Source: Limibacillus halophilus
Lineage (GTDB): Bacteria > Pseudomonadota > Alphaproteobacteria > Kiloniellales > CECT-8803
Assembly: GCF_014191775.1 (NCBI RefSeq)
Contig: NZ_JACHXA010000003.1
Coordinates: 186,001 to 250,000, forward strand
Reading direction: 5' to 3'
Length of the DNA stretch: 64,000 nt
The position numbers and the translations under genes are program-made. Position 1 is the first letter of the stretch, and each line of letters opens with the position of its first letter. The notes under the pieces were generated by a model that searched no databases, had not been told where the DNA came from, and saw only the letters and a program-made list of their open reading frames with translations. This document shows, piece after piece, positions 1 to 64,000 of the stretch.

Positions 1-483
1 AAGGATCATTTCGAAGTGACCTGCGACCTGAGCTTCGTCGACGTGATCGACGGTTGCGCCGAAGGCAGCGACGATCGGCGCGATACCTGGATCAATGAAA
101 CCATCCGCGCGCTCTACATCGAGCTTCACGCCATGGGCCACGCCCACTCTATCGAATGCTGGCACGAAGGTTGTTTGGCTGGCGGTTTGTATGGCGTGGC
201 GTTAGGTGGCGCATTCTTCGGCGAGAGCATGTTCAGTCGGGAAAGCGGGGCCAGTAAGGTTGCGCTGGTGCATCTCGTCGCGCGGCTGCGTCTGGGCGGC
301 TACAAGCTGTTGGATACGCAGTTCGTGACATCCCATCTTCGCCAATTCGGGGCCAAGGAGATCTCGCGGGAAGCTTATCGCAGCCAGTTGTCAAAGGTTG
401 TTGGACTGCCGGTTCAGTTCCCGGTGGAACTGCCTTCAACGGCACTGGAGGATTTCTTGCAATCCAGCAACCAGACGTCATAG
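1..483 (+). CDS. aat: Leucyl/phenylalanyl-tRNA--protein transferase, 5' truncated by window edge
   Basis: The visible 160 codons are the C-terminal part of Aat, which transfers Leu or Phe from aminoacyl-tRNA to N-terminal Arg/Lys of proteins and so marks them for ClpS/ClpAP degradation in the cytoplasm. The reading frame is open from base 1, so the true start lies outside the window; the GTG at 16 is an internal Val codon. Family motifs are clear: [18 protein letters not shown] and, about 20 residues on, [20 protein letters not shown]. Its 3' end overlaps the convergent DUF2155 gene by 70 bp. Placement beside DUF2155, mlaD and NDUFA12 is, from memory, a recurrent alphaproteobacterial neighbourhood. 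Confidence 0.95.
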
Positions 484-854
484 ACCGGGTGCTCCAACGC
501 ATTGAGCGCCGGTGAAGAGGCAAACATCCATCCGGTAAATATGCGTTCGCCGGCAGCGTCGGCCCGATCATCGTCGATTTCCAGAAAGGCTGTGCTTTCG
601 GGGGTTTCCGTGGGCGGCGTCTTGCGACAGGTCCTGACGACAACCTTGAGGCTGCCAAAAGTGACTTCCTCGCCCAACGCCACTTCCATGGTCGATATAC
701 GGGCCGTCACTTTGTCCAGGCCTTGCAGAACCGCGTAATTGCCGGTGATCGTAAAGTCTTTGGCCGTAAGGGCCAGAGCCGGACTGTACGGCGCGGCGGC
801 GGCCACCAAGCCTGCAAGCGATAGCAAAGCTGTTGTTGTGCGGCCAAGGCGCAT
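414..854 (-). CDS. DUF2155 domain-containing exported protein
   Basis: A 146-residue protein with an N-terminal signal peptide (Arg-rich start, hydrophobic run, cleavage probably after ALA near residue 29) followed by a DUF2155 domain. Two cysteines (in VVRTCRKTP and WLLDCKK) may form a disulfide in the periplasm. The start was set at ATG 854 rather than GTG 872 because AGGAG lies 7 nt before ATG 854. The mRNA runs on from the 78-codon gene just upstream, whose stop lies within 11 nt of this start. Function unknown; the family is conserved in Alphaproteobacteria. The 3' end overlaps aat tail to tail. Confidence 0.85.
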
Positions 855-864
855 GAAGCGGCTC

Positions 865-1101
865 CTACTCACTTTTGTAAGGATTCTGCAGGGACTGCAC
901 CAAACGCAGCAGAACGTCTCTGACCTGTTGCTCGTCGCAGCCCATCAGAATTGCATCTTCCAGCGCGTCCTGCGCCATCTCACTGATTTCGGTGAGGTTT
1001 TCGTTCAAGACCTTGATCTTTTCGCGGCAAGACAAGGGTTGGCCGTCCGGCTGCAGCCACACCGGGATCGAAAAGCTATCCTGTTGCTTATCACCACTCA
1101 T
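865..1101 (-). CDS. Small conserved hypothetical protein (78 aa)
   Basis: A 78-residue acidic, helical, cytoplasmic-looking protein with no signal peptide or membrane segment. The sequence FSIPVWLQPDGQPLSCREKI followed by a helix with CDEQQVRDVLLRLV looks like a small folded domain with two Cys. It starts with ATG at 1101, 47 bp after the methyltransferase stop, and ends 10 bp before the DUF2155 start, so the genes are probably co-transcribed. I do not recognise a named family. Reality is supported by normal composition and the tight spacing to both neighbours. Confidence 0.7.
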   Translation of the reverse strand: MSGDKQQDSFSIPVWLQPDGQPLSCREKIKVLNENLTEISEMAQDALEDAILMGCDEQQVRDVLLRLVQSLQNPYKSE

Positions 1102-1148
1102 GACGCATCACTTATGCTGGGGCCCCTTGGGTCGCAAGCAATAATCGC

Positions 1149-1913
1149 TTACCTCAACTCCGCTTTGAAACGCAGTCGGACATAATCGGCGGTCCAGTTC
1201 CCGTCCGCATCGCAAAGTTGCGGCCGCAAGGCTTCGACCACCTCGGCGATGTATGCTGGCTGCTCCGCATCCGGCAGCAATCGAATAAAGTTCTCGCCGA
1301 AGGTTTCCAACCAAGCGCTCAGATCGCCTGGGAGCGGTGTGGGCCGTGGGATCAGCTCGATATAGCTAACCTTGAACCCATGACTCTGCAGCTTGTCCAA
1401 ATACTCCTGTGGTTGCGGAAAGTACCAGGGAATGGCTGATTCCCCATCAAAGTTGCGCCGATCAAGTGCCGCCACCAGCGCATCTTTGATGGTCTTGACG
1501 TTATCACCGCCGCCCATTTCTCCAACAAATCGCCCGCCGGGCTTCAGAGCGCGAGCGACCCCATCAAGAACTGCATCAGGATCAAGCATCCAGTGAAGGG
1601 CTGCGTTCGTGAAGACCGCATCGAACTCGGACTGAAAGGCAAGCTCCTGGCCGTTCACAACCCGTGCGTCCAACCCCCTGGCCTTTGCCGCGGCGATTTG
1701 GTCCGCACTGGCATCGACAGCCACAACATCCAAGCCGCATTCAACCAGTTTCTCCGTCAGCGCTCCGTCGCCACAGCCCAGGTCTAGAACGCGTTCCCCG
1801 GCCTTGGGTACCAACAGTTCGATCAACGGCTCGCCGAGTTTGGCGACAAAGCCGGCATTCCGGATGTAGCGTGCGGGATCCCAGTGTTGCGTCTGCCCAT
1901 TCTTAGCCGGCAT
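1149..1913 (-). CDS. Class I SAM-dependent methyltransferase
   Basis: A 254-residue Rossmann-fold methyltransferase. Motif I is VLDLGCGDGALTEKL at about residues 42-56, the acidic residue of motif II is in VVAVDAS near 63, and the post-II segment FDAVFTNAALHWM is near 100. The overall pattern resembles trans-aconitate 2-methyltransferase/Tam-like and UbiE-like proteins; the substrate cannot be read from the sequence. The ATG overlaps the mlaD stop by one base (TAATG), which indicates translational coupling. It separates mlaD from DUF2155 in a cluster where, as I recall, those two are often neighbours. Confidence 0.85.
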   Translation of the reverse strand: MPAKNGQTQHWDPARYIRNAGFVAKLGEPLIELLVPKAGERVLDLGCGDGALTEKLVECGLDVVAVDASADQIAAAKARGLDARVVNGQELAFQSEFDAVFTNAALHWMLDPDAVLDGVARALKPGGRFVGEMGGGDNVKTIKDALVAALDRRNFDGESAIPWYFPQPQEYLDKLQSHGFKVSYIELIPRPTPLPGDLSAWLETFGENFIRLLPDAEQPAYIAEVVEALRPQLCDADGNWTADYVRLRFKAELR

Positions 1914-2377
1914 TACTGGGCACCTTCGGCCGCCGCGTCGCTGAGGCTAAAAATAAAGCGCCCTAACATATCGACCACGTTGACGGAGCCTTGCGTGAAC
2001 TGAATACGCTCACCGGGTTTGAGAGTTTCCTCGGCGCCACCCGGCTCGATCTCGATATAGATGTTCCCCAACAAGCCATCGGGTACGATCCGCGCCGAGC
2101 TGTCCTGGGGCAAATTGATCCCCGGGATAATCGACAGGTCGACACGCGCCATGAAGGTCTCGGTATCAACGCGTTGTCCTGTGACGCTTCCTACCTTCAA
2201 TCCCGCAACCCGTACATCCGTACCGACGCTTACCCCCGAGGCGTTGTCGAAAGTTGCCCAAAGGGACGATCCCCCTGTCGTAGTGACCTGGGTCGCGTTG
2301 AAGGCAAAAATGAGAAACCCGCCGGCAACCAACAGAACCAGGCCGCCGATAATAGTTTCCAGTACGCTCCGGCTCAT
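1913..2377 (-). CDS. mlaD: MlaD-type MCE domain lipid-transport protein
   Basis: A 154-residue inner-membrane anchored protein with one N-terminal helix (about residues 8-27) and a periplasmic MCE domain (about 38-115, with GVSVGTDVRVAGLKVGSV typical). MlaD forms a hexameric ring on the MlaFEDB ABC transporter that moves phospholipids between the outer and inner membranes. The Mla ATPase and permease genes are not in this window, so the partner subunits must be encoded elsewhere. ATG 2377 is preceded by GAGGAAG at good spacing. It is probably expressed with NDUFA12 upstream and is coupled to the methyltransferase downstream. Confidence 0.92.
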   Translation of the reverse strand: MSRSVLETIIGGLVLLVAGGFLIFAFNATQVTTTGGSSLWATFDNASGVSVGTDVRVAGLKVGSVTGQRVDTETFMARVDLSIIPGINLPQDSSARIVPDGLLGNIYIEIEPGGAEETLKPGERIQFTQGSVNVVDMLGRFIFSLSDAAAEGAQ

Positions 2378-2435
2378 GCGCTCACTTCCTCATTCTTGGC
2401 GTTCGTTCCTGCAATCATCTTCACGGTCGAGGCCC

Positions 2436-2813
2436 TTACTCCGGTTTCCAGGCCTCATAATCGCCGCCGGTCGCGGCCCGTTGACCGCCTTTAAGCGTAT
2501 GTCCTGGCGGGCGATAGGCTAAATCTGTTCCCGTTAGATTCGGCAAATGCTCTTTCTCCCATGGCTTGCGAGACGGGGCGGTATGCGTGGGCGCCTGATC
2601 GATTGTGTGATGAAGCCATGCATGCCAGTCGGGCGGTACTTTGCTCGCTTCGGCCTTGCCGTTGTAGATCACCCAGCGGCGCTCCCGGCGCAAAGAACCG
2701 ACGTCCAGTTTCTTCGCACCGCGCTCGCGGTAATAGATATTGCCAAATTCGTCACGGCCAACCTCTTCACCCTTGCGGCGCGTGAAAAACCAGGTGCCAA
2801 AGTCAAAGAACAT
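2436..2813 (-). CDS. NADH:ubiquinone oxidoreductase accessory subunit NDUFA12
   Basis: A 125-residue homologue of the mitochondrial complex I subunit NDUFA12 (B17.2), an accessory subunit of the peripheral arm found in alphaproteobacterial complex I. Typical features are the early GTWFFTRRKGEEVGRDEFGN stretch, a Tyr-Arg-Glu-Arg segment, RRWVIYNG and PPDWHAWLHH. The C-terminal third is polar with the TGTDLAYRPPGH motif. It heads the leftward cluster that continues with mlaD. The core nuo genes are not in the window. Its presence is one of the better taxonomic indicators here. Confidence 0.93.
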   Translation of the reverse strand: MFFDFGTWFFTRRKGEEVGRDEFGNIYYRERGAKKLDVGSLRRERRWVIYNGKAEASKVPPDWHAWLHHTIDQAPTHTAPSRKPWEKEHLPNLTGTDLAYRPPGHTLKGGQRAATGGDYEAWKPE

Positions 2814-3005
2814 GGAGCTCGTCTCTTTTCCTGCCTCGGATCAAAGCATATGCGCGGGCGGACTATTGCACCTGATCGTCGCTCCGTCCAGCCCGACCGA
2901 CCGTTTGGTGCGCCTGCGGCATTGCAATCGCTGGACAGCACCACAGACCAACCCCTATAGCTTTGTCGTTGAACAGCTATTTGGCAAGCCGGGGTTGAGA
3001 AGCAT

Positions 3006-4037
3006 ATGACGGATTTCTGGCGGGATTGCGGCTTTGTACTGCTTGAACGGGAAGAAAACGGATTCTTGCGTGTAACGGATGACTTCCTGCGCGCTTATTT
3101 CAAGCGTCCGGAGATCCGCCCGGTCGAAGAGTCCTGCGCCGCCGAACGGAAGCTGCACGACGCATTGCTGCGCAACCCACGCCAAGCTGTATCCGACAAG
3201 CAGCTGACGGACCTGGCCGACCCGGACGCGCGGGAGAATTACCAGATTGTCCTGGCCTTCCGCGACCGGCTGGTTGCGGCAGGCACCGTCGAGGGTTGCT
3301 ATCTAAATCTTTTCCGCGACGCCAGCGGGTCGGCTGAGGGAATCCCTGTTCCGCCACTCTTTGTTGATCAAATGACCCATGTGATCCTACGCAACATCCT
3401 AGACGGCGTCGCAGATCCCCTCCGGGCACGCGCCGGCGAGTTCTTTTTCCGCCCCCAGAAAGTCACCATCAACGACGGACACATCATGGCCGCCGACGAG
3501 GAGATCGTCGAAATGTACGCCAGCAGCGGCGGATTTGGGTCACTTGGGCAGTTGCTGGTTGAAGCCCAAACCCCTTTGCGGACCATTGACCTAGATGTTC
3601 TGACGGTCGAGAACGCCGAGATGTACTGGCTGCGCGATCAGAAGTACGACACCGTGCTCAACCTGAACTTTTCAGGCGATGGCCTAGATGCCCTTTGCCG
3701 GGTCCTGGAATCTTGGGTGCAACATTTCCTTGATGTTGCCGTTTCCATCCAACCTGTTCAGCAAATTACGGACGAACGCTGGGTCTGGCATATTGGTTTG
3801 GAGCAAGAAGGCACGCGATTGCTCAATGATCTCTACCAAGGCGTGGACGTTGGCGAAGCCCGCTTGGCCCGCTTGCTGTCCCTGTTTCGGTTGGACTTCG
3901 CCGACCCTCAGGAGATGCGGCCCGATATCGCCGGGCGTCCGGTCTACCTTGCCTTGTCCACTAACGAACAGGGCATTGTCCGTTTGAAGCCGCAAAATCT
4001 GCTAGTCAATCTCCCCCTTGCCGCCAAGGCGTCATGA
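3006..4037 (+). CDS. DUF6352 family protein
   Basis: A 343-residue soluble protein starting MTDFWRDCGF, with a conserved PVEESCAAERKLHDALL segment near residue 40 and DPDARENYQ near 75. No signal peptide, membrane helix or catalytic motif is evident. I match it to DUF6352 from memory of proteins with the same opening and PxEESCAAER motif; the assignment is moderate. The stop overlaps the next start (ATGA at 4034), so it is translationally coupled to the EamA exporter, but that does not reveal its role. Function unknown. Confidence 0.7.
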   Translation: MTDFWRDCGFVLLEREENGFLRVTDDFLRAYFKRPEIRPVEESCAAERKLHDALLRNPRQAVSDKQLTDLADPDARENYQIVLAFRDRLVAAGTVEGCYLNLFRDASGSAEGIPVPPLFVDQMTHVILRNILDGVADPLRARAGEFFFRPQKVTINDGHIMAADEEIVEMYASSGGFGSLGQLLVEAQTPLRTIDLDVLTVENAEMYWLRDQKYDTVLNLNFSGDGLDALCRVLESWVQHFLDVAVSIQPVQQITDERWVWHIGLEQEGTRLLNDLYQGVDVGEARLARLLSLFRLDFADPQEMRPDIAGRPVYLALSTNEQGIVRLKPQNLLVNLPLAAKAS

Positions 4038-4960
4038 CGACAACCAATCCCGACTCGGGACACCCGCCAAATCTGGCGAACCGGCTGGATGGCAGAGTCT
4101 GGGCCTTAATCGCTGCTTCCTCGTTGGGCCTGAACACCACTTTGGCGAGTCTTGCCTATGGACTGGGCGCAACGCCGCTGTTGATCGCAGCGGTCCGCGC
4201 GCTGGTCGCGGCCTGTATCCTGGGCTTCTGGCTACGTTCGCGGGGAATGCTCGCCTTTCACCCTAGGGACTGGAAGGCTTTGTTTGTCGCAACATTGGCT
4301 ACGACCGGCGTTTCACTCGGCTACCTGGGTTCGGTTTTCTTCATACCGGTTTCTCTAGCAGCGATCATTTTTTACACCTTCCCGCTCGTGGTGGCAGGCG
4401 CAAATGCGCTCATCGAACGGCGTATGCCGACAGCAGGCGAGAGTGGTCTTTTCTTGCTGGCTTTCGCGGGTTTGGTCCTGGCGATCGGTCCCTCGTTCCA
4501 GTCCCTGGATTGGCGCGGCATAGCTCTGGCTGGCCTTGCCAGCACCTCCTCAGCCACGCTCTTCATTGTCGCGGCGCGCAGATTGGGACACCTCAACGAT
4601 CTGGCCGTGTCGTTTCAGATCAACCTTTTCGGGGGCGGCGTAGTCGCGCTTGGCGCTTTGGCCTTGTTCCCAAGCATGCTGGTCCTGCCCGGCAACGTCG
4701 CCGGTGTCGCTTTGATCGGCGCGATTTGCCTTGCCTATCTTGTGGGCGTCACAACACTCTTTACCGCCGTTAAGCAAGCCGGCCCCGCCAAAACAGCTCT
4801 TTTTTTCAACATCGAACCGCTGGTCTCCATCGCGTTGGCGTTCCTGTTACTGGGCGAGCGTTTTTCCGGTCCGCAGCTGCTTGGAGGTGCTTGCGTCATC
4901 ACGGCTTTAATGCTGGGCAGCTTGCAACGGGCCCATCGGCCCTTGCCGCCCACAGCCTGA
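4034..4960 (+). CDS. EamA/DMT family transporter
   Basis: A 308-residue integral membrane protein with about ten hydrophobic helices in two EamA repeats, as in the drug/metabolite transporter superfamily (RhaT/YdcZ-like). The first half ends near residue 140 with GPSFQSLDWRGI and the second repeat closes with FNIEPLVSIALAFLLLGE, the usual Pro-Glu-containing signature of repeat two. Family members usually export amino acids or other small metabolites; the substrate here is unknown. It is coupled by a 4-bp overlap to the DUF6352 gene and converges with the creatinase gene, leaving a 16-bp gap. Confidence 0.88.
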   Translation: MTTTNPDSGHPPNLANRLDGRVWALIAASSLGLNTTLASLAYGLGATPLLIAAVRALVAACILGFWLRSRGMLAFHPRDWKALFVATLATTGVSLGYLGSVFFIPVSLAAIIFYTFPLVVAGANALIERRMPTAGESGLFLLAFAGLVLAIGPSFQSLDWRGIALAGLASTSSATLFIVAARRLGHLNDLAVSFQINLFGGGVVALGALALFPSMLVLPGNVAGVALIGAICLAYLVGVTTLFTAVKQAGPAKTALFFNIEPLVSIALAFLLLGERFSGPQLLGGACVITALMLGSLQRAHRPLPPTA

Positions 4961-4976
4961 CGCCCACAGCAGGCAT

Positions 4977-6182
4977 CTATGCCTTGATGATGTTGTGTTC
5001 AGGACCGTAGGGAAATCCGGTAATGTTTTCGGCGCCGTCGTGGCCCAGCACCAATATGTCGTGCTCCCGATATCCGCCGGCGCCGGGTTGTCCTTCCGGA
5101 ATCATGATCATCGGTTCCATGGAAACCACCATCCCCGGTTCCAAGATCGTTTCCACATCCTCGCGTAGTTCCAGACCGGCTTCCCGTCCGTAATAATGCG
5201 ATAGGACACCGAAGGAGTGGCCGTAACCAAAGGTTCGGTTCGCAAGCAAGCCGTAACGCGCATAGATTTCGTTGAGCTCGGCCGCGATATCGCAGCAACG
5301 CGCGCCGGGTTTGATGAGTGTCAAGCCGCGCTCGTGCACCTCAACATTGATGGCCCAGGTTCTTAGATGCGCATCGCTTGCGTGCTCCAGGAACAAAGTG
5401 CGTTCCAACGCGGTATAGTAGCCCGCGATCATAGGGAAGCAGTTGAGCGACAGAATTTCCCCCTTCTGTACCTGGCGACTCGTCACTGGATTGTGGGCGC
5501 CATCGGTATTGATGCCGGATTGGAACCAGGTCCAGGTATCCATAAGCTCGGCGTCGGGATAGGTTTCGGCGATCGCCCGCACCATGGTTTGGGTCGAATG
5601 CAGGGCAATCTCGTATTCCGGCACGCCTTCCGACAGAGCCTCCACGCACGCCGCGCCGCCCAGGTCGGCGATCCGTGCGCCGTTACGTATTACCGTGATT
5701 TCCTCGGGCGACTTGATCATCCGCTGCCGCATGACGGCCGACGATAGGTCTTTTATCGGCGAGCTTGGAAAGGCTTCCTGCAATCTGCCATAGGTTTCTA
5801 GACTGAGGTGGTCGAATTCGACACCAATTCTCGCGTCGGCGGGAACGAGCCTCTGGAGCGCTTTGAAGTAGTTGTCGCGATCCCAATCGGTATAGACGAC
5901 GTTCTCGCCTACCGTTCGGCGCCCGGGCTGTCCGCCGTCAATGTTCGCCGAAACGCTCGTAATCTGCTCCTGGGTCACAACCAATGCGTAGCGCCGCCCG
6001 AAGCTGCAATAGAGGAAATCGCTGTAATAATCGATGCAGTGGATCGATGTGAGTACCGCAGCGTCAACCCCAAGGTCAGCCATGATCAGGCGCAACCCCT
6101 TCACGCGCCGTTTCATTTCCTTGGAAGAAAAGGTCGGCGTCACTCTCCGACCATTCTTTATCTGCTTCATGGATTCGAGCAT
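4977..6182 (-). CDS. Creatinase (creatine amidinohydrolase)
   Basis: A 401-residue pita-bread fold enzyme of the M24 superfamily that hydrolyses creatine to sarcosine and urea. It resembles Pseudomonas creatinase over its full length as I remember that sequence: NYYSDFLYCSFGR-like (here DYYSDFLYCSFGRR), SANIDGGQPGRRTVG, DTWTWFQSGINTDGAHNPVT, GYGHSFGVLSHYYGREAGLE and GGYREHDILV near the end. Creatinases use His residues rather than the dinuclear metal site of true aminopeptidases. ATG 6182 is chosen because AAGGGA lies about 8 nt upstream and the length then matches the family; an in-frame ATG at 6257 would add 25 residues. No sarcosine oxidase or urease genes are nearby. It is divergent from a LysR regulator. 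Confidence 0.92.
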   Translation of the reverse strand: MLESMKQIKNGRRVTPTFSSKEMKRRVKGLRLIMADLGVDAAVLTSIHCIDYYSDFLYCSFGRRYALVVTQEQITSVSANIDGGQPGRRTVGENVVYTDWDRDNYFKALQRLVPADARIGVEFDHLSLETYGRLQEAFPSSPIKDLSSAVMRQRMIKSPEEITVIRNGARIADLGGAACVEALSEGVPEYEIALHSTQTMVRAIAETYPDAELMDTWTWFQSGINTDGAHNPVTSRQVQKGEILSLNCFPMIAGYYTALERTLFLEHASDAHLRTWAINVEVHERGLTLIKPGARCCDIAAELNEIYARYGLLANRTFGYGHSFGVLSHYYGREAGLELREDVETILEPGMVVSMEPMIMIPEGQPGAGGYREHDILVLGHDGAENITGFPYGPEHNIIKA

Positions 6183-6257
6183 TGCGGCATTTCCCTTAAC
6201 TGAAACGAATGTGGACCGTTCCTGTGATGAGGGTGTGTAGAGCATTTCGTAAATCAA

Positions 6258-6292
6258 ATAAATTTTGTTATACTTTCCATTCTATAAATTTT
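6258..6292. promoter_or_regulatory. AT-rich intergenic direct repeats, candidate LysR operator
   Basis: The gap between the divergent creatinase and LysR genes is strongly AT-rich against a GC-rich background. It contains the nonamer ATAAATTTT twice, at 6258-6266 and 6284-6292, 26 bp apart. LysR-type regulators usually bind such divergent intergenic regions at AT-rich dyads of the T-N11-A type. The site is inferred from position and repetition only. Confidence 0.4.
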
Positions 6293-6305
6293 ATTAATGT
6301 AAAGC

Positions 6306-7196
6306 ATGTTACTACCGCTTGATCTCCTACACAGCTTTCTGACGGTCATAACAGTTGGCTCTATGAGCCGGGCCTGTCGATCGCTGGGACGAACACAGGC
6401 CGCTGTATCCTTGCAGATACAACGCCTTGAGGACTTGTCGGGCGGAAAACTGATAGAGCGTCGGACACGTCCTTTGCAGACCACGCCCCGCGGTGAACTG
6501 GTCTTGCAGCATGCGCGCGACATGCTGGAAATGAACGCTGCTTTTGTGGCCCGTCTTAAGGATGACGAGGTGTCCGGTAGTTTGCGGGTCGGAATTCCCA
6601 ACGACTTCGCCACACGTTTCCTGCCTCGCGTTCTGGCGGCCTTTGTCAGATCGCATCCGGGAATCTCTCTCGAGGTCGAGTCGGACATCAGCGATCGCTT
6701 GAGCGCGCGCTTCTCGGACGGCGAACTCGACCTTGTTCTAGCAATCCGCGGCCAGCACGGTTGGGACAGGCCATCCCGCGTATGGCACGACCCGCTAGTT
6801 TGGATCGGCCAAAGGGCGGCGATAGCGAAAAAGGCAAGGAGTCACCGACCGCAGTCCCCCCTCTCCCTTGTTACCTATCCTGAAGGCTGCGGCTATCGCC
6901 GGCGCATGCTGACGGCCCTGGAGCGAAATGAAATCGCACATCGAATCGCTTATACCAGTCTTGATCTTAGCGGCCTGTCGGTTGCAGTCGAAAATGGCTT
7001 AGGCATCACGGCCCTCGCGCAGCATACCCTACCGACACCCCTGAAATCCCTGATCCTGACTGACTCACTTTTACCGCCGCTCGAGCAGGTGGAAATTGGG
7101 CTTCTCTGCAAAGAGGAAAGCCTTTCACCGCGCGCGCTCAACACGCTACGAGACAGTTTTATCGAAGCCCTGGATTCACGCCTTTTCCAGACATAG
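6306..7196 (+). CDS. LysR family transcriptional regulator
   Basis: A 296-residue LysR-type regulator with an N-terminal winged helix-turn-helix (about residues 3-62, including SMSRACRSLGRTQAAVSLQI and RLEDLSGGKLIERR) and a periplasmic-binding-protein-like effector domain from about residue 88. It starts at ATG 6306 with a weak ribosome site. Being divergent from creatinase across a short AT-rich gap, it most likely controls that gene in response to creatine or a related compound; this is the usual logic of LysR/target pairs and is not shown directly. The C-terminal segment looks complete. Confidence 0.9.
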   Translation: MLLPLDLLHSFLTVITVGSMSRACRSLGRTQAAVSLQIQRLEDLSGGKLIERRTRPLQTTPRGELVLQHARDMLEMNAAFVARLKDDEVSGSLRVGIPNDFATRFLPRVLAAFVRSHPGISLEVESDISDRLSARFSDGELDLVLAIRGQHGWDRPSRVWHDPLVWIGQRAAIAKKARSHRPQSPLSLVTYPEGCGYRRRMLTALERNEIAHRIAYTSLDLSGLSVAVENGLGITALAQHTLPTPLKSLILTDSLLPPLEQVEIGLLCKEESLSPRALNTLRDSFIEALDSRLFQT

Positions 7197-7310
7197 TGCC
7201 ACCCGCCTCGACTGCCGATGACCTCTCGTTTTTACCGCTAATCACCAATAAACAGGGGTGTCAATCAGCCCTGTGAGGTTGAGCAATTTTTCCGAATAAC
7301 TTAGTGACAC

Positions 7311-7357
7311 CAACTGTATATTGTGGTTTCATTTAGTTTCGACACTAGGGAATGTGA
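7311..7357 (+). promoter_or_regulatory. Paired NrdR-box-like operator upstream of nrdJ
   Basis: Two 16-bp sites resembling the NrdR box (acaCwAtATaTwGtgt) lie at 7311-7326 (CAACTGTATATTGTGG, 12 of 16 positions) and 7342-7357 (ACACTAGGGAATGTGA, 11 of 16, with intact outer arms). Their start-to-start distance is 31 bp, three helical turns, which is the spacing known for NrdR box pairs. They lie 122-168 bp before the nrdJ start, so NrdR, sensing ATP/dATP, probably represses nrdJ here. Confidence 0.65.
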
Positions 7358-7478
7358 TTAAACTCTTCTCGTTTCCTAGCAAGGCGACTGGGGGGCGCCG
7401 TCCTGGCCTCATTTTCATGTCGGTGCCGCCCTCCTGTTGCGCAGGGCAAAAACACGTAAAACCAAAGGAGCGTCAGGT

Positions 7479-10400
7479 ATGCGTATCGCGCGTCGATTCA
7501 CCGAAGCGGGCAAGGACGTTTACGAGGATATCGAGTTCCGCTCGACGACCAGCGAGATACGCAATCCCGATGGGTCCGTCGTCTTCGTACAGAATGATTT
7601 AGAGGTGCCGGCAAGCTGGAGTCAGGTCGCAGCCGACATCCTGGCACAGAAGTATTTTCGCAAGCGTGGTATTCCGGCGAAATTGCGGCGCATCGAGGAG
7701 AACGATGTCCCCATCTGGCTGTGGCGCTCGGTTCCGGATGACAAGGCGCTTAAGGCGCTGCCTGAGGACCAAGCCAGCATTGGCGAGACCTCTGCGCGCC
7801 AGGTATTCGATCGCCTCGCCGGCACCTGGACCTACTGGGGTTGGAAGGGCGGTTACTTCGATCAGGAAGAGGACGCCCAGACCTATTTCGATGAAATGCG
7901 ATACATGCTGGCGACGCAAATGGCGGCGCCGAACAGCCCGCAATGGTTCAACACGGGTCTCCATTGGGCCTATGGCATTGATGGCCCAGGTCAGGGGCAT
8001 TTCTACGTTGATTACCAAAGCGGCAAACTGGTGCGCTCTCAGTCCGCGTACGAACACCCGCAACCGCACGCCTGCTTCATTCAGTCCGTTGACGACAGTC
8101 TGGTCAATGAGAACGGCATCATGGACCTGTGGGTACGGGAAGCACGGCTCTTCAAATACGGATCGGGCACGGGCACGAACTTTTCGCGCATCCGCGCCGA
8201 TGGAGAGAGCCTGTCGGGTGGTGGCCGTTCCTCCGGCTTGATGTCCTTCCTCAAGATTGGCGACCGGGCCGCCGGCGCCATCAAATCCGGGGGAACCACG
8301 CGCCGTGCCGCGAAGATGGTGACTGTCGATCTCGATCACCCAGACATCGAAGCCTACGTTAATTGGAAGGTAATCGAAGAGCAGAAAGTCGCGGCTCTGG
8401 TAGCCGGCTCGAAGCTTTGCGACAAGCACCTGAATGCCATCATTCAGGCCTGCCATCAGAGCAAGGACGCCCTGGGGGACAAGGCTTTTGAGCCGATGAA
8501 GAATCCAGCGCTCAAAGCCGCTATCAAAGCCGCACGCGCGGTAATGATTTCCGAGAACTACATCGGTCGCGTCATCCAGTTCGCCCGCCAGGGTTACACC
8601 GCTATCGATTTCAGGACCTACGATACCGACTGGGACAGCGAAGCCTATCTGACGGTATCCGGCCAGAACTCAAACAATTCGGTACGCGTGCCGAACGCAT
8701 TTTTGGAATGCGTCAGGGAAGATGGTGAATGGGAGCTCACCTCCCGCACCGACGGCAGTGTCGTCAAGACGGTAAAAGCAAGGGAACTTTGGGATCAGAT
8801 CGCGGGGGCCGCCTGGGCCTGCGCCGATCCCGGCGTGCAGTTTGATACCACCATCAACGAGTGGCATACCTGCCCGGCCGGTGGACGTATCAACGCTTCC
8901 AACCCTTGCTCTGAGTATATGTTCCTCGACGATACGGCCTGCAATCTGGCCTCGATGAATCTGATGACCTTCCGGCGCGCGGACGGGTCCTTCGACATCG
9001 GCTCCTATGAGCATGCCACACGGCTTTGGACCATCGCGCTCGAAATTTCCGTGTTGATGGCACAGTTTCCATCCAGCGAGATAGCCCAGCGCTCCTACGA
9101 TTACAGGACCCTTGGCCTGGGCTACGCGAATCTCGGCGGACTTTTGATGGCCATGGGCCTGTCCTACGACAGCGACGAGGGCCGGGCAGTCTGCGCGACC
9201 CTGACGGCGATCATGACCGGAACCAGCTATGCCACCTCCGCAGAAATGGCTGGTGAACTGGGAACCTTCCCGCGCTTCGAGGAAAACCGAGATGCCATGC
9301 TGCGGGTCATCCGCAACCATCGCAACGCGGCCTACGGGAAAGCCGATGGTTATGAAGACTTGTCGGTGCCGCCCGTGCCGATTCGCGCCGTGGACTGCCC
9401 CGACCCGCGCATGATTGAAGCAGCCGAGGCGGCTTGGGATCTGGCGCTGGAATTGGGCGAGCGCTACGGCTATCGAAATGCGCAAACAACGGTGATCGCA
9501 CCGACCGGAACCATCGGGCTAGTCATGGATTGCGACACGACTGGGATCGAACCGGACTTCGCGCTGGTTAAGTTCAAGAAGTTGGCCGGCGGCGGTTACT
9601 TCAAGATCATCAACCGCACCGTTCCGCAGGCGCTGCGCACGCTCGGTTACGATGAGGATCAGATTGAAAGCATGATCCGCTACGCGGTCGGTTTCGGAAC
9701 GCTCGACGGCGCTCCCGGAATTGACCACAAAGCCCTGAAAGAAAAGGGCTTCTCCCAAGCCGCTGTGGAAGCGGTGGAGGACGCTCTCGCGAGCGCCTTC
9801 GATATCAAGTTCACCTTCAACAAATGGACCCTGGGGGCCGATTTTTGCACCAAAGAACTGGGCTTCACGGAAGCACAGCTAAACGATCCCACGTTCGATA
9901 TGTTGCAAGAACTCGGATTCACGCGGAAGGAAATCGACGCCGCGAACCTGCATGTCTGTGGCGCAATGACCCTGGAAGGCGCGCCGCATCTGAAGGACGA
10001 GCATCTGACCGTGTTCGATTGTGCCAACCCCTGCGGGCGAATCGGCAAGCGCTCCTTGTCGGTCGAAAGCCACATTCGCATGATGGCGGCCGCTCAACCT
10101 TTCATTTCCGGCGCAATTTCCAAGACCATCAACATGCCCAACAGCGCGACGGTCGAGGATTGCCGAGAGGCCTACGAGCTTTCCTGGAAACTGGCGATCA
10201 AAGCGAACGCCCTCTACCGGGATGGCTCAAAACTTAGTCAGCCGCTGGCGGCGAGCCTCTTGAGCGACGAGGAAGAGGACAACAGCGATGAGGTCGTTGA
10301 AAAGCTGATTGCCGCTTCCCGCACGGAACAAACCGAAGTGATCGCGGAACGCATCATAGAGCGCATCGTTCATAGGTCTGCCGAACGCCGGCGTTTGCCG

Positions 10401-11225
10401 CAACGACGCAAGGGTTATACCCAAAAAGCGATCGTCGGCGGTCACAAGGTTTATCTGCGAACTGGTGAGTACGAGGATGGACAGGCCGGCGAAATCTTCA
10501 TCGACATGCACAAGGAAGGCGCCGCTTTCCGCAGTTTGATGAACAATTTTGCAATCGCGATTTCCATAGGACTTCAGTACGGCGTACCGCTCGAGGAGTT
10601 CGTGGAAGCCTATACGTTCACACGCTTCGAACCATCGGGCATGGTGGAGGGGAACGACGCCATCAAGATGGCCAGTTCGGTACTCGACTACATTTTCAGG
10701 GAGCTGGCGATTTCTTACCTGGGCCGCAAGGATTTGGCTCACGTGGAACCCGCCGATATCACACCCGATTCGATCGGGACAGGTGAAGGTCAGGCATCGC
10801 TTCCCGCCGTTGAGCAGGAAGCCTTGACGGAAACCATGCGTCGCGTCGCCTCGACTGGCTACGTGCGCAACAATCTCGTCGTCTTTTCGGGAGGCGGTGG
10901 CAACGCGAATGGGTCCGGAGGCGGTCAGACAACGACCGCGTCGGGGACGGTTGCCAGCGCTAGCCCGACTGTGACGCCGAAAGCCTCTGCAAGCGCCGCA
11001 GGCGCTCTGCAGGGCCTCAGCGGTGGTAATGGCTCCGCCAACCACGCCATCGCCGTTGAGGACACCGTGGTCGAGAGTGTCGACCTCCATCTCGAACGTG
11101 TGCGCGAGGCGCGCATGAAGGGATACGAGGGTGACGCTTGCGGTGACTGCGGTAACTTTACGCTGGTACGCAACGGGACCTGCATGAAGTGCGTGACCTG
11201 TGGCTCCACCAGCGGCTGCTCGTGA
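7479..11225 (+). CDS. nrdJ: Vitamin B12-dependent (class II) ribonucleotide reductase
   Basis: A 1248-residue adenosylcobalamin-dependent reductase that makes deoxyribonucleotides with or without oxygen. Recognisable are [16 protein letters not shown], the [20 protein letters not shown] segment of the catalytic core, the APTGTIG loop, and a Cys-rich C-terminus ([23 protein letters not shown]) that serves as reductant shuttle. A Gly/Ser/Thr/Ala-rich linker of about 60 residues joins core and tail. ATG 7479 is selected because AAAGGAG sits 8 nt upstream and the product then begins [11 protein letters not shown]; an in-frame ATG at 7437 lacks such a site. It is monocistronic by spacing and apparently under NrdR control. 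Confidence 0.97.
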
Positions 11226-11323
11226 CGGGGGATACCCCTTCTTAGGAGCCACTCGCCTTTGACGGCGGTTGCCCAGACCGCCACCGGCTCCGTCCCTCGA
11301 CCCTGAGTTCTCCCTGTGACTGG

Positions 11324-11358
11324 GGGGCGGCATACGGCGGAGTCCGCCCCTCTCTTTT
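11324..11358 (+). terminator. Rho-independent terminator-like hairpin after nrdJ
   Basis: GGGGCGG (11324-11330) pairs perfectly with CCGCCCC (11344-11350) around a 13-nt loop and is followed by TCTCTTTT. It lies about 100 bp after the nrdJ stop, in a 285-bp gap before the RidA gene. The rest of that gap shows no gene-like frame with coding character. Confidence 0.55.
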
Positions 11359-11510
11359 CCAAGGAGGGGGACCGGCACTGCAAGGCCTGGGACCTTGCCG
11401 CTCGGCATGGCTGACTTGTCGCGAGAGGGCTAGTCTGACGGCAAGCCAAGCGCTAAGGTCCGGCCTTTAGACATCAAAGAGCACACCGCCGATAAGGGAG
11501 AACCACCATC

Positions 11511-11978
11511 ATGGCCGGGAAGATCGAAGCACGCCTCAAGGAACTTGGACTGGAACTGCCCAAAGCAGCCGCCCCTGCTGCCAACTACGTGCCATACGTG
11601 GTCAGTGGCAATCTGGTTTTCATTGCCGGGCAAATTACCCTGTGGAATGGCGAACTGAAGTTCCTCGGTAAGGTCGGTCAGGATTTCACTGTCGATGAAG
11701 GCAAGGAAGCCGCAAAGCTCTGCGCCCTTAACATCATCGCTCAGCTCCGCGAAGCCGCGGGCGGCGATCTGGACCGCGTAAAGCGCATTGTGCGCCTTGG
11801 CGCTTTCGTCAACTCGACACCCGACTTCACCCAACAGCCGGAAGTTATCAATGGCGCGTCCGATCTGATCGTCGCTGTGTTCGGCGAATCAGGCAAGCAC
11901 GCCCGCGCGGCCGTTTCTGCCGGCGCTTTGCCGCGCAACGTAGCCGTCGAGATTGAAGCGGTCGCCGAGTTGAGCTAA
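11511..11978 (+). CDS. RidA family protein
   Basis: A 155-residue YjgF/YER057c/UK114 (RidA) superfamily member. Canonical RidA hydrolyses reactive enamine/imine intermediates such as 2-aminoacrylate. The GNLVFIAGQI strand near residue 35 and the C-terminal block HARAAVSAGALPRNVAVEIE, containing the conserved Arg, are present. It belongs to the longer (about 150 aa) alphaproteobacterial subgroup whose substrate specificity is not established. A purine-rich GGGAGAA precedes the ATG. It converges with mltG, with only 16 bp between stops. Confidence 0.9.
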   Translation: MAGKIEARLKELGLELPKAAAPAANYVPYVVSGNLVFIAGQITLWNGELKFLGKVGQDFTVDEGKEAAKLCALNIIAQLREAAGGDLDRVKRIVRLGAFVNSTPDFTQQPEVINGASDLIVAVFGESGKHARAAVSAGALPRNVAVEIEAVAELS

Positions 11979-11994
11979 GGCCAGAACCGGCCGA

Positions 11995-12978
11995 TCAGTT
12001 TGACTGTTGCTGTCGGAGCCGCCGCAATTTCTGGACATTGCGGTTGTGCTCCGCCAGCGTCTTCGTGAAGGCATGGCCGCCTTGGCCGTCCGCAACGAAA
12101 TAGAGATACCCACTTTCAGCGGGCCTCAAGACGGCTTCCAACGACGCGCGTCCCGGATTTGCAATCGGACCCGGTGGCAATCCGGTATTTTGGTATGTGT
12201 TGTAGGGGTCATCGACCTTCCAATCCTGGCGGGTCAACGCACGCCCCAGCGGCGCTTTGCCTTTGGTCAGCGCAAAAATGACCGTAGGGTCCGATTGCAG
12301 CGGCATACCCTTGGCTAAGCGATTATAAAAAACCGAAGCAACCAGCGGACGCTCACCGCCGACGCCGGTTTCCTTCTCCACGATCGATGCCAGAATTACG
12401 GCTTCCTCAGGGTTTTTGAGCGGCAAGCCCTCGGCACGTTGAGGCCAAAGTTCCGCCAACGCCGCTTGCAAACTCTCCTGCATGCGGCCAACCAGTTCGC
12501 CCCGGGAATCACCCCGCTGGTAATGATAGGTTTCCGGTAGCAGGCTTCCTTCGGGAAGCGCCTCCGGCGCGTTTCCGGTCAAGGCATCGGCAGCAGCAAC
12601 AAGGTCCATGATCTCCCGTGACGTCAATCCCTCCGGCACGGTTAAACGACGCACCAGGGTTCGCCCCGAAGAAAGAATTTCCATGATCTGACGCGCTGAT
12701 GCGCTGGCCGGGATCAGGAACTCGCCGGCTTGCAGGGACCGCGCCTGGTTTTCCAGGCGGACGCCTAGGCGAAAAATGATCGGATCCTTGAGCAGCCCGG
12801 CGTCCTTGAGGCGGGCGGCTATCGCGGAAACACCACTGCCGGGATCCACGACGAGGATTTGTTCCTGGTCAAGCGGCCCCGGCGCATCAAACTGTATTTC
12901 CAGCCATTTGTAGCCGATACCCAGGCCCAAGATCGCCAGAACCGCCAGGGTTACGACGGTTCGGATCAGCCAACCCAT
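11995..12978 (-). CDS. mltG: Endolytic murein transglycosylase MltG
   Basis: A 327-residue inner-membrane protein with one N-terminal helix (about residues 7-24) and a periplasmic YceG/MltG domain. The catalytic Glu lies in ILASIVEKETG near residue 197, followed by VFYNRLAKGMPLQSDPTVIF, both diagnostic. MltG cleaves nascent glycan strands and is thought to set glycan length during elongation. It follows fabF by 14 bp on the same strand, a common fabF-mltG arrangement in Proteobacteria, and probably shares its transcript. Confidence 0.96.
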   Translation of the reverse strand: MGWLIRTVVTLAVLAILGLGIGYKWLEIQFDAPGPLDQEQILVVDPGSGVSAIAARLKDAGLLKDPIIFRLGVRLENQARSLQAGEFLIPASASARQIMEILSSGRTLVRRLTVPEGLTSREIMDLVAAADALTGNAPEALPEGSLLPETYHYQRGDSRGELVGRMQESLQAALAELWPQRAEGLPLKNPEEAVILASIVEKETGVGGERPLVASVFYNRLAKGMPLQSDPTVIFALTKGKAPLGRALTRQDWKVDDPYNTYQNTGLPPGPIANPGRASLEAVLRPAESGYLYFVADGQGGHAFTKTLAEHNRNVQKLRRLRQQQSN

Positions 12979-12992
12979 GGCGGTCCTTCCGT

Positions 12993-14255
12993 TCAGTCGA
13001 CCTTGGATAAGACGAGCGATGCGTTCGTGCCGCCAAATCCAAAGGAATTTGAAAGGGCATAGCGCACTTTCCGTTCCTTAGCCTTGTGCGCCACGAGATC
13101 GATATCGCAGCCGTCGCTCGGATCGTCGAGATTAAGCGTCGGCGGCACGATGCCCTCATTGATCGCCAAAATGGAGAAGATCGCTTCCACGGCACCCGCC
13201 GCTCCCAGCAGATGCCCGATGGCGGACTTCGTCGAGGACATGGAAAGTTTATAGGCGTGATCCCCGAACAGCCGCTTGACCGCGCCCAGCTCGATTTCGT
13301 CGCCCAATGGCGTGGAGGTGCCATGCGCGTTGATGTAGTCAATGTCGCTCGCGTTGATCCCCGCACGTTTCAACGCCGCTTGCATCGCGCGGAAACCGCC
13401 GCTCCCGTCTTCCGCCGGCGCGGTAATGTGATGAGCATCGCCCGACATTCCGTAACCAATCACTTCAGCATAGATGGTCGCGCCACGTTTCTTGGCGTGC
13501 TCCAGCTCTTCAAGCACCACAACGCCGGAGCCCTCGCCCATGACAAACCCATCGCGCTGCTTATCCCAGGGCCTTGATGCCCGTTCGGGGGTGTCGTTGA
13601 AATGGGACGACAACGCACGCGCCGCCGAGAACCCTGCATAACCAAGACGGCAAACAGCCGCCTCGGCGCCGCCAGCTACCATAACATCTGCATCATCCAG
13701 CATGATCATGCGCGACGCGTCGCCAATGGCGTGGGCACCCGTAGAACAGGCTGTCACCACTGCGTGGTTAGGCCCCTTGAAACCGTATCGAATGGAGACC
13801 TGACCAGACGCTAGATTGATCAGAGCCGCCGGGATGAAAAACGGGCTCACGCGACGCGGGCCTCTTTCAGCCAGCATGGTTGCCCCATTGGCAATCCACT
13901 CCAGGCCACCGATGCCCGATCCGATCAAGACGCCAGTGCGCTCCTGACCCTCATCGTCCGTCGGCTTCCAACCGGAATCCTCAACAGCTTGCTGAGCCGC
14001 GGCCATCGCATAGATGATGAACTGGTCGACCTTGCGCTGATCTTTGGGCTCCATGAAATCATCGGGATTGAATAGGCCGTCGGCCGTTTCACCCCGAGGA
14101 ATCTGACCGCCGATGCGCGACGGCAGATCCGAAACATCAAAACCCTCGATCGCGTTGATGCCGGATTTACCAGCGATCAACCGCTCCCATACGGCCCGGG
14201 TCCCCACGCCAAGCGGCGTGACGAGACCCAGCCCTGTGATGACGACACGTCTCAT
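12993..14255 (-). CDS. fabF: Beta-ketoacyl-ACP synthase II
   Basis: A 420-residue condensing enzyme of type II fatty acid synthesis that elongates acyl-ACP with malonyl-ACP. The Cys-His-His triad is visible: ACSTGAHAIGDAS (Cys near 168), NAHGTSTPLGD (His near 309) and KSAIGHLLGAAGAVE (His near 346). The length fits FabF. It lies 68 bp after acpP and before mltG in a leftward block fabD-fabG-acpP-fabF-mltG, a standard fatty-acid cluster with fabH and plsX absent from this stretch. Confidence 0.97.
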   Translation of the reverse strand: MRRVVITGLGLVTPLGVGTRAVWERLIAGKSGINAIEGFDVSDLPSRIGGQIPRGETADGLFNPDDFMEPKDQRKVDQFIIYAMAAAQQAVEDSGWKPTDDEGQERTGVLIGSGIGGLEWIANGATMLAERGPRRVSPFFIPAALINLASGQVSIRYGFKGPNHAVVTACSTGAHAIGDASRMIMLDDADVMVAGGAEAAVCRLGYAGFSAARALSSHFNDTPERASRPWDKQRDGFVMGEGSGVVVLEELEHAKKRGATIYAEVIGYGMSGDAHHITAPAEDGSGGFRAMQAALKRAGINASDIDYINAHGTSTPLGDEIELGAVKRLFGDHAYKLSMSSTKSAIGHLLGAAGAVEAIFSILAINEGIVPPTLNLDDPSDGCDIDLVAHKAKERKVRYALSNSFGFGGTNASLVLSKVD

Positions 14256-14323
14256 GTCTGTCAGATGCTCTGCCTGATCGCCTCTATCGGCGGCGACCTC
14301 CAGAAGCCCTTGCGGGCTTCAGG

Positions 14324-14560
14324 TCAGGCGTTTTCCTTGATGAAGTCGATCGCGTCCTTGACGGTCACGATCTTCTCGGCGGCATCATCGGGAATCTCAC
14401 AACCGAACTCTTCCTCAAACGCCATGACGAGTTCGACGGTATCGAGGCTGTCGGCGCCCAGATCGTCGATGAAGCTGGCATTCTCGGTCACCTTCTCTTC
14501 TTCCGCACCCAGGTGCTCGATAACGATCTTTTTGACGCGATCGGCGATATCATTGCTCAT
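14324..14560 (-). CDS. acpP: Acyl carrier protein
   Basis: A 78-residue acidic four-helix carrier protein. The Ser that receives 4'-phosphopantetheine is in [23 protein letters not shown] 14560 (product [11 protein letters not shown]) is chosen over an in-frame ATG at 14572 because the GAGGA ribosome site overlaps the latter and because ACPs normally begin just before helix I. A 173-bp gap to fabG suggests that acpP has its own promoter in addition to read-through, as expected for such an abundant protein. Confidence 0.97.
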
Positions 14561-14733
14561 AAGCTTATCCATCCTCGTTGAAAGACACGTAATTCTGTAC
14601 GTTCCTTGGGCTCCGGTACGGTGGCCCCTTACTCATCAAAGACCCCGAAGCATCGATTGCGCTGGCCTCTTAACACAAGTGAAAATCATATTCTAGCGTT
14701 CCTGGGCGCGAATCGTGTTCGGAGTCTCGCTAT

Positions 14734-15471
14734 TCAAATCATGGCCATTCCGCCGTTCACGTGCAACGTTTGGCCGGTAACATAGGCGGCTTCATCGCTT
14801 GCCAGGTACAATACAGCCGCTGCTATATCCTCAGAATCACCCAGGCGACCCATTGGAATCACCTGCAAAATGCGTTCTTTTTGCTGGTCGTTCAACACAT
14901 CGGTCATCGCCGTAGTGATCATTCCCGGTGCGACGCAGTTCAGCGTGATACCACGGCTTGCAACTTCCTGAGCCAAGGATTTGGTCATGCCGATCATCCC
15001 TGCCTTGGATGCCGCGTAGTTCGCTTGGCCAGGATTACCAGTGACGCCGACCACCGACGTTATGCCGATAATCCGACCGCTGCGGCGGCGCATCATTCCT
15101 TTCAATGCCGCCCGGGTCAGACGAAAGGCCGCCGTTAGATTGACATCCAGTACGGTCTGCCAATCCTCGTCTTTCATCCGCATGGCCAGTCCGTCACGTG
15201 TCAGGCCGGCATTGTTGACCAGAATATCGAGCGGCCCTAAGGCTTCCTCGCAACGCCCAATCAGGCCTTCGGTGGCAGCCGGGTCGGAAAGATCGCAGGG
15301 AAGAACCGCGGCGCGATCGCCAAGCGTCGATTTCAACGCTTCAAGCGGCTCCACGCGTGTGCCGGTCAATGCCACGCTCGCACCCTGGGCATGCAATGCT
15401 TTGGCAATTGCGCCGCCAAGTCCGCCCGACGCGCCCGTCACCAGGGCCACCTTGCCGCTCAAATCGAACAT
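14734..15471 (-). CDS. fabG: 3-oxoacyl-ACP reductase
   Basis: A 245-residue short-chain dehydrogenase that reduces 3-oxoacyl-ACP with NADPH in fatty acid elongation. The cofactor loop is VTGASGGLGGAIA (about residues 11-23), NNAG is near 86, and the catalytic Ser and YxxxK are in ITSVVGVTGNPGQANYAASK (about 136-155). The C-terminal YVTGQTLHVNGGMAMI matches FabG. It lies 77 bp after fabD and upstream of acpP on the minus strand. Confidence 0.97.
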   Translation of the reverse strand: MFDLSGKVALVTGASGGLGGAIAKALHAQGASVALTGTRVEPLEALKSTLGDRAAVLPCDLSDPAATEGLIGRCEEALGPLDILVNNAGLTRDGLAMRMKDEDWQTVLDVNLTAAFRLTRAALKGMMRRRSGRIIGITSVVGVTGNPGQANYAASKAGMIGMTKSLAQEVASRGITLNCVAPGMITTAMTDVLNDQQKERILQVIPMGRLGDSEDIAAAVLYLASDEAAYVTGQTLHVNGGMAMI

Positions 15472-15548
15472 ATCCCGATCCTTTCAATGTCTTTTGCTAG
15501 CTACCCGGAGGTAATATCCCGGGTGCCCCGTTCAATTCGGAGCCTTCA

Positions 15549-16490
15549 TCACAAGCTCTTGAGGAGCACGTCAATCTCGTCTGGCGTTCCGGCCGCATCG
15601 GCCTGTATCTCGCGGTCGATACGTTTGATCAAACCACTCAGGACCTTGCCGTTGCCCAATTCAACGCAACGCTCGATTTCCAATACCTTCATGGCCTCCA
15701 CGCTCTCGCGCCAACGCACCATGCCCGTCACCTGCTCCACCAGCAAACGCCGGATGGTTTGCGGCTCGAACACCGGCGCTGCGGTGACGTTTGCAATCAC
15801 TGGAAGGCTGGGCGGTTGAATTGCCACCGCCTCCAAAGCCTCGGCCATAGCTTCTGCCGCCGGTTCCATCAGGCGACAGTGAAACGGCGCGGATACCGGC
15901 AAGGCCAGAGCCCGCTTTGCCCCTCTTTCCTTGGCCAGAACAATGGCCCGCTCGACGGCTGCGGTATGCCCGGAAATAACGACCTGACCCGGCGCGTTAT
16001 CGTTCGCGGCCTGACAGACCTCGCCTTCCGCAGCTTCCGCAGCCACCGCCACGACTTCCTCGAACGAAAGGCCGAGAATAGCGGCCATAGCGCCCTCACC
16101 AAGAGCGACGGCCTGCTGCATCGCCTGGCCACGTTTTTTAAGGAGCCGTGCCGTGTCCGCAAGAGTAAAGGCGCCCGCTGCCGCCAGCGCGGAATACTCG
16201 CCCAACGAATGTCCGGCTACGAACTGGGCGCGTTCCGACAACGCAAAATTGCCTTCGGATTCAAGAACACGGACGACCGCCAGACTACAGACCATGATCG
16301 CCGGTTGGGCATTCTCGGTTAGCGTCAGGTCATTTTCCGGGCCCTCGAACATCAACTTAGTGAGATTTTGGGATAGTGCGTCGTCGACTTCTTCAAACAC
16401 CAAGCGAGCCGCCGGAAAAGTCTCGTACATCGCCTGACCCATGCCAATCGCTTGGGACCCCTGTCCCGGAAATACAAATGCCCGCGCCAT
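15549..16490 (-). CDS. fabD: Malonyl-CoA:ACP transacylase
   Basis: A 313-residue acyltransferase that loads malonate onto ACP. The nucleophilic Ser is in GHSLGEYSALAAAG (near residue 95) and the partner His in SAPFHCRLM (near 202); the start MARAFVFPGQGSQ is typical. It is the first gene of the leftward fatty-acid block and diverges from rpsF across a 346-bp gap. GGGAGG precedes the ATG. Confidence 0.97.
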   Translation of the reverse strand: MARAFVFPGQGSQAIGMGQAMYETFPAARLVFEEVDDALSQNLTKLMFEGPENDLTLTENAQPAIMVCSLAVVRVLESEGNFALSERAQFVAGHSLGEYSALAAAGAFTLADTARLLKKRGQAMQQAVALGEGAMAAILGLSFEEVVAVAAEAAEGEVCQAANDNAPGQVVISGHTAAVERAIVLAKERGAKRALALPVSAPFHCRLMEPAAEAMAEALEAVAIQPPSLPVIANVTAAPVFEPQTIRRLLVEQVTGMVRWRESVEAMKVLEIERCVELGNGKVLSGLIKRIDREIQADAAGTPDEIDVLLKSL

Positions 16491-16836
16491 GTTTCCTCCC
16501 TCAATTCGCAGCGTTATACCAGCCTATCAAGGCAAGCCGGTCACTGCTTTTTTGCAACGCCCCACGACAACCCGACTTCAACAGATTTCCCCGCGACAAG
16601 GCCGCTAGTGATAGCGTCGCCTAACAGGCTGTCAAGCAGGGCCACTCTCTGCAAGGCTTTTCCCTTGCAAGCACGCGGCTTTTCGCTATAGTCCGCGGCC
16701 TCGCAAGCTCCTCGCCGGGTCGTTGCGAACCTCGAACAACGGCTCTGCCGTCGACGAGGGAAAGATTCGGCTAGGGGCGGGTCAGCCACAAGGTTGGTGG
16801 CGCCGCTCCACAAAACAGCCATGGGGAGTAACATCG
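16491..16836. other. Divergent intergenic region, fabD / rpsF
   Basis: This 346-bp gap holds the rpsF promoter described separately and the untranslated leaders of both transcripts. No protein frame with coding character and no tRNA were seen. The roughly 145 nt between the rpsF -10 box and its start codon could hold a leader that binds S6:S18, a known autoregulation mechanism of this operon in other bacteria, but no match to the published S6:S18 motif was confirmed by eye. Confidence 0.6.
16665..16692 (+). promoter_or_regulatory. Sigma-70-type promoter for rpsF operon
   Basis: TTGCAA (16665-16670) and TATAGT (16687-16692) are separated by 16 bp. This is one of the best -35/-10 pairs in the window and suits a highly expressed ribosomal protein operon. 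Transcription would begin near 16699, about 138 nt before rpsF. Confidence 0.7.
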
Positions 16837-17262
16837 ATGGCACTGTACGAATGCGTATTCATCGCGCGCCAGGATGTGTCGACCGGACAGGTCGATTCAC
16901 TGGGCGATGAATTCACCAAAATTATCGAAGACAACGGCGGCAAGATTTCCAAGCGTGAGTACTGGGGTCTGCGCAGCCTGTCCTTCAAGATCAAAAAGAA
17001 CCGCAAGGGCCACTATGTGCTCTTCAATCTCGACGCTCCTTCTGAAGCGGTGCTCGAGATGGAGCGCAACATGCGCCTGAACGAGGACGTCCTGCGTCAC
17101 ATGACCGTGCGCGTGGAAGAACTCGAAGAGGGCCCGTCGGCCATGATGCAGCAGAAGGATCGCCGGGATGATCGCCGGGGCGGCGGACGCCGTTTCGACC
17201 GTGACGACCGAGGCGGCCGTGACCGTGACGGCGACCAGCGCCGTGAAGGAGGCCAGGAATGA
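16837..17262 (+). CDS. rpsF: 30S ribosomal protein S6
   Basis: A 141-residue S6 protein, which binds the central domain of 16S rRNA as a pair with S18. The conserved [13 protein letters not shown] start, [22 protein letters not shown] and [17 protein letters not shown] are present (about residues 1-100). The last ~40 residues are an Arg/Asp/Gly-rich, low-complexity tail that extends beyond the usual fold. ATG 16837 has GGGAG 9 nt upstream and begins at the standard S6 N-terminus, so upstream in-frame codons are leader. It overlaps rpsR by 4 bp. Confidence 0.97.
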
Positions 17263-17519
17263 GCACCATCCGTGTTGTCAGCAGTGGCGGCGCCGTGCGT
17301 CGTCCGTTCTTCCGCCGCCGCAAGTCCTGTCCTTTCTCCGGCCCGAGCGCGCCGAAGATCGACTACAAGGACATCAAGCTGCTGGGTCGTTTCGTGTCCG
17401 AACGCGGCAAGATCGTTCCCAGCCGCATCACTGCGGTCTCCGCAAAGAAGCAGCGTGAACTGGCACGCGCGATCAAGCGCGCCCGGTTCCTTTCGCTTCT
17501 GCCCTACGTGACCAAGTAA
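17259..17519 (+). CDS. rpsR: 30S ribosomal protein S18
   Basis: An 86-residue S18 with the signature [14 protein letters not shown] near the N-terminus, [19 protein letters not shown], and the basic C-terminal helix [20 protein letters not shown]. It forms the heterodimer with S6 on the platform of the small subunit. Its ATG overlaps the rpsF stop by 4 bp (ATGA), so synthesis is coupled 1:1 with S6. rplI follows after 18 bp. Confidence 0.98.
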
Positions 17520-17537
17520 CGGAAGGGAGCAAGCATC

Positions 17538-18152
17538 ATGGAAGTCATTCTGCTTGAGCGGATCGAGAAGTTGGGTCAGATGGGCGACGTCGTCGCCGTC
17601 AAGCCCGGCTTTGCCCGCAACTACCTGCTGCCACAGAACAAGGCCCTGCGCGCCAACAAGGCGAACTTGGCCTACTTCGAAACGCAGCGCGCCCAGCTTG
17701 AAGCCCAGAACCTCGAACGCAAGAAAGATGCGGACCAGGTTGCCGAAAAGCTCGAAGGTCTGTCGGTGGTGATTATTCGCCAAGCCGGCGACACCGGACA
17801 GCTTTACGGTTCGGTTTCAGCCCGCGACATCATGGAAGCCGTTACCGAAGCGGGCTTCACGATTGAGCGTCGCCATGTCGTGCTCGACAAGGCTATCAAG
17901 GTTCTTGGACTGCACCCGATCCGTATTCGGTTGCACCCGGAAGTGGTGGTCGAGATCACGGTCAATGTGGCCCGTTCCACCACCGAAGCCGAACAGCAGG
18001 TCGCTTCCGGCCAGATGGTGACGGCCCAGGCGCAGTTCGAAGCCGAGGAAGCCGCTATCGAGGAAGCCTTGGAACTGGCTGAAGAAGCCGATGCCGAGGA
18101 AGAAGCTGCCGAGGACGTTGGCAGTGACGAAGATGATGAGGCCAAGGCCTGA
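17538..18152 (+). CDS. rplI: 50S ribosomal protein L9
   Basis: A 204-residue L9. The N-terminal domain [20 protein letters not shown] with [18 protein letters not shown] binds 23S rRNA; the central helix and C-terminal domain follow to about residue 150. The last ~50 residues are a Glu/Ala-rich acidic tail ([20 protein letters not shown]) that makes this protein longer than the roughly 150 residues of E. coli L9; acidic L9 tails occur in other Alphaproteobacteria. It is the last gene of rpsF-rpsR-rplI, and a strong terminator follows 26 bp downstream. Confidence 0.98.
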
Positions 18153-18177
18153 TCTTTATCTTCCGGGCTAAGGAATT

Positions 18178-18212
18178 AAGGCGCTCCACATAGGCGGGGC
18201 GCCTTTTTCTTT
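18178..18212 (+). terminator. Rho-independent terminator of rpsF-rpsR-rplI
   Basis: AAGGCGCTCC (18178-18187) pairs with GGGGCGCCTT (18196-18205), 10 bp with one G-T wobble, around an 8-nt loop. The downstream arm runs into TTTTTCTTT. This is the clearest plus-strand terminator in the window. Confidence 0.9.
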
Positions 18213-18278
18213 GCCTGGACAGTCGGCAGGGGCAGCCCTATCTTTCAAGTTGGTAATCCTGATTGAAAGTGCCGTGCC

Positions 18279-18824
18279 ATGTACCGCGACCATACCCTCA
18301 TTCCATCGGAAGCGATCCGCCTGCTAGCCTTGGGTTTGCTTGCGGAAGCCCCTCTCCAGTATGCCGATCTGGCCCGGGAAGTACGGCACGTCACTGCACG
18401 TCTAGTGGGGCCGTCACTCGATCTGATCGGTGCGCCGCTGGAACTCTTGAAGGTTGAAGGTTTGGTGCAGACCCTAGAGGGCCAAGGCACTGCGGATAAT
18501 CCCCAGTTCAAGATCACCGATAGCGGGCGGCAGGAAATTGAGCGCCTGTTGGGTGCTGGCGTTCGTGCTGCTTCCTCGGACATCAACAAGCTGATCCTGG
18601 CGATCAAACTGCGTTTCATGCATCTGCTGCCAAGGGCGGCACAAGCCCTGCAGGCGGACATGCTGGTCGAGGTTGCGGAGAAGGAGTTGACGAGATTGCG
18701 CGACCTCTTGCAAAGCGGTAGCGGCGCACACAGCAGGCTACCGGCCTGGTTGACACTGGAAATCGCACAGGCCGAGGCGCGATTGGCTTGGTTCCGCGAC
18801 CTACACGACGAACTGCAAGATTGA
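18279..18824 (+). CDS. PadR-like winged-helix protein (putative regulator)
   Basis: A 181-residue protein. Residues ~10-75 read as a winged helix (AIRLLALGLLAEAPLQYADLAREV, then a recognition segment and PQFKITDSGRQEIERLL as wing), and the C-terminus has a helical segment, LTLEIAQAEARLAWFRDLHD, like the dimerisation region of PadR regulators. No ligand can be inferred. It stands alone after the rplI terminator and converges with the SDR remnant. Assignment to PadR is by pattern only; it could be another winged-helix family. Confidence 0.6.
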   Translation: MYRDHTLIPSEAIRLLALGLLAEAPLQYADLAREVRHVTARLVGPSLDLIGAPLELLKVEGLVQTLEGQGTADNPQFKITDSGRQEIERLLGAGVRAASSDINKLILAIKLRFMHLLPRAAQALQADMLVEVAEKELTRLRDLLQSGSGAHSRLPAWLTLEIAQAEARLAWFRDLHDELQD

Positions 18825-18837
18825 CGGCCCGGTTCGG

Positions 18838-19053
18838 TTAATAGAGATGCTGGCCGCCCGTCACGAAAACCTCGGTTCCCGTCACATAGCCAAAATCACT
18901 GCTGCATAGCTGAAAGACCGAGGCGAAACCTTCTTCGCATGAGCAGGTAATGATTCGCCATTGTTCGTCGGAGAAACGCTTGACGGTAGCGTGGCCGATC
19001 CCCCGGCTGGCGCCCGTCAGGACCAAAGTTTCTCGGGCTTTGCGAGAACTCAA
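18838..19053 (-). pseudogene. Short-chain dehydrogenase remnant with internal in-frame deletion
   Basis: The 71 codons join an SDR N-terminus (ETLVLTGASRGIGHATVKRF, the NAD(P)-binding loop) directly to an SDR C-terminus (SDFGYVTGTEVFVTGGQHLY, the last strand and tail). The roughly 180 residues that should lie between, including NNAG and the Ser/Tyr/Lys triad, are missing. The join is near residues 36-44. The only available start is TTG at 19053. The product cannot be a working SDR; it is probably decaying, unless the short peptide has been retained for another reason. Its original substrate is unknown. Confidence 0.75.
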
Positions 19054-19154
19054 AATGGCCTGGAGGCTAACAGCTTCATCAAAGGCGTGGGAGTCCTATC
19101 ATGGCGACCCGGGCCACACAGATCCGATAAGGCACCGACAGGGTCTTCAAGAAC

Positions 19155-19529
19155 TCAATCCAACGGGCGAACCGAAACGACCCGGAAGGTTTGCAAATCA
19201 CCGTCATGCTCGCGAATCGAGACGTACTCACCGGGCTTGAAGGCATGGTCGGCGAAGCGATACCCCGCCTCGTCCTCATCCGAATCGCCGTTCACGTCGT
19301 AGTGAAAGGCCCAATGTCCGCCGCGGGTGCGTACCAGATGCCCAACTTCATCAGGTTCGCCCTGCCAGAAGCGGTGGACCCGGCAACGCGCGCGCTCTTT
19401 TCGCCATTCCTCTACGTCAATCCGGCTATCATCAGCCAAAGGGGCGATAAACTCGTAACCGTGACGATTGCTCCCTTCCGGGTGCTGTGGATCGCGTGCC
19501 AACTCCAATCTGATACGTTCCAGCGTCAT
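19155..19529 (-). CDS. Conserved hypothetical protein (124 aa)
   Basis: A 124-residue polar, cytoplasmic protein rich in Asp, Glu, Arg and His (FIAPLADDSRIDVEEWRKE, CRVHRFW, HWAFHYDVNGDSDEDEAGYR). It has no signal peptide or membrane segment. The pattern of short beta strands ending in DGDLQTFRVVSVRPLD suggests a small beta-rich fold. From memory, similar unnamed proteins occur widely in Alphaproteobacteria. ATG 19529 has a GAGG site upstream. It is followed on the same strand by the SDR remnant. Function unknown. Confidence 0.75.
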   Translation of the reverse strand: MTLERIRLELARDPQHPEGSNRHGYEFIAPLADDSRIDVEEWRKERARCRVHRFWQGEPDEVGHLVRTRGGHWAFHYDVNGDSDEDEAGYRFADHAFKPGEYVSIREHDGDLQTFRVVSVRPLD

Positions 19530-19592
19530 GACTAACCTCGTCCTTCGTAGGCTTTATAACTCCAACTCCAACTCTGAGAACGCCGACCAACC

Positions 19593-20462
19593 TCAGTGGG
19601 CCATGAGGACCGGCATGCCGGCAGACCGCAGTACGCTCTCGGTCACACCCCCAAAAATGAACTCACGCAATCGGCTGTGACCGTAACCACCCATCACCAA
19701 GGTATCGGCACCGGCAGCGGCGGCCGTTTCGAGAAGAACAGCCCCGGTATCGCCACTGTCCGACGGCACTATCTTAGACTTCGCACTCAATCCATGGCAT
19801 GCCAAGTACCGGGATAGGGCTCCTAGGTCACTGGTTTTGCCGCTTTCTTCTACTGCCACCATGGTGATCTGCTGAGCATCGGATAGAAACGGTAATGCCG
19901 CAGCAACCGCACGGGTCGCAAAGGCCGAGCCGTCCCAAGCTATGGCAATGTGCCGCATAGCCGCGCCAACGCCACCTGGCGGAATGAGCAAGACCGCACG
20001 GCCGGTTTCCATGAGCGCAGCTTCCACGCAAACCGTCGCATAGGCATCCTCCTCCAGATCCGGACGATCCAGGACGATCAAATCGCGATAGGGGGCAGCA
20101 GCCTTTACGATCTCGGTCTCCGATCCCTGTAGGGCTTGCCAGGTAATTGAGAACCCCGGGCGCCCCGTGCCCACACTGGCTTCCAATAATTGCTGCCCTT
20201 TAGAAGCGGCTAACGCCTCGGCGGCTTTTCTAGCTTTACTGCGACGCGCATGGCCTTCCTGCTCATTACGCTCGATTACATCTTGGATCATCCCCGCTGC
20301 CATGCCCTCTCCAACCATCGGCAAGGCCATACGCGGATCCAAAGACACATGCAGGATATCCAGCACGGCATCAGCGCGCTCGGCAACCTCAGCGGCAGCC
20401 TTGAGGCAACCCTCCGTGCGCGCGCCACCACTCGCAATAACCAGAACCGCAGCGATCGGCAT
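19593..20462 (-). CDS. Universal stress protein (UspA family, tandem)
   Basis: A 289-residue protein with two Usp-like halves. The second half is the better conserved, with HIAIAWDGSAFATRAVAAAL near residue 155 and the nucleotide-loop-type ending ADTLVMGGYGHSRLREFIFG near 250; the first half, MPIAAVLVIASGGARTEG, is divergent. Such proteins help survival under starvation, low oxygen or oxidative stress; ligand and mechanism are usually unknown. ATG 20462 is chosen because GGAAGGAG precedes it. The upstream region carries an FNR-like box and a well-placed -10, suggesting induction when oxygen falls. Confidence 0.9.
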   Translation of the reverse strand: MPIAAVLVIASGGARTEGCLKAAAEVAERADAVLDILHVSLDPRMALPMVGEGMAAGMIQDVIERNEQEGHARRSKARKAAEALAASKGQQLLEASVGTGRPGFSITWQALQGSETEIVKAAAPYRDLIVLDRPDLEEDAYATVCVEAALMETGRAVLLIPPGGVGAAMRHIAIAWDGSAFATRAVAAALPFLSDAQQITMVAVEESGKTSDLGALSRYLACHGLSAKSKIVPSDSGDTGAVLLETAAAAGADTLVMGGYGHSRLREFIFGGVTESVLRSAGMPVLMAH

Positions 20463-20505
20463 GACCTGTCTCCTTCCCTTACTGGCTCGCTCTGAACTCA
20501 ATAGC

Positions 20506-20548
20506 AGTATCAGGCCGGGTCAGCGTAGACGACAATGACCTACATCAA
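20506..20548 (-). promoter_or_regulatory. FNR/FixK-like box and -10 element before the stress protein gene
   Basis: On the minus strand TTGATGTAGGTCAT (20548-20535) matches the FNR-family pattern TTGAT-N4-ATCAA at eight of ten fixed positions. GATACT (20511-20506) is a -10-like hexamer downstream. A start site near 20499 would place the box centre at about -42, the class II activator position. The box lies 73-86 nt before the ATG of the universal stress protein. Confidence 0.6.
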
Positions 20549-20587
20549 ACAAGTACATTCGACTAAAGGAATTCAAGACCAAGTGGG

Positions 20588-21526
20588 CTAGCGAACCGCG
20601 GAAGATTCCTCTTCGATGCCGAAAGGGTCTTGGTGAATCAGAATTTCCGCGTCGGGAAAGGCAGCCTGCAGCTCCGCCTCTACGGTGTCGGATACGACGT
20701 GGGCGCGCCACAGGCTCATGGCGCCACTCATTTCAATATGAAGTTGGATGAATTTTTGCGGACCAGCGGCTCGGGTCTTTAATTCGTGGAGGCTGAGCAC
20801 ATCCGGATGCGCCAGGACGATATCCTTGATTATTTGCCGCTCCTCGGGCTCCAACTCTCTATCCATCAGCATATCCATCGCGCCGCGCGCGATCTGCCAA
20901 GCGTTCCAGACAATATAGGCGGCAATGCCCAGGGCAAAGGCGGGATCGACCCACAAGAGGTCGAACTGACTGACAATAACCAGCGCGACAATCACTGCGA
21001 TATTGACCAGTACATCGCCCGCGTAATGCAGCGAATCGGCACTGATAGCCAGCGAGTCGGTCCGGCGGACGACGAAGCGTTGATAGCGCACCAGGATCAA
21101 GGTCAGGACAATGGAAAATATCATCACACCAATGCCGATGTCGGACGACGCCACCGGTTGCGGCGCATAAAGCCGCTTGCCGGCCTCAACCAAAAGAAAG
21201 ATGGCTGACCCCGTAATAAAGGCCGCCTGGGCCAGTGCCGCCAACGGCTCGGCTTTGCCATGACCAAAGCGGTGCTCACGGTCTGGCGGCGTCAGAGCCT
21301 GCCGGACCGCAAATAAATTGACCAGCGATGCAAAGGCGTCGAGCAGCGAATCGATCAGTGTCGAAAGCATCGCGACCGACCCGGTCAGCAACCAAGCGGC
21401 CAGCTTCACGACGATCAGGATACCGGCAACCGAGACCGAAGCGTAGGTAGCCCGCCGCATGAGGGTTGCCTTATGCGCCTGTCCCTGGGCCTCTGCCTGC
21501 CTTGCTGCGGTTTCAAACTCGGTCAT
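20588..21526 (-). CDS. Cation diffusion facilitator metal exporter (FieF-like)
   Basis: A 312-residue CDF transporter exporting divalent cations (Zn, Fe, Cd or Mn) by proton exchange at the inner membrane. Metal-site motifs are visible: DSLLD in TM2 (DxxxD) and HYAGD in TM5 (HxxxD), as in FieF/YiiP, plus HRFGHGKAEPLA in the loop. A C-terminal cytoplasmic domain with HELKTR and HIEMSG follows. ATG 21526 (MTEFETAARQ) is preferred because the longer frame starts inside pdxH; it then begins 26 bp after the pdxH stop. Six membrane helices are predicted. Confidence 0.92.
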   Translation of the reverse strand: MTEFETAARQAEAQGQAHKATLMRRATYASVSVAGILIVVKLAAWLLTGSVAMLSTLIDSLLDAFASLVNLFAVRQALTPPDREHRFGHGKAEPLAALAQAAFITGSAIFLLVEAGKRLYAPQPVASSDIGIGVMIFSIVLTLILVRYQRFVVRRTDSLAISADSLHYAGDVLVNIAVIVALVIVSQFDLLWVDPAFALGIAAYIVWNAWQIARGAMDMLMDRELEPEERQIIKDIVLAHPDVLSLHELKTRAAGPQKFIQLHIEMSGAMSLWRAHVVSDTVEAELQAAFPDAEILIHQDPFGIEEESSAVR

Positions 21527-21552
21527 GGACTGATTATCGCGCGCCCCTCCCG

Positions 21553-22140
21553 TCAGGGAAAGAGCCGCTCCGTCGTCCAAGTTCCGTCGGGCTGGCGATA
21601 GAAGACCAGGCGATCATGCAAACGAAAAGCGCCATCCTTCCAGAACTCGATCAAGCGGGGCATGACCCTAAAACCCGACCAGTATGGCGGCCTGGGTACG
21701 GCGCCGATGGCATACTTCGCTGCGTACTGGGCAACACGTTTCTCCAACTCGAAACGACTTTCCACCGGCCGCGACTGCTGGCTTGCCCAGGCGCCGATCT
21801 GACTGCTGCGATGCCTCGTGGAAAAATAGGCGTCTGCTTCTGATTCCGTGACCTGCTCGACCGGTCCTTCGATTCGCACCTGTCGACGCAGGCTCTTCCA
21901 ATGAAACAACAGGGCCGCCATGCCATGGTTCAGCAACTGCCTACCCTTTCGGCTTTCGTAATTGGTGTAGAACACAAACCCCCGCTCATCGAAGCCCTTT
22001 AGCAAAACCATACGCGACGACGGCATTCCATCCTCGCCAACGGTTGAAAGCGCCATCCCTTCAGGGTCATTGGGTTCGCTGCCCCTAGCCTCTTCAAGCC
22101 AAGCAGAGAATAATTCAAAGGGGTTGTCTTTTTCATTCAT
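21553..22140 (-). CDS. pdxH: Pyridoxamine 5'-phosphate oxidase
   Basis: A 195-residue FMN-dependent enzyme that oxidises pyridoxine/pyridoxamine 5'-phosphate to pyridoxal 5'-phosphate, in vitamin B6 biosynthesis and salvage. Typical segments are [46 protein letters not shown] and the C-terminal [20 protein letters not shown], with the ending TTERLFP close to the usual RLxP. The length is near the family norm. Gene order leftward is pdxH then the CDF exporter; the gap of 26 bp suggests co-transcription. Confidence 0.96.
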
Positions 22141-22267
22141 CGCCTAAGTTCCTACAGCCATCGCCGTTTCCGCGCCGCGAATCTCACAACGCCGTCGCCT
22201 GTCACTTTCATATATCCCGGCGCAAGGATAACCGCCAGGGTCCGCACCAAATACCTGCAATCGCCTC

Positions 22268-22320
22268 GGGGATGCCCGGGGATGCCCGGGGATGCCCGGG
22301 AATGCCCTGGGGATGCCGGC
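22268..22320. repeat. 10-bp tandem repeat, GATGCCCGGG
   Basis: Three exact tandem copies of GATGCCCGGG occupy 22271-22300, followed by a degenerate AATGCCCTGG and a partial GGATGCCGGC, with a further partial copy before. The array lies in the 270-bp gap between divergent pdxH and the glycine-zipper lipoprotein gene. Copy number is likely to vary between strains. The rest of the gap shows no gene. Confidence 0.85.
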
Positions 22321-22410
22321 CACAATTCTGTCGTAAAATAATGCAGAATATGATCTGAAGCGGGCGATCAACTGATTCCCCCGTACGCGGGGAGAGGGAA
22401 GGAATAGGAA

Positions 22411-22875
22411 ATGGCACTGAAAACCTTTGCTGTCGTCGGTCTTGCTGGCCTTATCCTGGCCGGGTGTGAACAAGGCCCGAAGCAGACCATCGGCACGCTT
22501 GCCGGTGCTGCCGGCGGTGCGGCCATAGGCTCTCAAATCGGCTCCGGTTCCGGACGACACGTCGCTATTGCGCTGGGTACACTCGCAGGCGCCATGTTGG
22601 GCGGCGAAATCGGTCGCCAACTCGATGAGCGTGATCAGTTGCTTTACAGCCAGGCTTACGAAGATGCCAAGACTGCACCGATAGGCGAGACCATCATCTG
22701 GTCGAACCCGGAAAGCGGCAACAAAGGTGCGATTACCCCCGTGCGCGACGGCACGACGGGCTCCGGTAAATACTGCCGCGAGTTCCAGCAGACCGTGATT
22801 ATCGCCGGCGAACCGCAGCAGGCTTACGGGGTCGCTTGCCGCCAACCCGACGGTACCTGGCAGATCGTTCAGTAA
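22411..22875 (+). CDS. Glycine zipper 2TM lipoprotein (17-kDa antigen type)
   Basis: A 154-residue lipoprotein. The signal ends in a lipobox, LILAGC, with the lipidated Cys near residue 19. A glycine zipper follows (GTLAGAAGGAAIGSQIG and GTLAGAMLGGEIGRQLD, about residues 29-70), then a C-terminal globular part with two Cys (KYCREFQQTV and GVACRQPDGTWQIVQ) typical of the Rickettsia 17-kDa surface antigen family. It is expected in the outer membrane. AAGGAATAGGAA precedes the ATG. A 10-bp tandem repeat lies about 90 bp upstream. Exact function is unknown. Confidence 0.9.
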   Translation: MALKTFAVVGLAGLILAGCEQGPKQTIGTLAGAAGGAAIGSQIGSGSGRHVAIALGTLAGAMLGGEIGRQLDERDQLLYSQAYEDAKTAPIGETIIWSNPESGNKGAITPVRDGTTGSGKYCREFQQTVIIAGEPQQAYGVACRQPDGTWQIVQ

Positions 22876-22913
22876 AGCCAGGGCATTTGTCCGGGCACAG
22901 GACCTCCCGAGCG

Positions 22914-24257
22914 TCACTCCGCCGCGCCGGCGATCTTTGCGTCAGACTGCTCGCCCGCTTCACCACGCCCAACGTCGGCCTGCGGGCAAGCCTCCAGCAC
23001 TTCGATCAAGGGCGTATCCTCGACAGCCCTGATGGCGGAGTTTTGTCGCGCGACCAGTGATACTGCCGCCGGTTCCCACTGCGGATAGGTGTCGTGCGTC
23101 AAGCCGAGCGTCTTGGTCAAATCGCCCAAGGTTGCACTGCGCAAATCCCTCGAAAGCAGCCATCGCCCGCGCGAGGTTCGTTCTACGTATCCACTTTTCC
23201 GCAGTCGCCCGATCACATCATCCAGCTCGCCCGGCAATACCGGCAGTCCACGGCTCCAAACTTGAACCTTTAAGGCACGCCCTTTCGTGCTGGCCTCTTG
23301 CAGCCTTACCAGCAGCGATAGCGCCAACGGCAAGCGGTCGGCTGCCGCTATCAACCGCCCGGCCCGGCTGGAAACAGCCCCCCATTCCCCAAGCGCTGCG
23401 GCCACCTCCGCGCCTAACAGGACCACGACCCAAACAAAGTACATCCAAAGAAGAAAAATCGGTATTGCGGCCAAAGCGCCGTATATCACCTGATAGGATG
23501 GGAACGCTTCGATATAAGCTGCAAAGGCCAGCTTCATAGCCTCGAATAGGCAGGCCGCGACCGATGCGCCCGCTAAACCGTGCAGCCAGCGAATCGATCG
23601 ATTGGGAAGTACGACGAACAGAAGCGTGAAGGCCATGGCGTTCAAAATGATCGCGACCATGCGACTAAGGCCCAGCGTTCCTATCCCAAAAGCCTCGGCG
23701 CCCGACATGTGCACCATCGTGAAGAGGTAACCGGAAATAGTGATCGACAGGCCGATCAGGATGGGACCGATGGTCAACATGGCCCAATAGATCAAAAGGC
23801 GAATAATGATCGGTCTGGGCTCTGTGACCCGCCAAATCATGTTCAGCGCGGTATGAATCCGCATCAACAGCAACACCGCGGTAACCGCCAGCGCCGCGAT
23901 CCCGGTCCCCGTCATGGTGCGGGCGTTATCGACAAACTCCACCAGCCTTGCCGAAACATCTCCCTGTTGATCAGCGGGAAATGTATCGATAATGGCCAAC
24001 TCAATTGCCGCGCGCGTCTCTTCAAACGCCGGGAAGGCCGCCAGCATCGCCAAGCCAATGGCTACCAGCGGTACTATGGCCAGAAGGCTGGTGTAACTGA
24101 GGCTTGCGGCCAGTCCGGGTCCATCGTCTCCGAGAAAACGTTTGAAGACAAAGCTGAGAAAACTCCAGAACCCCTGCAAGCTGGTCCCAGGCTTGCTTCT
24201 TACAATCTTTGTCAGCCGACCAACGCTTTGCGGATCGTTACCTGTTTCCAATGTCAT
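22914..24257 (-). CDS. YihY/BrkB family inner-membrane protein
   Basis: A 447-residue membrane protein with the YihY/BrkB domain (about residues 30-300; six hydrophobic helices, with GDDGPGLAASLSYTSLLAIV and YGALAAIPIFLLWMYFVWVV typical) followed by a ~130-residue cytoplasmic C-terminal domain that looks like a winged helix (LDDVIGRLRKSGYVERTSRG). Older literature names this family ribonuclease BN, but that activity belongs to another gene; the real role of YihY is unknown. It converges with the lipoprotein gene and diverges from fabI. Confidence 0.9.
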   Translation of the reverse strand: MTLETGNDPQSVGRLTKIVRSKPGTSLQGFWSFLSFVFKRFLGDDGPGLAASLSYTSLLAIVPLVAIGLAMLAAFPAFEETRAAIELAIIDTFPADQQGDVSARLVEFVDNARTMTGTGIAALAVTAVLLLMRIHTALNMIWRVTEPRPIIIRLLIYWAMLTIGPILIGLSITISGYLFTMVHMSGAEAFGIGTLGLSRMVAIILNAMAFTLLFVVLPNRSIRWLHGLAGASVAACLFEAMKLAFAAYIEAFPSYQVIYGALAAIPIFLLWMYFVWVVVLLGAEVAAALGEWGAVSSRAGRLIAAADRLPLALSLLVRLQEASTKGRALKVQVWSRGLPVLPGELDDVIGRLRKSGYVERTSRGRWLLSRDLRSATLGDLTKTLGLTHDTYPQWEPAAVSLVARQNSAIRAVEDTPLIEVLEACPQADVGRGEAGEQSDAKIAGAAE

Positions 24258-24321
24258 GGCATTAGTCTAAACCAGCAACGGCTGAGGCGGAAACACTGGC
24301 TGCACATCAGTTTCCCGGAAT

Positions 24322-24349
24322 TTGACCACTGATGCCTTTGGTGTAGGAT
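24322..24349 (+). promoter_or_regulatory. Candidate sigma-70 promoter for fabI-aroC
   Basis: TTGACC (24322-24327) and TAGGAT (24344-24349) are separated by 16 bp in the divergent yihY/fabI gap, about 65 bp before the fabI start. No repressor site was recognised. Confidence 0.5.
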
Positions 24350-24413
24350 GCCTAACAGTGCTGGGTTAGCCTTGGCAGGCTCGATTCTTCCTGGTTTTCA
24401 ATGAGGATTTTTG

Positions 24414-25253
24414 ATGACGGATTCCCAACCTCTGATGACCGGCAAACGTGGTCTGGTCATGGGTGTGGCCAATGACCGCTCGATCGCTTGGGGTATCGCC
24501 AAAGCAGTGCATGCACAAGGCGCCGAACTCGCGTTCACCTATCAAGGCGATGCCTTGAAGAAACGTGTTGTCCCCTTAGCGGAGGCCACCGGCAGTCGCA
24601 TAGTCCTGCCATGCGATGTGACCGACGACGCCAGTGTCGATGCGGTTTTTGACGAGTTGCAGGATAAGTGGGGCGGCCTGGATTTCGTCGTGCACGCCAT
24701 CGCCTATGCCGACAAAGAGGAACTTAAGGGCAAGTATCTTAACACCAGCCGAGACAACTTCCTGCGCAGCCTGGATATCTCCTGTTTCTCCTTTACTACC
24801 ATTTGCCGTCGCGCAGCAGCGCTGATGAACGAGGGAGGCAGCCTCCTAACGCTTTCCTATTACGGCGCCGAGCGGGTTATGCCGCACTACAACGTGATGG
24901 GCGTCGCAAAAGCGGCGTTGGAGGCCAGCGTGCGCTATCTGGCCGCCGATTTAGGCGAGCAGAATATCCGTGTGAACGCGATTTCCGCCGGCCCCATAAA
25001 GACGCTCGCGGCGTCGGGTATCGGCGATTTTCGCTACATCCTGCGTTGGAATGAGTTGAACTCCCCTTTACGTCGCAACGTCTCCATAGAGGATGTCGGC
25101 GGCGCAGGCCTGTATTTGCTCAGTGATCTCTCGAGCGGTGTCACCGGCGAGGTTCATCACGTCGATTCGGGTTACAATGTGATTGGCATGATGGCGGTTG
25201 ACGCGGCCAGCGATGTTCGCGAACTGCTGTCCGGTCTCGACACCAAGGCCTGA
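24414..25253 (+). CDS. fabI: Enoyl-ACP reductase (NADH)
   Basis: A 279-residue FabI, the last step of the fatty acid elongation cycle and the target of triclosan. Features: [21 protein letters not shown]-terminal nucleotide loop, [15 protein letters not shown], and the Tyr-x6-Lys catalytic pair in [19 protein letters not shown] with an upstream Tyr in [11 protein letters not shown] 24414 follows GAGGA; the preceding TTG is also in frame but less likely. It is far from the other fab genes at 13-16 kb, and aroC follows after 16 bp, so the two are probably one operon. Confidence 0.97.
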
Positions 25254-25269
25254 CAAGGCGGGAAGAACG

Positions 25270-26358
25270 ATGTCCGGAAACTCCTTCGGCGAGTCCTTTC
25301 GCTTCACGACCTGGGGTGAGAGCCACGGGCCCGAGATCGGCTGCGTAATCGACGGCACACCGCCGTTGATCCCACTTGCCGAGGAAGACCTGCAGGTGTG
25401 GCTGGAGAAACGCAAGCCCGGACAGTCTCGTTACACCACGCAACGGCGCGAATCCGACCGGGTCAAGATCGTCTCAGGCGTCTTCGAGGGCAAGACCACA
25501 GGCACACCCATTGGTCTGATTATCGAAAACGAGGACCAGCGCTCCAAGGATTACGGGGAAATCGCCGACAAGTTCCGCCCCGGACACGCCGATTACACTT
25601 ACTGGCAAAAGTACGGGATACGCGATTACCGCGGCGGCGGTCGCTCCTCCGCGCGCGAGACCGCGATGCGCGTCGCAGCGGGTGGGGTCGCCCGTAAGGT
25701 CCTGCAGCATGTTCTGGGATCGTCCCTAACCATTCGCGGGTCGCTGGTTCAGATGGGGGCCCATCGCATAAACCGTGATCGCTTTGATTGGGGCGAGGTT
25801 GATCGCAATCCCTTTTTCTGCGCCGATGCCGATGCTGCTGCCGAGTGGGGCGATTACCTGGATGGGATACGCAAAAAAGGGTCATCCGTCGGTGCCGTAA
25901 TCGAAGTCGTGGCCAGCGGTGTTCCTGCCGGCTTGGGCGAGCCCGTTTACGACAAGGTTGATGCCGATCTGGCCAAAGCCATGATGTCGATCAACGCCGT
26001 CAAAGCCGTGGAGATCGGTGCTGGGTTCGGCTCCGCAAGCCTGTCCGGCGAGGAGAATGCCGACGAGATTCGTATGGTGGACGGTGCACCTCGTTTTCTC
26101 TCTAACAATGCCGGCGGCGTTCTGGGCGGCCTGACCACGGGCCAGGACATCGTGGTGCGTTTCGCCGTCAAACCGACCAGTTCGATCCTCAGCCCGCGCA
26201 AGACCATCGACCGCCATGGCGCCGAAACCGAAATCGTCACAAAGGGTCGCCACGACCCGTGTGTCGGCATCCGTGCGGTTCCCGTCGGCGAAGCCATGAT
26301 GGCCTTGGTCCTGGCAGACCACGTACTGCGCCATCGCGGTCAGATCGGAAAGCTCTGA
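25270..26358 (+). CDS. aroC: Chorismate synthase
   Basis: A 362-residue FMN-dependent chorismate synthase, the last shikimate pathway step (EPSP to chorismate). Diagnostic segments are [20 protein letters not shown] at the start, [20 protein letters not shown] near residue 125 and [14 protein letters not shown] near 305, with [17 protein letters not shown] near the end. ATG 25270 gives the standard N-terminus ([10 protein letters not shown]), so upstream in-frame codons within fabI are not used. It is downstream of fabI by 16 bp and precedes a GNAT gene by 3 bp. Confidence 0.98.
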
Positions 26359-26361
26359 ACC

Positions 26362-26898
26362 ATGACTGAAGGGGCGAAGCGTACGAGCGCAGTCGTCCGA
26401 GTTGCGGGAACCGAGGACTTCGAGCAGCTTGCGGCGCTCTTGATGGAATGCTTCGACCACTATGGCGATCATCCGCAGCGGTTTCTTCCGGAAGTTCTGG
26501 GCGCCTTGCGCGATCACGGTACCGGCGCGGGGCCGGCATTCGAAGCTTTGCTGGCCGAGGTTGGCGGCCCGCATGGGCGGCGGCGGGCCGAGCGTCAGGC
26601 GGTTGGGTTTGCGATCTTCGGAAACATATTCTGGACCGGCGACCTGGCACCCGCGCTCTTCCTCAAGGAAATCTACGTCCAGCCGGCCTTTCGCGGACAG
26701 GGGTTGGGGCGCAGCCTTATGGCTTCGCTCGCCAGAGTCACGCTGCAACGCCAGTGGCGCCGCATTGTCTGGACCGTCGATCACGACAATCCGACAGCCG
26801 CCCGATTTTACGAGACGCTCCCCGGCGCCGCACTTCTCGGCAAGCGGTTCTATGGCATCACCGAAGATAACTTGGAGGACGTCGCCGGACGAATATAG
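26362..26898 (+). CDS. GNAT family N-acetyltransferase
   Basis: A 178-residue acetyltransferase. The acetyl-CoA motif A is IYVQPAFRGQGLGRSLMASL (about residues 110-129), followed by WTVDHDNPTAARFYETL, both typical of GNAT enzymes. The acceptor is unknown. The gene begins 3 bp after aroC, so it is almost certainly the last gene of fabI-aroC-GNAT. It converges with the RlmD-like gene, with 23 bp between stops. Confidence 0.88.
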   Translation: MTEGAKRTSAVVRVAGTEDFEQLAALLMECFDHYGDHPQRFLPEVLGALRDHGTGAGPAFEALLAEVGGPHGRRRAERQAVGFAIFGNIFWTGDLAPALFLKEIYVQPAFRGQGLGRSLMASLARVTLQRQWRRIVWTVDHDNPTAARFYETLPGAALLGKRFYGITEDNLEDVAGRI

Positions 26899-26921
26899 CG
26901 CCCGGGCCATACTCTTGAGTC

Positions 26922-28211
26922 CTACCGCTGCAGCGACGCTGCTATCTCCAGATGACCCGTCCAAAGGAACTGATCGATGGGGCGCAGAGTTGTGAGCGCA
27001 AATCCATTATCAACTAAAATCTTAACATCCCGTGCGAACGTACTGGGATTACACGATAACATTGTAACATTCTGTACATTACTCTGAGCAATCTCGGCGC
27101 ATTGCTCGGGCGCGCCGTTGCGTGGAGGATCGAGGACGATCGCATCAAATTGCTCCAACTCCTCCGCCCTCAAGGGATCGCGCGCCAAGTCCCGGCAGGC
27201 GGTACTGACACCACCCGACAATCCGCTGCGCCGTGCGGCTGCGTCCAGGGTTGCCACAGCGGCCTCCTCACCTTCCACTGCCAGCACCGACACCTTTTCG
27301 GCCAGGGAGAAGGTAAACGCGCCGCACCCAGAATATAGATCGGCGACCTTTCTGGCACCATCTGGCAGGAAATCGAAAACCGCCTGACGCAACAGCGACT
27401 CCCCTTCCGCTGTGGCCTGCAGAAAGGCGCCCGGCCAGGGCTGCACCGCCACCTTGCCGAAGGTGACAATAGGCTGACGGCGCAATGCCACAGGCTCTGG
27501 TCCGTCGTCTTCTTCCCAGGATAGCTGGGCAAGATCCTGCTCCCTGGCAAAGCTCGCAAGGGCCTCGCGCTCCCGCAGACCTGGCGCGAAGGGCGCCCGT
27601 ATCAGGAGGTCGCAGCCCGTTTCGCTCTCCAGAAGATGCAAATCCATCTGCAGATCATTGGGCAGGATGTCAGACAGCAGGGTGCGCAGCGGCGCAAGAA
27701 GGTCGAAGAGCGCCGGACGTAGAATCATGCAGCTCTGTACATCCACGATTCGGTGGCTCAATTGCTCGCGAAACCCGAGGAGAACCTTTTGCCCCTGGCG
27801 CCGCGCGGCCAGGGTAGCTCGGCGTCGGCTACGCGCCGGCACCGATTGGAGTGGCGACAGGGATTTGGCTTCAACGCCGCGCCTTGCCAGCGCCTCCGCC
27901 GCGAGACCGCCCTTCCACTGCCGATAGGCCTCATCCGAGAAGTGTTGAAGGCTGCAGCCCCCGCAAGAGCCAAAGTGCGGGCATTCAGCCTCGACTCGGT
28001 CCGGCGAAGGTTGGATCAACTCAAGAATCTCGCCCCGGAAGCCGCCGGCCTTTGGGCTCGTCAAGCGCGCCAGCACCCGCTCGCCCGGCAGCGCGCCGGG
28101 AAGAAAAACCGGGCGCCCTTCGAAATTGGCAAGGCCATCGCCGCGGCCACCAAGGCCTGTGACCGTCAACTCCGCCTGCTTACCGCCGCCTGGGCGCACT
28201 TGCCGTCGCAT
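26922..28211 (-). CDS. RlmD/TrmA-type RNA m5U methyltransferase
   Basis: A 429-residue class I RNA methyltransferase. An N-terminal TRAM domain (about 10-70, LTVTGLGGRGDGLANFEGRP) is followed by a [4Fe-4S] cluster site, CPHFGSCGGCSLQH, then the Rossmann domain with VADLYSGCGAFTFSLAE (about 293) and FDAIVLDPPRNG (near 355). The catalytic Cys is in MLSCNPSTFARD (near 390). Members make 5-methyluridine in 23S rRNA or tRNA; the target here is uncertain. The region coding for the catalytic motif (about 27000-27095) is unusually AT-rich with two TTA Leu codons. Confidence 0.92.
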   Translation of the reverse strand: MRRQVRPGGGKQAELTVTGLGGRGDGLANFEGRPVFLPGALPGERVLARLTSPKAGGFRGEILELIQPSPDRVEAECPHFGSCGGCSLQHFSDEAYRQWKGGLAAEALARRGVEAKSLSPLQSVPARSRRRATLAARRQGQKVLLGFREQLSHRIVDVQSCMILRPALFDLLAPLRTLLSDILPNDLQMDLHLLESETGCDLLIRAPFAPGLREREALASFAREQDLAQLSWEEDDGPEPVALRRQPIVTFGKVAVQPWPGAFLQATAEGESLLRQAVFDFLPDGARKVADLYSGCGAFTFSLAEKVSVLAVEGEEAAVATLDAAARRSGLSGGVSTACRDLARDPLRAEELEQFDAIVLDPPRNGAPEQCAEIAQSNVQNVTMLSCNPSTFARDVKILVDNGFALTTLRPIDQFLWTGHLEIAASLQR

Positions 28212-28212
28212 T

Positions 28213-28253
28213 GGTTTAACTCCATTTCAATCAGTTCAATAGAAGGTTTAACT
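28213..28253. repeat. Direct repeat GGTTTAACT in divergent rlmD-like/sppA gap
   Basis: GGTTTAACT occurs at 28213-28221 and 28245-28253, 32 bp apart (about three helical turns), on an AT-richer background between two divergent genes. It may be an operator, but no regulator family is recognised. Confidence 0.4.
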
Positions 28254-28407
28254 GAAGTTACCTTTGCTTGAGCGCTGCCAAGCGTTCATCCTAGAGGCGA
28301 TAATCACCAAAGGGTGCGCGCAACGAGCACCAAAAATCGACAAGCCGCCCGGTGAGAAGCACATTAACGGTGGCAAGCAATCGGTCAGACGGCCAAGCGG
28401 AGAGAAC

Positions 28408-30201
28408 ATGCGCATCATTGTCTTCTTGCTCAAGTCCATAGTTGGATTGCTGGCAAGTATTGGGTTCATTCTGGTTGCCGGTACCGCGGCGCTCATTTAC
28501 TACGGTTCGCAGGTTCCCGAGGTAAAGAAGCTGGTCAGTCAGGAGAAGATCCCCGCCGAAACCGTGCTCGAACTCGATTTGGTCCAGGGTTTGGCGGAGA
28601 ACGGCCCGCAGGACGGGTTGCTCGACTTGGCCCGACTGGGCAAGCGACCGCTACTCCTTTCCGATGCGGTGGAAGCTCTGGAACGCGCCGCTGACGACCC
28701 GAAAGTCCTGGCCGTCGTTGCGCACCTAGGCCGGGGCGATTTGGGATTGGCCCAAACCTCTGAGTTGCGCGACGCCGTGTTGAAGTTCCGCGAATCCGGC
28801 AAACCCACCATCGCCTTTGCCGAAACCTTCGGGGAAGCCGGCGAAGCCATGCCCCACTTCTACCTTGCCACCGCTTTCGAGAAGGTCTGGATTCAGCCGT
28901 CCGCCAGCCTGCCAATCACCGGATTCCGATTTGAGCAGCCCTTTATTGGCGGCGCCCTGGAGATGGTGGGAGTCGTGCCACGCTTCGACCAAAGAGAAGA
29001 GTACAAGGGCGTTGGCAGTTCCTTGACTGAGCGCGAACAGCCAGAAGCCATCCGGGAGAACCTCACCGACCTCGTGGACTCCTTCCTGCAAGAGACCGCC
29101 AAGGGCATTGCCGAGGCGCGCGGATTGAGCGAGACGAAAGTGCGGGAGATTATCGACAGCGCCCCACTGAACGGTCAGCAGGCGCTGGACCTGGGGCTGG
29201 TGGATCACCTGGGTTACTGGGACGAGGTTGAGGCTGAGATCGAGAATGCGACCGAGAGCACAGAGTCAGCCAGGATGGGATTGGCCCGTTATGCCTCCCT
29301 CTCGCGCGTTCCCGCACCCGACTCGGCGACGAAGATAGCGCTGGTACGCGGCCAGGGCGGAATCACGCTCACCGATTCCGGGCCGTCACCGCTGGGCGGC
29401 GGTAGTGGCATCACCTCAGACCGCATGGCCAAAGCCCTCTCAGATGCGATCGAAGACGATGCTATCAAAGCCATCGTCCTGCGTGTTGACAGCCCAGGCG
29501 GATCCTACGTGGCCTCCGACACTATCTGGCACCAAGTGACCCGCGCGCGCGCCGTGGGTAAGCCGGTGATCGTATCCATGGGTAACCTAGCGGCGTCCGG
29601 CGGATACTTCATTGCCATGGCCGCGGACAAGATCGTGGCGCAACCGATGACGATTACCGGCTCAATCGGCGTGGTCTCGGGCAAGTTCGTGGTCGAGGAA
29701 GTTTTGGAAAAGCTGCAGCTTTCGATGGGTGGCGCGGAAGCCGGCAAGAATGCCGGATTCTATTCAGCCACACAGGACTTCACTCCGGAACAGTGGGAAC
29801 TCTTTCAGACAATGTTGGATGAGGTCTACGCGGACTTCACGGGCAAAGCCGCCGCCGGACGCGGTTTCGATGCCGAACAAATAGACGCGGTTGCAGGTGG
29901 CCGTATTTGGAGCGGCGCGGACGCTCTGGAAGTCGGTTTGGTGGACGCACTCGGCGGACTTAGCACCGCAATCGATTTAGCCAAAGAAGCTGCGGGAGTT
30001 CCCCCAGGTGAAGCCATCGCCCTGGTGCCCTTCCCCGAGGAACAGGACCCCTTCGCCGCATTCATCGAGGAAGCAATCGGCAAGCCGCTTTCGACCTTGA
30101 GCCGCCTGGAGCAATTCGCTGCACGCTGGTTGACGATCAGCGAAGCGCTTACCGGAAATCCGCAGAGCAGACTTCTGCAAGATTCGCGCTTCAGGCAATA
30201 G
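28408..30201 (+). CDS. sppA: Signal peptide peptidase SppA, 67K type
   Basis: A 597-residue membrane-bound Ser/Lys protease that degrades cleaved signal peptides. One N-terminal helix (about 4-28) anchors two tandem S49 domains. The catalytic Lys should be in REEYKGVGSSL of the first half and the Ser in NLAASGGYFIAMAADK of the second. ATG 28408 (MRIIVFLLKSIVG) is chosen because GGAGAG precedes it and the anchor starts there; the frame is open about 140 bp further upstream. It is divergent from the RlmD-like gene and converges with tlyA. Confidence 0.95.
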   Translation: MRIIVFLLKSIVGLLASIGFILVAGTAALIYYGSQVPEVKKLVSQEKIPAETVLELDLVQGLAENGPQDGLLDLARLGKRPLLLSDAVEALERAADDPKVLAVVAHLGRGDLGLAQTSELRDAVLKFRESGKPTIAFAETFGEAGEAMPHFYLATAFEKVWIQPSASLPITGFRFEQPFIGGALEMVGVVPRFDQREEYKGVGSSLTEREQPEAIRENLTDLVDSFLQETAKGIAEARGLSETKVREIIDSAPLNGQQALDLGLVDHLGYWDEVEAEIENATESTESARMGLARYASLSRVPAPDSATKIALVRGQGGITLTDSGPSPLGGGSGITSDRMAKALSDAIEDDAIKAIVLRVDSPGGSYVASDTIWHQVTRARAVGKPVIVSMGNLAASGGYFIAMAADKIVAQPMTITGSIGVVSGKFVVEEVLEKLQLSMGGAEAGKNAGFYSATQDFTPEQWELFQTMLDEVYADFTGKAAAGRGFDAEQIDAVAGGRIWSGADALEVGLVDALGGLSTAIDLAKEAAGVPPGEAIALVPFPEEQDPFAAFIEEAIGKPLSTLSRLEQFAARWLTISEALTGNPQSRLLQDSRFRQ

Positions 30202-30215
30202 CGGCCGTTGGGTCC

Positions 30216-30956
30216 TCACAGATTCCGCTGCGCCGCTATCAGGAACTCCCGGTTGCCCTCGGGTCCGGTAATGGGGCTTTCGGTAATACCCAGGACGGCC
30301 CAACCCGGCAGCGCCGCAACCCAGGCGCCGATCCGCTCGCAAACTTCCTGATGCAAGGCTTCGTCACGCACGACACCGCCTTTGCCGACTCGCTCCTTAC
30401 CGACTTCGAACTGTGGTTTGATCAGCGCCGCCAGCCAAGCGCCGGGAGCGGTCAGCAACAACGCCGCGGGCAAAACCGTCTCTAGACCGATAAAGGAGGC
30501 ATCGCAGACGACCGCGTCCAAGGGATCTGGGATGAGGTCCGCGGTCAAGTGACGGGCATTGGTACGCTCCAGCACCACCACGCGCGGATCCTGGCGTAGC
30601 TTCCAGGCGAGTTGTCCATGGCCGACATCCACCGCATAAACGCGCTTTGCCTCTCGCGTTAAGAGCACATCAGTGAAGCCGCCGGTAGAGGCCCCGACAT
30701 CCGCACAGATTCGTCCTGCGACTGGAAGGTTGAATTGGGTAATCGCCTTATCAAGCTTCAAGCCGCCCCGGCTGACCCAGGGATGGTCCTGGCCTTTCAA
30801 CGATAATGGCTTGTCATCGGCGAGCTGATGGCCCGGTTTGTCGATACGCTGCGTACCCGTGAAGACTAGCCCTGCCATGATCAAGGCCTGGGCCTTGGTC
30901 CTGGTTTCCACCAAGCCACGCTCCACCAGCAATTGATCAACGCGTTTCTTAGCCAT
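30216..30956 (-). CDS. tlyA: TlyA-type rRNA (cytidine-2'-O)-methyltransferase
   Basis: A 246-residue RNA methyltransferase, often called hemolysin A. An S4 RNA-binding domain (KKRVDQLLVERGLVETRTKA, about 2-62) precedes an FtsJ-like Rossmann domain with ICADVGASTGGFTDVLL (about 83-99) and the KPQFEVGKERVGKGG motif near 190. TlyA methylates 16S and 23S rRNA 2'-hydroxyls, which in mycobacteria sets capreomycin sensitivity. It is the last gene of the leftward isoprenoid operon, 19 bp after dxs, a conserved linkage. Confidence 0.95.
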   Translation of the reverse strand: MAKKRVDQLLVERGLVETRTKAQALIMAGLVFTGTQRIDKPGHQLADDKPLSLKGQDHPWVSRGGLKLDKAITQFNLPVAGRICADVGASTGGFTDVLLTREAKRVYAVDVGHGQLAWKLRQDPRVVVLERTNARHLTADLIPDPLDAVVCDASFIGLETVLPAALLLTAPGAWLAALIKPQFEVGKERVGKGGVVRDEALHQEVCERIGAWVAALPGWAVLGITESPITGPEGNREFLIAAQRNL

Positions 30957-30975
30957 TTGCCTGCCGTCGCGCCGA

Positions 30976-32904
30976 TCAGGCCCGCACAGGCGCTGCCTCG
31001 GCCTCGTTGTACCCCAACGCGAGGAGGGCTGTATTGACGATGTGCTGAGCGGTTAGGCCCGCCTGCTCGTACTGCTTTTCGGGCTTGTCGTGATCTATGA
31101 AGACATCCGGCAGATAAAGGGGCCGGAACTTCAGGCCGCCATCGAGCAACCCTTCCCATGCCAAGGTATGAACCACCTGCGCGGCAAAGCCGCCGATGGC
31201 CCCCTCCTCGACGGTGATCAGGACCTCATGTTCGCTTGCCAAACGGCGCAGCAGTTCCTGATCCAAAGGCTTGGCAAAGCGCGCATCGGCTACCGTGGTG
31301 CTCAAACCTCGTGCGCCCAGTGCTTCTGCTGCCTTAAGCGCTTCAAGCATCCGCGTGCCGTAGGACAACACGGCAACGCGCGTACCTTCGCGCAGGATGC
31401 GGCCTTTGCCGATCTCCAGGGGCGTGCCACGGTCCGGCAAGGCAACCAGTCCCGACGCCTCGCCGCGCGGATAACGCAACGCGGACGGGCGATCATCTAT
31501 GGTGGCTGCCGTCGCCACCATGTGCATCAACTCGGCTTCATCCGCGGCGGCCATTAAAACCATCCCCGGCAAACAACCCAGGTAGGTCACGTCGTAAGAA
31601 CCCTGGTGCGTCACTCCGTCGGCGCCGACCATACCGGCTCGGTCGATGGCAAAGCGAACCGGCAGGCCCTGGATCGCAACGTCGTGGACCACTTGGTCAT
31701 AAGCCCGCTGCAAGAAGGTCGAATAGATGGTCGCGAAGGGCTTGAAGCCCTCCGCCGCCAGTCCGGCAGCAAAGGTCACGGCATGCTGCTCGGCGATACC
31801 GACATCAAAACACCGCTTCGGAAACCGCTCGGCGAACTTGTTCAAACCGGTACCCGAAGGCATGGCCGCAGTTAGGGCGACGATTCGGTCGTCCACCTCC
31901 GCTTCGGCGATCAGGCCTTTGGCAAAGATGTTGGTATAACTGGGCGCTGCCGCAGCGGCTTTGGCTTGCTTGCCCGTTACAACATCGAACTTGGCGACGC
32001 CATGGTACTTGTCAGCGGATTCCTCGGCGGGTTTGTAGCCTTTGCCCTTCTGGGTCACGACATGGATCAGGATCGGGCCGTCATAATCACTGTCTCGCGC
32101 ATTCCTGAGCACCGGCAACAGGTGATCGAGGTTGTGGCCATCGATCGGCCCTAGATAGAAGAACCCGAGCTCCTCGAACAAGGTGCCGCCGGTCAGCATA
32201 CCCCTGGCGAATTCCTCGGCTCGTTGCGCCGCCTTCTCAAGCGCGCGTGGAAATTTACTGGCAATCTCCTTACCCAGATGCCGAACCGACTGATAGGGCT
32301 TGGAGGAAATGAGCTGCGACAAATAGGCGCTCATGGCACCGACGGGCGGTGCGATCGACATATCATTGTCGTTCAGAATGACAATCAAGCGGCTGCGCTG
32401 CGCGCCCGCGTTGTTCATTGCCTCATAGGCCATCCCAGCGGAAAGCGCTCCATCACCGATCACCGCGATGACATTGCTGTCCTCACCCGCCAGATCGCGG
32501 GCAACAGCAAATCCCAACCCCGCTGAAATCGACGTCGAAGAGTGAGCCGCACCGAAGGGATCGTAAACACTCTCCTTACGGCTGGTGAATCCGGAAAGCC
32601 CGCCGCCTTGGCGCAGCGTTTTCATTTCGTCGCGACGCCCGGTTAGAATCTTATGGGGATAGCACTGGTGGCCTACGTCCCAGATCAGCTTGTCTTTCGG
32701 CGTGTTGAAGACGTAGTGGATTGCCGTCGTCAACTCCACAACACCCAGCCCAGCTCCGAGGTGCCCCCCGGTGGTCGAAACGGCCTCGATCGTTGCCTGA
32801 CGCAGTTCGTCGGCGAGCTGGCGCAACGCGCTTGCTTCCAATCGCCGCAGATCTTCAGGCAGCTTTACCTGGTCGAGCAGGGGCGTGGTGTTGTTATCGG
32901 ACAA
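30976..32904 (-). CDS. dxs: 1-Deoxy-D-xylulose-5-phosphate synthase
   Basis: A 642-residue thiamine-diphosphate enzyme condensing pyruvate and glyceraldehyde 3-phosphate, first step of the MEP isoprenoid pathway. TPP motif [18 protein letters not shown] is near residue 150; [14 protein letters not shown] near 45 and [15 protein letters not shown] in the second half are typical. A TTG at 32904 with AGGAAGAG just upstream is the best start; the frame continues upstream to 33048 but would run into ispA and adds residues unlike Dxs. It begins 64 bp after ispA. Dxs and IspA together feed farnesyl diphosphate synthesis. Confidence 0.96.
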
Positions 32905-32968
32905 ACTCTTCCTCTCCCATCGCTTATCACTACTGTCTCGCGGACAAGCCTTGAACCGCGCGCAGAGG

Positions 32969-33865
32969 TTATAGGCGCCGCTCCAAGACGAACAGCGCCG
33001 CCTGCCGGAGAAGGTCGGCCTTTTCAGCGAAAATATCAAGGCGCGCAACAGCCGAATCGACTAGCAAGGCAGCCTTTTTTCTCGCTTCCTCCGCACCAAG
33101 AAGGCTGACGAATGTGGCTTTTTGCAGGGTCTTGTCCTGACCGACCGGCTTGCCGAGTTCGGATGCCGTACCCTCGCAATCCAGAAGATCGTCCCGAATC
33201 TGGAACGCCAACCCCAGGTCCGCGGCATAATCCTCCAAAGCTGTGCGTTCGGGCTTCCCGGCACAACCGAGGATCGCCCCCGCCATGACCGAGAATCCCA
33301 TCAGTGCGCCGGTCTTAAGCGCCTGCAGTCTTGTTATTCCCGGCAAATCAAGGCGGAGCGCGCCACGGTCGGCGGCAACGTCGATCATCTGGCCGCCGAC
33401 CATCCCAGCCGCGCCCGCGGCACGTGCCAATGCCGCGGTAAGTTCGATCCTGATAGCCGGATCCGGGTGGCTTTCCGGCGACGCTAGGACTTGAAAGGCC
33501 TCGGTCAGTAGGCCGTCGCCCGCCAGGATCGCGGTCGCCTCATCGTAGGTTTTGTGCAATGTGGGCTGCCCGCGTCTGAGATCGCTGTCGTCCATGGCTG
33601 GAAGATCATCGTGGACCAAAGAGTAGCTATGCAGCATCTCCACCGCGGCACCGACGGTCAGCGCCCGCTCCCGAGGCACCTGGAACAAAGCAGAAGACTC
33701 TGCAACCAGAAAGGGTCGCAGACGTTTACCGCCTGCGAGGCAAGCTAGGCGCATTGCCGCGACGACTTGCGCTTCGGGCCCATCCACCATTGGCAGCAAT
33801 TGATCCAGGCGCACCTGGACCGCCGCAGCGGTTTCGGCCAGTTTTGTTTCAAACAAAGATGCCAC
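32969..33865 (-). CDS. ispA: Farnesyl diphosphate synthase
   Basis: A 298-residue trans-prenyltransferase that builds geranyl and farnesyl diphosphate from IPP and DMAPP. The first Asp-rich motif is [15 protein letters not shown] (near residue 90, bacterial FPP synthase type with the DDxxxxD spacing) and the second is [12 protein letters not shown] (near 228). It starts one base after the xseB stop and is followed by dxs, the widespread xseB-ispA-dxs order of Proteobacteria. Confidence 0.96.
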
Positions 33866-33866
33866 G

Positions 33867-34121
33867 CTATTCCAGATCCAGGGGTTCGCTGCCGGTCGGC
33901 TGCCCGTCCTTGGTCAATGTGATTTTCTCGATCCGCTCCTGCGCTGCGCGTAGTTTGGAATCGCAGTGCTGTTTCAAGAGCGCGCCGCGCTGATAAATGT
34001 CGATCGACTCTTCAAGTTTTCCATCGCCCTGCTCCAGACGCTCGACGATGCCTTTCAGCTCAGCCAGAGCCTCTTCAAAGCTCATCTTTCCAATCTCGTC
34101 AGCGGCCTCAGCCTTATTCAT
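33867..34121 (-). CDS. xseB: Exodeoxyribonuclease VII small subunit
   Basis: An 84-residue helical protein with the XseB core MSFEEALAELKGIVERLEQG followed by LEESIDIYQRGALLKQHC. XseB binds XseA to make the single-strand-specific exonuclease VII; xseA is not in the window. It lies 51 bp after the deacetylase-like gene and directly before ispA. Confidence 0.96.
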   Translation of the reverse strand: MNKAEAADEIGKMSFEEALAELKGIVERLEQGDGKLEESIDIYQRGALLKQHCDSKLRAAQERIEKITLTKDGQPTGSEPLDLE

Positions 34122-34172
34122 CTCTCGTCGTCCCTTTCCGCCGCCCTCGTGGGCAGCAATGATGTCATGACC

Positions 34173-35105
34173 TCACGCGTTCATCAGCGCCTTCACATGA
34201 GCCGCCGCAGACCGTGCGAGCGATTCCAGATCGTAACCGCCTTCCAGCGTCGAGACTACCCGTCCGCCACAAACCTGATCCGCTATCGCAGCGATTTCAC
34301 ACGTCACCCAGGAGAAGTCATCCTCATGCAGGCACAAGGATGCCAAGGGGTCGTCGGTGTGCGCATCGAATCCCGCCGATATCAGGATAAAATCCGGATT
34401 GAAACGCGTCAGACGAGGAAAAACGGAATCGTTCATCGCCTGACGAAATTGTTGCGATCCGGCCATGGGTGGCAAGGGCAGATTCACAATGTTGTGGTTG
34501 CACCCGCTTTCGGTAGCGGCACCTGTTCCCGGATAAAGCGGCATTTGATGCGTCGAGAACAGCATCAAATCGGGATCGTCCCAGAAAATGTCCTGTGTGC
34601 CGTTTCCGTGATGCACATCGAAATCGACCACTGCAACCCGCCGGCAGCCGTGTACGACACGGGCATGGAGCGCACCGATCGCGACGTTGTTAAAAAGGCA
34701 GAAACCCATTGCCGTCTGGCGTTCGGCATGGTGCCCCGGCGGCCGCACGGCGCAAAAGGCATTGCGCGCCTCCTCTGCCACGACCGCATCAACCGCCGCC
34801 GCCAAAGCCCCGGCCGCACGCAATGCGGCCTCGCCAGACCCAGGTGATACCAGCGTATCGCCGCCATCCAAAGCGCGCAGTCCTCGCTTGGGCAAATCGG
34901 CAAAAATTCTCGCGACATACTCCGCAGAATGCGCAAGCTCCAACGTTTTCCGTTCCGCAAGTGGCGCGTCGCGCCGAACCAGCACCTCGAAGCCAGGCTC
35001 TTCCAATGCAGCAATAACAGCGTCCAAGCGAGCGGGACTCTCCGGGTGCATCGTCCCGGTATCATGTGCCAAACAGGCCTGGTGGCTGTATAGCAACGTT
35101 GTCAT
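34173..35105 (-). CDS. Histone deacetylase family (class II/AcuC-like) amidohydrolase
   Basis: A 310-residue arginase/deacetylase-fold enzyme. Zn-site and catalytic motifs are intact: RPPGHHAERQTAMGFCLFNN (His pair near 139), AVVDFDVHHGNGTQ (Asp and His ligands near 175) and SAGFDAHTDDPLA (Asp near 258). Bacterial members deacetylate polyamines, acetoin-related substrates or proteins; the substrate is not known here. It is the first gene of the leftward block with xseB, ispA, dxs and tlyA, an association conserved in Alphaproteobacteria, though no functional link is established. Confidence 0.93.
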   Translation of the reverse strand: MTTLLYSHQACLAHDTGTMHPESPARLDAVIAALEEPGFEVLVRRDAPLAERKTLELAHSAEYVARIFADLPKRGLRALDGGDTLVSPGSGEAALRAAGALAAAVDAVVAEEARNAFCAVRPPGHHAERQTAMGFCLFNNVAIGALHARVVHGCRRVAVVDFDVHHGNGTQDIFWDDPDLMLFSTHQMPLYPGTGAATESGCNHNIVNLPLPPMAGSQQFRQAMNDSVFPRLTRFNPDFILISAGFDAHTDDPLASLCLHEDDFSWVTCEIAAIADQVCGGRVVSTLEGGYDLESLARSAAAHVKALMNA

Positions 35106-35242
35106 TTGACTTACCTTTCGCCCTTCTGCTCACCTATAACCGCGGCTCCGGCGGTGCAATTGAAAACTGGCGTTAATGATAGACTTCTGTAACGATCTCC
35201 CGTTCCTCAAACCATGATTGAGAGCAAAAGGACATTGGTCCA

Positions 35243-36451
35243 GTGAAAGCTGATCGAAAGGCTGCGTGTGTTAGCTGGCTGCAGCGCGCGCCGATGGTTG
35301 TGACAGGGCTGTTTCTTGCCGCCTCAATGGCCATCCTACCCGCAGCAACTCAGGCTCAGGGGCAGCAAGCCATGGCCGTGCGCGTGGATGCCGTCCGCAG
35401 CACGCTCCTGTCGCAGAAAGTTCCGGTTCTGGGGCGCCTTGTCCCCAGACAGGCCGGCGTGGTTGCCGCTCGCACCTCCGGTGCAATCGAGCGATTTGTC
35501 GTGGAGGTTGGCGATCGCCTGAATGCAGGCGATCCAATCGCCCATTTAGACGAGGAGCGTTTGAAGGCCATCCGCGATGACGCCGCGGCGGCGTTGGACA
35601 ACGCCAAGGCAAACCTCCAAGTGCGTGATGCGGAGCTCAACCTGGAACGGCAGAACCTGAAGCGGATCGAAGGGCTCAAAGGGTCCTCGGCTTTCAGCGG
35701 CGCACGCTTTGAAGACCAATTGCAAACCGTCAATGCCGCTACCGCACGCATTACCGTGGCCAAGGCCCTGGTTAACCGCGCGCAGTCTGCTTTGACGCTC
35801 GCCGAGATCGATCTTCGCTATACAACGGTCGCAGCCCCTTACGACGGTGTTGTGACACAGCGGCTGACGGAAACCGGCGCTTTCGTAAGCTTGGGAGACC
35901 CGGTGGTGCGCATGATCGCCGACAGCGATCTGGAAGTCGAAGCCGATGTTCCGGCGAATCGGCTGGCTGGCCTGACCCCCGGCAGCACCGTCGAAATCAC
36001 CTTGGACAGTGGCACGCACCGATACACGGCGCGTGTCCGCGCGATCGTGCCTTCGGAAAATCCGTTAACGCGGACACGACCGGTACGCTTCGTGCCAGAT
36101 CTGTCGGGTAATGGCGCCAACCTGGCCGCCGAGCAATCCGTCACGGTCCTGGTCCCGGTTAGCGCCCCCAGGGAGGTGATGACGGTACATAAGGACGCGA
36201 TTCTCCGTCGGGGTGATGGAACGACCGTTTTCGTGATCGTCGATGGAAAGGCAGAGGTCCGCGAAGTGACGCTTGGAGAAGCAAGCGGCGCCCGTTTCGA
36301 AGTGATCAGCGGCTTGGAAGACGGCGAGCAGGCCGTGATACGCGGCAACGAGCGATTGCGTCCAGGCCAGGAAGTTCAGGTTCTAAACGGCCAGGCGGCC
36401 CCGGCTGATTCTACGCCTTCGAGTCAGCCAAAGCAGGAGCCGCAGGGATGA
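35243..36451 (+). CDS. RND efflux periplasmic adaptor subunit
   Basis: A 402-residue membrane fusion protein. A signal sequence (about residues 17-38) is followed by the biotinyl-lipoyl-like half (RTSGAIERFVVEVGDRLNAG), a helical hairpin (about 110-180), the second lipoyl half (LRYTTVAAPYDGVVTQRL), and beta-barrel and membrane-proximal domains. It starts at GTG 35243 with AAGGA about 11 nt upstream. It bridges the RND pump encoded next (4-bp overlap, ATGA) to an outer membrane channel; no TolC-like gene is nearby, so a shared channel is likely. No local regulator gene is present. Confidence 0.92.
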   Translation: MKADRKAACVSWLQRAPMVVTGLFLAASMAILPAATQAQGQQAMAVRVDAVRSTLLSQKVPVLGRLVPRQAGVVAARTSGAIERFVVEVGDRLNAGDPIAHLDEERLKAIRDDAAAALDNAKANLQVRDAELNLERQNLKRIEGLKGSSAFSGARFEDQLQTVNAATARITVAKALVNRAQSALTLAEIDLRYTTVAAPYDGVVTQRLTETGAFVSLGDPVVRMIADSDLEVEADVPANRLAGLTPGSTVEITLDSGTHRYTARVRAIVPSENPLTRTRPVRFVPDLSGNGANLAAEQSVTVLVPVSAPREVMTVHKDAILRRGDGTTVFVIVDGKAEVREVTLGEASGARFEVISGLEDGEQAVIRGNERLRPGQEVQVLNGQAAPADSTPSSQPKQEPQG

Positions 36452-39400
36452 ACCTGATTCGCGGCGCTATCGAGAGGCCCATCGCCGTCATTGCCGTGGT
36501 CTTGATGGTGGTGCTCTTCGGGATGGTGGCGCTTCAGGCCATTCCCATCCAATTGGCGCCGGATGTGCGGCAACCGACGATTACTATCGAGACAACATGG
36601 GCCGGAGCCGCGCCGGCGGAAATCGAACGTGAGATCGTCGTCGAACAGGAGGATGTCCTCAAGGGGCTGGAGGGGCTGGAGGAGATTACCTCTCGGGCCG
36701 AGACCGGCCGCGCTCGTGTCACTCTCGAGTTTGCAGTCGGCACGAATATGGATCGTGCCTTGCTGTTGACCGCCAACAGGCTGGACCGGGTGCCTAGCTA
36801 TCCCGATGAGGCCGACGAGCCGACGCTGGACACCTCCGGCTCGGAAGACAATCCCATTGCATGGTTTGTCGTCACGCGTCTACCAGGCGTTGAGCAGCCG
36901 ATACACACCTTCGGCGACTTCGTCGAAGATGTCATAGCCGAGCGCATCGAACGGGTCCCCGGTGTTGCGAAAGTCAACTACTTCGGCGGATCGGAAAGGG
37001 AAATCCAGGTTGTTGTGGAGCCCGAGCGGATGGCCCGCTATGGCCTGACAGTTACCCGGATAATAGAAGCACTGCGGCGCGCCAACACCAATACCTCGGC
37101 CGGAGACGTGGAAGAAGGCAAGCGCCGCTACGTGGTGCGGACCGAAGGCGAGCTCGACAGCCTGGAAGCGGTTCGTTCCGTGGTTGTACGCTCCTTCGAG
37201 GACGCTGCAACCGGCCGGCTGGCGCGCGTGACAATTGGTGATATCGCCAAGGTTGCTTTCTCATACAAAGAACCCACGGCGACGATCCGCCAACTCGGAC
37301 AATCCACCATCGCATTCAACGCCGTTCGCGACACCGGCGCCAACGTCATCGAGACGATGCGCGGCATTCGTGAAGCGTTGGACGACCTCAATGCCTTCGT
37401 CGTGCCGAATGCCGGACTGCAGGTCAATCAGGTTTACGATGAAACCGTCTACATCAACTCAGCCATCGATCTGGTCGAACAGAACATCTATATCGGCGGT
37501 TCATTGGCTGCAATTCTGTTGCTGCTGTTCCTTCGCTCATTCCGCGCAACCCTGGTCATCTCCCTGGCCATTCCTGTATCGGTCATCGGCGCGTTCGTCG
37601 CCATGGCCGCGCTCGGTCGTTCCATCAACGTTATCTCACTGGCCGGGCTGGCATTTTCCGTAGGCATGGTGGTCGACGCCGCCATTGTCGTGCTGGAGAA
37701 CATCTACCGCCTGCGCGAACGCGGATACAGCGCCAGAGAGGCCGCATTTATCGGCGCGAATCAGGTTTGGGGAGCCGTGCTCGTATCTGCTCTCACGACG
37801 GTAATGGTTTTCATCCCGATTCTGATCATGGAATTGGAAGTCGGGCAGCTTTTCCGGGACATCGCGGTTGCAATTTCGGTTTCGGTCCTACTATCGCTGC
37901 TGGTCTCGGTCACGGTGATACCGGCCCTCTCCAGCAAGCTCTTCGGATTGACCAGTGATCGTGACAAGGAACGCTCGCTAACCAAAATTCGACTGCCAAT
38001 CATCGATGATCTGGCTCAAGTGTTCGTGCGCTTCGTCCTTGGCTTCCTGTCCGTCGTCGTGCGGCGCAAAATTGTTGCATTCCTGGTGGTAGGGACGGTT
38101 ACCTGTGCTGCCGCCTTCAGCGCTTGGGTTTTCCTTCCCAAACTGGAATACCTGCCGGAGGGCAACCGTAACCTGGTGTTTGGCGTCATTGTACCGCCAC
38201 CCGGATACAATCTGCCAACCATGGCCGAGATCGCCGGCAAGATTGAACAGGAAATCAAACCCCTTTGGGTCACCGAATCAGGACCGGAGCGGGAGCTCGG
38301 CGGGCCTCCGAAGATCGAGCGCTTCTTCTTCGTAGCAACGCGCGGAAACACTTTCTTAGGCGCCATTTCCGCCGAATCACAAAAGGCTGCGGAGTTGATA
38401 CCGGTCCTCCAGCAACACGCGTTCGTGGAGCCCGGCACATTCGGGTTCATCAGCCAGCCCTCTATTTTCGGACGCGGCATCGGTTCCGGGCGCAAGATTG
38501 ATCTCGATATCCGTGGGCCCGATTTGGAGGAGATCGTTGGTGTAGCACAGGAGGCCTTTGGCAGGGCGCAAGCCGTGCTGCCGCGCGAGGTCGGAAATCA
38601 GTACCGCCCGAATCCGGGTCTCGAATTAGGCGCGCCGGAACTGCGCGTTCTGCCAGATCGCATTCGGCTTGCCGACAACGGTGTCACTGCACAGGAACTG
38701 GCCGACACGATCGACGCCTTCAACGACGGCTTGCGCGTCGTTGAAGTCACGGTCGGGACACAGCAGTTGGACCTGACATTGCGTGGCCCGGAATCGGAGA
38801 TCACGGAAACACAAGGCATTGCCAATCTTCCTGTCGTGACGCAAATCGGCCAGATAATTCCCGCCGGATCCCTGGCAAAGGTTGAGTTGACGTCTGGCCC
38901 GACGGAAATTCGGCATCGTGACCGACTCCGCACCATCACACTGGAGATTCGCCCCATCGCTCAACTTCCCTTGGAGCAGGCGGTCGAGATACTGCAGGAA
39001 AAAGTGATTGGTCCCATGATCGCGGAGGGCCTGCCGCCTGGAATGTCCATGACCATTTCCGGCACGGCCGACAAACTCAGTGAAACCTGGGACGCCATGG
39101 TGCTGGATCTGCTCCTTGCCATCGTCATCGTCTATCTGGTGATGGCGGTTCTGTTCGAGAGCTTTATTTATCCATTGATCATTCTGCTCGCCGTACCGCT
39201 CGCTGCGGCCGGTGGCATTGGTGGGTTGGCAGCGCTGAACACCTATGTTTACCAGCCGATGGACATGTTGACGCTGTTAGGCTTCGTGATCCTGATCGGT
39301 ATCGTCGTCAACAATGCCATTCTGATCGTCCATCAAACGCTGTTCCATGTTCGCGAGGAGGGCCTGGAGGCGACAGCCGCCATTCTTGAGGCAACCCGCA

Positions 39401-39675
39401 ACCGTATCCGACCGATCTTCATGTCGACCCTGACATCGGTTTTTGGAATGTTGCCTCTGGTGCTGTTTCCAGGCGCGGGGTCCGAACTTTATCGGGGGCT
39501 CGGGTCGGTGGTGCTGGGTGGGCTGTCGCTATCGGCCCTGCTGACGCTGCTGATTATACCGCCGATGCTGACCTTCCTGGTCGGGCCACTGGAGAACAGG
39601 AAACTCAAGAAATCCGACGCTCAGAAGGTTCAAGGTCAAACAGGTGAGGCCGTTCTGCAGCCCGCGGGGGAATAG
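36448..39675 (+). CDS. Efflux RND transporter permease subunit
   Basis: A 1075-residue AcrB-superfamily proton-driven exporter with 12 membrane helices and two large periplasmic loops. The N-terminus MNLIRGAIERPIAVIAVVLM and RIRPIFMSTLTSVFGMLPLV near 985 are typical. In TM4 the sequence is SVGMVVDAAIVVLEN, so only one of the two AcrB acidic residues remains (Ala for Asp408), and in TM10 VVNNAILIV has Asn where AcrB has Lys940. It therefore belongs to a different RND subfamily with an altered proton relay. The substrate is unknown. It is coupled to the adaptor and ends 1 bp before the convergent TusA-like gene. Confidence 0.93.
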   Translation: MNLIRGAIERPIAVIAVVLMVVLFGMVALQAIPIQLAPDVRQPTITIETTWAGAAPAEIEREIVVEQEDVLKGLEGLEEITSRAETGRARVTLEFAVGTNMDRALLLTANRLDRVPSYPDEADEPTLDTSGSEDNPIAWFVVTRLPGVEQPIHTFGDFVEDVIAERIERVPGVAKVNYFGGSEREIQVVVEPERMARYGLTVTRIIEALRRANTNTSAGDVEEGKRRYVVRTEGELDSLEAVRSVVVRSFEDAATGRLARVTIGDIAKVAFSYKEPTATIRQLGQSTIAFNAVRDTGANVIETMRGIREALDDLNAFVVPNAGLQVNQVYDETVYINSAIDLVEQNIYIGGSLAAILLLLFLRSFRATLVISLAIPVSVIGAFVAMAALGRSINVISLAGLAFSVGMVVDAAIVVLENIYRLRERGYSAREAAFIGANQVWGAVLVSALTTVMVFIPILIMELEVGQLFRDIAVAISVSVLLSLLVSVTVIPALSSKLFGLTSDRDKERSLTKIRLPIIDDLAQVFVRFVLGFLSVVVRRKIVAFLVVGTVTCAAAFSAWVFLPKLEYLPEGNRNLVFGVIVPPPGYNLPTMAEIAGKIEQEIKPLWVTESGPERELGGPPKIERFFFVATRGNTFLGAISAESQKAAELIPVLQQHAFVEPGTFGFISQPSIFGRGIGSGRKIDLDIRGPDLEEIVGVAQEAFGRAQAVLPREVGNQYRPNPGLELGAPELRVLPDRIRLADNGVTAQELADTIDAFNDGLRVVEVTVGTQQLDLTLRGPESEITETQGIANLPVVTQIGQIIPAGSLAKVELTSGPTEIRHRDRLRTITLEIRPIAQLPLEQAVEILQEKVIGPMIAEGLPPGMSMTISGTADKLSETWDAMVLDLLLAIVIVYLVMAVLFESFIYPLIILLAVPLAAAGGIGGLAALNTYVYQPMDMLTLLGFVILIGIVVNNAILIVHQTLFHVREEGLEATAAILEATRNRIRPIFMSTLTSVFGMLPLVLFPGAGSELYRGLGSVVLGGLSLSALLTLLIIPPMLTFLVGPLENRKLKKSDAQKVQGQTGEAVLQPAGE

Positions 39676-39676
39676 A

Positions 39677-39928
39677 TCAGGCTTTCTTGCGCAAAAGAAA
39701 GCGATACAGCCCCTGTTCTTCTGCGCTTTCCAACAAGTGATCTCCCGTCGTCCGGCAGAACGCCTGAAAGTCCTCCACCGCGCTCGGGTCAGTCGCCAGG
39801 ACTCGCAACAATCCGCCGGGCGGAATCGCTTTCATCGCCTTCCTTGCTTTGAGAACCGGCAGGGGACACTTCAACCCACGCGCATCCAGTTCCTGGTCGA
39901 TCTTTTGCGTGTCACTCACTTTCGGCAA
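39677..39928 (-). CDS. TusA-like sulfurtransferase
   Basis: An 83-residue SirA/TusA/YedF family protein. The Cys that carries persulfide is in LDARGLKCPLPVLKARKAM (CPxP motif near residue 22), followed by LLRVLATDPSAVEDFQAFC. TusA proteins relay sulfur for tRNA thiolation, molybdopterin or sulfur metabolism. As a lone gene, its specific partner cannot be inferred. Its stop lies 1 bp from the stop of the convergent RND gene. Confidence 0.92.
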   Translation of the reverse strand: MPKVSDTQKIDQELDARGLKCPLPVLKARKAMKAIPPGGLLRVLATDPSAVEDFQAFCRTTGDHLLESAEEQGLYRFLLRKKA

Positions 39929-40012
39929 TCCCTTTCGATACTTGGCCAGCCTTTGACATAGTCATTGACCAAAAGCTGATATAGCAGTCTTGCCGCGCGC
40001 GCTCAAAGATAC

Positions 40013-40423
40013 CTAATTGCGCAGGCGCATCAGCCCCGCTCCCGCCAGCGACAGCCAGGAGAGCAGAAGTAAGCTACCGCCCAGTGGCGTCACCCAAACC
40101 AGGAAATGCGGTCCCCCTATCGCCAGAACCGCCAGAGACCCGGAAAACGCGAGCCCACCGGCGACCATGCCCCATCCGGAAAACAACAGTAATCGGCCAA
40201 CCTGCCGCTGTGGGCCTGACAAGAGCGCGGCTAGCGCAACCAGGACCGCCGCATGAACCAGCCAGTACTGTGACGCGGTTGCAAGCCAATCCATGGCCTC
40301 CGACGTCAAGGATCCCCTCAGGGCATGCGCAGCAAAAGCTCCGGACGCCACGCCCAGAAAACCAAAGACGGCCCCGGCAATCAGAAAACCGCTACCTTTC
40401 GCCGTTTCGCTTTGTCGCTGCAT
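40013..40423 (-). CDS. DUF423 membrane protein
   Basis: A 136-residue integral membrane protein with about four hydrophobic helices. The DUF423 (YwdK/YgdD-like) signature is visible: GFLGVASGAFAAHALRG near residue 20 and ASQYWLVHAAVLVALA near 50. ATG 40423 (MQRQSETAKG) is preferred to an in-frame ATG at 40474, which would add a basic tail not seen in the family. Function of the family is unknown. It is divergent from the enoyl-CoA hydratase gene. Confidence 0.9.
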   Translation of the reverse strand: MQRQSETAKGSGFLIAGAVFGFLGVASGAFAAHALRGSLTSEAMDWLATASQYWLVHAAVLVALAALLSGPQRQVGRLLLFSGWGMVAGGLAFSGSLAVLAIGGPHFLVWVTPLGGSLLLLSWLSLAGAGLMRLRN

Positions 40424-40509
40424 CCGCCTTCTGTACCCTTTTTGAAAGAACCAAATCAACGCACAAGAGTTCAAGCGACTAACCGTTTACGCAGTGGAAG
40501 GTAATCGAG

Positions 40510-41304
40510 ATGGCATTTGATACAATCCTTTTCCAGCAAGCGTCCGGCATCGCGCGCATTCGCCTCAACAGGCCCGACAAGTTGAACGCTATCACACGCG
40601 AGATGCTGAGCGAACTGGATGCAGCCTTTCGCACCGTCGAAGGCGACAGCAACATCCGCGTGGCGATTCTGGGTGGTGAAGGCCGCGCGTTTTGTGCCGG
40701 ACAAGACCTGGGTGAAGCCGCTCTGCTTCAAGAGGGCGACATTGCCGAAGCCGTCGCACTTTCCCTCGACCGCTTCTACCACCCTCTCCTTCAGCGCATC
40801 CGCAATCTGCGCAAGCCGGTGATTGCCGAGGTCGGCGGTATTGCCGCTGGAGCCGGATGCAGCCTTGCATTGACCTGCGACCTCGTGCTGGCTGGAGAGA
40901 GTGCGAGTTTTCTGCAGGCTTTTGCGCGAATTGGCCTAATTCCGGACTGCGGAAGCAGTTGGATTCTACCGCGTTTAATCGGCGAGGCCCGCGCCAGGGC
41001 GATGATGCTGACCGCCGAGCCGGTTGACGCCGCAACCGCGCAATCCTGGGGCATGATCCACGGTTGCGTGCCGGACGAGACTTTGAGGTCCGCCACCGAT
41101 GACTTGGCAGAACGGCTGGCAAATGGACCAACGGCCAGCTTCGGTCGCATAAAGCAGGCGCTCGCACGCAGCTATGATCAAGGCTACGGCGAGCAGTTGG
41201 ACCTGGAGTGCGCTCTTCAGGCAGAGGCAGCGCGCGGCGAGGATTTCGCCGAAGGCGTGACAGCCTTCAAGGAAAAACGCCCGCCGCTATTCAAGGGCCG
41301 CTAG
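40510..41304 (+). CDS. Enoyl-CoA hydratase/isomerase (PaaG-like)
   Basis: A 264-residue crotonase-fold enzyme. Oxyanion-hole segments are GRAFCAGQDLGE (near residue 60) and GGIAAGAGCSLALTCDL (near 113), and GLIPDCGSSWILPRLIG near 142 carries the Asp typical of PaaG/2-(1,2-epoxy-1,2-dihydrophenyl)acetyl-CoA isomerase rather than the Glu of classical hydratases. No other phenylacetate genes are here, so the physiological substrate is uncertain. It could equally be a general enoyl-CoA isomerase. Confidence 0.85.
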   Translation: MAFDTILFQQASGIARIRLNRPDKLNAITREMLSELDAAFRTVEGDSNIRVAILGGEGRAFCAGQDLGEAALLQEGDIAEAVALSLDRFYHPLLQRIRNLRKPVIAEVGGIAAGAGCSLALTCDLVLAGESASFLQAFARIGLIPDCGSSWILPRLIGEARARAMMLTAEPVDAATAQSWGMIHGCVPDETLRSATDDLAERLANGPTASFGRIKQALARSYDQGYGEQLDLECALQAEAARGEDFAEGVTAFKEKRPPLFKGR

Positions 41305-41346
41305 AAAGGAGCCAATGAAGAAGAGCTGTTCGTGAAGGTACGGCAC

Positions 41347-41847
41347 CTAGACCTTCAAGACTTCCCGCAACACCTTGGCGGTCGGAAGCGCCACGAAATA
41401 CTCCCCATCGATGATGGTCGTATCACCCTCATCCCATTTCGTTTTGTCGAAGTCCCAGGCAAAAAGCTGTGCCTTCTTGTCCGGGTCGTCGATAATCCGG
41501 CGCAGCTTGCGCGTAACGAGATTCTGAAACTGGGAGATGGTGCTGAGATGCTTGTCACCAGTGATCTTTGTCAGGGCTTTCATGCCAGCACGACCTTTGG
41601 CGTTTGCAAAGGCGCGCAGAATATCCTTCTGCTTCTCGCTCAAGCCATGAACCAGCTTCGCGGCCTGGTCGTGGTCCAGGACCACAGGCTCACGCCACCG
41701 CAAGCCCGGTGTTTCCCGGCGAGCCGGCACGGGTACCGGTGAGACATTCTTGCTGGCTGGACGAGTCCCGGAAAACACAGCCAGGATTTCATCCCGTGTC
41801 CCTTCGGACAGACGGCGAAAGTCAGTGCTATCGATAACAATCTGCAT
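41347..41847 (-). CDS. Hypothetical protein with possible winged-helix core
   Basis: A 166-residue cytoplasmic protein. Residues ~68-125 (KLVHGLSEKQKDILRAFANA, then GMKALTKITGDKHLSTISQF and a basic helix with RKLRRI) look like a winged helix-turn-helix, while the C-terminal WDFDKTKWDEGDTTIIDGEY segment is acidic. I do not recognise a named family. ATG 41847 (MQIVIDSTDFRRL) is used because GGAAAGGGG lies 7 nt upstream; an in-frame ATG at 41916 would add 23 residues. It may be a small regulator. Confidence 0.6.
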   Translation of the reverse strand: MQIVIDSTDFRRLSEGTRDEILAVFSGTRPASKNVSPVPVPARRETPGLRWREPVVLDHDQAAKLVHGLSEKQKDILRAFANAKGRAGMKALTKITGDKHLSTISQFQNLVTRKLRRIIDDPDKKAQLFAWDFDKTKWDEGDTTIIDGEYFVALPTAKVLREVLKV

Positions 41848-41962
41848 GGTTTGCCCCTTTCCCAAAAGGCCACTAGGCCCCTCCAGAATGCGCACCCTAA
41901 GCTGGTGCCTGGGCATTAACTTGTCTTGCGGCGACGAGTCTGCCTCAGCAAACGGCTTGCTC

Positions 41963-42688
41963 TCAGGAAAGCGTTACGCCGCTACCAACCTGCATCCCTA
42001 AGAGCTCAGCGGCCGACCCTTGGTTGACGGCAATCTCAACGAGGCCCAGAGAATTAAAGTACCAGAAGATGGCCCCTTCTTGCACCTCGTCAAAAGTGCG
42101 GGCACGTGAAATTTTCCGTCGACCCACCTTGAGCACCCGTACGCCCTCCATCATGGCGTCATCGAGCCCGGTCATCAGGTTGCCAAATCCGTCGATATAA
42201 ATGATGCGAGCGGGGTCGGCGGGGTCATCCCAACCAACCAAACTGTCGCTCGCTATCTGTCGCTGCTTGATGGGCTTCCCGGCGATCTGCGAGGCTAGCG
42301 CCGGCGCAAAGATGTCGCGTCCATGAAATGAACTCGACAATCGCTTTGGCCGCCAAAGTATCTCGTGGCAGCGCAGTGATCGCGCCGCGCGCGCAACTTC
42401 CACCAACAAACCATTGTCAGGCCCGCTGAAAAACCGTCCGTCGGCCTCCATCAGCAACGGCCGCCGGGCGCCTCCCACGCCAGGATCGACGACGCAGACA
42501 AGACTCGATCCGACCGGTACGTCCTCCAGGAGATGCGCCAGCAATTGTCCGGCTTCGATCGGACGGAAGCGCGGTGCATCGTGCATCAGATCGACAACCG
42601 GTTGCCCAGGCAAACGCTTTGCCAACACCGCTTTGATCTGGCCGACGTAAGGGCCTTCCACTCCAAAGTCCGTAAACAGCAAAATCAT
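41963..42688 (-). CDS. SAM hydroxide adenosyltransferase (DUF62) family protein
   Basis: A 241-residue member of the fluorinase/chlorinase fold family that hydrolyses S-adenosylmethionine to adenosine and methionine. The N-terminal MILLFTDFGVEGPYVGQIKA, the VCVVDPGVGGARRPL segment near residue 82 and the FHGRDIFAPALA segment near 140 are characteristic, as is IDGFGNLMT near 190. The start is taken at ATG 42688, the usual family N-terminus; ATG 42697 is three codons upstream. The biological role of this hydrolase is unsettled. It is divergent from gcrA. Confidence 0.92.
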   Translation of the reverse strand: MILLFTDFGVEGPYVGQIKAVLAKRLPGQPVVDLMHDAPRFRPIEAGQLLAHLLEDVPVGSSLVCVVDPGVGGARRPLLMEADGRFFSGPDNGLLVEVARAARSLRCHEILWRPKRLSSSFHGRDIFAPALASQIAGKPIKQRQIASDSLVGWDDPADPARIIYIDGFGNLMTGLDDAMMEGVRVLKVGRRKISRARTFDEVQEGAIFWYFNSLGLVEIAVNQGSAAELLGMQVGSGVTLS

Positions 42689-42698
42689 GGCGCCCATT

Positions 42699-42733
42699 CT
42701 ATCCACAGGAAATCCCTTCGCGCGACTCGACTC
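42699..42733. promoter_or_regulatory. DnaA-box-like site and tandem GANTC sites upstream of gcrA
   Basis: CTATCCACA (42699-42707) matches the DnaA box TTATCCACA at eight of nine positions. GACTCGACTC (42724-42733) gives two abutting GANTC sites, the target of the CcrM methyltransferase. A -10-like TATAGT is at 42782-42787. In Caulobacter DnaA activates gcrA and GcrA acts with CcrM methylation, so these sites are plausible cell-cycle control elements; this is inference from motif and position. Confidence 0.5.
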
Positions 42734-42816
42734 CCTGATAGACACTCAATATCGTGGATGTAGAAGCAGGATACTACTAGATATAGTCAGAAACTACCCG
42801 ATTGGAGGAGCGAACC

Positions 42817-43290
42817 ATGTCCTGGACAGACGAGCGAATTAGCGAGCTGACACGCCTTTGGGAACAGGGATTGAGCGCTTCTGAGATTGGTAAAACGCTT
42901 GGTGTTTCAAAAAACGCCGTCGTTGGCAAAGCGCATCGGTTAAACCTACCCGCGCGTCCATCGCCTATCAAGCGCGGCGGCAGCACAAAACCCCGCACGA
43001 CCAAGCCGATGATCAAAACACCTGATCGTATCGGTAAGATGGAGTGTCGTCCTGCGACACCGGTTGCTGCCCAAACCCACAGCCACGAACCTCGCGTGGC
43101 CCGTCCCGCGCTCAAGAAGCGCTCCGTGGTGAAGAGCGCCAACTCCGCCTGCCTATGGCCGATTGGTGACCCTGGCGAGAATGATTTCCATTTCTGCGGC
43201 GAACCGGCGGTCTCGGGCAAGCCCTACTGCCAGGAACATTGCGCACGCGCCTACATCACCAAGACCCGCGACGAGTCAAAAGCTGCCTGA
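42817..43290 (+). CDS. gcrA: Cell cycle regulator GcrA
   Basis: A 157-residue GcrA protein. The N-terminal DNA-binding domain MSWTDERISELTRLWEQGLS with GVSKNAVVGKAHRLNLPAR (about 1-50) is highly conserved; a variable linker follows, and the C-terminal sigma-70-binding part has CLWPIGDPGENDFHFCGEP and PYCQEHCARAYI. GcrA associates with housekeeping sigma and promotes transcription at CcrM-methylated GANTC promoters. GGAGGAG lies 6 nt before ATG 42817. It is monocistronic, with a terminator 68 bp past the stop. Confidence 0.96.
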   Translation: MSWTDERISELTRLWEQGLSASEIGKTLGVSKNAVVGKAHRLNLPARPSPIKRGGSTKPRTTKPMIKTPDRIGKMECRPATPVAAQTHSHEPRVARPALKKRSVVKSANSACLWPIGDPGENDFHFCGEPAVSGKPYCQEHCARAYITKTRDESKAA

Positions 43291-43320
43291 TCTTTGTCAG
43301 GTGCAAAGGCCGCGGCCTTG

Positions 43321-44883
43321 CTAAAGAATTAGGGAAACGCCTGCGCGACGGGCGTCGGCGGCGGCCTGAAAAGGGCCGCCGCTTTTGTATTCGACGGCAT
43401 GCACGCCGCCAAAGAACATGTTGGCCTCGGGCCAGGGTTCAAGTTCAAATTGCGCGGCAAGGTCGGAGATTTGCCGCTCGGAAACGGCTCCCGGTTCGTG
43501 CGACAAGCGCGTGCCCTCCACATGCAAGCGTGGTGCAGCGACGGCCTCCGCCAGCGTACAGCCGTGGGTTAGGCGGTTTCTCAACACCTGCAAGATCGCC
43601 GTTCTCAGCCGATTTGATCCCCCCGAACCCAACGCTATTCGACGATCACCATCAAGCATGGCTACGGTCGGCGACATCATAGAGATCATTCGGCTGTCCG
43701 GAGTCCAACGATGAAAACCCCTAGGATTGAGGTCTTCTTCGCCGAGCATGTTGTTGATGTGAATCCCGGTGCCCGGGATCATGTATCCACATCCCTCGCC
43801 ATTGGATAGCGTGACCGCTGCCAGGTTGCCTTTCGAGTCAACAATGCTCAGATGCGTCGTTCCACGCGCCGTTGCACTGCGATTTAAGATCGCCTTCCGA
43901 TAACGCATCACAGTTTCGGGCGATAGAAGGTGACCCATGGCACGCGTCTCTTCCACCTCGTTTTCGGCCAGGGCTAGACCGGAATCAATGCGAGCCTTGT
44001 TCGTCGCGGCCATAACCTGCGCCAGTAACAATGCGGTATCGTCGGTATCGCCAAGCGCTTCGAGCAAGCCGAGGGCAAAGGCAATCAAAAGCCCACCCGA
44101 TGACGGCGGTGGCGCGGTCCAGATGCGGGCCCGGGCGAACGAGGCCGCCAGCGCAGGTTGCCGCTGTACGGCGTAGCCCCGCAGGTCGTCCATCGTCAGA
44201 TGGCCGCCGCACTCACGCGCCAACAACGCGAGACGGGCGCCTATTTCGCCGCGGTAAAACAAGGCCTCCCCTTCGCAGGCAAGGCCGTCCAACGTATCCG
44301 CGAGCGCGGGCTGCCGCAGTGGTTCTGTTTCTGAAAACCCGTCGATCAATGCCGCGGTCCCGGGCGTATATCGCCAGATACCTTCGACAATGCCAAAAGC
44401 ATAACCTTCAAACGGACGCCATGCGACACCATCCCTTGCGGCTTTAATGGCCGGGGCCAGAAGATCGCTCATCGGCAGGCTTCCAAGGTCCCGCTGCACC
44501 GCAAACAGGCCGGCCGGGATCCCCGGTGTCGCCGCGGCTCCCATTCCGGCATGAAATGTCTGCACGGCGGGTCCAAAATCACAAGCAATAGGGGCAAAGT
44601 CGAGCACAGCCGCCGGGCGCTTTCGCTTAGGCGTCTGAACAAAGAAATCGTATACTTGCGGCGCGCCATCTACCGCCATCGCGGTCAGAAAGCCGCCGCC
44701 ACCCAGGGACGCCAGCACCGGTTCGGCAACACAGGCGGCAGCGACACCGGCGACAGCGGCATCGAATGCGTTACCACCCGCTGACAGCATTTCGGCAGCG
44801 GCCGCCGCCGTAACCGGGTGCCCGGCGGCCACGGCGCCGCGCCCTCCTTGGTCAAGACCTGATGTTCCCCGCCCCAATGCCAT
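43321..44883 (-). CDS. Gamma-glutamyltransferase family protein
   Basis: A 520-residue Ntn-hydrolase of the GGT family, normally self-cleaving to two subunits. The catalytic Thr is expected in ARGTTHLSIVDSKGNLAAVT (near residue 345), followed by SNGEGCGYMIPGTGIHINNM and GGSNRLRTAILQVL. From ATG 44883 there is no signal peptide, suggesting a cytoplasmic enzyme; the frame stays open to 45030, but that stretch crosses a terminator hairpin and is not used. Substrate may be glutathione, gamma-glutamyl amides or acylated amines. Its 3' end contains the gcrA terminator in antisense. Confidence 0.88.
   Translation of the reverse strand: MALGRGTSGLDQGGRGAVAAGHPVTAAAAAEMLSAGGNAFDAAVAGVAAACVAEPVLASLGGGGFLTAMAVDGAPQVYDFFVQTPKRKRPAAVLDFAPIACDFGPAVQTFHAGMGAAATPGIPAGLFAVQRDLGSLPMSDLLAPAIKAARDGVAWRPFEGYAFGIVEGIWRYTPGTAALIDGFSETEPLRQPALADTLDGLACEGEALFYRGEIGARLALLARECGGHLTMDDLRGYAVQRQPALAASFARARIWTAPPPSSGGLLIAFALGLLEALGDTDDTALLLAQVMAATNKARIDSGLALAENEVEETRAMGHLLSPETVMRYRKAILNRSATARGTTHLSIVDSKGNLAAVTLSNGEGCGYMIPGTGIHINNMLGEEDLNPRGFHRWTPDSRMISMMSPTVAMLDGDRRIALGSGGSNRLRTAILQVLRNRLTHGCTLAEAVAAPRLHVEGTRLSHEPGAVSERQISDLAAQFELEPWPEANMFFGGVHAVEYKSGGPFQAAADARRAGVSLIL
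43358..43387 (+). terminator. gcrA terminator inside the convergent gene's 3' end
   Basis: GCGGCGGCC (43358-43366) pairs perfectly with GGCCGCCGC (43374-43382) around a 7-nt loop and is followed by TTTTG on the plus strand. It lies 68 bp after gcrA, within the last codons of the leftward GGT gene. Confidence 0.75.
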
Positions 44884-44928
44884 GTCTGCTTGATGCCACG
44901 GCACCCGCAGTGAGGCAAAGAAAATGAC

Positions 44929-44965
44929 AAAAAAAGAGGCGAAAAGCTTGATAGCTTCTCGCCTC
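44929..44965 (-). terminator. Strong minus-strand terminator
   Basis: On the minus strand GAGGCGA pairs with TCGCCTC, then after one mismatch five more pairs close a TATC-size loop (44936-44965), followed by seven T (44935-44929). It lies between the amidase and GGT genes and ends transcription of whatever is made from 44.97-46.5 kb. Confidence 0.9.
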
Positions 44966-45100
44966 GAGTTGAACCCTGGGGGGCCAGGGTGAAGGATAAC
45001 AGGTCCGAAAACCCGGAGCGCCAGGTTCAAATCAGCGCTCTGAACTCACCGAAATAGACTGCCGGAGCAGTCTCTTTCTTGCACGGTAATCTTGCATAAT
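44929..45100 (-). ncRNA. Candidate structured RNA between amidase and GGT genes
   Basis: Read leftward, this gap has a run of stable hairpins: AGACTGC/GCAGTCT with a UCCG tetraloop (45073-45056), GAGCGC/GCGCTC (45040-45016), ACCCTGG/CCAGGGT with a four-C loop (44990-44973), and then the strong terminator. A -10-like TATTAT lies just 3' of the amidase stop, but no good -35 was found. It could be an independent small RNA or simply a structured amidase 3' UTR. It does not match 6S, SRP or tmRNA features known to me. Confidence 0.4.
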
Positions 45101-45119
45101 ACAATAAACGACACAAGAC

Positions 45120-46520
45120 CTAATTCATCGACGGAAGTTCCGGGAAACCGTAATTTCTTTCGTAATTCCAGGCAGATCGCAAAATTCTGCCCTCCTGGTA
45201 AAGTGGACCTACTATCTGCAATCCCACCGGTAATCCGTTACTTGCAACCCCACAAGGCAAGCTAGCGGCAGGTTGTCGCGTCAGGTTGAAAGGATAGGAG
45301 AAAGGAGTCCAGTCGATCCAGTATCGCATCCCGGATTTCGGCGGAACGTCATGCCCGGCATCAAAGGCCGTAATCGGCAAGCTCGGAGTCAGCAGCAGGT
45401 CATATTGCTCGTGAAACTGACGCACGGCGCTGCCCATCTCGTTGCGTGCTTTTTCAGCCGCTTGGAAGTCAGCCAAGCTAAGCTTCATCCCCTCTTCCGC
45501 GATCGCCCGCAGCCCCGGATCGAATAGATCACGATCGACATCGCCCAGTGCCCGGAAAAGCCCAGCGGCGCCTGCCCGCCAGTAGGTCATTATGATGTCG
45601 TAAACGTCCTTCATTGGAGGTTCCGCCTGCTCAACCCGACAACCCATCTCCTCGAAGCGAGCAGCGGCCTGGGCGACAAGCGCCGCCACTTCCGGGTCTA
45701 CGGCGGCGCCATTCAGGGTCGGCGAAAAAGCAATCCGCAACGGCTCTAACGGTTGCCGGGTGCTTTGCAGGTAATCTTCGCCCTCATAAGGCAAGCCGTT
45801 GAAGTCGATTGGATCAGGCTTGGCCATGACGGTCAGCGCCCTGGCGGCGTCGGCAACCGTTCGCGTCATGGGACCATGCTGGGTTAGGCCGGAAAACGGG
45901 CTGGGCGGAAAGGCGGGCACACGGCCGAAAGTCGGTTTGATCCCGAAAACTCCTGTGAATCCAGCCGGTATGCGGATGGATCCACCCGCGTCCCCGCCCT
46001 GGGCTATGGGACCACAACCGCAAGCCGCGGCAACCGCAGCGCCGCCGGACGAACCGCCAGGCGTCTTTTGCGGGTTCCAGGGATTCCGAGTGATGCCAAA
46101 CCGCGGGCTGTCGGTCAGCCCTTTCCAGCCGAATTCCGGCGTAGTGGTTTTGGCGAAAAAAACCGCGCCCGCTTCGCGCAGTCGCGCGACGACCGGAGAG
46201 TCTTGATCCCAAGACCCGTCGGCGGAGGTATGGTGGGACCCCTTCAGTGACGGCCACCCCTTGGTGAGCAATAGATCCTTCAACGGTAGCGGTACGCCGT
46301 CCAGCAACCCGAGCGGTTCCCCCTTTGCCCAGCGCGCTTCCGATTCACGGGCCATCCGGCGTCCGCAGTCGGCATCGATGAGGACGAAAGCGTTGAGCGC
46401 CGGGTTAATTGACTCCGCCCTCTCAATCACTGCGTCCACGACTTCCACCGGCGAAAACCGGCGACGTCGATATCCTTCGATCAACTCCTCCGCATTGAGA
46501 TCAACCAGATCCTTCGACAT
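45120..46520 (-). CDS. Amidase signature family hydrolase
   Basis: A 466-residue amidase with the Ser-cisSer-Lys triad: Lys in GVPLPLKDLLLTKG (near residue 79), cis-Ser in TPGGSSGGAAVAAACGCG (near 157) and nucleophilic Ser in GGDAGGSIRIPAGF (near 180). It lacks GatCAB features such as linkage to gatB/gatC, so it more likely hydrolyses a small amide or acyl amine. GGAGG precedes the ATG closely. It reads toward the hairpin-rich gap and GGT gene; a functional pair with GGT in amide catabolism is possible but unproven. Confidence 0.92.
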   Translation of the reverse strand: MSKDLVDLNAEELIEGYRRRRFSPVEVVDAVIERAESINPALNAFVLIDADCGRRMARESEARWAKGEPLGLLDGVPLPLKDLLLTKGWPSLKGSHHTSADGSWDQDSPVVARLREAGAVFFAKTTTPEFGWKGLTDSPRFGITRNPWNPQKTPGGSSGGAAVAAACGCGPIAQGGDAGGSIRIPAGFTGVFGIKPTFGRVPAFPPSPFSGLTQHGPMTRTVADAARALTVMAKPDPIDFNGLPYEGEDYLQSTRQPLEPLRIAFSPTLNGAAVDPEVAALVAQAAARFEEMGCRVEQAEPPMKDVYDIIMTYWRAGAAGLFRALGDVDRDLFDPGLRAIAEEGMKLSLADFQAAEKARNEMGSAVRQFHEQYDLLLTPSLPITAFDAGHDVPPKSGMRYWIDWTPFSYPFNLTRQPAASLPCGVASNGLPVGLQIVGPLYQEGRILRSAWNYERNYGFPELPSMN

Positions 46521-46649
46521 GAAACCTCCAGTCAGGGTTGGGCCGCGCGGCGGCAGCCTAAAGACTTGACCAAGAAGATACTGGCAAGGTCAAGCCCGCC
46601 GACCCATGTGATAGACTAGTTTGCACAGCAGGCAGGATGACCAACGCAG

Positions 46650-46979
46650 ATGATACGTTTTACACACAGCCTTCTCGTGGCCGTCGGTCTCGCGCTTTTG
46701 ATGACCCATCCTGGTCAAACGTCGCAGGCCACCCCTTTCCTTAGCCAACCCGTTGCCGCCGGGTCCGAGGATGGGAAGAGCGCCGAAGAACTAGCCCGCG
46801 ATGCTGTTGAAAAGCTGATGCAGGCCCTGGAACTGATGTTCCGGGAAATTCCGCAGTACAGCTTGCCGGAGATTAACGAGAACGGCGACATCATCATTCG
46901 CCGGATACATCCTGAACCGCCGGCGGAAGAAGCACCCGAAGAAGAGAAACAACCCGAACCGGAGTCTACCGATACCTGA
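46650..46979 (+). CDS. Small exported hypothetical protein (109 aa)
   Basis: A 109-residue protein with an N-terminal signal peptide (MIRFTHSLLVAVGLALLMTH, cleavage probably near residue 26-37). The mature part is an amphipathic helix (ARDAVEKLMQALELMFREI) followed by LPEINENGDIIIRRI and a Pro/Glu-rich tail. Small alphaproteobacterial periplasmic proteins with an NGDIIIRR-like motif are known to me from genomes without a function. It converges with the peptide-binding protein gene. Confidence 0.75.
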   Translation: MIRFTHSLLVAVGLALLMTHPGQTSQATPFLSQPVAAGSEDGKSAEELARDAVEKLMQALELMFREIPQYSLPEINENGDIIIRRIHPEPPAEEAPEEEKQPEPESTDT

Positions 46980-47018
46980 CCGGATGGTGTCCGGCGCAAA
47001 TTGACATTGAACCGACCG

Positions 47019-48968
47019 TCAACGGTCCATCCAGAAGGTGTCCGTTCGGTAGATGCCAAAATGAGCCCCTGGGTCCCAGTTGTAGATCGCATCGCCCGGT
47101 ACATTGTGCATCTTGTGCCCCACCACGACCGGCTGCGGAACGCGGGCGACGAGTCCGATGGTAAAGACATGATCCGCATGGATCTGAAGAATTTCCTCCC
47201 AGGCTGCACGCTTAGCCGTCAAGGTATCGGCCTCTAACCAGGCGCGATACAGCGCCATCAAACGTTCGCCGACTTCCATGTCAACTGGCACACCCGAGTT
47301 ACCCTGCGTTTCGAAATACTGACCCCACATAGGCCAATGATAACTGTACTGGTGAACCGGTACGAACTCCTCCGGGCTCATCTCCGGGCCCAGCATCGCG
47401 TTTTCATAGCCGTACCAGAGCGTCATCAAGGTTTCGCCCGCAAAGATGCGGTTGCGCAGCACTTCGCGCTGCATCGGGCGTGTAAAAACCTTGATTCCAA
47501 TTTGGCCCCAGCTATCGCCGATCAACTCCAGCAAATCGCTTTCAAGCGTACTCTCGCCAGCGGTTTCCACGACCAGTTCCATCGGCCGTCCGTCAGGCAA
47601 CAGCCGAGTGCCATGCCCGTTTCGCTCCGTCAGCCCCATCTCGTCGAGCAACGCATTCGCCTTGTCCAGATCGAACGCGGCCCAGGCTTGCCGGTTCTCT
47701 GGGCTATGAAGCGGGCTTCCAGGCAACGCCGATTGGTTTCCAGGATCGCCCAATCCGAAGTAAATCACCTGGTTCAACTCATGGCGATTGACCGCCAGTG
47801 ACAGGGCCCGTCGGTAACGCGCATCGCGGAAAACCTGCTGCCAAGCCTCATCCTTGGTATTCAGGTTGGGATAGAGCGCATAGTCGGAACCGCGAACAGT
47901 CTTCCAAAGTCGAACTTCGTAATTTCCGCGCTCCTCCGACTGCTTCAGAAAGGTGTAATCGTCAAAGCGGAGCCCGCGTGCTTGCAAATCGATGTCTCCC
48001 GCGCCGGTCTTGACGGGCACGAGGTCCCCGCTGGTCACCACCATCGAAATGCCATCCAGATAGGGCAGTTGATACCCCCTGGCGTCGACCCGATGGAAAT
48101 AAGGGTTACGACGCAAGAGGAAGCGTGTTGAGGGTGGCTCGGTACTGTTGTACCAGGGCTGCAAGGTCGGTAACGCGGGATTGTCGAAGCGATATAGATT
48201 GTCCGCTCGGTTATGAAGTTGGGCCCAATTCCTGGCGCCCGATTCCTCGATATGCTTTTGCAGCTCGTCGGGGTCCGCGTACTTGATGTGGTACTTCTTC
48301 AGGTAATGATAGGGGCGATAGATGAACAGCGGGCTGGCCTGTGCCAAAGCCGGGAGGAAAAACGGGTTCGGCTTATCCCAGCTATAGCGGATCGTTACCT
48401 CGTCCAGCACCTCTACTTTGGGCGGTTTGCCATCGACCAGCATCTGTGGCGGCGGCCCGACTGGCGACAACTCTGGATCGTTGGCCACATCTTCCCAGTA
48501 ATACCTAAAGTCCTCGGTGGTGAAGGGCGCACCGTCAGACCAGCGATGGCCGCGGCGCAAACGGAAGGTGAAGATGCGCTCTTTCTCCACCTCGACGCCT
48601 TTTAGGATATCCGGACGGAGTTGCAAGTCCGCGTCATAGCCGACCAGACGGGCGTAGCCATAAACGACCGCCAGACGCACGTCCTTCTCGCGCCCTACAA
48701 GCATACGCCAAGTACCGCCCTGACGGCCAAGCTTGGCCGGATCAGTGGGATCAAACACTGCGGGCTCCATGGGGACCCGCTGCTCTATGGGCGGCAGGGT
48801 CTTGTCTATCACTGCATGCTGCAGCAGTAGCGTCTCCCGGTATGCAGACGGCGGTGTGCTTTCGTCCAACAACACCAAGTCGGCCGCCGCGCGCAAAGCG
48901 ACAGGTTGCAAGAAAAGGAAAATTCCCAGAATCGCGGCAAGCCCCCCGGCTTGGCCAACATACCGCAT
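47019..48968 (-). CDS. Extracellular solute-binding protein, family 5 (peptide type)
   Basis: A 649-residue periplasmic binding protein of the oligopeptide/nickel ABC type. A signal peptide (MRYVGQAGGLAAILGIFLFL, cleavage near RAAA) is followed by the SBP_bac_5 domain: TFRLRRGHRWSDGAPFTTED near residue 165 is the family signature. ATG 48968 has AAGGAGGG upstream and directly opens a signal peptide, so the longer frame to 49097 is rejected. No ABC permease or ATPase gene is adjacent, making it an orphan. Ligand unknown. Confidence 0.92.
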   Translation of the reverse strand: MRYVGQAGGLAAILGIFLFLQPVALRAAADLVLLDESTPPSAYRETLLLQHAVIDKTLPPIEQRVPMEPAVFDPTDPAKLGRQGGTWRMLVGREKDVRLAVVYGYARLVGYDADLQLRPDILKGVEVEKERIFTFRLRRGHRWSDGAPFTTEDFRYYWEDVANDPELSPVGPPPQMLVDGKPPKVEVLDEVTIRYSWDKPNPFFLPALAQASPLFIYRPYHYLKKYHIKYADPDELQKHIEESGARNWAQLHNRADNLYRFDNPALPTLQPWYNSTEPPSTRFLLRRNPYFHRVDARGYQLPYLDGISMVVTSGDLVPVKTGAGDIDLQARGLRFDDYTFLKQSEERGNYEVRLWKTVRGSDYALYPNLNTKDEAWQQVFRDARYRRALSLAVNRHELNQVIYFGLGDPGNQSALPGSPLHSPENRQAWAAFDLDKANALLDEMGLTERNGHGTRLLPDGRPMELVVETAGESTLESDLLELIGDSWGQIGIKVFTRPMQREVLRNRIFAGETLMTLWYGYENAMLGPEMSPEEFVPVHQYSYHWPMWGQYFETQGNSGVPVDMEVGERLMALYRAWLEADTLTAKRAAWEEILQIHADHVFTIGLVARVPQPVVVGHKMHNVPGDAIYNWDPGAHFGIYRTDTFWMDR

Positions 48969-49093
48969 GCCAATCCCTCCTTCCGGCGCAAGCCCCCTGG
49001 CGCTCTTGCCTGAAGGATCACCGTCTCGGGTTGGGATTGTGGCGCAGTGCCGCCCGCAATACCAGCCTTTAGCAAGTGAAAACCCGGCGTTGC

Positions 49094-50374
49094 TCACAGG
49101 CTCCAGTAGCAGCGGTCCCGGGGAATTGCCGCGCGATCAAGAACCGCACGGATATCGACGATTACACCGCCTGGGCGAGTCCGGGCCGAAAGTCCAGCGC
49201 TGCCTTCTGTTATGTACGCCTCATGCGGCACGGCCAGGACCAAGGCGTCCAAATTCTTCAAGGTTGAGAGGCTGTCCGGGGCCTGGCCCATTGCCACCGC
49301 CGCTTCTGCCGGGTCGGCAAGGGCATCATGCAAATGCAACGACAAACCCTGCGCCCGCAGGGCGCCAACGATGTCCGCAACCCTGCTGTTCCTGAGATCG
49401 GGAACATTCTCCTTGAAGGTCAATCCAAGGATTCCGACGCGCGCGCCCACCCGCTCTATTCCTGCCGCTTCCAACAACGCGAGCAGCTTATCTGCCACCA
49501 CTTGCCCCATTCGACTATTGATCCGACGGCCAGCCAGGATGACCTCCGGATGGTATCCGAGCGCCTCTGCCTTGGCCGTCAAATAGTAAGGATCCACGCC
49601 AATGCAGTGGCCACCGACCAAACCCGGCGTGAAAGGTAGAAAATTCCATTTCGTGCGCGCAGCCGCCAAGACGTCACGGGTCGCCAACCCCATACGCTCG
49701 CAGATCAAGGCGACTTCGTTCATCAGTGCGATATTGAGGTCGCGTTGAGTGTTTTCGATGACCTTCGCCAGTTCCGCCGCCTTGATCGAGGGTGCGCGAT
49801 GCACGCCGGCTGTCACGATACTGCCGTAGAGCCCGGCAATTCGCTCCAGACTCGCCGGGTGGTCGGCCGCAACCACTTTGGTGACCGTTTCCAGACGGTG
49901 CTCGCGATCACCTGGATTGATCCTTTCGGGCGAGTAACCCAGGTTGAAATCGCGGCCGACCACCAGACCGCTTTCCTTTTCGATCAAGGGGCCGCAGATC
50001 TCCTCAGTCACACCGGGATACACCGTCGATTCGAGGATAACCATGCTCCCCGGCTGCACGATTCCGGCAATAAGGCGGCATGCCCCCTCGACGGCTGAAA
50101 GGTCAGGATTGCGCGCATCATCAATTGGCGTCGGAACGGTGATGATGAAAACGCTGCAACCGCGAAGATCGGTAATCTCGCTGGTGAACGTCGCACGGCT
50201 GGCTCGTAGAGCCTCCGGCTCCGCTTCTCCCGTACTGTCACGACCGGCACGCAGCGCGGCCACACGCGAAGGGTTGATGTCGTAGGCGACGACGTCGTAT
50301 TGCCTGGCAAAGGCCAACGCGACCGGTAGGCCGACATAGCCAAGACCCAGAATGGCGATTTTTTCTTGCGGCAT
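49094..50374 (-). CDS. Nucleotide sugar dehydrogenase (TviB/WbpA-like)
   Basis: A 426-residue UDP-sugar 6-dehydrogenase that makes a UDP-uronic acid in two NAD-dependent oxidations. The NAD loop is ILGLGYVGLPVALAFA (about 8-23), YSPERINPGD is near 168, and the catalytic Cys is in LVGGHCIGVDPYYLTAKAEA (near 270). The pattern suits UDP-N-acetylgalactosamine/glucosamine dehydrogenases of the TviB/WbpA branch rather than UDP-glucose dehydrogenase. No glycosyltransferase or epimerase gene is adjacent. Divergent from the 2OG oxygenase-like gene. Confidence 0.92.
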   Translation of the reverse strand: MPQEKIAILGLGYVGLPVALAFARQYDVVAYDINPSRVAALRAGRDSTGEAEPEALRASRATFTSEITDLRGCSVFIITVPTPIDDARNPDLSAVEGACRLIAGIVQPGSMVILESTVYPGVTEEICGPLIEKESGLVVGRDFNLGYSPERINPGDREHRLETVTKVVAADHPASLERIAGLYGSIVTAGVHRAPSIKAAELAKVIENTQRDLNIALMNEVALICERMGLATRDVLAAARTKWNFLPFTPGLVGGHCIGVDPYYLTAKAEALGYHPEVILAGRRINSRMGQVVADKLLALLEAAGIERVGARVGILGLTFKENVPDLRNSRVADIVGALRAQGLSLHLHDALADPAEAAVAMGQAPDSLSTLKNLDALVLAVPHEAYITEGSAGLSARTRPGGVIVDIRAVLDRAAIPRDRCYWSL

Positions 50375-50523
50375 GATTTCCCCAACGTCGCTGCGCGAGA
50401 CGCCGGACAGGTACCAAGAAGAGCTTTTCCAGCGACCGGGCGCATCTTCGGTCTTTCACTCTCGCCTTTCAAGGTCGCGAAGAGGGCTTGCCCCCAGCAA
50501 CGTGCCGGATAATTCTGTCGCCC

Positions 50524-51174
50524 ATGCAGTCTATCGACCCACAGACCGATCTACCCAAACACCTGCTGTGCGATCATCGCGCCTTAGTCGGAGCACTGGC
50601 GCGCGTGCAACAGGAAGATGGTGCGTCTCTGCCGCTTCTGGAACAGGCGGCCTGCGGACAGTATCTGAAGGCCTGTGACGCCCTGTCCTATCGTCCTGCA
50701 CGGCCGGTTGTGGGTTCCGGCGACAAGGAAGTGCACCAGGATTTCGCTGTCTGCATGGATATAGCGGCAACAAGTCCCCTGCGAACCTTGGCGACGCAAC
50801 TGCAAGCTGCCCTGCTCGCGGCTGCCTTTGAATCGCACCCCCCGTTATTGGATTCGCGGTTCCACTTCAACGATTTCATCGTCCAGGCCTACCCCCGTAA
50901 TTCACGCGGCATCACGCCGCATGTGGACCATATTCGCTATCAAGGATTGGTCGCGATTATCGTTTTCTCGGGTCAAGGCGATTTTGCGCTTTGCGATGAT
51001 CGCTCGGGCCGGAACACCCGGCACCTTCCAGCCGGACCGGGCGATCTGTTGCTGATGCGCGCGCCTGGATTTGCCGCCAGTACGAAACGACCTTTCCACC
51101 AGTTGACCAACGTGCGCTCCGATCGCGTCATTCTCGGCTTGCGCTGGGATACGCGAGAGGGCGAGCCCTGGTGA
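50524..51174 (+). CDS. Fe(II)/2-oxoglutarate-dependent oxygenase-like protein
   Basis: A 216-residue protein with a jelly-roll type HxD...H metal site: TPHVDHIRYQGLVAIIVFSG (His and Asp near residues 139-141), a distal His in FHQLTNV and an Arg in VRSDRVILGLRW that could bind 2-oxoglutarate. Upstream, RFHFNDFIVQAYPRNSRGI is the strand preceding the site. The compact size suggests an AlkB-like or small-molecule hydroxylase, but the substrate is unknown. It is 58 bp before queA and may be read into the queuosine operon. Confidence 0.65.
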   Translation: MQSIDPQTDLPKHLLCDHRALVGALARVQQEDGASLPLLEQAACGQYLKACDALSYRPARPVVGSGDKEVHQDFAVCMDIAATSPLRTLATQLQAALLAAAFESHPPLLDSRFHFNDFIVQAYPRNSRGITPHVDHIRYQGLVAIIVFSGQGDFALCDDRSGRNTRHLPAGPGDLLLMRAPGFAASTKRPFHQLTNVRSDRVILGLRWDTREGEPW

Positions 51175-51232
51175 ATCCAATCCTTTCGGTTGGTCTAGGC
51201 AAGCCCGGCGGAAGCTGGTAGGAACCCGCCCC

Positions 51233-52303
51233 ATGCACATAGAAGACTTCGATTTTGAATTACCGCGGGAGCTCATTGCTCAGCGGCCGGCCCAACCTCG
51301 AGAATCCGCGAGGCTGCTCGAAGTTTGCCCAAACGCCGGGTTGGCCGATCGGCGAATCGCCGATCTACCCGAATGCCTGCGCCCCGGCGACCTTTTGGTT
51401 TTCAACGACACCAAGGTTATTCCGGCACGCCTTTACGGACGACGCAATGAGGCGAAAGTTGAGGTGCTGCTCCACAAGCCCCTTTCGCCATCGGAGAATG
51501 ATGTCGATGACCAGCGGCTTTGCTGGGCGGCTTTTGCGCGCCCTGCGAAGCGTCTGCGCCCAGGCGAACGTATTACCTTCGCAGAAGGTTTCACTGCCGA
51601 TATCCTTCAAAAGCGCGAGGGCGGAGAACTCATCCTCGCATTCTCGATGACCTCGGAAGATCTTTCGCAGGCTTTAAACCAATACGGCGAGGCCCCGCTC
51701 CCGCCCTATATCGACAGACCGCAGGGCGCGGACGAACAAGATAGGCATGACTATCAGACGATTTTTGCCGAGCGGGAAGGTGCTGTTGCCGCACCGACAG
51801 CAGGTTTGCATTTCACGCAAGACCTCCTGGCCAAACTTGATGAGCGCGGGATTGAACGTTGCGGCGTCACGTTACATGTCGGCGCTGGCACCTTCCTTCC
51901 GGTAAAGGCGTCGGTTGTCGATGAGCACCGCATGCACAGCGAATGGGGCGAGATAAGCCCCGCCGCGGCAAGGCGGATTAGCAACGCAAAAGAAGCCGGG
52001 CGGCGCATCGTGGCGGTCGGCACGACGTCCTTGCGAATTCTGGAGACAGCAGCGGCGACCAGCGGCACGGTTGAAGCTTTCTCCGGTGATACCGATCTGT
52101 TCATCCTGCCCGGCTTTCGGTTTCAAGCGGTCGATATTCTGATCACTAACTTTCATCTGCCTCGCTCCACGCTGTTCATGCTGGTTTCGGCCTTTGCCGG
52201 TTTGGACAGAATGCAGCAAGCTTACCGTCATGCCATTGCGCAGAACTATCGCTTCTATTCCTATGGCGATGCCTGCCTCTTGCATCGGGGAGGCGACGCA
52301 TGA
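51233..52303 (+). CDS. queA: S-adenosylmethionine:tRNA ribosyltransferase-isomerase
   Basis: A 356-residue QueA, which transfers the ribosyl part of SAM to preQ1 in tRNA to form epoxyqueuosine. Typical segments are [20 protein letters not shown] at the start, [16 protein letters not shown] near residue 60, [18 protein letters not shown] near 182 and [13 protein letters not shown] near 262. It is the first of four consecutive queuosine genes, and its stop overlaps the tgt start (ATGA). Confidence 0.97.
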
Positions 52304-53427
52304 GCGGTCTTGGGTTCCAGGTGAGCATGGTCGATGGAAATGCCCGTCGCGGACAGCTAACCACAGCCCATGGAACCGCGGAGACTCCCGCATTCATGGC
52401 CGTTGGAACCGCGGCTACCGTCAAGGGGCTTACCGTCGAGCAGGTGGCCGCCAGCGGCACCGAGATCGTCTTGGGCAACACCTACCATTTGATGCTCCGG
52501 CCAAGCGCGGAAAGGATTGCCAGACTGGGAGGACTCCATCGCTTCATGAACTGGCATGGGCCGATCCTGACCGATTCCGGCGGCTATCAGGTCATGTCCC
52601 TATCGGCCCTGCGTAAGATCGATGAGAAGGGTGTGACCTTCAGTTCCCACATCGACGGCACCAAACACGCGCTGACACCCGAACGAGCCGTTGAGATTCA
52701 GCACCTGCTCGATTCCAACATCACCATGGTGCTGGACGAATGTACCCCGTTCCCTGTCGAGGAGGACGAAGCGGAGCGCTCGATGGAGCGTTCTATGCGT
52801 TGGGCCGCCCGTTGCAAGGAAGCCTTCACCGCGCGCGACGGCTATGGCCTTTTCGGGATCGTCCAGGGAAGCGTCTATCCCGCACTGCGCGAGGCTTCTG
52901 CAAAAGCCCTGACCGCGATAGGATTTGACGGCTACGCCATCGGCGGGCTGGCCGTTGGAGAAGGTCAGGAGCTAATGCTCTCCACATTGGAAGCAACGGT
53001 TCCCTTCCTTCCCCTTGATCGCCCCCGCTACCTGATGGGCGTCGGTAAGCCGTCCGATCTGGTTGCTGCCGTCCTGCGCGGCGTCGATATGTTCGACTGC
53101 GTATTGCCAACGCGCTCGGGACGCACGGGCCAAGCCTTCACCCATCGCGGCACGCTCAACATCCGTAACAGCCGACACCAAGACGATCCGCGGCCCTTGG
53201 ACCAAGACTGCGCATGTCCGACCTGCGGTAATTACTCTCGAGCCTACCTCCACCATCTATTCCGTAATGGCGAGATGCTTGGCCCAATCCTGCTAACCGG
53301 GCACAATCTGCATTACTATCAGAGCCTGATGGCCGGATTGCGAAAGGCAATAGAAGACCGAGAAATCCTAGCCTTCGCCGATACCTTCACCCGGACACAG
53401 GCTGAAGGCGATATCGCACCGCTTTGA
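52300..53427 (+). CDS. tgt: tRNA-guanine transglycosylase
   Basis: A 375-residue TGT, which exchanges guanine-34 for preQ1 in tRNAs with GUN anticodons. Catalytic Asp candidates are in [13 protein letters not shown] (near residue 92) and [18 protein letters not shown] (near 268), and the zinc site is [17 protein letters not shown] (near 306). It overlaps queA by 4 bp and is followed by queF after 14 bp, so the four genes form one operon. Confidence 0.98.
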
Positions 53428-53441
53428 AGGAGCAGGCGACC

Positions 53442-53918
53442 ATGACCTCCCCTAAGACCGCCGCTAAGAACACCCGGTTGACGCAGCTTGGGCATTCCGT
53501 GGAAAGCCCGGCACAGCCCGAGGATGCCCTGCTTGAATGTGTCCCCAACCCGCACCCCGACAGCGACTATGTGGCACGTTATGTCTGTCCTGAATTCACG
53601 TGTCTTTGCCCAGTGACCGGGCAGCCGGATTTCGCGCATCTGGTCATCGACTATCTGCCCGGCCCGTTTCTGGTCGAAAGCAAGTCGTTGAAACTCTACC
53701 TCGGATCCTTTCGCAATCACGGCGGATTCCATGAGGGCACAACGCTCGACATCGCCAAACGGATCGTGAGAGAGGCGCATCCCCGTTGGCTCCGTATTGG
53801 CGGCTATTGGTATCCACGCGGCGGCATTCCAATCGACGTTTTTTATCAAACCGGCTCCATGCCGGAAGGTCTTTGGATCCCCGACCAAGGCGTGCCCCCA
53901 TATCGCGGGCGCGGCTAG
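53442..53918 (+). CDS. queF: NADPH-dependent 7-cyano-7-deazaguanine reductase
   Basis: A 158-residue unimodular QueF that reduces preQ0 to preQ1. The catalytic Cys is in [20 protein letters not shown] (near residue 50) and the QueF motif [20 protein letters not shown] follows (near 80). ATG 53442 ([10 protein letters not shown]) is chosen since GAAGGAG lies upstream; a TTG at 53424 is possible but overlaps tgt without a ribosome site. It supplies the substrate for the neighbouring Tgt. queC, queD and queE, for preQ0 synthesis, are not in the window. Confidence 0.97.
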
Positions 53919-53921
53919 CAT

Positions 53922-55043
53922 ATGGCGAAAACACCTCCCCCCGATCCGAAAAGCGCCATCCGCGACCAGGCGTTGGAAATTGGTTTCGACGCAGTTGGCT
54001 TCGCGCCTGCGGAACTGGGATCTGAAGCGGCGGAGCGCTTACAGCATTTCCTCGCGCACGGCCGTCATGGCTCTATGGGCTGGCTCTGCGAACGGGCGCC
54101 CCAACGGAGCAACCCAAAGGAACTCTGGTCAAAAGCACGTAGTGTAATTGTTCTGGGCATGAATTACGGCCCGGACCACGACCCGATGCATAATCTGGCG
54201 CTACGCGACCGGGGCAATATCTCAGTCTACGCACGCAACAAAGATTACCATGACACTTTAAAAAAACGTCTTAAGCAATTGGCAAGATATATTATTTCTA
54301 ACTTTGATTCTGAACTGAAGGTCTTTGTAGACACAGCACCGGTGATGGAAAAACCCTTAGCTGCCAAGGCCGGGCTGGGCTGGCAGGGCAAGCACAGTAA
54401 CCTAGTATCTCGGCAATTCGGCTCTTGGCTTTTTCTCGGTGAAATCTACACCACCCTCGACCTCGCCGAAGACAAGGCGGAAAGCGATCATTGCGGACGC
54501 TGCAGTCGCTGTCTGGATATTTGTCCGACCAATGCCTTCGTTGCACCCTATCAACTCGATGCGAGGCGCTGCATCTCCTACCTGACCATAGAAAACAAAG
54601 GGCCCATTCCTGAAAGCTTCCGCAAGGCCATAGGGAATCGGATCTATGGGTGCGACGACTGTCTTGCCGTCTGCCCTTGGAACAAATTCGCTTCCGAGGC
54701 ACGAGAACCCCACTACAAGGCACGCGAGGAACTCAATGCGCCAAGATTGGCGGAACTGGCCAACCTCGATGACAAAGCCTTCCGTGCCCTCTTTTCAGGA
54801 AGCCCGATTAAGCGGATCGGACGTGATCGCTTCGTACGAAACGTCATGATAGCAGTGGGAAACAGCGGTGAACCTTCTTTGTTGGAATGCGTTCGAAACC
54901 GGCTGGAGGATGAATCTCCACTGGTGCGCGGCGCGGCAATTTGGGCTTTCCGACAGCTTGCAGACCCGCACCAAACACTTGAAATGAAGGCGCGCCTTAT
55001 CGCAGGGGAAGGCGATGCGGATGTCCGGCGGGAGTGGAACTAA
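53922..55043 (+). CDS. queG: Epoxyqueuosine reductase
   Basis: A 373-residue cobalamin- and [4Fe-4S]-dependent enzyme that reduces epoxyqueuosine in tRNA to queuosine. The first iron-sulfur motif is CGRCSRCLDICPTNAF (near residue 190) and the second set is YGCDDCLAVCPWNKF (near 243); the Asp-containing VFVDTAPVMEKPLAAKAGLG near 135 is typical, and a HEAT-like C-terminal part follows. It starts 3 bp after queF. About 100 bp at 54235-54335 is strikingly AT-rich compared with the rest. B12 dependence parallels nrdJ in the same genome. Confidence 0.97.
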   Translation: MAKTPPPDPKSAIRDQALEIGFDAVGFAPAELGSEAAERLQHFLAHGRHGSMGWLCERAPQRSNPKELWSKARSVIVLGMNYGPDHDPMHNLALRDRGNISVYARNKDYHDTLKKRLKQLARYIISNFDSELKVFVDTAPVMEKPLAAKAGLGWQGKHSNLVSRQFGSWLFLGEIYTTLDLAEDKAESDHCGRCSRCLDICPTNAFVAPYQLDARRCISYLTIENKGPIPESFRKAIGNRIYGCDDCLAVCPWNKFASEAREPHYKAREELNAPRLAELANLDDKAFRALFSGSPIKRIGRDRFVRNVMIAVGNSGEPSLLECVRNRLEDESPLVRGAAIWAFRQLADPHQTLEMKARLIAGEGDADVRREWN

Positions 55044-55381
55044 CGCCCGATCAATTCCCTCAAGCCATCGAGTTGCAGGGGCTTTTCAAGAACGACCACG
55101 TTTGCGAATCCACGCGCACGGTCGAGACCATGTCTGTCGCCCGACATCAAGACGATCATTGGAACCGTCAAACCAGAGCGTTTCAGTTCGGCAACGGCTT
55201 CCAAGCCATCCATACGCGGCATCTGAACGTCCATGATCAATAGATCCGGCTGCTCGCTGCGCACCAACTCAACAGCTTCAACACCATTCTGGCCTGTCGA
55301 GACCGAGCAGCCCTGTCGCTTGAAGAATTCCGCCAGTTCAACCATTAGGAACTCATCGTCATCAATAACGAGAACTTTCAT
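55040..55381 (-). CDS. Single-domain response regulator (CheY-like)
   Basis: A 113-residue receiver domain with no output domain. Acidic pocket residues are in VLVIDDDEF (near residue 8), the phospho-acceptor Asp in DLLIMDVQMPRMDGLEA (near 49), a Ser in VLMSGD where Thr/Ser is conserved, and Lys in VVLEKPLQ (near 100). ATG 55381 begins the first beta strand exactly; an in-frame ATG at 55408 adds nine residues. No histidine kinase is nearby. Its stop overlaps the queG stop in convergent orientation (CTAA). Confidence 0.9.
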   Translation of the reverse strand: MKVLVIDDDEFLMVELAEFFKRQGCSVSTGQNGVEAVELVRSEQPDLLIMDVQMPRMDGLEAVAELKRSGLTVPMIVLMSGDRHGLDRARGFANVVVLEKPLQLDGLRELIGR

Positions 55382-55629
55382 CGCGTTCACCACGCCCCTG
55401 CCAACCATCCTAATTCAGCGCACAACCGACCGGCCTTTTATTTTTTATCGGACTGAATCCGACTTGGCCGCCAGTAGTGCCGCCTCCCCCAAGGCAGCGG
55501 ATGCCGGTCTCTTGCTTGATCAAGAGTCAGCAGGGATAGCCTAGCCAGTATCCAGGCGAGAAATCCATTCACGTTTACGCAATCAGTCGACGAGTGGAAG
55601 TTGAAGACTCCAGTTCGCCCGCTGGATGC
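55382..55629. other. 248-bp gap without a gene
   Basis: Between the response regulator start and the small lipoprotein stop I see no coding frame of convincing character. It contains a short T-rich stretch (55437-55448), a TCGGA/TCCGA hairpin just after it, and a 10-bp palindrome CTTGATCAAG at 55515-55524. The promoter of the response regulator is expected here but was not identified. Confidence 0.5.
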
Positions 55630-55938
55630 TTACTCCTGCACTGGACCGCAGCGATAGGTGATTCGCACGGGTTGCAATAATGGGCAACGGTTCCAGAAAG
55701 AATCCTGATGCAGGATTTCGAAACTCTGCGAGCCTTTTGGACAGGATCTGCCTACATCCTCTGCAATCTCTGACGGGTCACTCACCGAACGACCGTAGCA
55801 AAGGGCCTGAATGTCTGCGGCAAAGCGCTTGGTATCGGGATCCCGGACTGCCTTCGCAGGATTGGTCGGCGACGTGCTGGACGTGCAACCCGCGAGAACC
55901 AACGAGAACAGCAACCCCATCAAGCCAATTTTGCTCAT
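55630..55938 (-). CDS. Small lipoprotein (hypothetical)
   Basis: A 102-residue protein whose N-terminus MSKIGLMGLLFSLVLAGCTS is a clear lipoprotein signal with lipobox LAGC and Cys 18. The mature part holds four further Cys (LCYGRSV, GRSCPKGS, NRCPLL, YRCGPVQ), which could form two disulfides in the periplasm. No family is recognised. The start overlaps the YcgN-like stop by 4 bp (ATGA), so it is translationally coupled to it. Confidence 0.75.
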   Translation of the reverse strand: MSKIGLMGLLFSLVLAGCTSSTSPTNPAKAVRDPDTKRFAADIQALCYGRSVSDPSEIAEDVGRSCPKGSQSFEILHQDSFWNRCPLLQPVRITYRCGPVQE

Positions 55939-56396
55939 ACCTCTTCAACCTCTACCTTGTAGATGATGTGGTCTTCCAACTCGTCGGCGGCCACCTCTGT
56001 TTCGGATATCACAGCATCGCGGACGGAGGCGCCGGCAGCGTGCACACTCTCTGGATCCCCGGAGATAAGCGGATGCCAGTCGAACAGCTCCTTTCCTTCG
56101 GAGAGCAGTCTGTAAGCACAGGTTTTCGGCATCCAGGGAAGTTGACTCACGTTGCCCGGGTGCAGCGTAACGCAATTGGGAACCAATCGGCTGCGCTCCT
56201 GATAACGTGTGCAGCGGCAGCTTTCGAGATCAAGTAGCCTGCAGGCCACATCTGTTTGAAAAATTCCCTCGCCATCATCGCCCTCAAGCTTGATCAGGCA
56301 GCATTGCGCACAACCGTCGCAAAGGGATTCCCACTCGCTACGGCTCATTTCCGTTAGGCTCTTTGTCTTCCAGAAGGGTTCCGTTGTTCCGGCCAC
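55935..56396 (-). CDS. YcgN family cysteine cluster protein
   Basis: A 153-residue protein of the UPF0260/YcgN (YkgJ-type CxxCxxCC) family. The cluster is LCDGCAQCCLIKLEG near residue 27, with later Cys in ACRLLDLESCRCTRY and PNCVTLHPG and the conserved WMPKTCAYRLLSEGK. It probably binds Zn or an Fe-S cluster; the role is unknown. It is coupled by 4 bp to the small lipoprotein gene downstream. Confidence 0.9.
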   Translation of the reverse strand: MAGTTEPFWKTKSLTEMSRSEWESLCDGCAQCCLIKLEGDDGEGIFQTDVACRLLDLESCRCTRYQERSRLVPNCVTLHPGNVSQLPWMPKTCAYRLLSEGKELFDWHPLISGDPESVHAAGASVRDAVISETEVAADELEDHIIYKVEVEEV

Positions 56397-56566
56397 CGAC
56401 CGCTATCCTCATTTCAATTAAGTCTATGCCTAGTGAGGCCCTATCCTAGAACAATGCCCGGCGATTGTAGAGCGCCGGGGGCGGCCTTCCGATAACCGCC
56501 CTTCAATCCAGGGCTTGGCCTGGAAGCGTAGCCACGTTAGACAGGCTGTAACCGAGGGAGTGCAAC

Positions 56567-56773
56567 ATGTCCGCCCGTAAGGCGCTTGGCTATTTCTTAC
56601 TTCTTGTCTTCCTGACCGGCTATAGCGTGGCTGTTGTCAGTTTAGCCGATCTCCTTGGCCTGGCCGGCTGGGGCTGGCAGCTTCTTTACTACGGCACCAG
56701 CGGCTTGGTTTGGATTTATCCTGCGGTCAAGATTCTCGACTGGAGCCACAAGGCCGACCGCCGCCGGCTCTAG
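56567..56773 (+). CDS. DUF2842-like small membrane protein
   Basis: A 68-residue protein with two membrane helices (about 8-30 and 37-56, LLYYGTSGLVWIYPAVKIL) and a basic C-terminus. The layout and the LYY-GL-W-P pattern of the second helix fit DUF2842, a family of tiny alphaproteobacterial membrane proteins of unknown function. GAGGGAG lies upstream of the ATG. Its stop codon overlaps that of the convergent thiamine-diphosphate enzyme in the sequence CTAG. Confidence 0.7.
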   Translation: MSARKALGYFLLLVFLTGYSVAVVSLADLLGLAGWGWQLLYYGTSGLVWIYPAVKILDWSHKADRRRL

Positions 56774-58449
56774 CGTCCTTCTTCTTGGCTCTTCTTTCTG
56801 ATGGCTGAAAGCGTCGTCGTCGGCGTTATCGCCTCTGGATCAAGGCGCAACTCGATCAACGCCGGACCCGGCGCCGCCATGGCACGCTCGAAAGCAGCCG
56901 GGAAGGCCTCCGTCGTTTCAACGATCTCACCCGACGCGCCATAGGCCCGAGCCAACGCCGCGAAATCAGGGTTGGCCAACTGCGTACCGACAACGCGGCC
57001 GGGATACTCCCGCTCCTGATGCATACGGATCGTTCCGTACTGGCCGTTGTTGACGACTATCACCAAAATTTTGAGGCCGTATTGAACCGCCGTCGCCAGT
57101 TCCTGGCCGTTCATCAGGAAACATCCGTCCCCTGCCCAGGCAACAACAGCCGCGTCGGGTCGCGCTATTTTCGCCGCGACCGCCGCCGGTGTGCCAAAAC
57201 CCATGGAACCGCTGGTGGGAGCGAGCTGCCCGCCAAAGGTCCGATAGCTGTGAAAGCGGTGAACCCAAGTCGAATAATTGCCCGCGCCGTTACAGTGAAT
57301 CGCGTCGGGGGGCAGCTTTTCATCCAAAAACCGCACCACCTCCGCCAACTGCAAGGGCCCGGGAATGACGGTTGGCTTGCTGAAGGCCTCGTAGCTTGTG
57401 CGAAGCGAGGCACGCCAGGGCTCCCAATCTGAGCCCGCCAAATCAATGGTTTCCAACGCTGCTGCCATCGTTGTCACAGCGCTGTTGATGGCCAGTGTCG
57501 GTTGGTAAACCCTTCCCAATTCCTCGGCACCCGGATGCACATGGACCAATGGTTGCTTGGGGCGTGGCGGCTGCAAAAGGGTGTATCCGCCGGTCGTCAT
57601 CTCACCCAAGCGCGCACCCAGGACGACCAGCAGATCCGTGTTTCGGACCGCTTCCGCCAATCCCAGATCGATTCCGATCCCGACATGACCGACATAACAG
57701 TCCTGCGCGTTGTCAAAAAGATGCTGGCAACGGAAGGAGACTGCCACCGGTAGACGCCAACGATCGGCAAAGGCTTCCACCTGCGCTTTGGCCGCTGCGT
57801 TCCAGCCGCCGCCGCCCAGCACGATCAATGGGCGCTCGGCCTTTTGGAGCGCGCCTTCAAGCGCACTCAAGGCGCCGGCACCGGGAGTTGCAAGGCTAGG
57901 CGTGACGGGTGCGATCGAAAGCGCCTCAACCGCGTCGGTCAGCATATCCTCAGGAAGCGCCAGCACCACCGGGCCCGGCCGCCCTTGCAGCGCCGTATGA
58001 AAAGCCCGTGAGACGAACTCGGGAATTCGTTCGGCCTGATCAATCTGCGCCACCCATTTGCAAAGGGGCCCGAACATGCGGCGATAGTCGATTTCCTGGA
58101 AGGCCTCGCGCTCCATCATATCGCGGCCGACCTGACCAATGAAAAGGATCATGGGGGTCGAATCCTGCTGGGCAATGTGAACGCCGGCACTCGCGTTCGT
58201 CGCGCCTGGCCCGCGCGTCACAAAACAAATCCCAGGCTTTCCGGTCAACCGTGCGTGGGCGTCCGCCATCATCGCCGCACCACCTTCTTGTCGGCAGATG
58301 ACGAAATTGAAATCCGGATGATCAGCCATGGCGTCGAGGGCGGCGAGATAACTTTCGCCCGGCACGCCAAAAGCCGTGTCGATTCCCTGAGACACTAAAC
58401 AATCAACCAGTATTTGTCCGCCGGTCCTGAGGTCACTTTGCTTCGTCAT
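56770..58449 (-). CDS. Thiamine diphosphate-binding enzyme, acetolactate synthase-like
   Basis: A 559-residue three-domain TPP enzyme. The catalytic Glu is in FVICRQEGGAAMMADAHARL (near residue 53), and the TPP/Mg motif is AWAGDGCFLMNGQELATAVQ (near 430) with a later NNGQYGTIRMHQ. It resembles IlvB-type large subunits but no IlvN-like regulatory subunit is present, so it may be a dedicated decarboxylase or carboligase. ATG 58449 (MTKQSDLRTGG) overlaps the CoA-transferase stop by 17 bp; the longer frame inside that gene is not used. It is the last gene of the leftward catabolic cluster. Confidence 0.85.
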   Translation of the reverse strand: MTKQSDLRTGGQILVDCLVSQGIDTAFGVPGESYLAALDAMADHPDFNFVICRQEGGAAMMADAHARLTGKPGICFVTRGPGATNASAGVHIAQQDSTPMILFIGQVGRDMMEREAFQEIDYRRMFGPLCKWVAQIDQAERIPEFVSRAFHTALQGRPGPVVLALPEDMLTDAVEALSIAPVTPSLATPGAGALSALEGALQKAERPLIVLGGGGWNAAAKAQVEAFADRWRLPVAVSFRCQHLFDNAQDCYVGHVGIGIDLGLAEAVRNTDLLVVLGARLGEMTTGGYTLLQPPRPKQPLVHVHPGAEELGRVYQPTLAINSAVTTMAAALETIDLAGSDWEPWRASLRTSYEAFSKPTVIPGPLQLAEVVRFLDEKLPPDAIHCNGAGNYSTWVHRFHSYRTFGGQLAPTSGSMGFGTPAAVAAKIARPDAAVVAWAGDGCFLMNGQELATAVQYGLKILVIVVNNGQYGTIRMHQEREYPGRVVGTQLANPDFAALARAYGASGEIVETTEAFPAAFERAMAAPGPALIELRLDPEAITPTTTLSAIRKKSQEEGR

Positions 58450-59662
58450 CTTCCCGCCCATGAGTGGTCCTTGCCGAGCTAAAATCGCCCGAAGATTTCG
58501 CGGGCATCCTGTCAGCAACACCGGGCTTGGGCAAGCGCGGCTCAAACCCAACGTCGTCATTCGTATCCAGGTCCGGGGGAGCGCCCGAAGAAAGGTCGGT
58601 CCGAACCGCCGCATCCAGAGGAACCGGGAGTGCCGGAACCTCAACTCCCTGCCATCTCAAGCGCCGCGTGAACAAGCCACGGGCATGGAATCCCGGATCG
58701 TCCATTGCCTCCTGGATACTGAGGACCGGTGCGACGCAAACATCCTCACCTGCCAGCACGTCACGCCAATCGGCAAGGCACCTCGACGCGATGATCGACG
58801 CGACTGCCCTGCCGACTTTAGACGCGTCACCGGCTTCCAACTCGCGTATCTCCTTGGGTAGACCGATGAGGTCGCAAAACCGGACCCAAAAGCGCTCTTC
58901 GAGCGCTGCAACCGCGAGATAACGGCCGTCCGACGTCGCGTAAAGCTGATATCGTGGGGATCCGCCCGTCAGTACACCGCGCCCAGCGGCCTCCGGCTCC
59001 AGCCCTCCCGCGCGTGCCGCTTGTGCCCACCACGACCAAGCCAAGAGGTTATCGGTCATCGAAACATCGAGATGGCAGCCCTCACCTGTCTGTTCGGCTT
59101 GTCGCAACGCCAACAGAATGTTGACGACGGCTGGCAGGGTTCCGCCACCGATATCGGCGATCAGCCCCGGCGCGATCGTGGGCTTTCCCTCGCTGTCTCC
59201 GCCCAAGGAAAGAAGGCCGCTAGCAGCCTGATAATTGAGGTCGTGTCCCACCTCGGCGGCCCTGGGGCCGCTTTGCCCATAGCCGGTGACAGAGCAATAG
59301 ACCAAGGCCGGATTGATTTCGCGGGCGGATTCGTAGCCGAGTCCCAAGCGGGCCATCACGCCTGGACGAAATTGCTCCAACAGCACGTCGGCTTCTTCGA
59401 TCAAAGGCGCTAGAACGGACTTCGCATCACCGTCCTTCAAGTTGATCGACAGGCTTTTCTTGCCCCGATTGAGCAGGGCGAATCCCCACCCGCCGAAGGG
59501 CGGCGGATAAACACGCAATTCATCGCCGAAATCGGGGCGCTCAACTTTGATAACCTCAGCCCCCGCCTCCGCCAGCAACAGACTTGCGAGCGGCCCAGGC
59601 AGGAGGGTGGAAAAGTCCAACACCCTAACCCCCGAAAGTGCGCCTTTCCTCTTGTTATTCAT
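58433..59662 (-). CDS. CaiB/BaiF family (class III) CoA-transferase
   Basis: A 409-residue class III CoA-transferase/alpha-methylacyl-CoA racemase-type protein. The N-terminal GVRVLDFSTLLPGPLASLLL and AEAGAEVIKVERPDFGD are signatures, and the acyl-Asp nucleophile is expected in EVGHDLNYQAASGLL (near residue 140). Members move CoA between carboxylic acids (formyl-CoA, carnitinyl-CoA and others) or epimerise 2-methylacyl-CoA. The donor and acceptor are unknown here. It lies 16 bp after the FAD oxidoreductase gene in the same direction. Confidence 0.9.
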   Translation of the reverse strand: MNNKRKGALSGVRVLDFSTLLPGPLASLLLAEAGAEVIKVERPDFGDELRVYPPPFGGWGFALLNRGKKSLSINLKDGDAKSVLAPLIEEADVLLEQFRPGVMARLGLGYESAREINPALVYCSVTGYGQSGPRAAEVGHDLNYQAASGLLSLGGDSEGKPTIAPGLIADIGGGTLPAVVNILLALRQAEQTGEGCHLDVSMTDNLLAWSWWAQAARAGGLEPEAAGRGVLTGGSPRYQLYATSDGRYLAVAALEERFWVRFCDLIGLPKEIRELEAGDASKVGRAVASIIASRCLADWRDVLAGEDVCVAPVLSIQEAMDDPGFHARGLFTRRLRWQGVEVPALPVPLDAAVRTDLSSGAPPDLDTNDDVGFEPRLPKPGVADRMPAKSSGDFSSARTTHGREDDEAK

Positions 59663-59678
59663 TAGTTCGGCTACCCCA

Positions 59679-60860
59679 CTAGATTATATTTTCCTCCCGG
59701 ATCAAGCGGCCTTGGGCGAAACGCTCGAACCCAAATGGCGAGAGATCAAGACTGCGGTAGGATCCACCGACGATCAATTCCGCCAAGCCGCGCCCAACCG
59801 CCGGGGACTGCTGTACACCGTGTCCTGAGAAGCCGTTCGCCATGTAAAAGTTGGAAACCTCCGGATGGCTACCGAGAATGGCATTGTGATCTATAACGTT
59901 CATTGCGTAATGCCCGGCCCAAGCGCGAGTCACCTTGATAGCCTCAAAGGCCGGTACACGCTGCGCCAGAATAGGCCATAGTTTCTCTTCAAACAGGTTC
60001 CATTCAACCTCGAAGTCTTCACAGTCCCGGTCGTCCTCCTCGGGCGGCGACCACCCACAGACGTAGTGCTCGCCTTCCGGCCGTACATAGACGCCTGATG
60101 GATCGATGATCAGCGGGCTATCGGGGAACCTCTCCTTGCAATCAAACACGAAGACGCTGCGCTTGCGCGGATGGACAGGAAGCTCGATTCCAGCCCAAGC
60201 GGCTGTTTTTGCAGCACGCGGACCCGTCGCGTTAACGACGATGCCCGCAGCCAGGCGTTCACCTGAGGCAAGATTCACCGCTGTCACCCGCGCGCCGGAC
60301 ATCTCCAGACCGCATGCCTCGTCCTTCATGTAGGTGACGCCCAAAGAGCTCGCCTTACGGCGCAGCGCCTGCATGACGCTGTAGGCGTCGAACCACCCCT
60401 CTTCAGCCAGTCCAAGCGCCGCCAGTGCGACCTCGTCGGTGTTGATGTAGGGATAACGCGCCTGGATATCCGCCGGTTCCAACAGAGCCACCTGGGCTCC
60501 GGCCTGCTGCTGGATGATCTGATTCTTCTGCAGCAATGCGCGACCTGATTCACCCGCCATCAGGAGGTATCCATTCGCCTTGATTCCGGCATCGGGCCGG
60601 TCGCCGTCGACCTCCAGCACCTCACCGATACTTTCCAGGAAGCTGTAGCCAAACCGAGATATTGCGATGTTCAGCGGGGTGGAGAACTGCACGCGGATCG
60701 AAGCGAGGGATAGGCTGGTCGAGGCTTGTGCGTAGGTCGGATCACGCTCAACGACACAGATCGAACGGCCGCCGCCCAACTCGCGGGCAAGAAAATAAGC
60801 GATGGCACTACCGATTATCGCGCCGCCTAAAACAACAATGTCGTAGTTCTTATCCGTCAT
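59679..60860 (-). CDS. FAD-dependent oxidoreductase (DAO/FOXRED1-like)
   Basis: A 393-residue flavoprotein of the D-amino acid oxidase superfamily. The FAD loop is VVLGGAIIGSAIAYFLAREL at the N-terminus (GGAxxG variant), the ribose-binding Glu is in CVVERDPTYAQAS, and the C-terminal FAD segment NGFSGHGVQQSPAVGRGLAE is near residue 345. Such enzymes oxidise secondary or tertiary amines or N-methyl amino acids (sarcosine, dimethylglycine, opines). Between an MFS transporter and a CoA-transferase, it probably begins breakdown of an imported amine; inference only. Confidence 0.9.
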   Translation of the reverse strand: MTDKNYDIVVLGGAIIGSAIAYFLARELGGGRSICVVERDPTYAQASTSLSLASIRVQFSTPLNIAISRFGYSFLESIGEVLEVDGDRPDAGIKANGYLLMAGESGRALLQKNQIIQQQAGAQVALLEPADIQARYPYINTDEVALAALGLAEEGWFDAYSVMQALRRKASSLGVTYMKDEACGLEMSGARVTAVNLASGERLAAGIVVNATGPRAAKTAAWAGIELPVHPRKRSVFVFDCKERFPDSPLIIDPSGVYVRPEGEHYVCGWSPPEEDDRDCEDFEVEWNLFEEKLWPILAQRVPAFEAIKVTRAWAGHYAMNVIDHNAILGSHPEVSNFYMANGFSGHGVQQSPAVGRGLAELIVGGSYRSLDLSPFGFERFAQGRLIREENII

Positions 60861-60875
60861 ACATAAATGCTCCCG

Positions 60876-62132
60876 TCAGGACCGAGAGGCTGGCGCCCAG
60901 CGGGCGGACAGCACAAACCAGGCGAAGGTTATGATCTGCAATATCAAGAACACACCAAAGGCGACCTTATAGCCCTCGGCTGCGTAGCCGCCATCGGCGC
61001 TCGTCGGCCAAAGGGAAATGATGCCGCCTATGGCATATTGGATGGAAAAGGCGCCGAGGAAGATCATCAGGTTGATCGCCGTATTGGCGCGTCCGGCGTA
61101 GGCCAAAGGGAAATGCCGCGATAACAAAGCGTAGTTGATCGCGGTCGCGTTGCCTGTGAGCGCAAATAGAACCCAGGGAAGCAATGACTGCGGCACTATC
61201 TGAAAGACGATTAGTCCTTGGGCAATCATAAAGGCAACCGCGATAAACCCAAAGGAAACCGCCAGCGAAATACCGCGTCTTTCCAAGCGGCTGGCGACCA
61301 ATCCACTGAAGATAAAACCGACGGTCAAGCTGGCGGCCGTCCAGAATAGATGGTTGGCAACCATCTCGCGACCGAACGCGCCGACGTCACGCAAATATGG
61401 CCCGATCCATAAGCCCTGGACCGCCATGCTGTAGGCAATGACGGCGACGGAAACCGGCCAGACCCGCCAAAACAGGCGGTCCGTGAAGATGTGGCCGATG
61501 CCTGTCAGACTTTCCTTCAACGTTGTGTTGCGACCTGCAACCTCACGTTCCGGACAGACGAAAAAGATCAAGGCCGCGATCACGACACAACCACCGGCCA
61601 GTCCCATGAAGACCCCACGCCAATCCGTCACCTCCAACAGCCACTCGGTCGGCGCGGTCGCCGAAATGGCACCCAGCCCGCCAACCGCCATGAAGCAGCC
61701 ATTTGTCAGCGGCCAGGTGCGCCTGGGAAACCACATGGTAATCGCCTTGAAGGACGCCATGAGAGCCCCGGAGACACCAAGACCGATCAGTGCGCGACCG
61801 ACAAGCAGTTCCGTGAGGCTTGTCCCGAAGGCAAAGAGCGCGCCGCCCAAGGCAGCGAAACACAGCAGCAAAGGGTGAACCTTGCGCGGTCCGAAGCGAT
61901 CCAGCAAAACACCCAAGGGAATCTGGAAGGCCGCGAAGGCAAGAAAGTAAGCGGCGGTGAGCAGACCAAGATCGGCCGCACCCAACCCCAATTCCCCGGT
62001 TAACTGCGGGGCGATGATCGCATTCACAGACCTGAAAAGGTAGGACAGGAAGTACCCGCCTGAGAAAGGCAGGAATACGGTCAAGACGGCTTTGGTCAAC
62101 GGCGCAGGCGCCGCCTCTTCGGAATTGGACAT
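60876..62132 (-). CDS. Major facilitator superfamily transporter
   Basis: A 418-residue 12-helix transporter. The loop 2-3 MFS motif is LGVLLDRFGPRKVHPLLLCF (near residue 79), and a second copy is degenerate near 275. Both termini are cytoplasmic. The substrate is unknown; it lies 15 bp upstream of the FAD oxidoreductase gene and 12 bp after the ABC ATPase gene, so it belongs to the same transcript and may bring in or expel a pathway compound. Confidence 0.9.
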   Translation of the reverse strand: MSNSEEAAPAPLTKAVLTVFLPFSGGYFLSYLFRSVNAIIAPQLTGELGLGAADLGLLTAAYFLAFAAFQIPLGVLLDRFGPRKVHPLLLCFAALGGALFAFGTSLTELLVGRALIGLGVSGALMASFKAITMWFPRRTWPLTNGCFMAVGGLGAISATAPTEWLLEVTDWRGVFMGLAGGCVVIAALIFFVCPEREVAGRNTTLKESLTGIGHIFTDRLFWRVWPVSVAVIAYSMAVQGLWIGPYLRDVGAFGREMVANHLFWTAASLTVGFIFSGLVASRLERRGISLAVSFGFIAVAFMIAQGLIVFQIVPQSLLPWVLFALTGNATAINYALLSRHFPLAYAGRANTAINLMIFLGAFSIQYAIGGIISLWPTSADGGYAAEGYKVAFGVFLILQIITFAWFVLSARWAPASRS

Positions 62133-62144
62133 GAGTGTATTGGC

Positions 62145-63242
62145 CTAATCGTTCAGCAGGAGCGTATCGCGTGGCGCCCAGCTACACCAGACCTGCTCGC
62201 CAACCCTGAAATGCGGCTCGGTCGACCGCGCTTCGTTTTGCACATTCACCATGATCCGCCGGTTCTCATCGTCTTCGACGAAAACCGCCGAGGCTTCGCC
62301 GTAGTAAGCGATTTCACGGATTTTGCCTTGCATCTTGATTCGCTCGCCTTCCGGCGCATCACGGGTCAAACGTATCTTTTCCGGCCTGACGGCAATCCAG
62401 GCCTGTCCTTCCACAGAAGCAGCGGAGTCGGCTGGAACGGTAATGCGGCCAAGGCCACCAACGTCAAGCTCCAACCCGCCGGTGGTCGCGCCAACGGAAG
62501 CGCCTTCGAAAAGATTGGTCTTACCGATAAAGTCTGCAACGAAGCGACAGTTGGGAAACTCATAGAGCTCGGCGGGCGCTGCAAGCTGCCGTACGACCCC
62601 GTCCTTCATCACGGCGATGCGGTTAGCCATCGATAGGGCTTCGCTCTGATCGTGCGTCACGATCACAAAGGTAATACCCACGGTTTCCTGCAGCCGAACC
62701 AGTTCCAACTGCATGGCTTCGCGAAGTTTCGCATCCAGCGCGGACAAAGGCTCATCAAGCAAAAGCACCCGCGGGCGCTTGACCAAGGCGCGGGCCAGCG
62801 CGACACGTTGGCGCTGACCACCCGAGAGTTGATCGGGCATCCGTGTTCCATAACCGCCAAGCTTGACCAGTTCTAAAGCTTCCTCCACCCGCTCCTTGTA
62901 TTCGGATGCCGGAACGCCGGTTACTTTCAGACCATAGGCGACGTTGTCGGCCACGCTCATATGCGGAAACACGGCATAGGACTGAAATACCATGTTCACC
63001 GGACGGCGGTTGGGTGGTACGGCGGATATATCCGCGTCATCAATCTTGATCACTCCGCTGGTCGGAACTTCAAACCCTGCCAGCATCCGCAGCAACGTCG
63101 TCTTTCCGCAGCCCGATGGACCCAAAAGCGCAAAGAAATCGCCTTCGTAGATGTCCAAGGAAATTTCATCGACCGCACGCACGGCGCCGAACCGTTTACT
63201 AACCTTCTCGATCGAAATGATTGGCTTTCTATCGTTCATCAT
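62145..63242 (-). CDS. ABC transporter ATP-binding protein (PotA-like)
   Basis: A 365-residue ATPase of the spermidine/putrescine/iron (CUT1-like) type. Walker A is LLGPSGCGKTTLLRMLAGFE (about 37-56), the signature is LSGGQRQRVALARALVK (near 140), Walker B is VLLLDEPLSALD (near 160), the switch His is in FVIVTHDQSEAL, and a TOBE domain fills the last ~100 residues. It would energise the PotC-like permease encoded upstream (27-bp gap). The imported substrate is probably an amine or polyamine-like compound, judged by family and by the neighbouring amine oxidoreductase. Confidence 0.93.
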   Translation of the reverse strand: MMNDRKPIISIEKVSKRFGAVRAVDEISLDIYEGDFFALLGPSGCGKTTLLRMLAGFEVPTSGVIKIDDADISAVPPNRRPVNMVFQSYAVFPHMSVADNVAYGLKVTGVPASEYKERVEEALELVKLGGYGTRMPDQLSGGQRQRVALARALVKRPRVLLLDEPLSALDAKLREAMQLELVRLQETVGITFVIVTHDQSEALSMANRIAVMKDGVVRQLAAPAELYEFPNCRFVADFIGKTNLFEGASVGATTGGLELDVGGLGRITVPADSAASVEGQAWIAVRPEKIRLTRDAPEGERIKMQGKIREIAYYGEASAVFVEDDENRRIMVNVQNEARSTEPHFRVGEQVWCSWAPRDTLLLND

Positions 63243-63269
63243 GAATCCAGCCTGTTGCGCCCAAGCGCG

Positions 63270-64000
63270 TTAACCCGCACCGACATCACCCTTGAAGCGC
63301 GATTGGATGCGCATGGCGATCGCGGTGACCAAAACCGTAATGACGATCAACACCGTCGAAGCCGCATTGACCTCCGGTGTGACCGAGAAGCGAACCATAG
63401 AGTAGACCTTCACCGGGAAGGTGACTGTATCGGGTCCCGAGGTAAAAAACGTAATGACGAAATCGTCGAGGGATAACGTGAACGCCATCAAGGCCCCGGC
63501 AATGAGGCCCGGCTTCATGAACGGCACGATGACATCACGCATAGCCTGCCATTCGCTGGCTCCCAGGTCCTTGGCCGATTCTTCCAGTTCCCGATTGAAG
63601 TTGGACAGCCGGGCCCGGACGATCATGGCGACGAAGGGGAAAGAGAACGCGACGTGGGCGATGATAATGGGCGACAAGGTCATGGGCCAGCCCCATGCCG
63701 TCGGCCATCCGACCCACCCGAAGAAGGCCATCATCGAAACGCCCATGCAAATCTCAGGAATCACGATGGGCAAGGCCATCGCTCCTTCATATCCAGCTTT
63801 CAATGGAAAACGGAACCGCCAGAGCAAAACGGCGACCATGGCGCCGAGTATGGTCGCCAGGATGGTGTTGATCAGCGCAATCGTCAAAGAGTTGCCGAAC
63901 GCGATCATCAGGCTCTCGTTCTCCAAGGCCTTCTCGTAATACTTCATGGTGAAGCCGCGCCAAACGATGTTGCGCTTGCTGTCGTTGAAGCTAAAGGCGA
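63270..64000 (-). CDS. ABC transporter permease (PotC-like), 5' truncated by window edge
   Basis: The 242 visible residues are most of an inner-membrane permease of the PotC family. The frame stays open to the window end (SFNDSKRNIVWRGFTMKYYE before the ATG at 63947 matches the PotC periplasmic segment), so the start is beyond 64000. The ATPase-contacting EAA motif is EESAKDLGASEWQAMRDVIV, followed by SLDDFVITFFTSG and the PVKVYSMVRF loop, both typical. At least one further permease and a binding protein are expected upstream, off the window. Confidence 0.92.
   Translation of the reverse strand, partial: AFSFNDSKRNIVWRGFTMKYYEKALENESLMIAFGNSLTIALINTILATILGAMVAVLLWRFRFPLKAGYEGAMALPIVIPEICMGVSMMAFFGWVGWPTAWGWPMTLSPIIIAHVAFSFPFVAMIVRARLSNFNRELEESAKDLGASEWQAMRDVIVPFMKPGLIAGALMAFTLSLDDFVITFFTSGPDTVTFPVKVYSMVRFSVTPEVNAASTVLIVITVLVTAIAMRIQSRFKGDVGAG

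Follow-up and report, generated by a model that had tools for sequence, protein, structure and literature searches.

A predicted class II FNR-activated promoter upstream of a tandem universal stress protein gene in Limibacillus halophilus

Background

FNR control of universal stress protein (Usp) genes is already known in alphaproteobacteria, and the sections of the literature used here describe it in several species. Dufour et al. 2010 place uspA (RSP0697) in the core FNR regulon that they predict for alphaproteobacteria, and in Rhodobacter sphaeroides this gene lies under an FnrL ChIP-chip peak and is a direct FnrL target (PMC2908626). The uspA gene of Sphingopyxis granuli TFA (SGRAN_3353) has an FNR box at -41.5, and the class II FNR boxes of other targets in this organism are centered from -40.5 to -42.5 (PMC7713065). 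Three Usp genes of Dinoroseobacter shibae are reported to be activated by direct FnrL interaction (PMC5398030), R. capsulatus uspA (RCC01156) is directly activated by FnrL (PMC4634722), and several Usp genes appear in the micro-oxic expression tables of a Bradyrhizobium study (PMC6515984).

The window analyzed here is a stretch of 64,000 nucleotides from Limibacillus halophilus. An earlier note had proposed that it contains a class II FNR/FixK-type promoter for a Usp gene at 19.6-20.5 kb, and had appealed to FNR control of usp genes in other Proteobacteria. That precedent is borne out by these alphaproteobacterial reports, including the -41.5 box of Sphingopyxis granuli, and the window promoter adds a further case.

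Results

The gene at 19.6-20.5 kb (19593-20462, minus strand) does encode a universal stress protein, a tandem Usp of 289 aa. Its product matches PF00582 at residues 222-288 (E 5.8e-14, 53.3 bits against a cut-off of 24), and Pfam finds no PF00582 match in the N-terminal half. Upstream on the same strand, an FNR-type box, TTGATGTAGGTCAT (20548..20535), and a -10-like hexamer, GATACT (20511..20506, 4/6), can both be read directly in the sequence, with the hexamer at +37 from the box start. The box has two mismatches to TTGAT-N4-ATCAA (8/10) and agrees fully with TTGAY-N4-RTCAW (10/10); its departure from the strict consensus comes from the 3' half, GTCAT. The center of the box is at 20541.5, and it is 35.5 nt from there to the final base of GATACT. 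With a predicted transcription start (minus strand) at 20500 the box is centered at -41.5, and with one at 20499 it is centered at -42.5, which confirms, for the predicted -10, the spacing near -42 claimed in the earlier note. A weak -35-like TTGTCG (20530-20535, minus strand, 4/6) shares the final base of the box and is separated from the -10 by an 18-nt spacer. A class II arrangement, with the box near -41.5 and abutting or overlapping a weak -35, is found here by reference to the predicted -10 only.

The start predicted from this spacing is 38 nt upstream of the Usp ATG (20462), and a Shine-Dalgarno-like AGGAGA (20474..20469, minus strand) occurs six bases 5' of that codon. The mechanical ORF begins at TTG 20501, which is unlikely to be the usp start codon because it coincides with the predicted transcription start. 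A promoter scan of 19000-21600 gives no sigma-70 site scoring 9/12 or more, a weak argument for an FNR promoter when shuffles give only 1.1. Further upstream, at 22268-22319, a short tandem repeat with a 10-base unit (GGGGATGCCC) is visible by eye 5' of the gene at 22411.

Motif matching alone is only mildly enriched and constitutes weak evidence; position and conservation carry the case. There are 28 matches to TTGAT-N4-ATCAA with two or fewer mismatches in the window, where 18.2 +/- 4.4 are expected. We rejected this count as proof of a site, since 2/100 shuffles of the window reach 28 and it is not strong enough by itself. Across the genome, the exact pattern TTGAY-N4-RTCAW returns 66 rows that reduce to 50 distinct places (16 rows for the reversed pattern). 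This total was also set aside as being of little use alone, because 42/50 places fall within mechanical ORFs of at least 100 aa and only 8/50 are intergenic by the mechanical ORF choice. Two of the eight intergenic boxes belong to Usp genes, the window usp and a second tandem usp; one lies near an FNT-like transporter, one near an MBL-fold-like protein, and four elsewhere (the names of non-Usp genes beside genomic boxes were assigned by eye).

Two other boxes in this genome support the FNR reading. TTGAYNNNNRTCAWTG occurs at four places (control 0), two of them upstream of Usp genes and two inside ORFs. The second tandem Usp gene (G000:C2:259600-259615) has TTGATTCAGGTCAA, whose center is 78.5 nt from the ATG, as against 79.5 nt at the window usp; no NAnnnT is found there at +36 or +37 from the box start. 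The cbb3 oxidase operon is a classic FNR target, and the cbb3-like operon of this genome (L074; PF00115, named by eye) has TTGATCTAGCTCAA, with one mismatch and its first base 97 nt 5' of the ccoN-like start. This box (L074, 3105-3118) overlaps the 3' end of the gene for an Rrf2-like regulator lying upstream, recognized by eye. Intergenic boxes also precede, by eye, FNT-like transporter, MBL-fold-like and hydroxylase-like proteins (L024, L102 and L083), and at L083 a TATAAT is located at +35 from the box start.

The place of the box and its conservation before usp exceed chance. A protein search of 58 genomes, including that of L. halophilus itself, recovers Usp relatives in 57, and the best 30 Usp matches, one genome each (its own and 29 relatives), make up the main set. 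Upstream of usp an exact TTGAY-N4-RTCAW is present at 23/30 loci, between -76 and -136 relative to the start of the match, compared with 0/60 coding windows of equal length. A scan of orthologous promoters was among the checks named in the earlier note, and this one finds the box conserved. Over 500 permuted motifs, an average of 0.044 of the 30 upstream regions contained a match, and never more than 4. All eight families of the 58-genome search are represented among the 23 boxed loci. In the nearest relative (59% protein identity) the box is identical at 12/14 positions, compared with 50/114 for the remainder of the 128-base stretch.

A second set comprises 80 loci from named genomes, many of them partial protein matches with the start placed by rule; most of the nearest Usp relatives with a name are alphaproteobacterial. 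The box occurs within 250 nt upstream at 19/80 of these loci and in 0/80 coding windows, and across 300 permuted motifs the average is 0.07 and the highest count 7. That only 19/80 are boxed counts against the FNR reading. In two genomes of the 58-genome search (G018 and G022) the cation efflux gene and usp are side by side with neither a box nor orf124, the gene that follows usp in the window.

The boxed promoters share a common register. We aligned 41 of them: the 23 of the main set and 18/19 of the named set, from which L116, a match to L067, was left out. Further overlaps between the two sets are possible, and the nearer box was used where two are present. NAnnnT occurs at +36 from the box start in 29/41, and no other offset between 12 and 59 has it in more than six; the stricter TAnnnT occurs at +36 in 12/41 and in two or fewer elsewhere. 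This peak implies that the box holds a fixed distance to the -10, at -41.5. The window hexamer, at +37, stands one base farther from the box than it does in the majority of boxed relatives. A TG at the -35-like offset is present in 17/41 promoters and is equally frequent at offset 41.

These results bear on whether the box could be a chance match, with usp driven by a constitutive or stress sigma promoter. Box-like words are indeed common, as the 50 genomic places and the 42 of them inside mechanical ORFs illustrate, and some relatives carry usp without a box. Conservation at a fixed place and in a fixed -10 register nevertheless argues strongly against coincidence, and we give this explanation hardly any credence.

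The genome encodes one candidate regulator of FNR type. A PF00325 profile search of its 3.48 Mb yields a single match, in a 250-aa protein whose best PDB matches are FNR-type regulators. This protein has a C-X2-C-X7-C motif, a more C-terminal Cys that aligns with an FNR cysteine, and the sequence ETVSR. The CX2CX7C spacing suits an Fe-S cluster, and by its cysteines and ETVSR only the protein is classed as a putative [4Fe-4S] oxygen-sensing FNR. In NCBIfam it comes closest to FnrL, FixK and Fnr, without reaching the cut-off of any of the three; against the FnrL equivalog NF045989 it scores 185.8 bits where 300 are needed, so we name it FNR-type rather than FnrL proper. FixK is an FNR-like protein without the N-terminal cluster cysteines. 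Since the one PF00325 protein has these cysteines, FixK is less likely than FNR, and of the FNR/FixK label given in the earlier note it is the FNR half that stands.

A different Crp/FNR-family protein, of the FixK, DNR or NnrR type, might instead act at the box, in which case the promoter would respond to nitric oxide or to a FixLJ cascade rather than to oxygen sensed by an Fe-S cluster. Such proteins use the same kind of box, and PF13545 has nine matches in the genome, four of them over the cut-off. One UspA orthologue group is assigned to DNR in the regulon predictions of Dufour et al. (PMC2908626). The regulator itself is among the nine, however, the other eight matches are partial, and the sole one of these inspected (L003) is GntR-like by eye. 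With a single PF00325 match in the genome, and that one carrying the cysteines, we regard this alternative as improbable.

Relatives of the FNR-type regulator are found in all 29 related genomes, and 27/29 best matches have the C-X2-C-X7-C motif. The two without it are one boxed genome (G009) and one unboxed genome (G011), and 6/7 unboxed genomes have the motif. FNR is present in boxed and unboxed genomes alike, so its presence does not separate the two.

The gene downstream of usp is an addition beyond the observation of the earlier note. This gene, orf124 (19155-19529, minus strand), encodes a conserved, uncharacterized protein of 124 aa, begins 63 nt downstream of usp, and is probably on the same transcript. 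It has no Pfam or NCBIfam family over the cut-off; a Pfam CDC48_2 match (E 0.0089) was under the cut-off and was dismissed as noise. An AlphaFold model built from 10 sequences, some cut at their match ends, is confident (mean pLDDT 88.1). No PDB fold matches this model under E 0.001 (best 0.037), and the sequence has no PDB match up to E 1. The absence of a clear PDB fold match rules out assigning a function to orf124 from its fold.

Boxed usp and orf124 tend to occur together. The orf124 gene is present in 34/58 genomes, L. halophilus included, and is preceded by a boxed usp in 30/34. Loci were examined for 30 of the 34: usp is upstream in the cluster at 26/30, with an exact box before it in all 26 (17 shared with the main usp set, 9 outside it). 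The other four (L230, L237, L240 and L249) have no usp within 1.5 kb upstream of orf124, and at L249 a box begins 200 nt 5' of orf124. The remaining four orf124 genomes (G010, G048, G052 and G053) have a boxed usp and then orf124. Viewed from the 30 usp loci with 1.5-kb flanks, a cation efflux gene accompanies 21, pdxH 22 and orf124 21. The seven genomes with an unboxed best Usp match include none with orf124, and two (G015 and G025) have a boxed usp without orf124.

A third small gene, for a protein of about 90-100 aa that begins MLT, lies between usp and orf124 in a good share of the 30 usp loci. It is found at 16/30 orf124 loci and also occurs in 14 of the 30 loci L038-L067, all within L042-L067 (L066 is without orf124). 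Its product has no Pfam or NCBIfam family over the cut-off, and it was not found in the L. halophilus genome by a search that had no positive control.

The association extends to named genomes and plasmids. Nine named loci hold usp and orf124, and an exact box precedes usp in seven, with none in L129 or L151. At L174 a separate exact box is 92 nt 5' of orf124, and at L166 orf124 is divergent from usp with one box common to both. A tblastn search covering 72,556 plasmid records yields relatives of orf124 in 41, all below 60% identity; among the 15 of these 41 matches that were listed, annotated features read 'hypothetical protein'. We examined four plasmid loci. The orf124 gene of Mesorhizobium sp. 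B2-1-1 has an exact box beginning 63 nt ahead of it. In Bradyrhizobium septentrionale orf124 is the last gene in a row of three, and an exact box stands 73 nt ahead of the first. The orf124 gene of Sphingobium sp. TomTYG65 is beside fnrL, ccoN and coproporphyrinogen-III oxidase and divergent from a Usp relative, with no box above 7/10 between the two. Azospirillum brasilense Sp7 keeps usp, a small protein and orf124 together and has no box above 7/10 in the 300 nt upstream of usp.

Discussion

We estimate a probability of about 0.87 that usp in the window has a class II FNR-activated promoter. Weighing against this reading are the two mismatches to the strict consensus, the window -10 at +37, the second Usp gene with NAnnnT at neither +36 nor +37, the presence of FNR in boxed and unboxed genomes alike, and the loci that keep usp, some of them with orf124, in the absence of an exact box. 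The box and its spacing, its conservation, the gene order and the FNR-type regulator are observed, and from them we infer the following course of events. As oxygen falls, the FNR-type protein would retain its [4Fe-4S] cluster and dimerize. The dimer would then bind TTGATGTAGGTCAT next to the weak -35 and recruit RNA polymerase to GATACT, and transcription would begin near 20500 and proceed into the tandem Usp gene. The transcript most likely extends into orf124, which would be co-transcribed with usp, so that both products could be made as part of the oxygen-limitation response.

FNR proteins also repress, and the direction of regulation is not readable from sequence. FNR might accordingly bind the box and repress, or set a basal level with other regulators. 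We consider this very unlikely, because a box centered at -41.5 or -42.5 occupies the activating position, and the uspA genes described in the sections of the reports used here are activated (PMC2908626, PMC5398030, PMC7713065, PMC4634722).

The preferred reading, an FNR-activated usp promoter, supports the view that control of usp by FNR has been widely retained in the response to oxygen limitation. It also draws attention to the orf124 family, which is unnamed in Pfam and NCBIfam and travels with FNR-boxed usp. A tentative extension, which we think somewhat less probable than its negation, is that the tandem Usp and orf124, joined in many relatives by the third protein of about 90-100 aa, form a conserved low-oxygen module. 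In it orf124 would work with Usp as an effector of the FNR response that is widespread among alphaproteobacteria. The link between orf124 and boxed usp was not met in the sections of the literature used here.

Comparison with the described systems, as far as the cited sections cover them, shows both likenesses and differences. The closest parallel is S. granuli TFA, which is likewise alphaproteobacterial and has a class II box near -41.5 before a Usp gene; its uspA is listed as monocistronic, whereas here orf124 follows 63 nt downstream (PMC7713065). D. shibae has four Crp/Fnr regulators (PMC5398030), whereas one PF00325 protein was found here. R. capsulatus has uspA and ccoNOQP in divergent orientation (PMC4634722), whereas here usp is flanked by a cation-efflux gene and orf124. 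As in Rhodobacter, uspA appears as a gene of the FNR regulon (PMC2908626, PMC4634722), and TTGATgtagGTCAA, a Rhodobacter sequence listed for an FnrL ChIP-chip peak that precedes other genes, differs from TTGATGTAGGTCAT at a single base.
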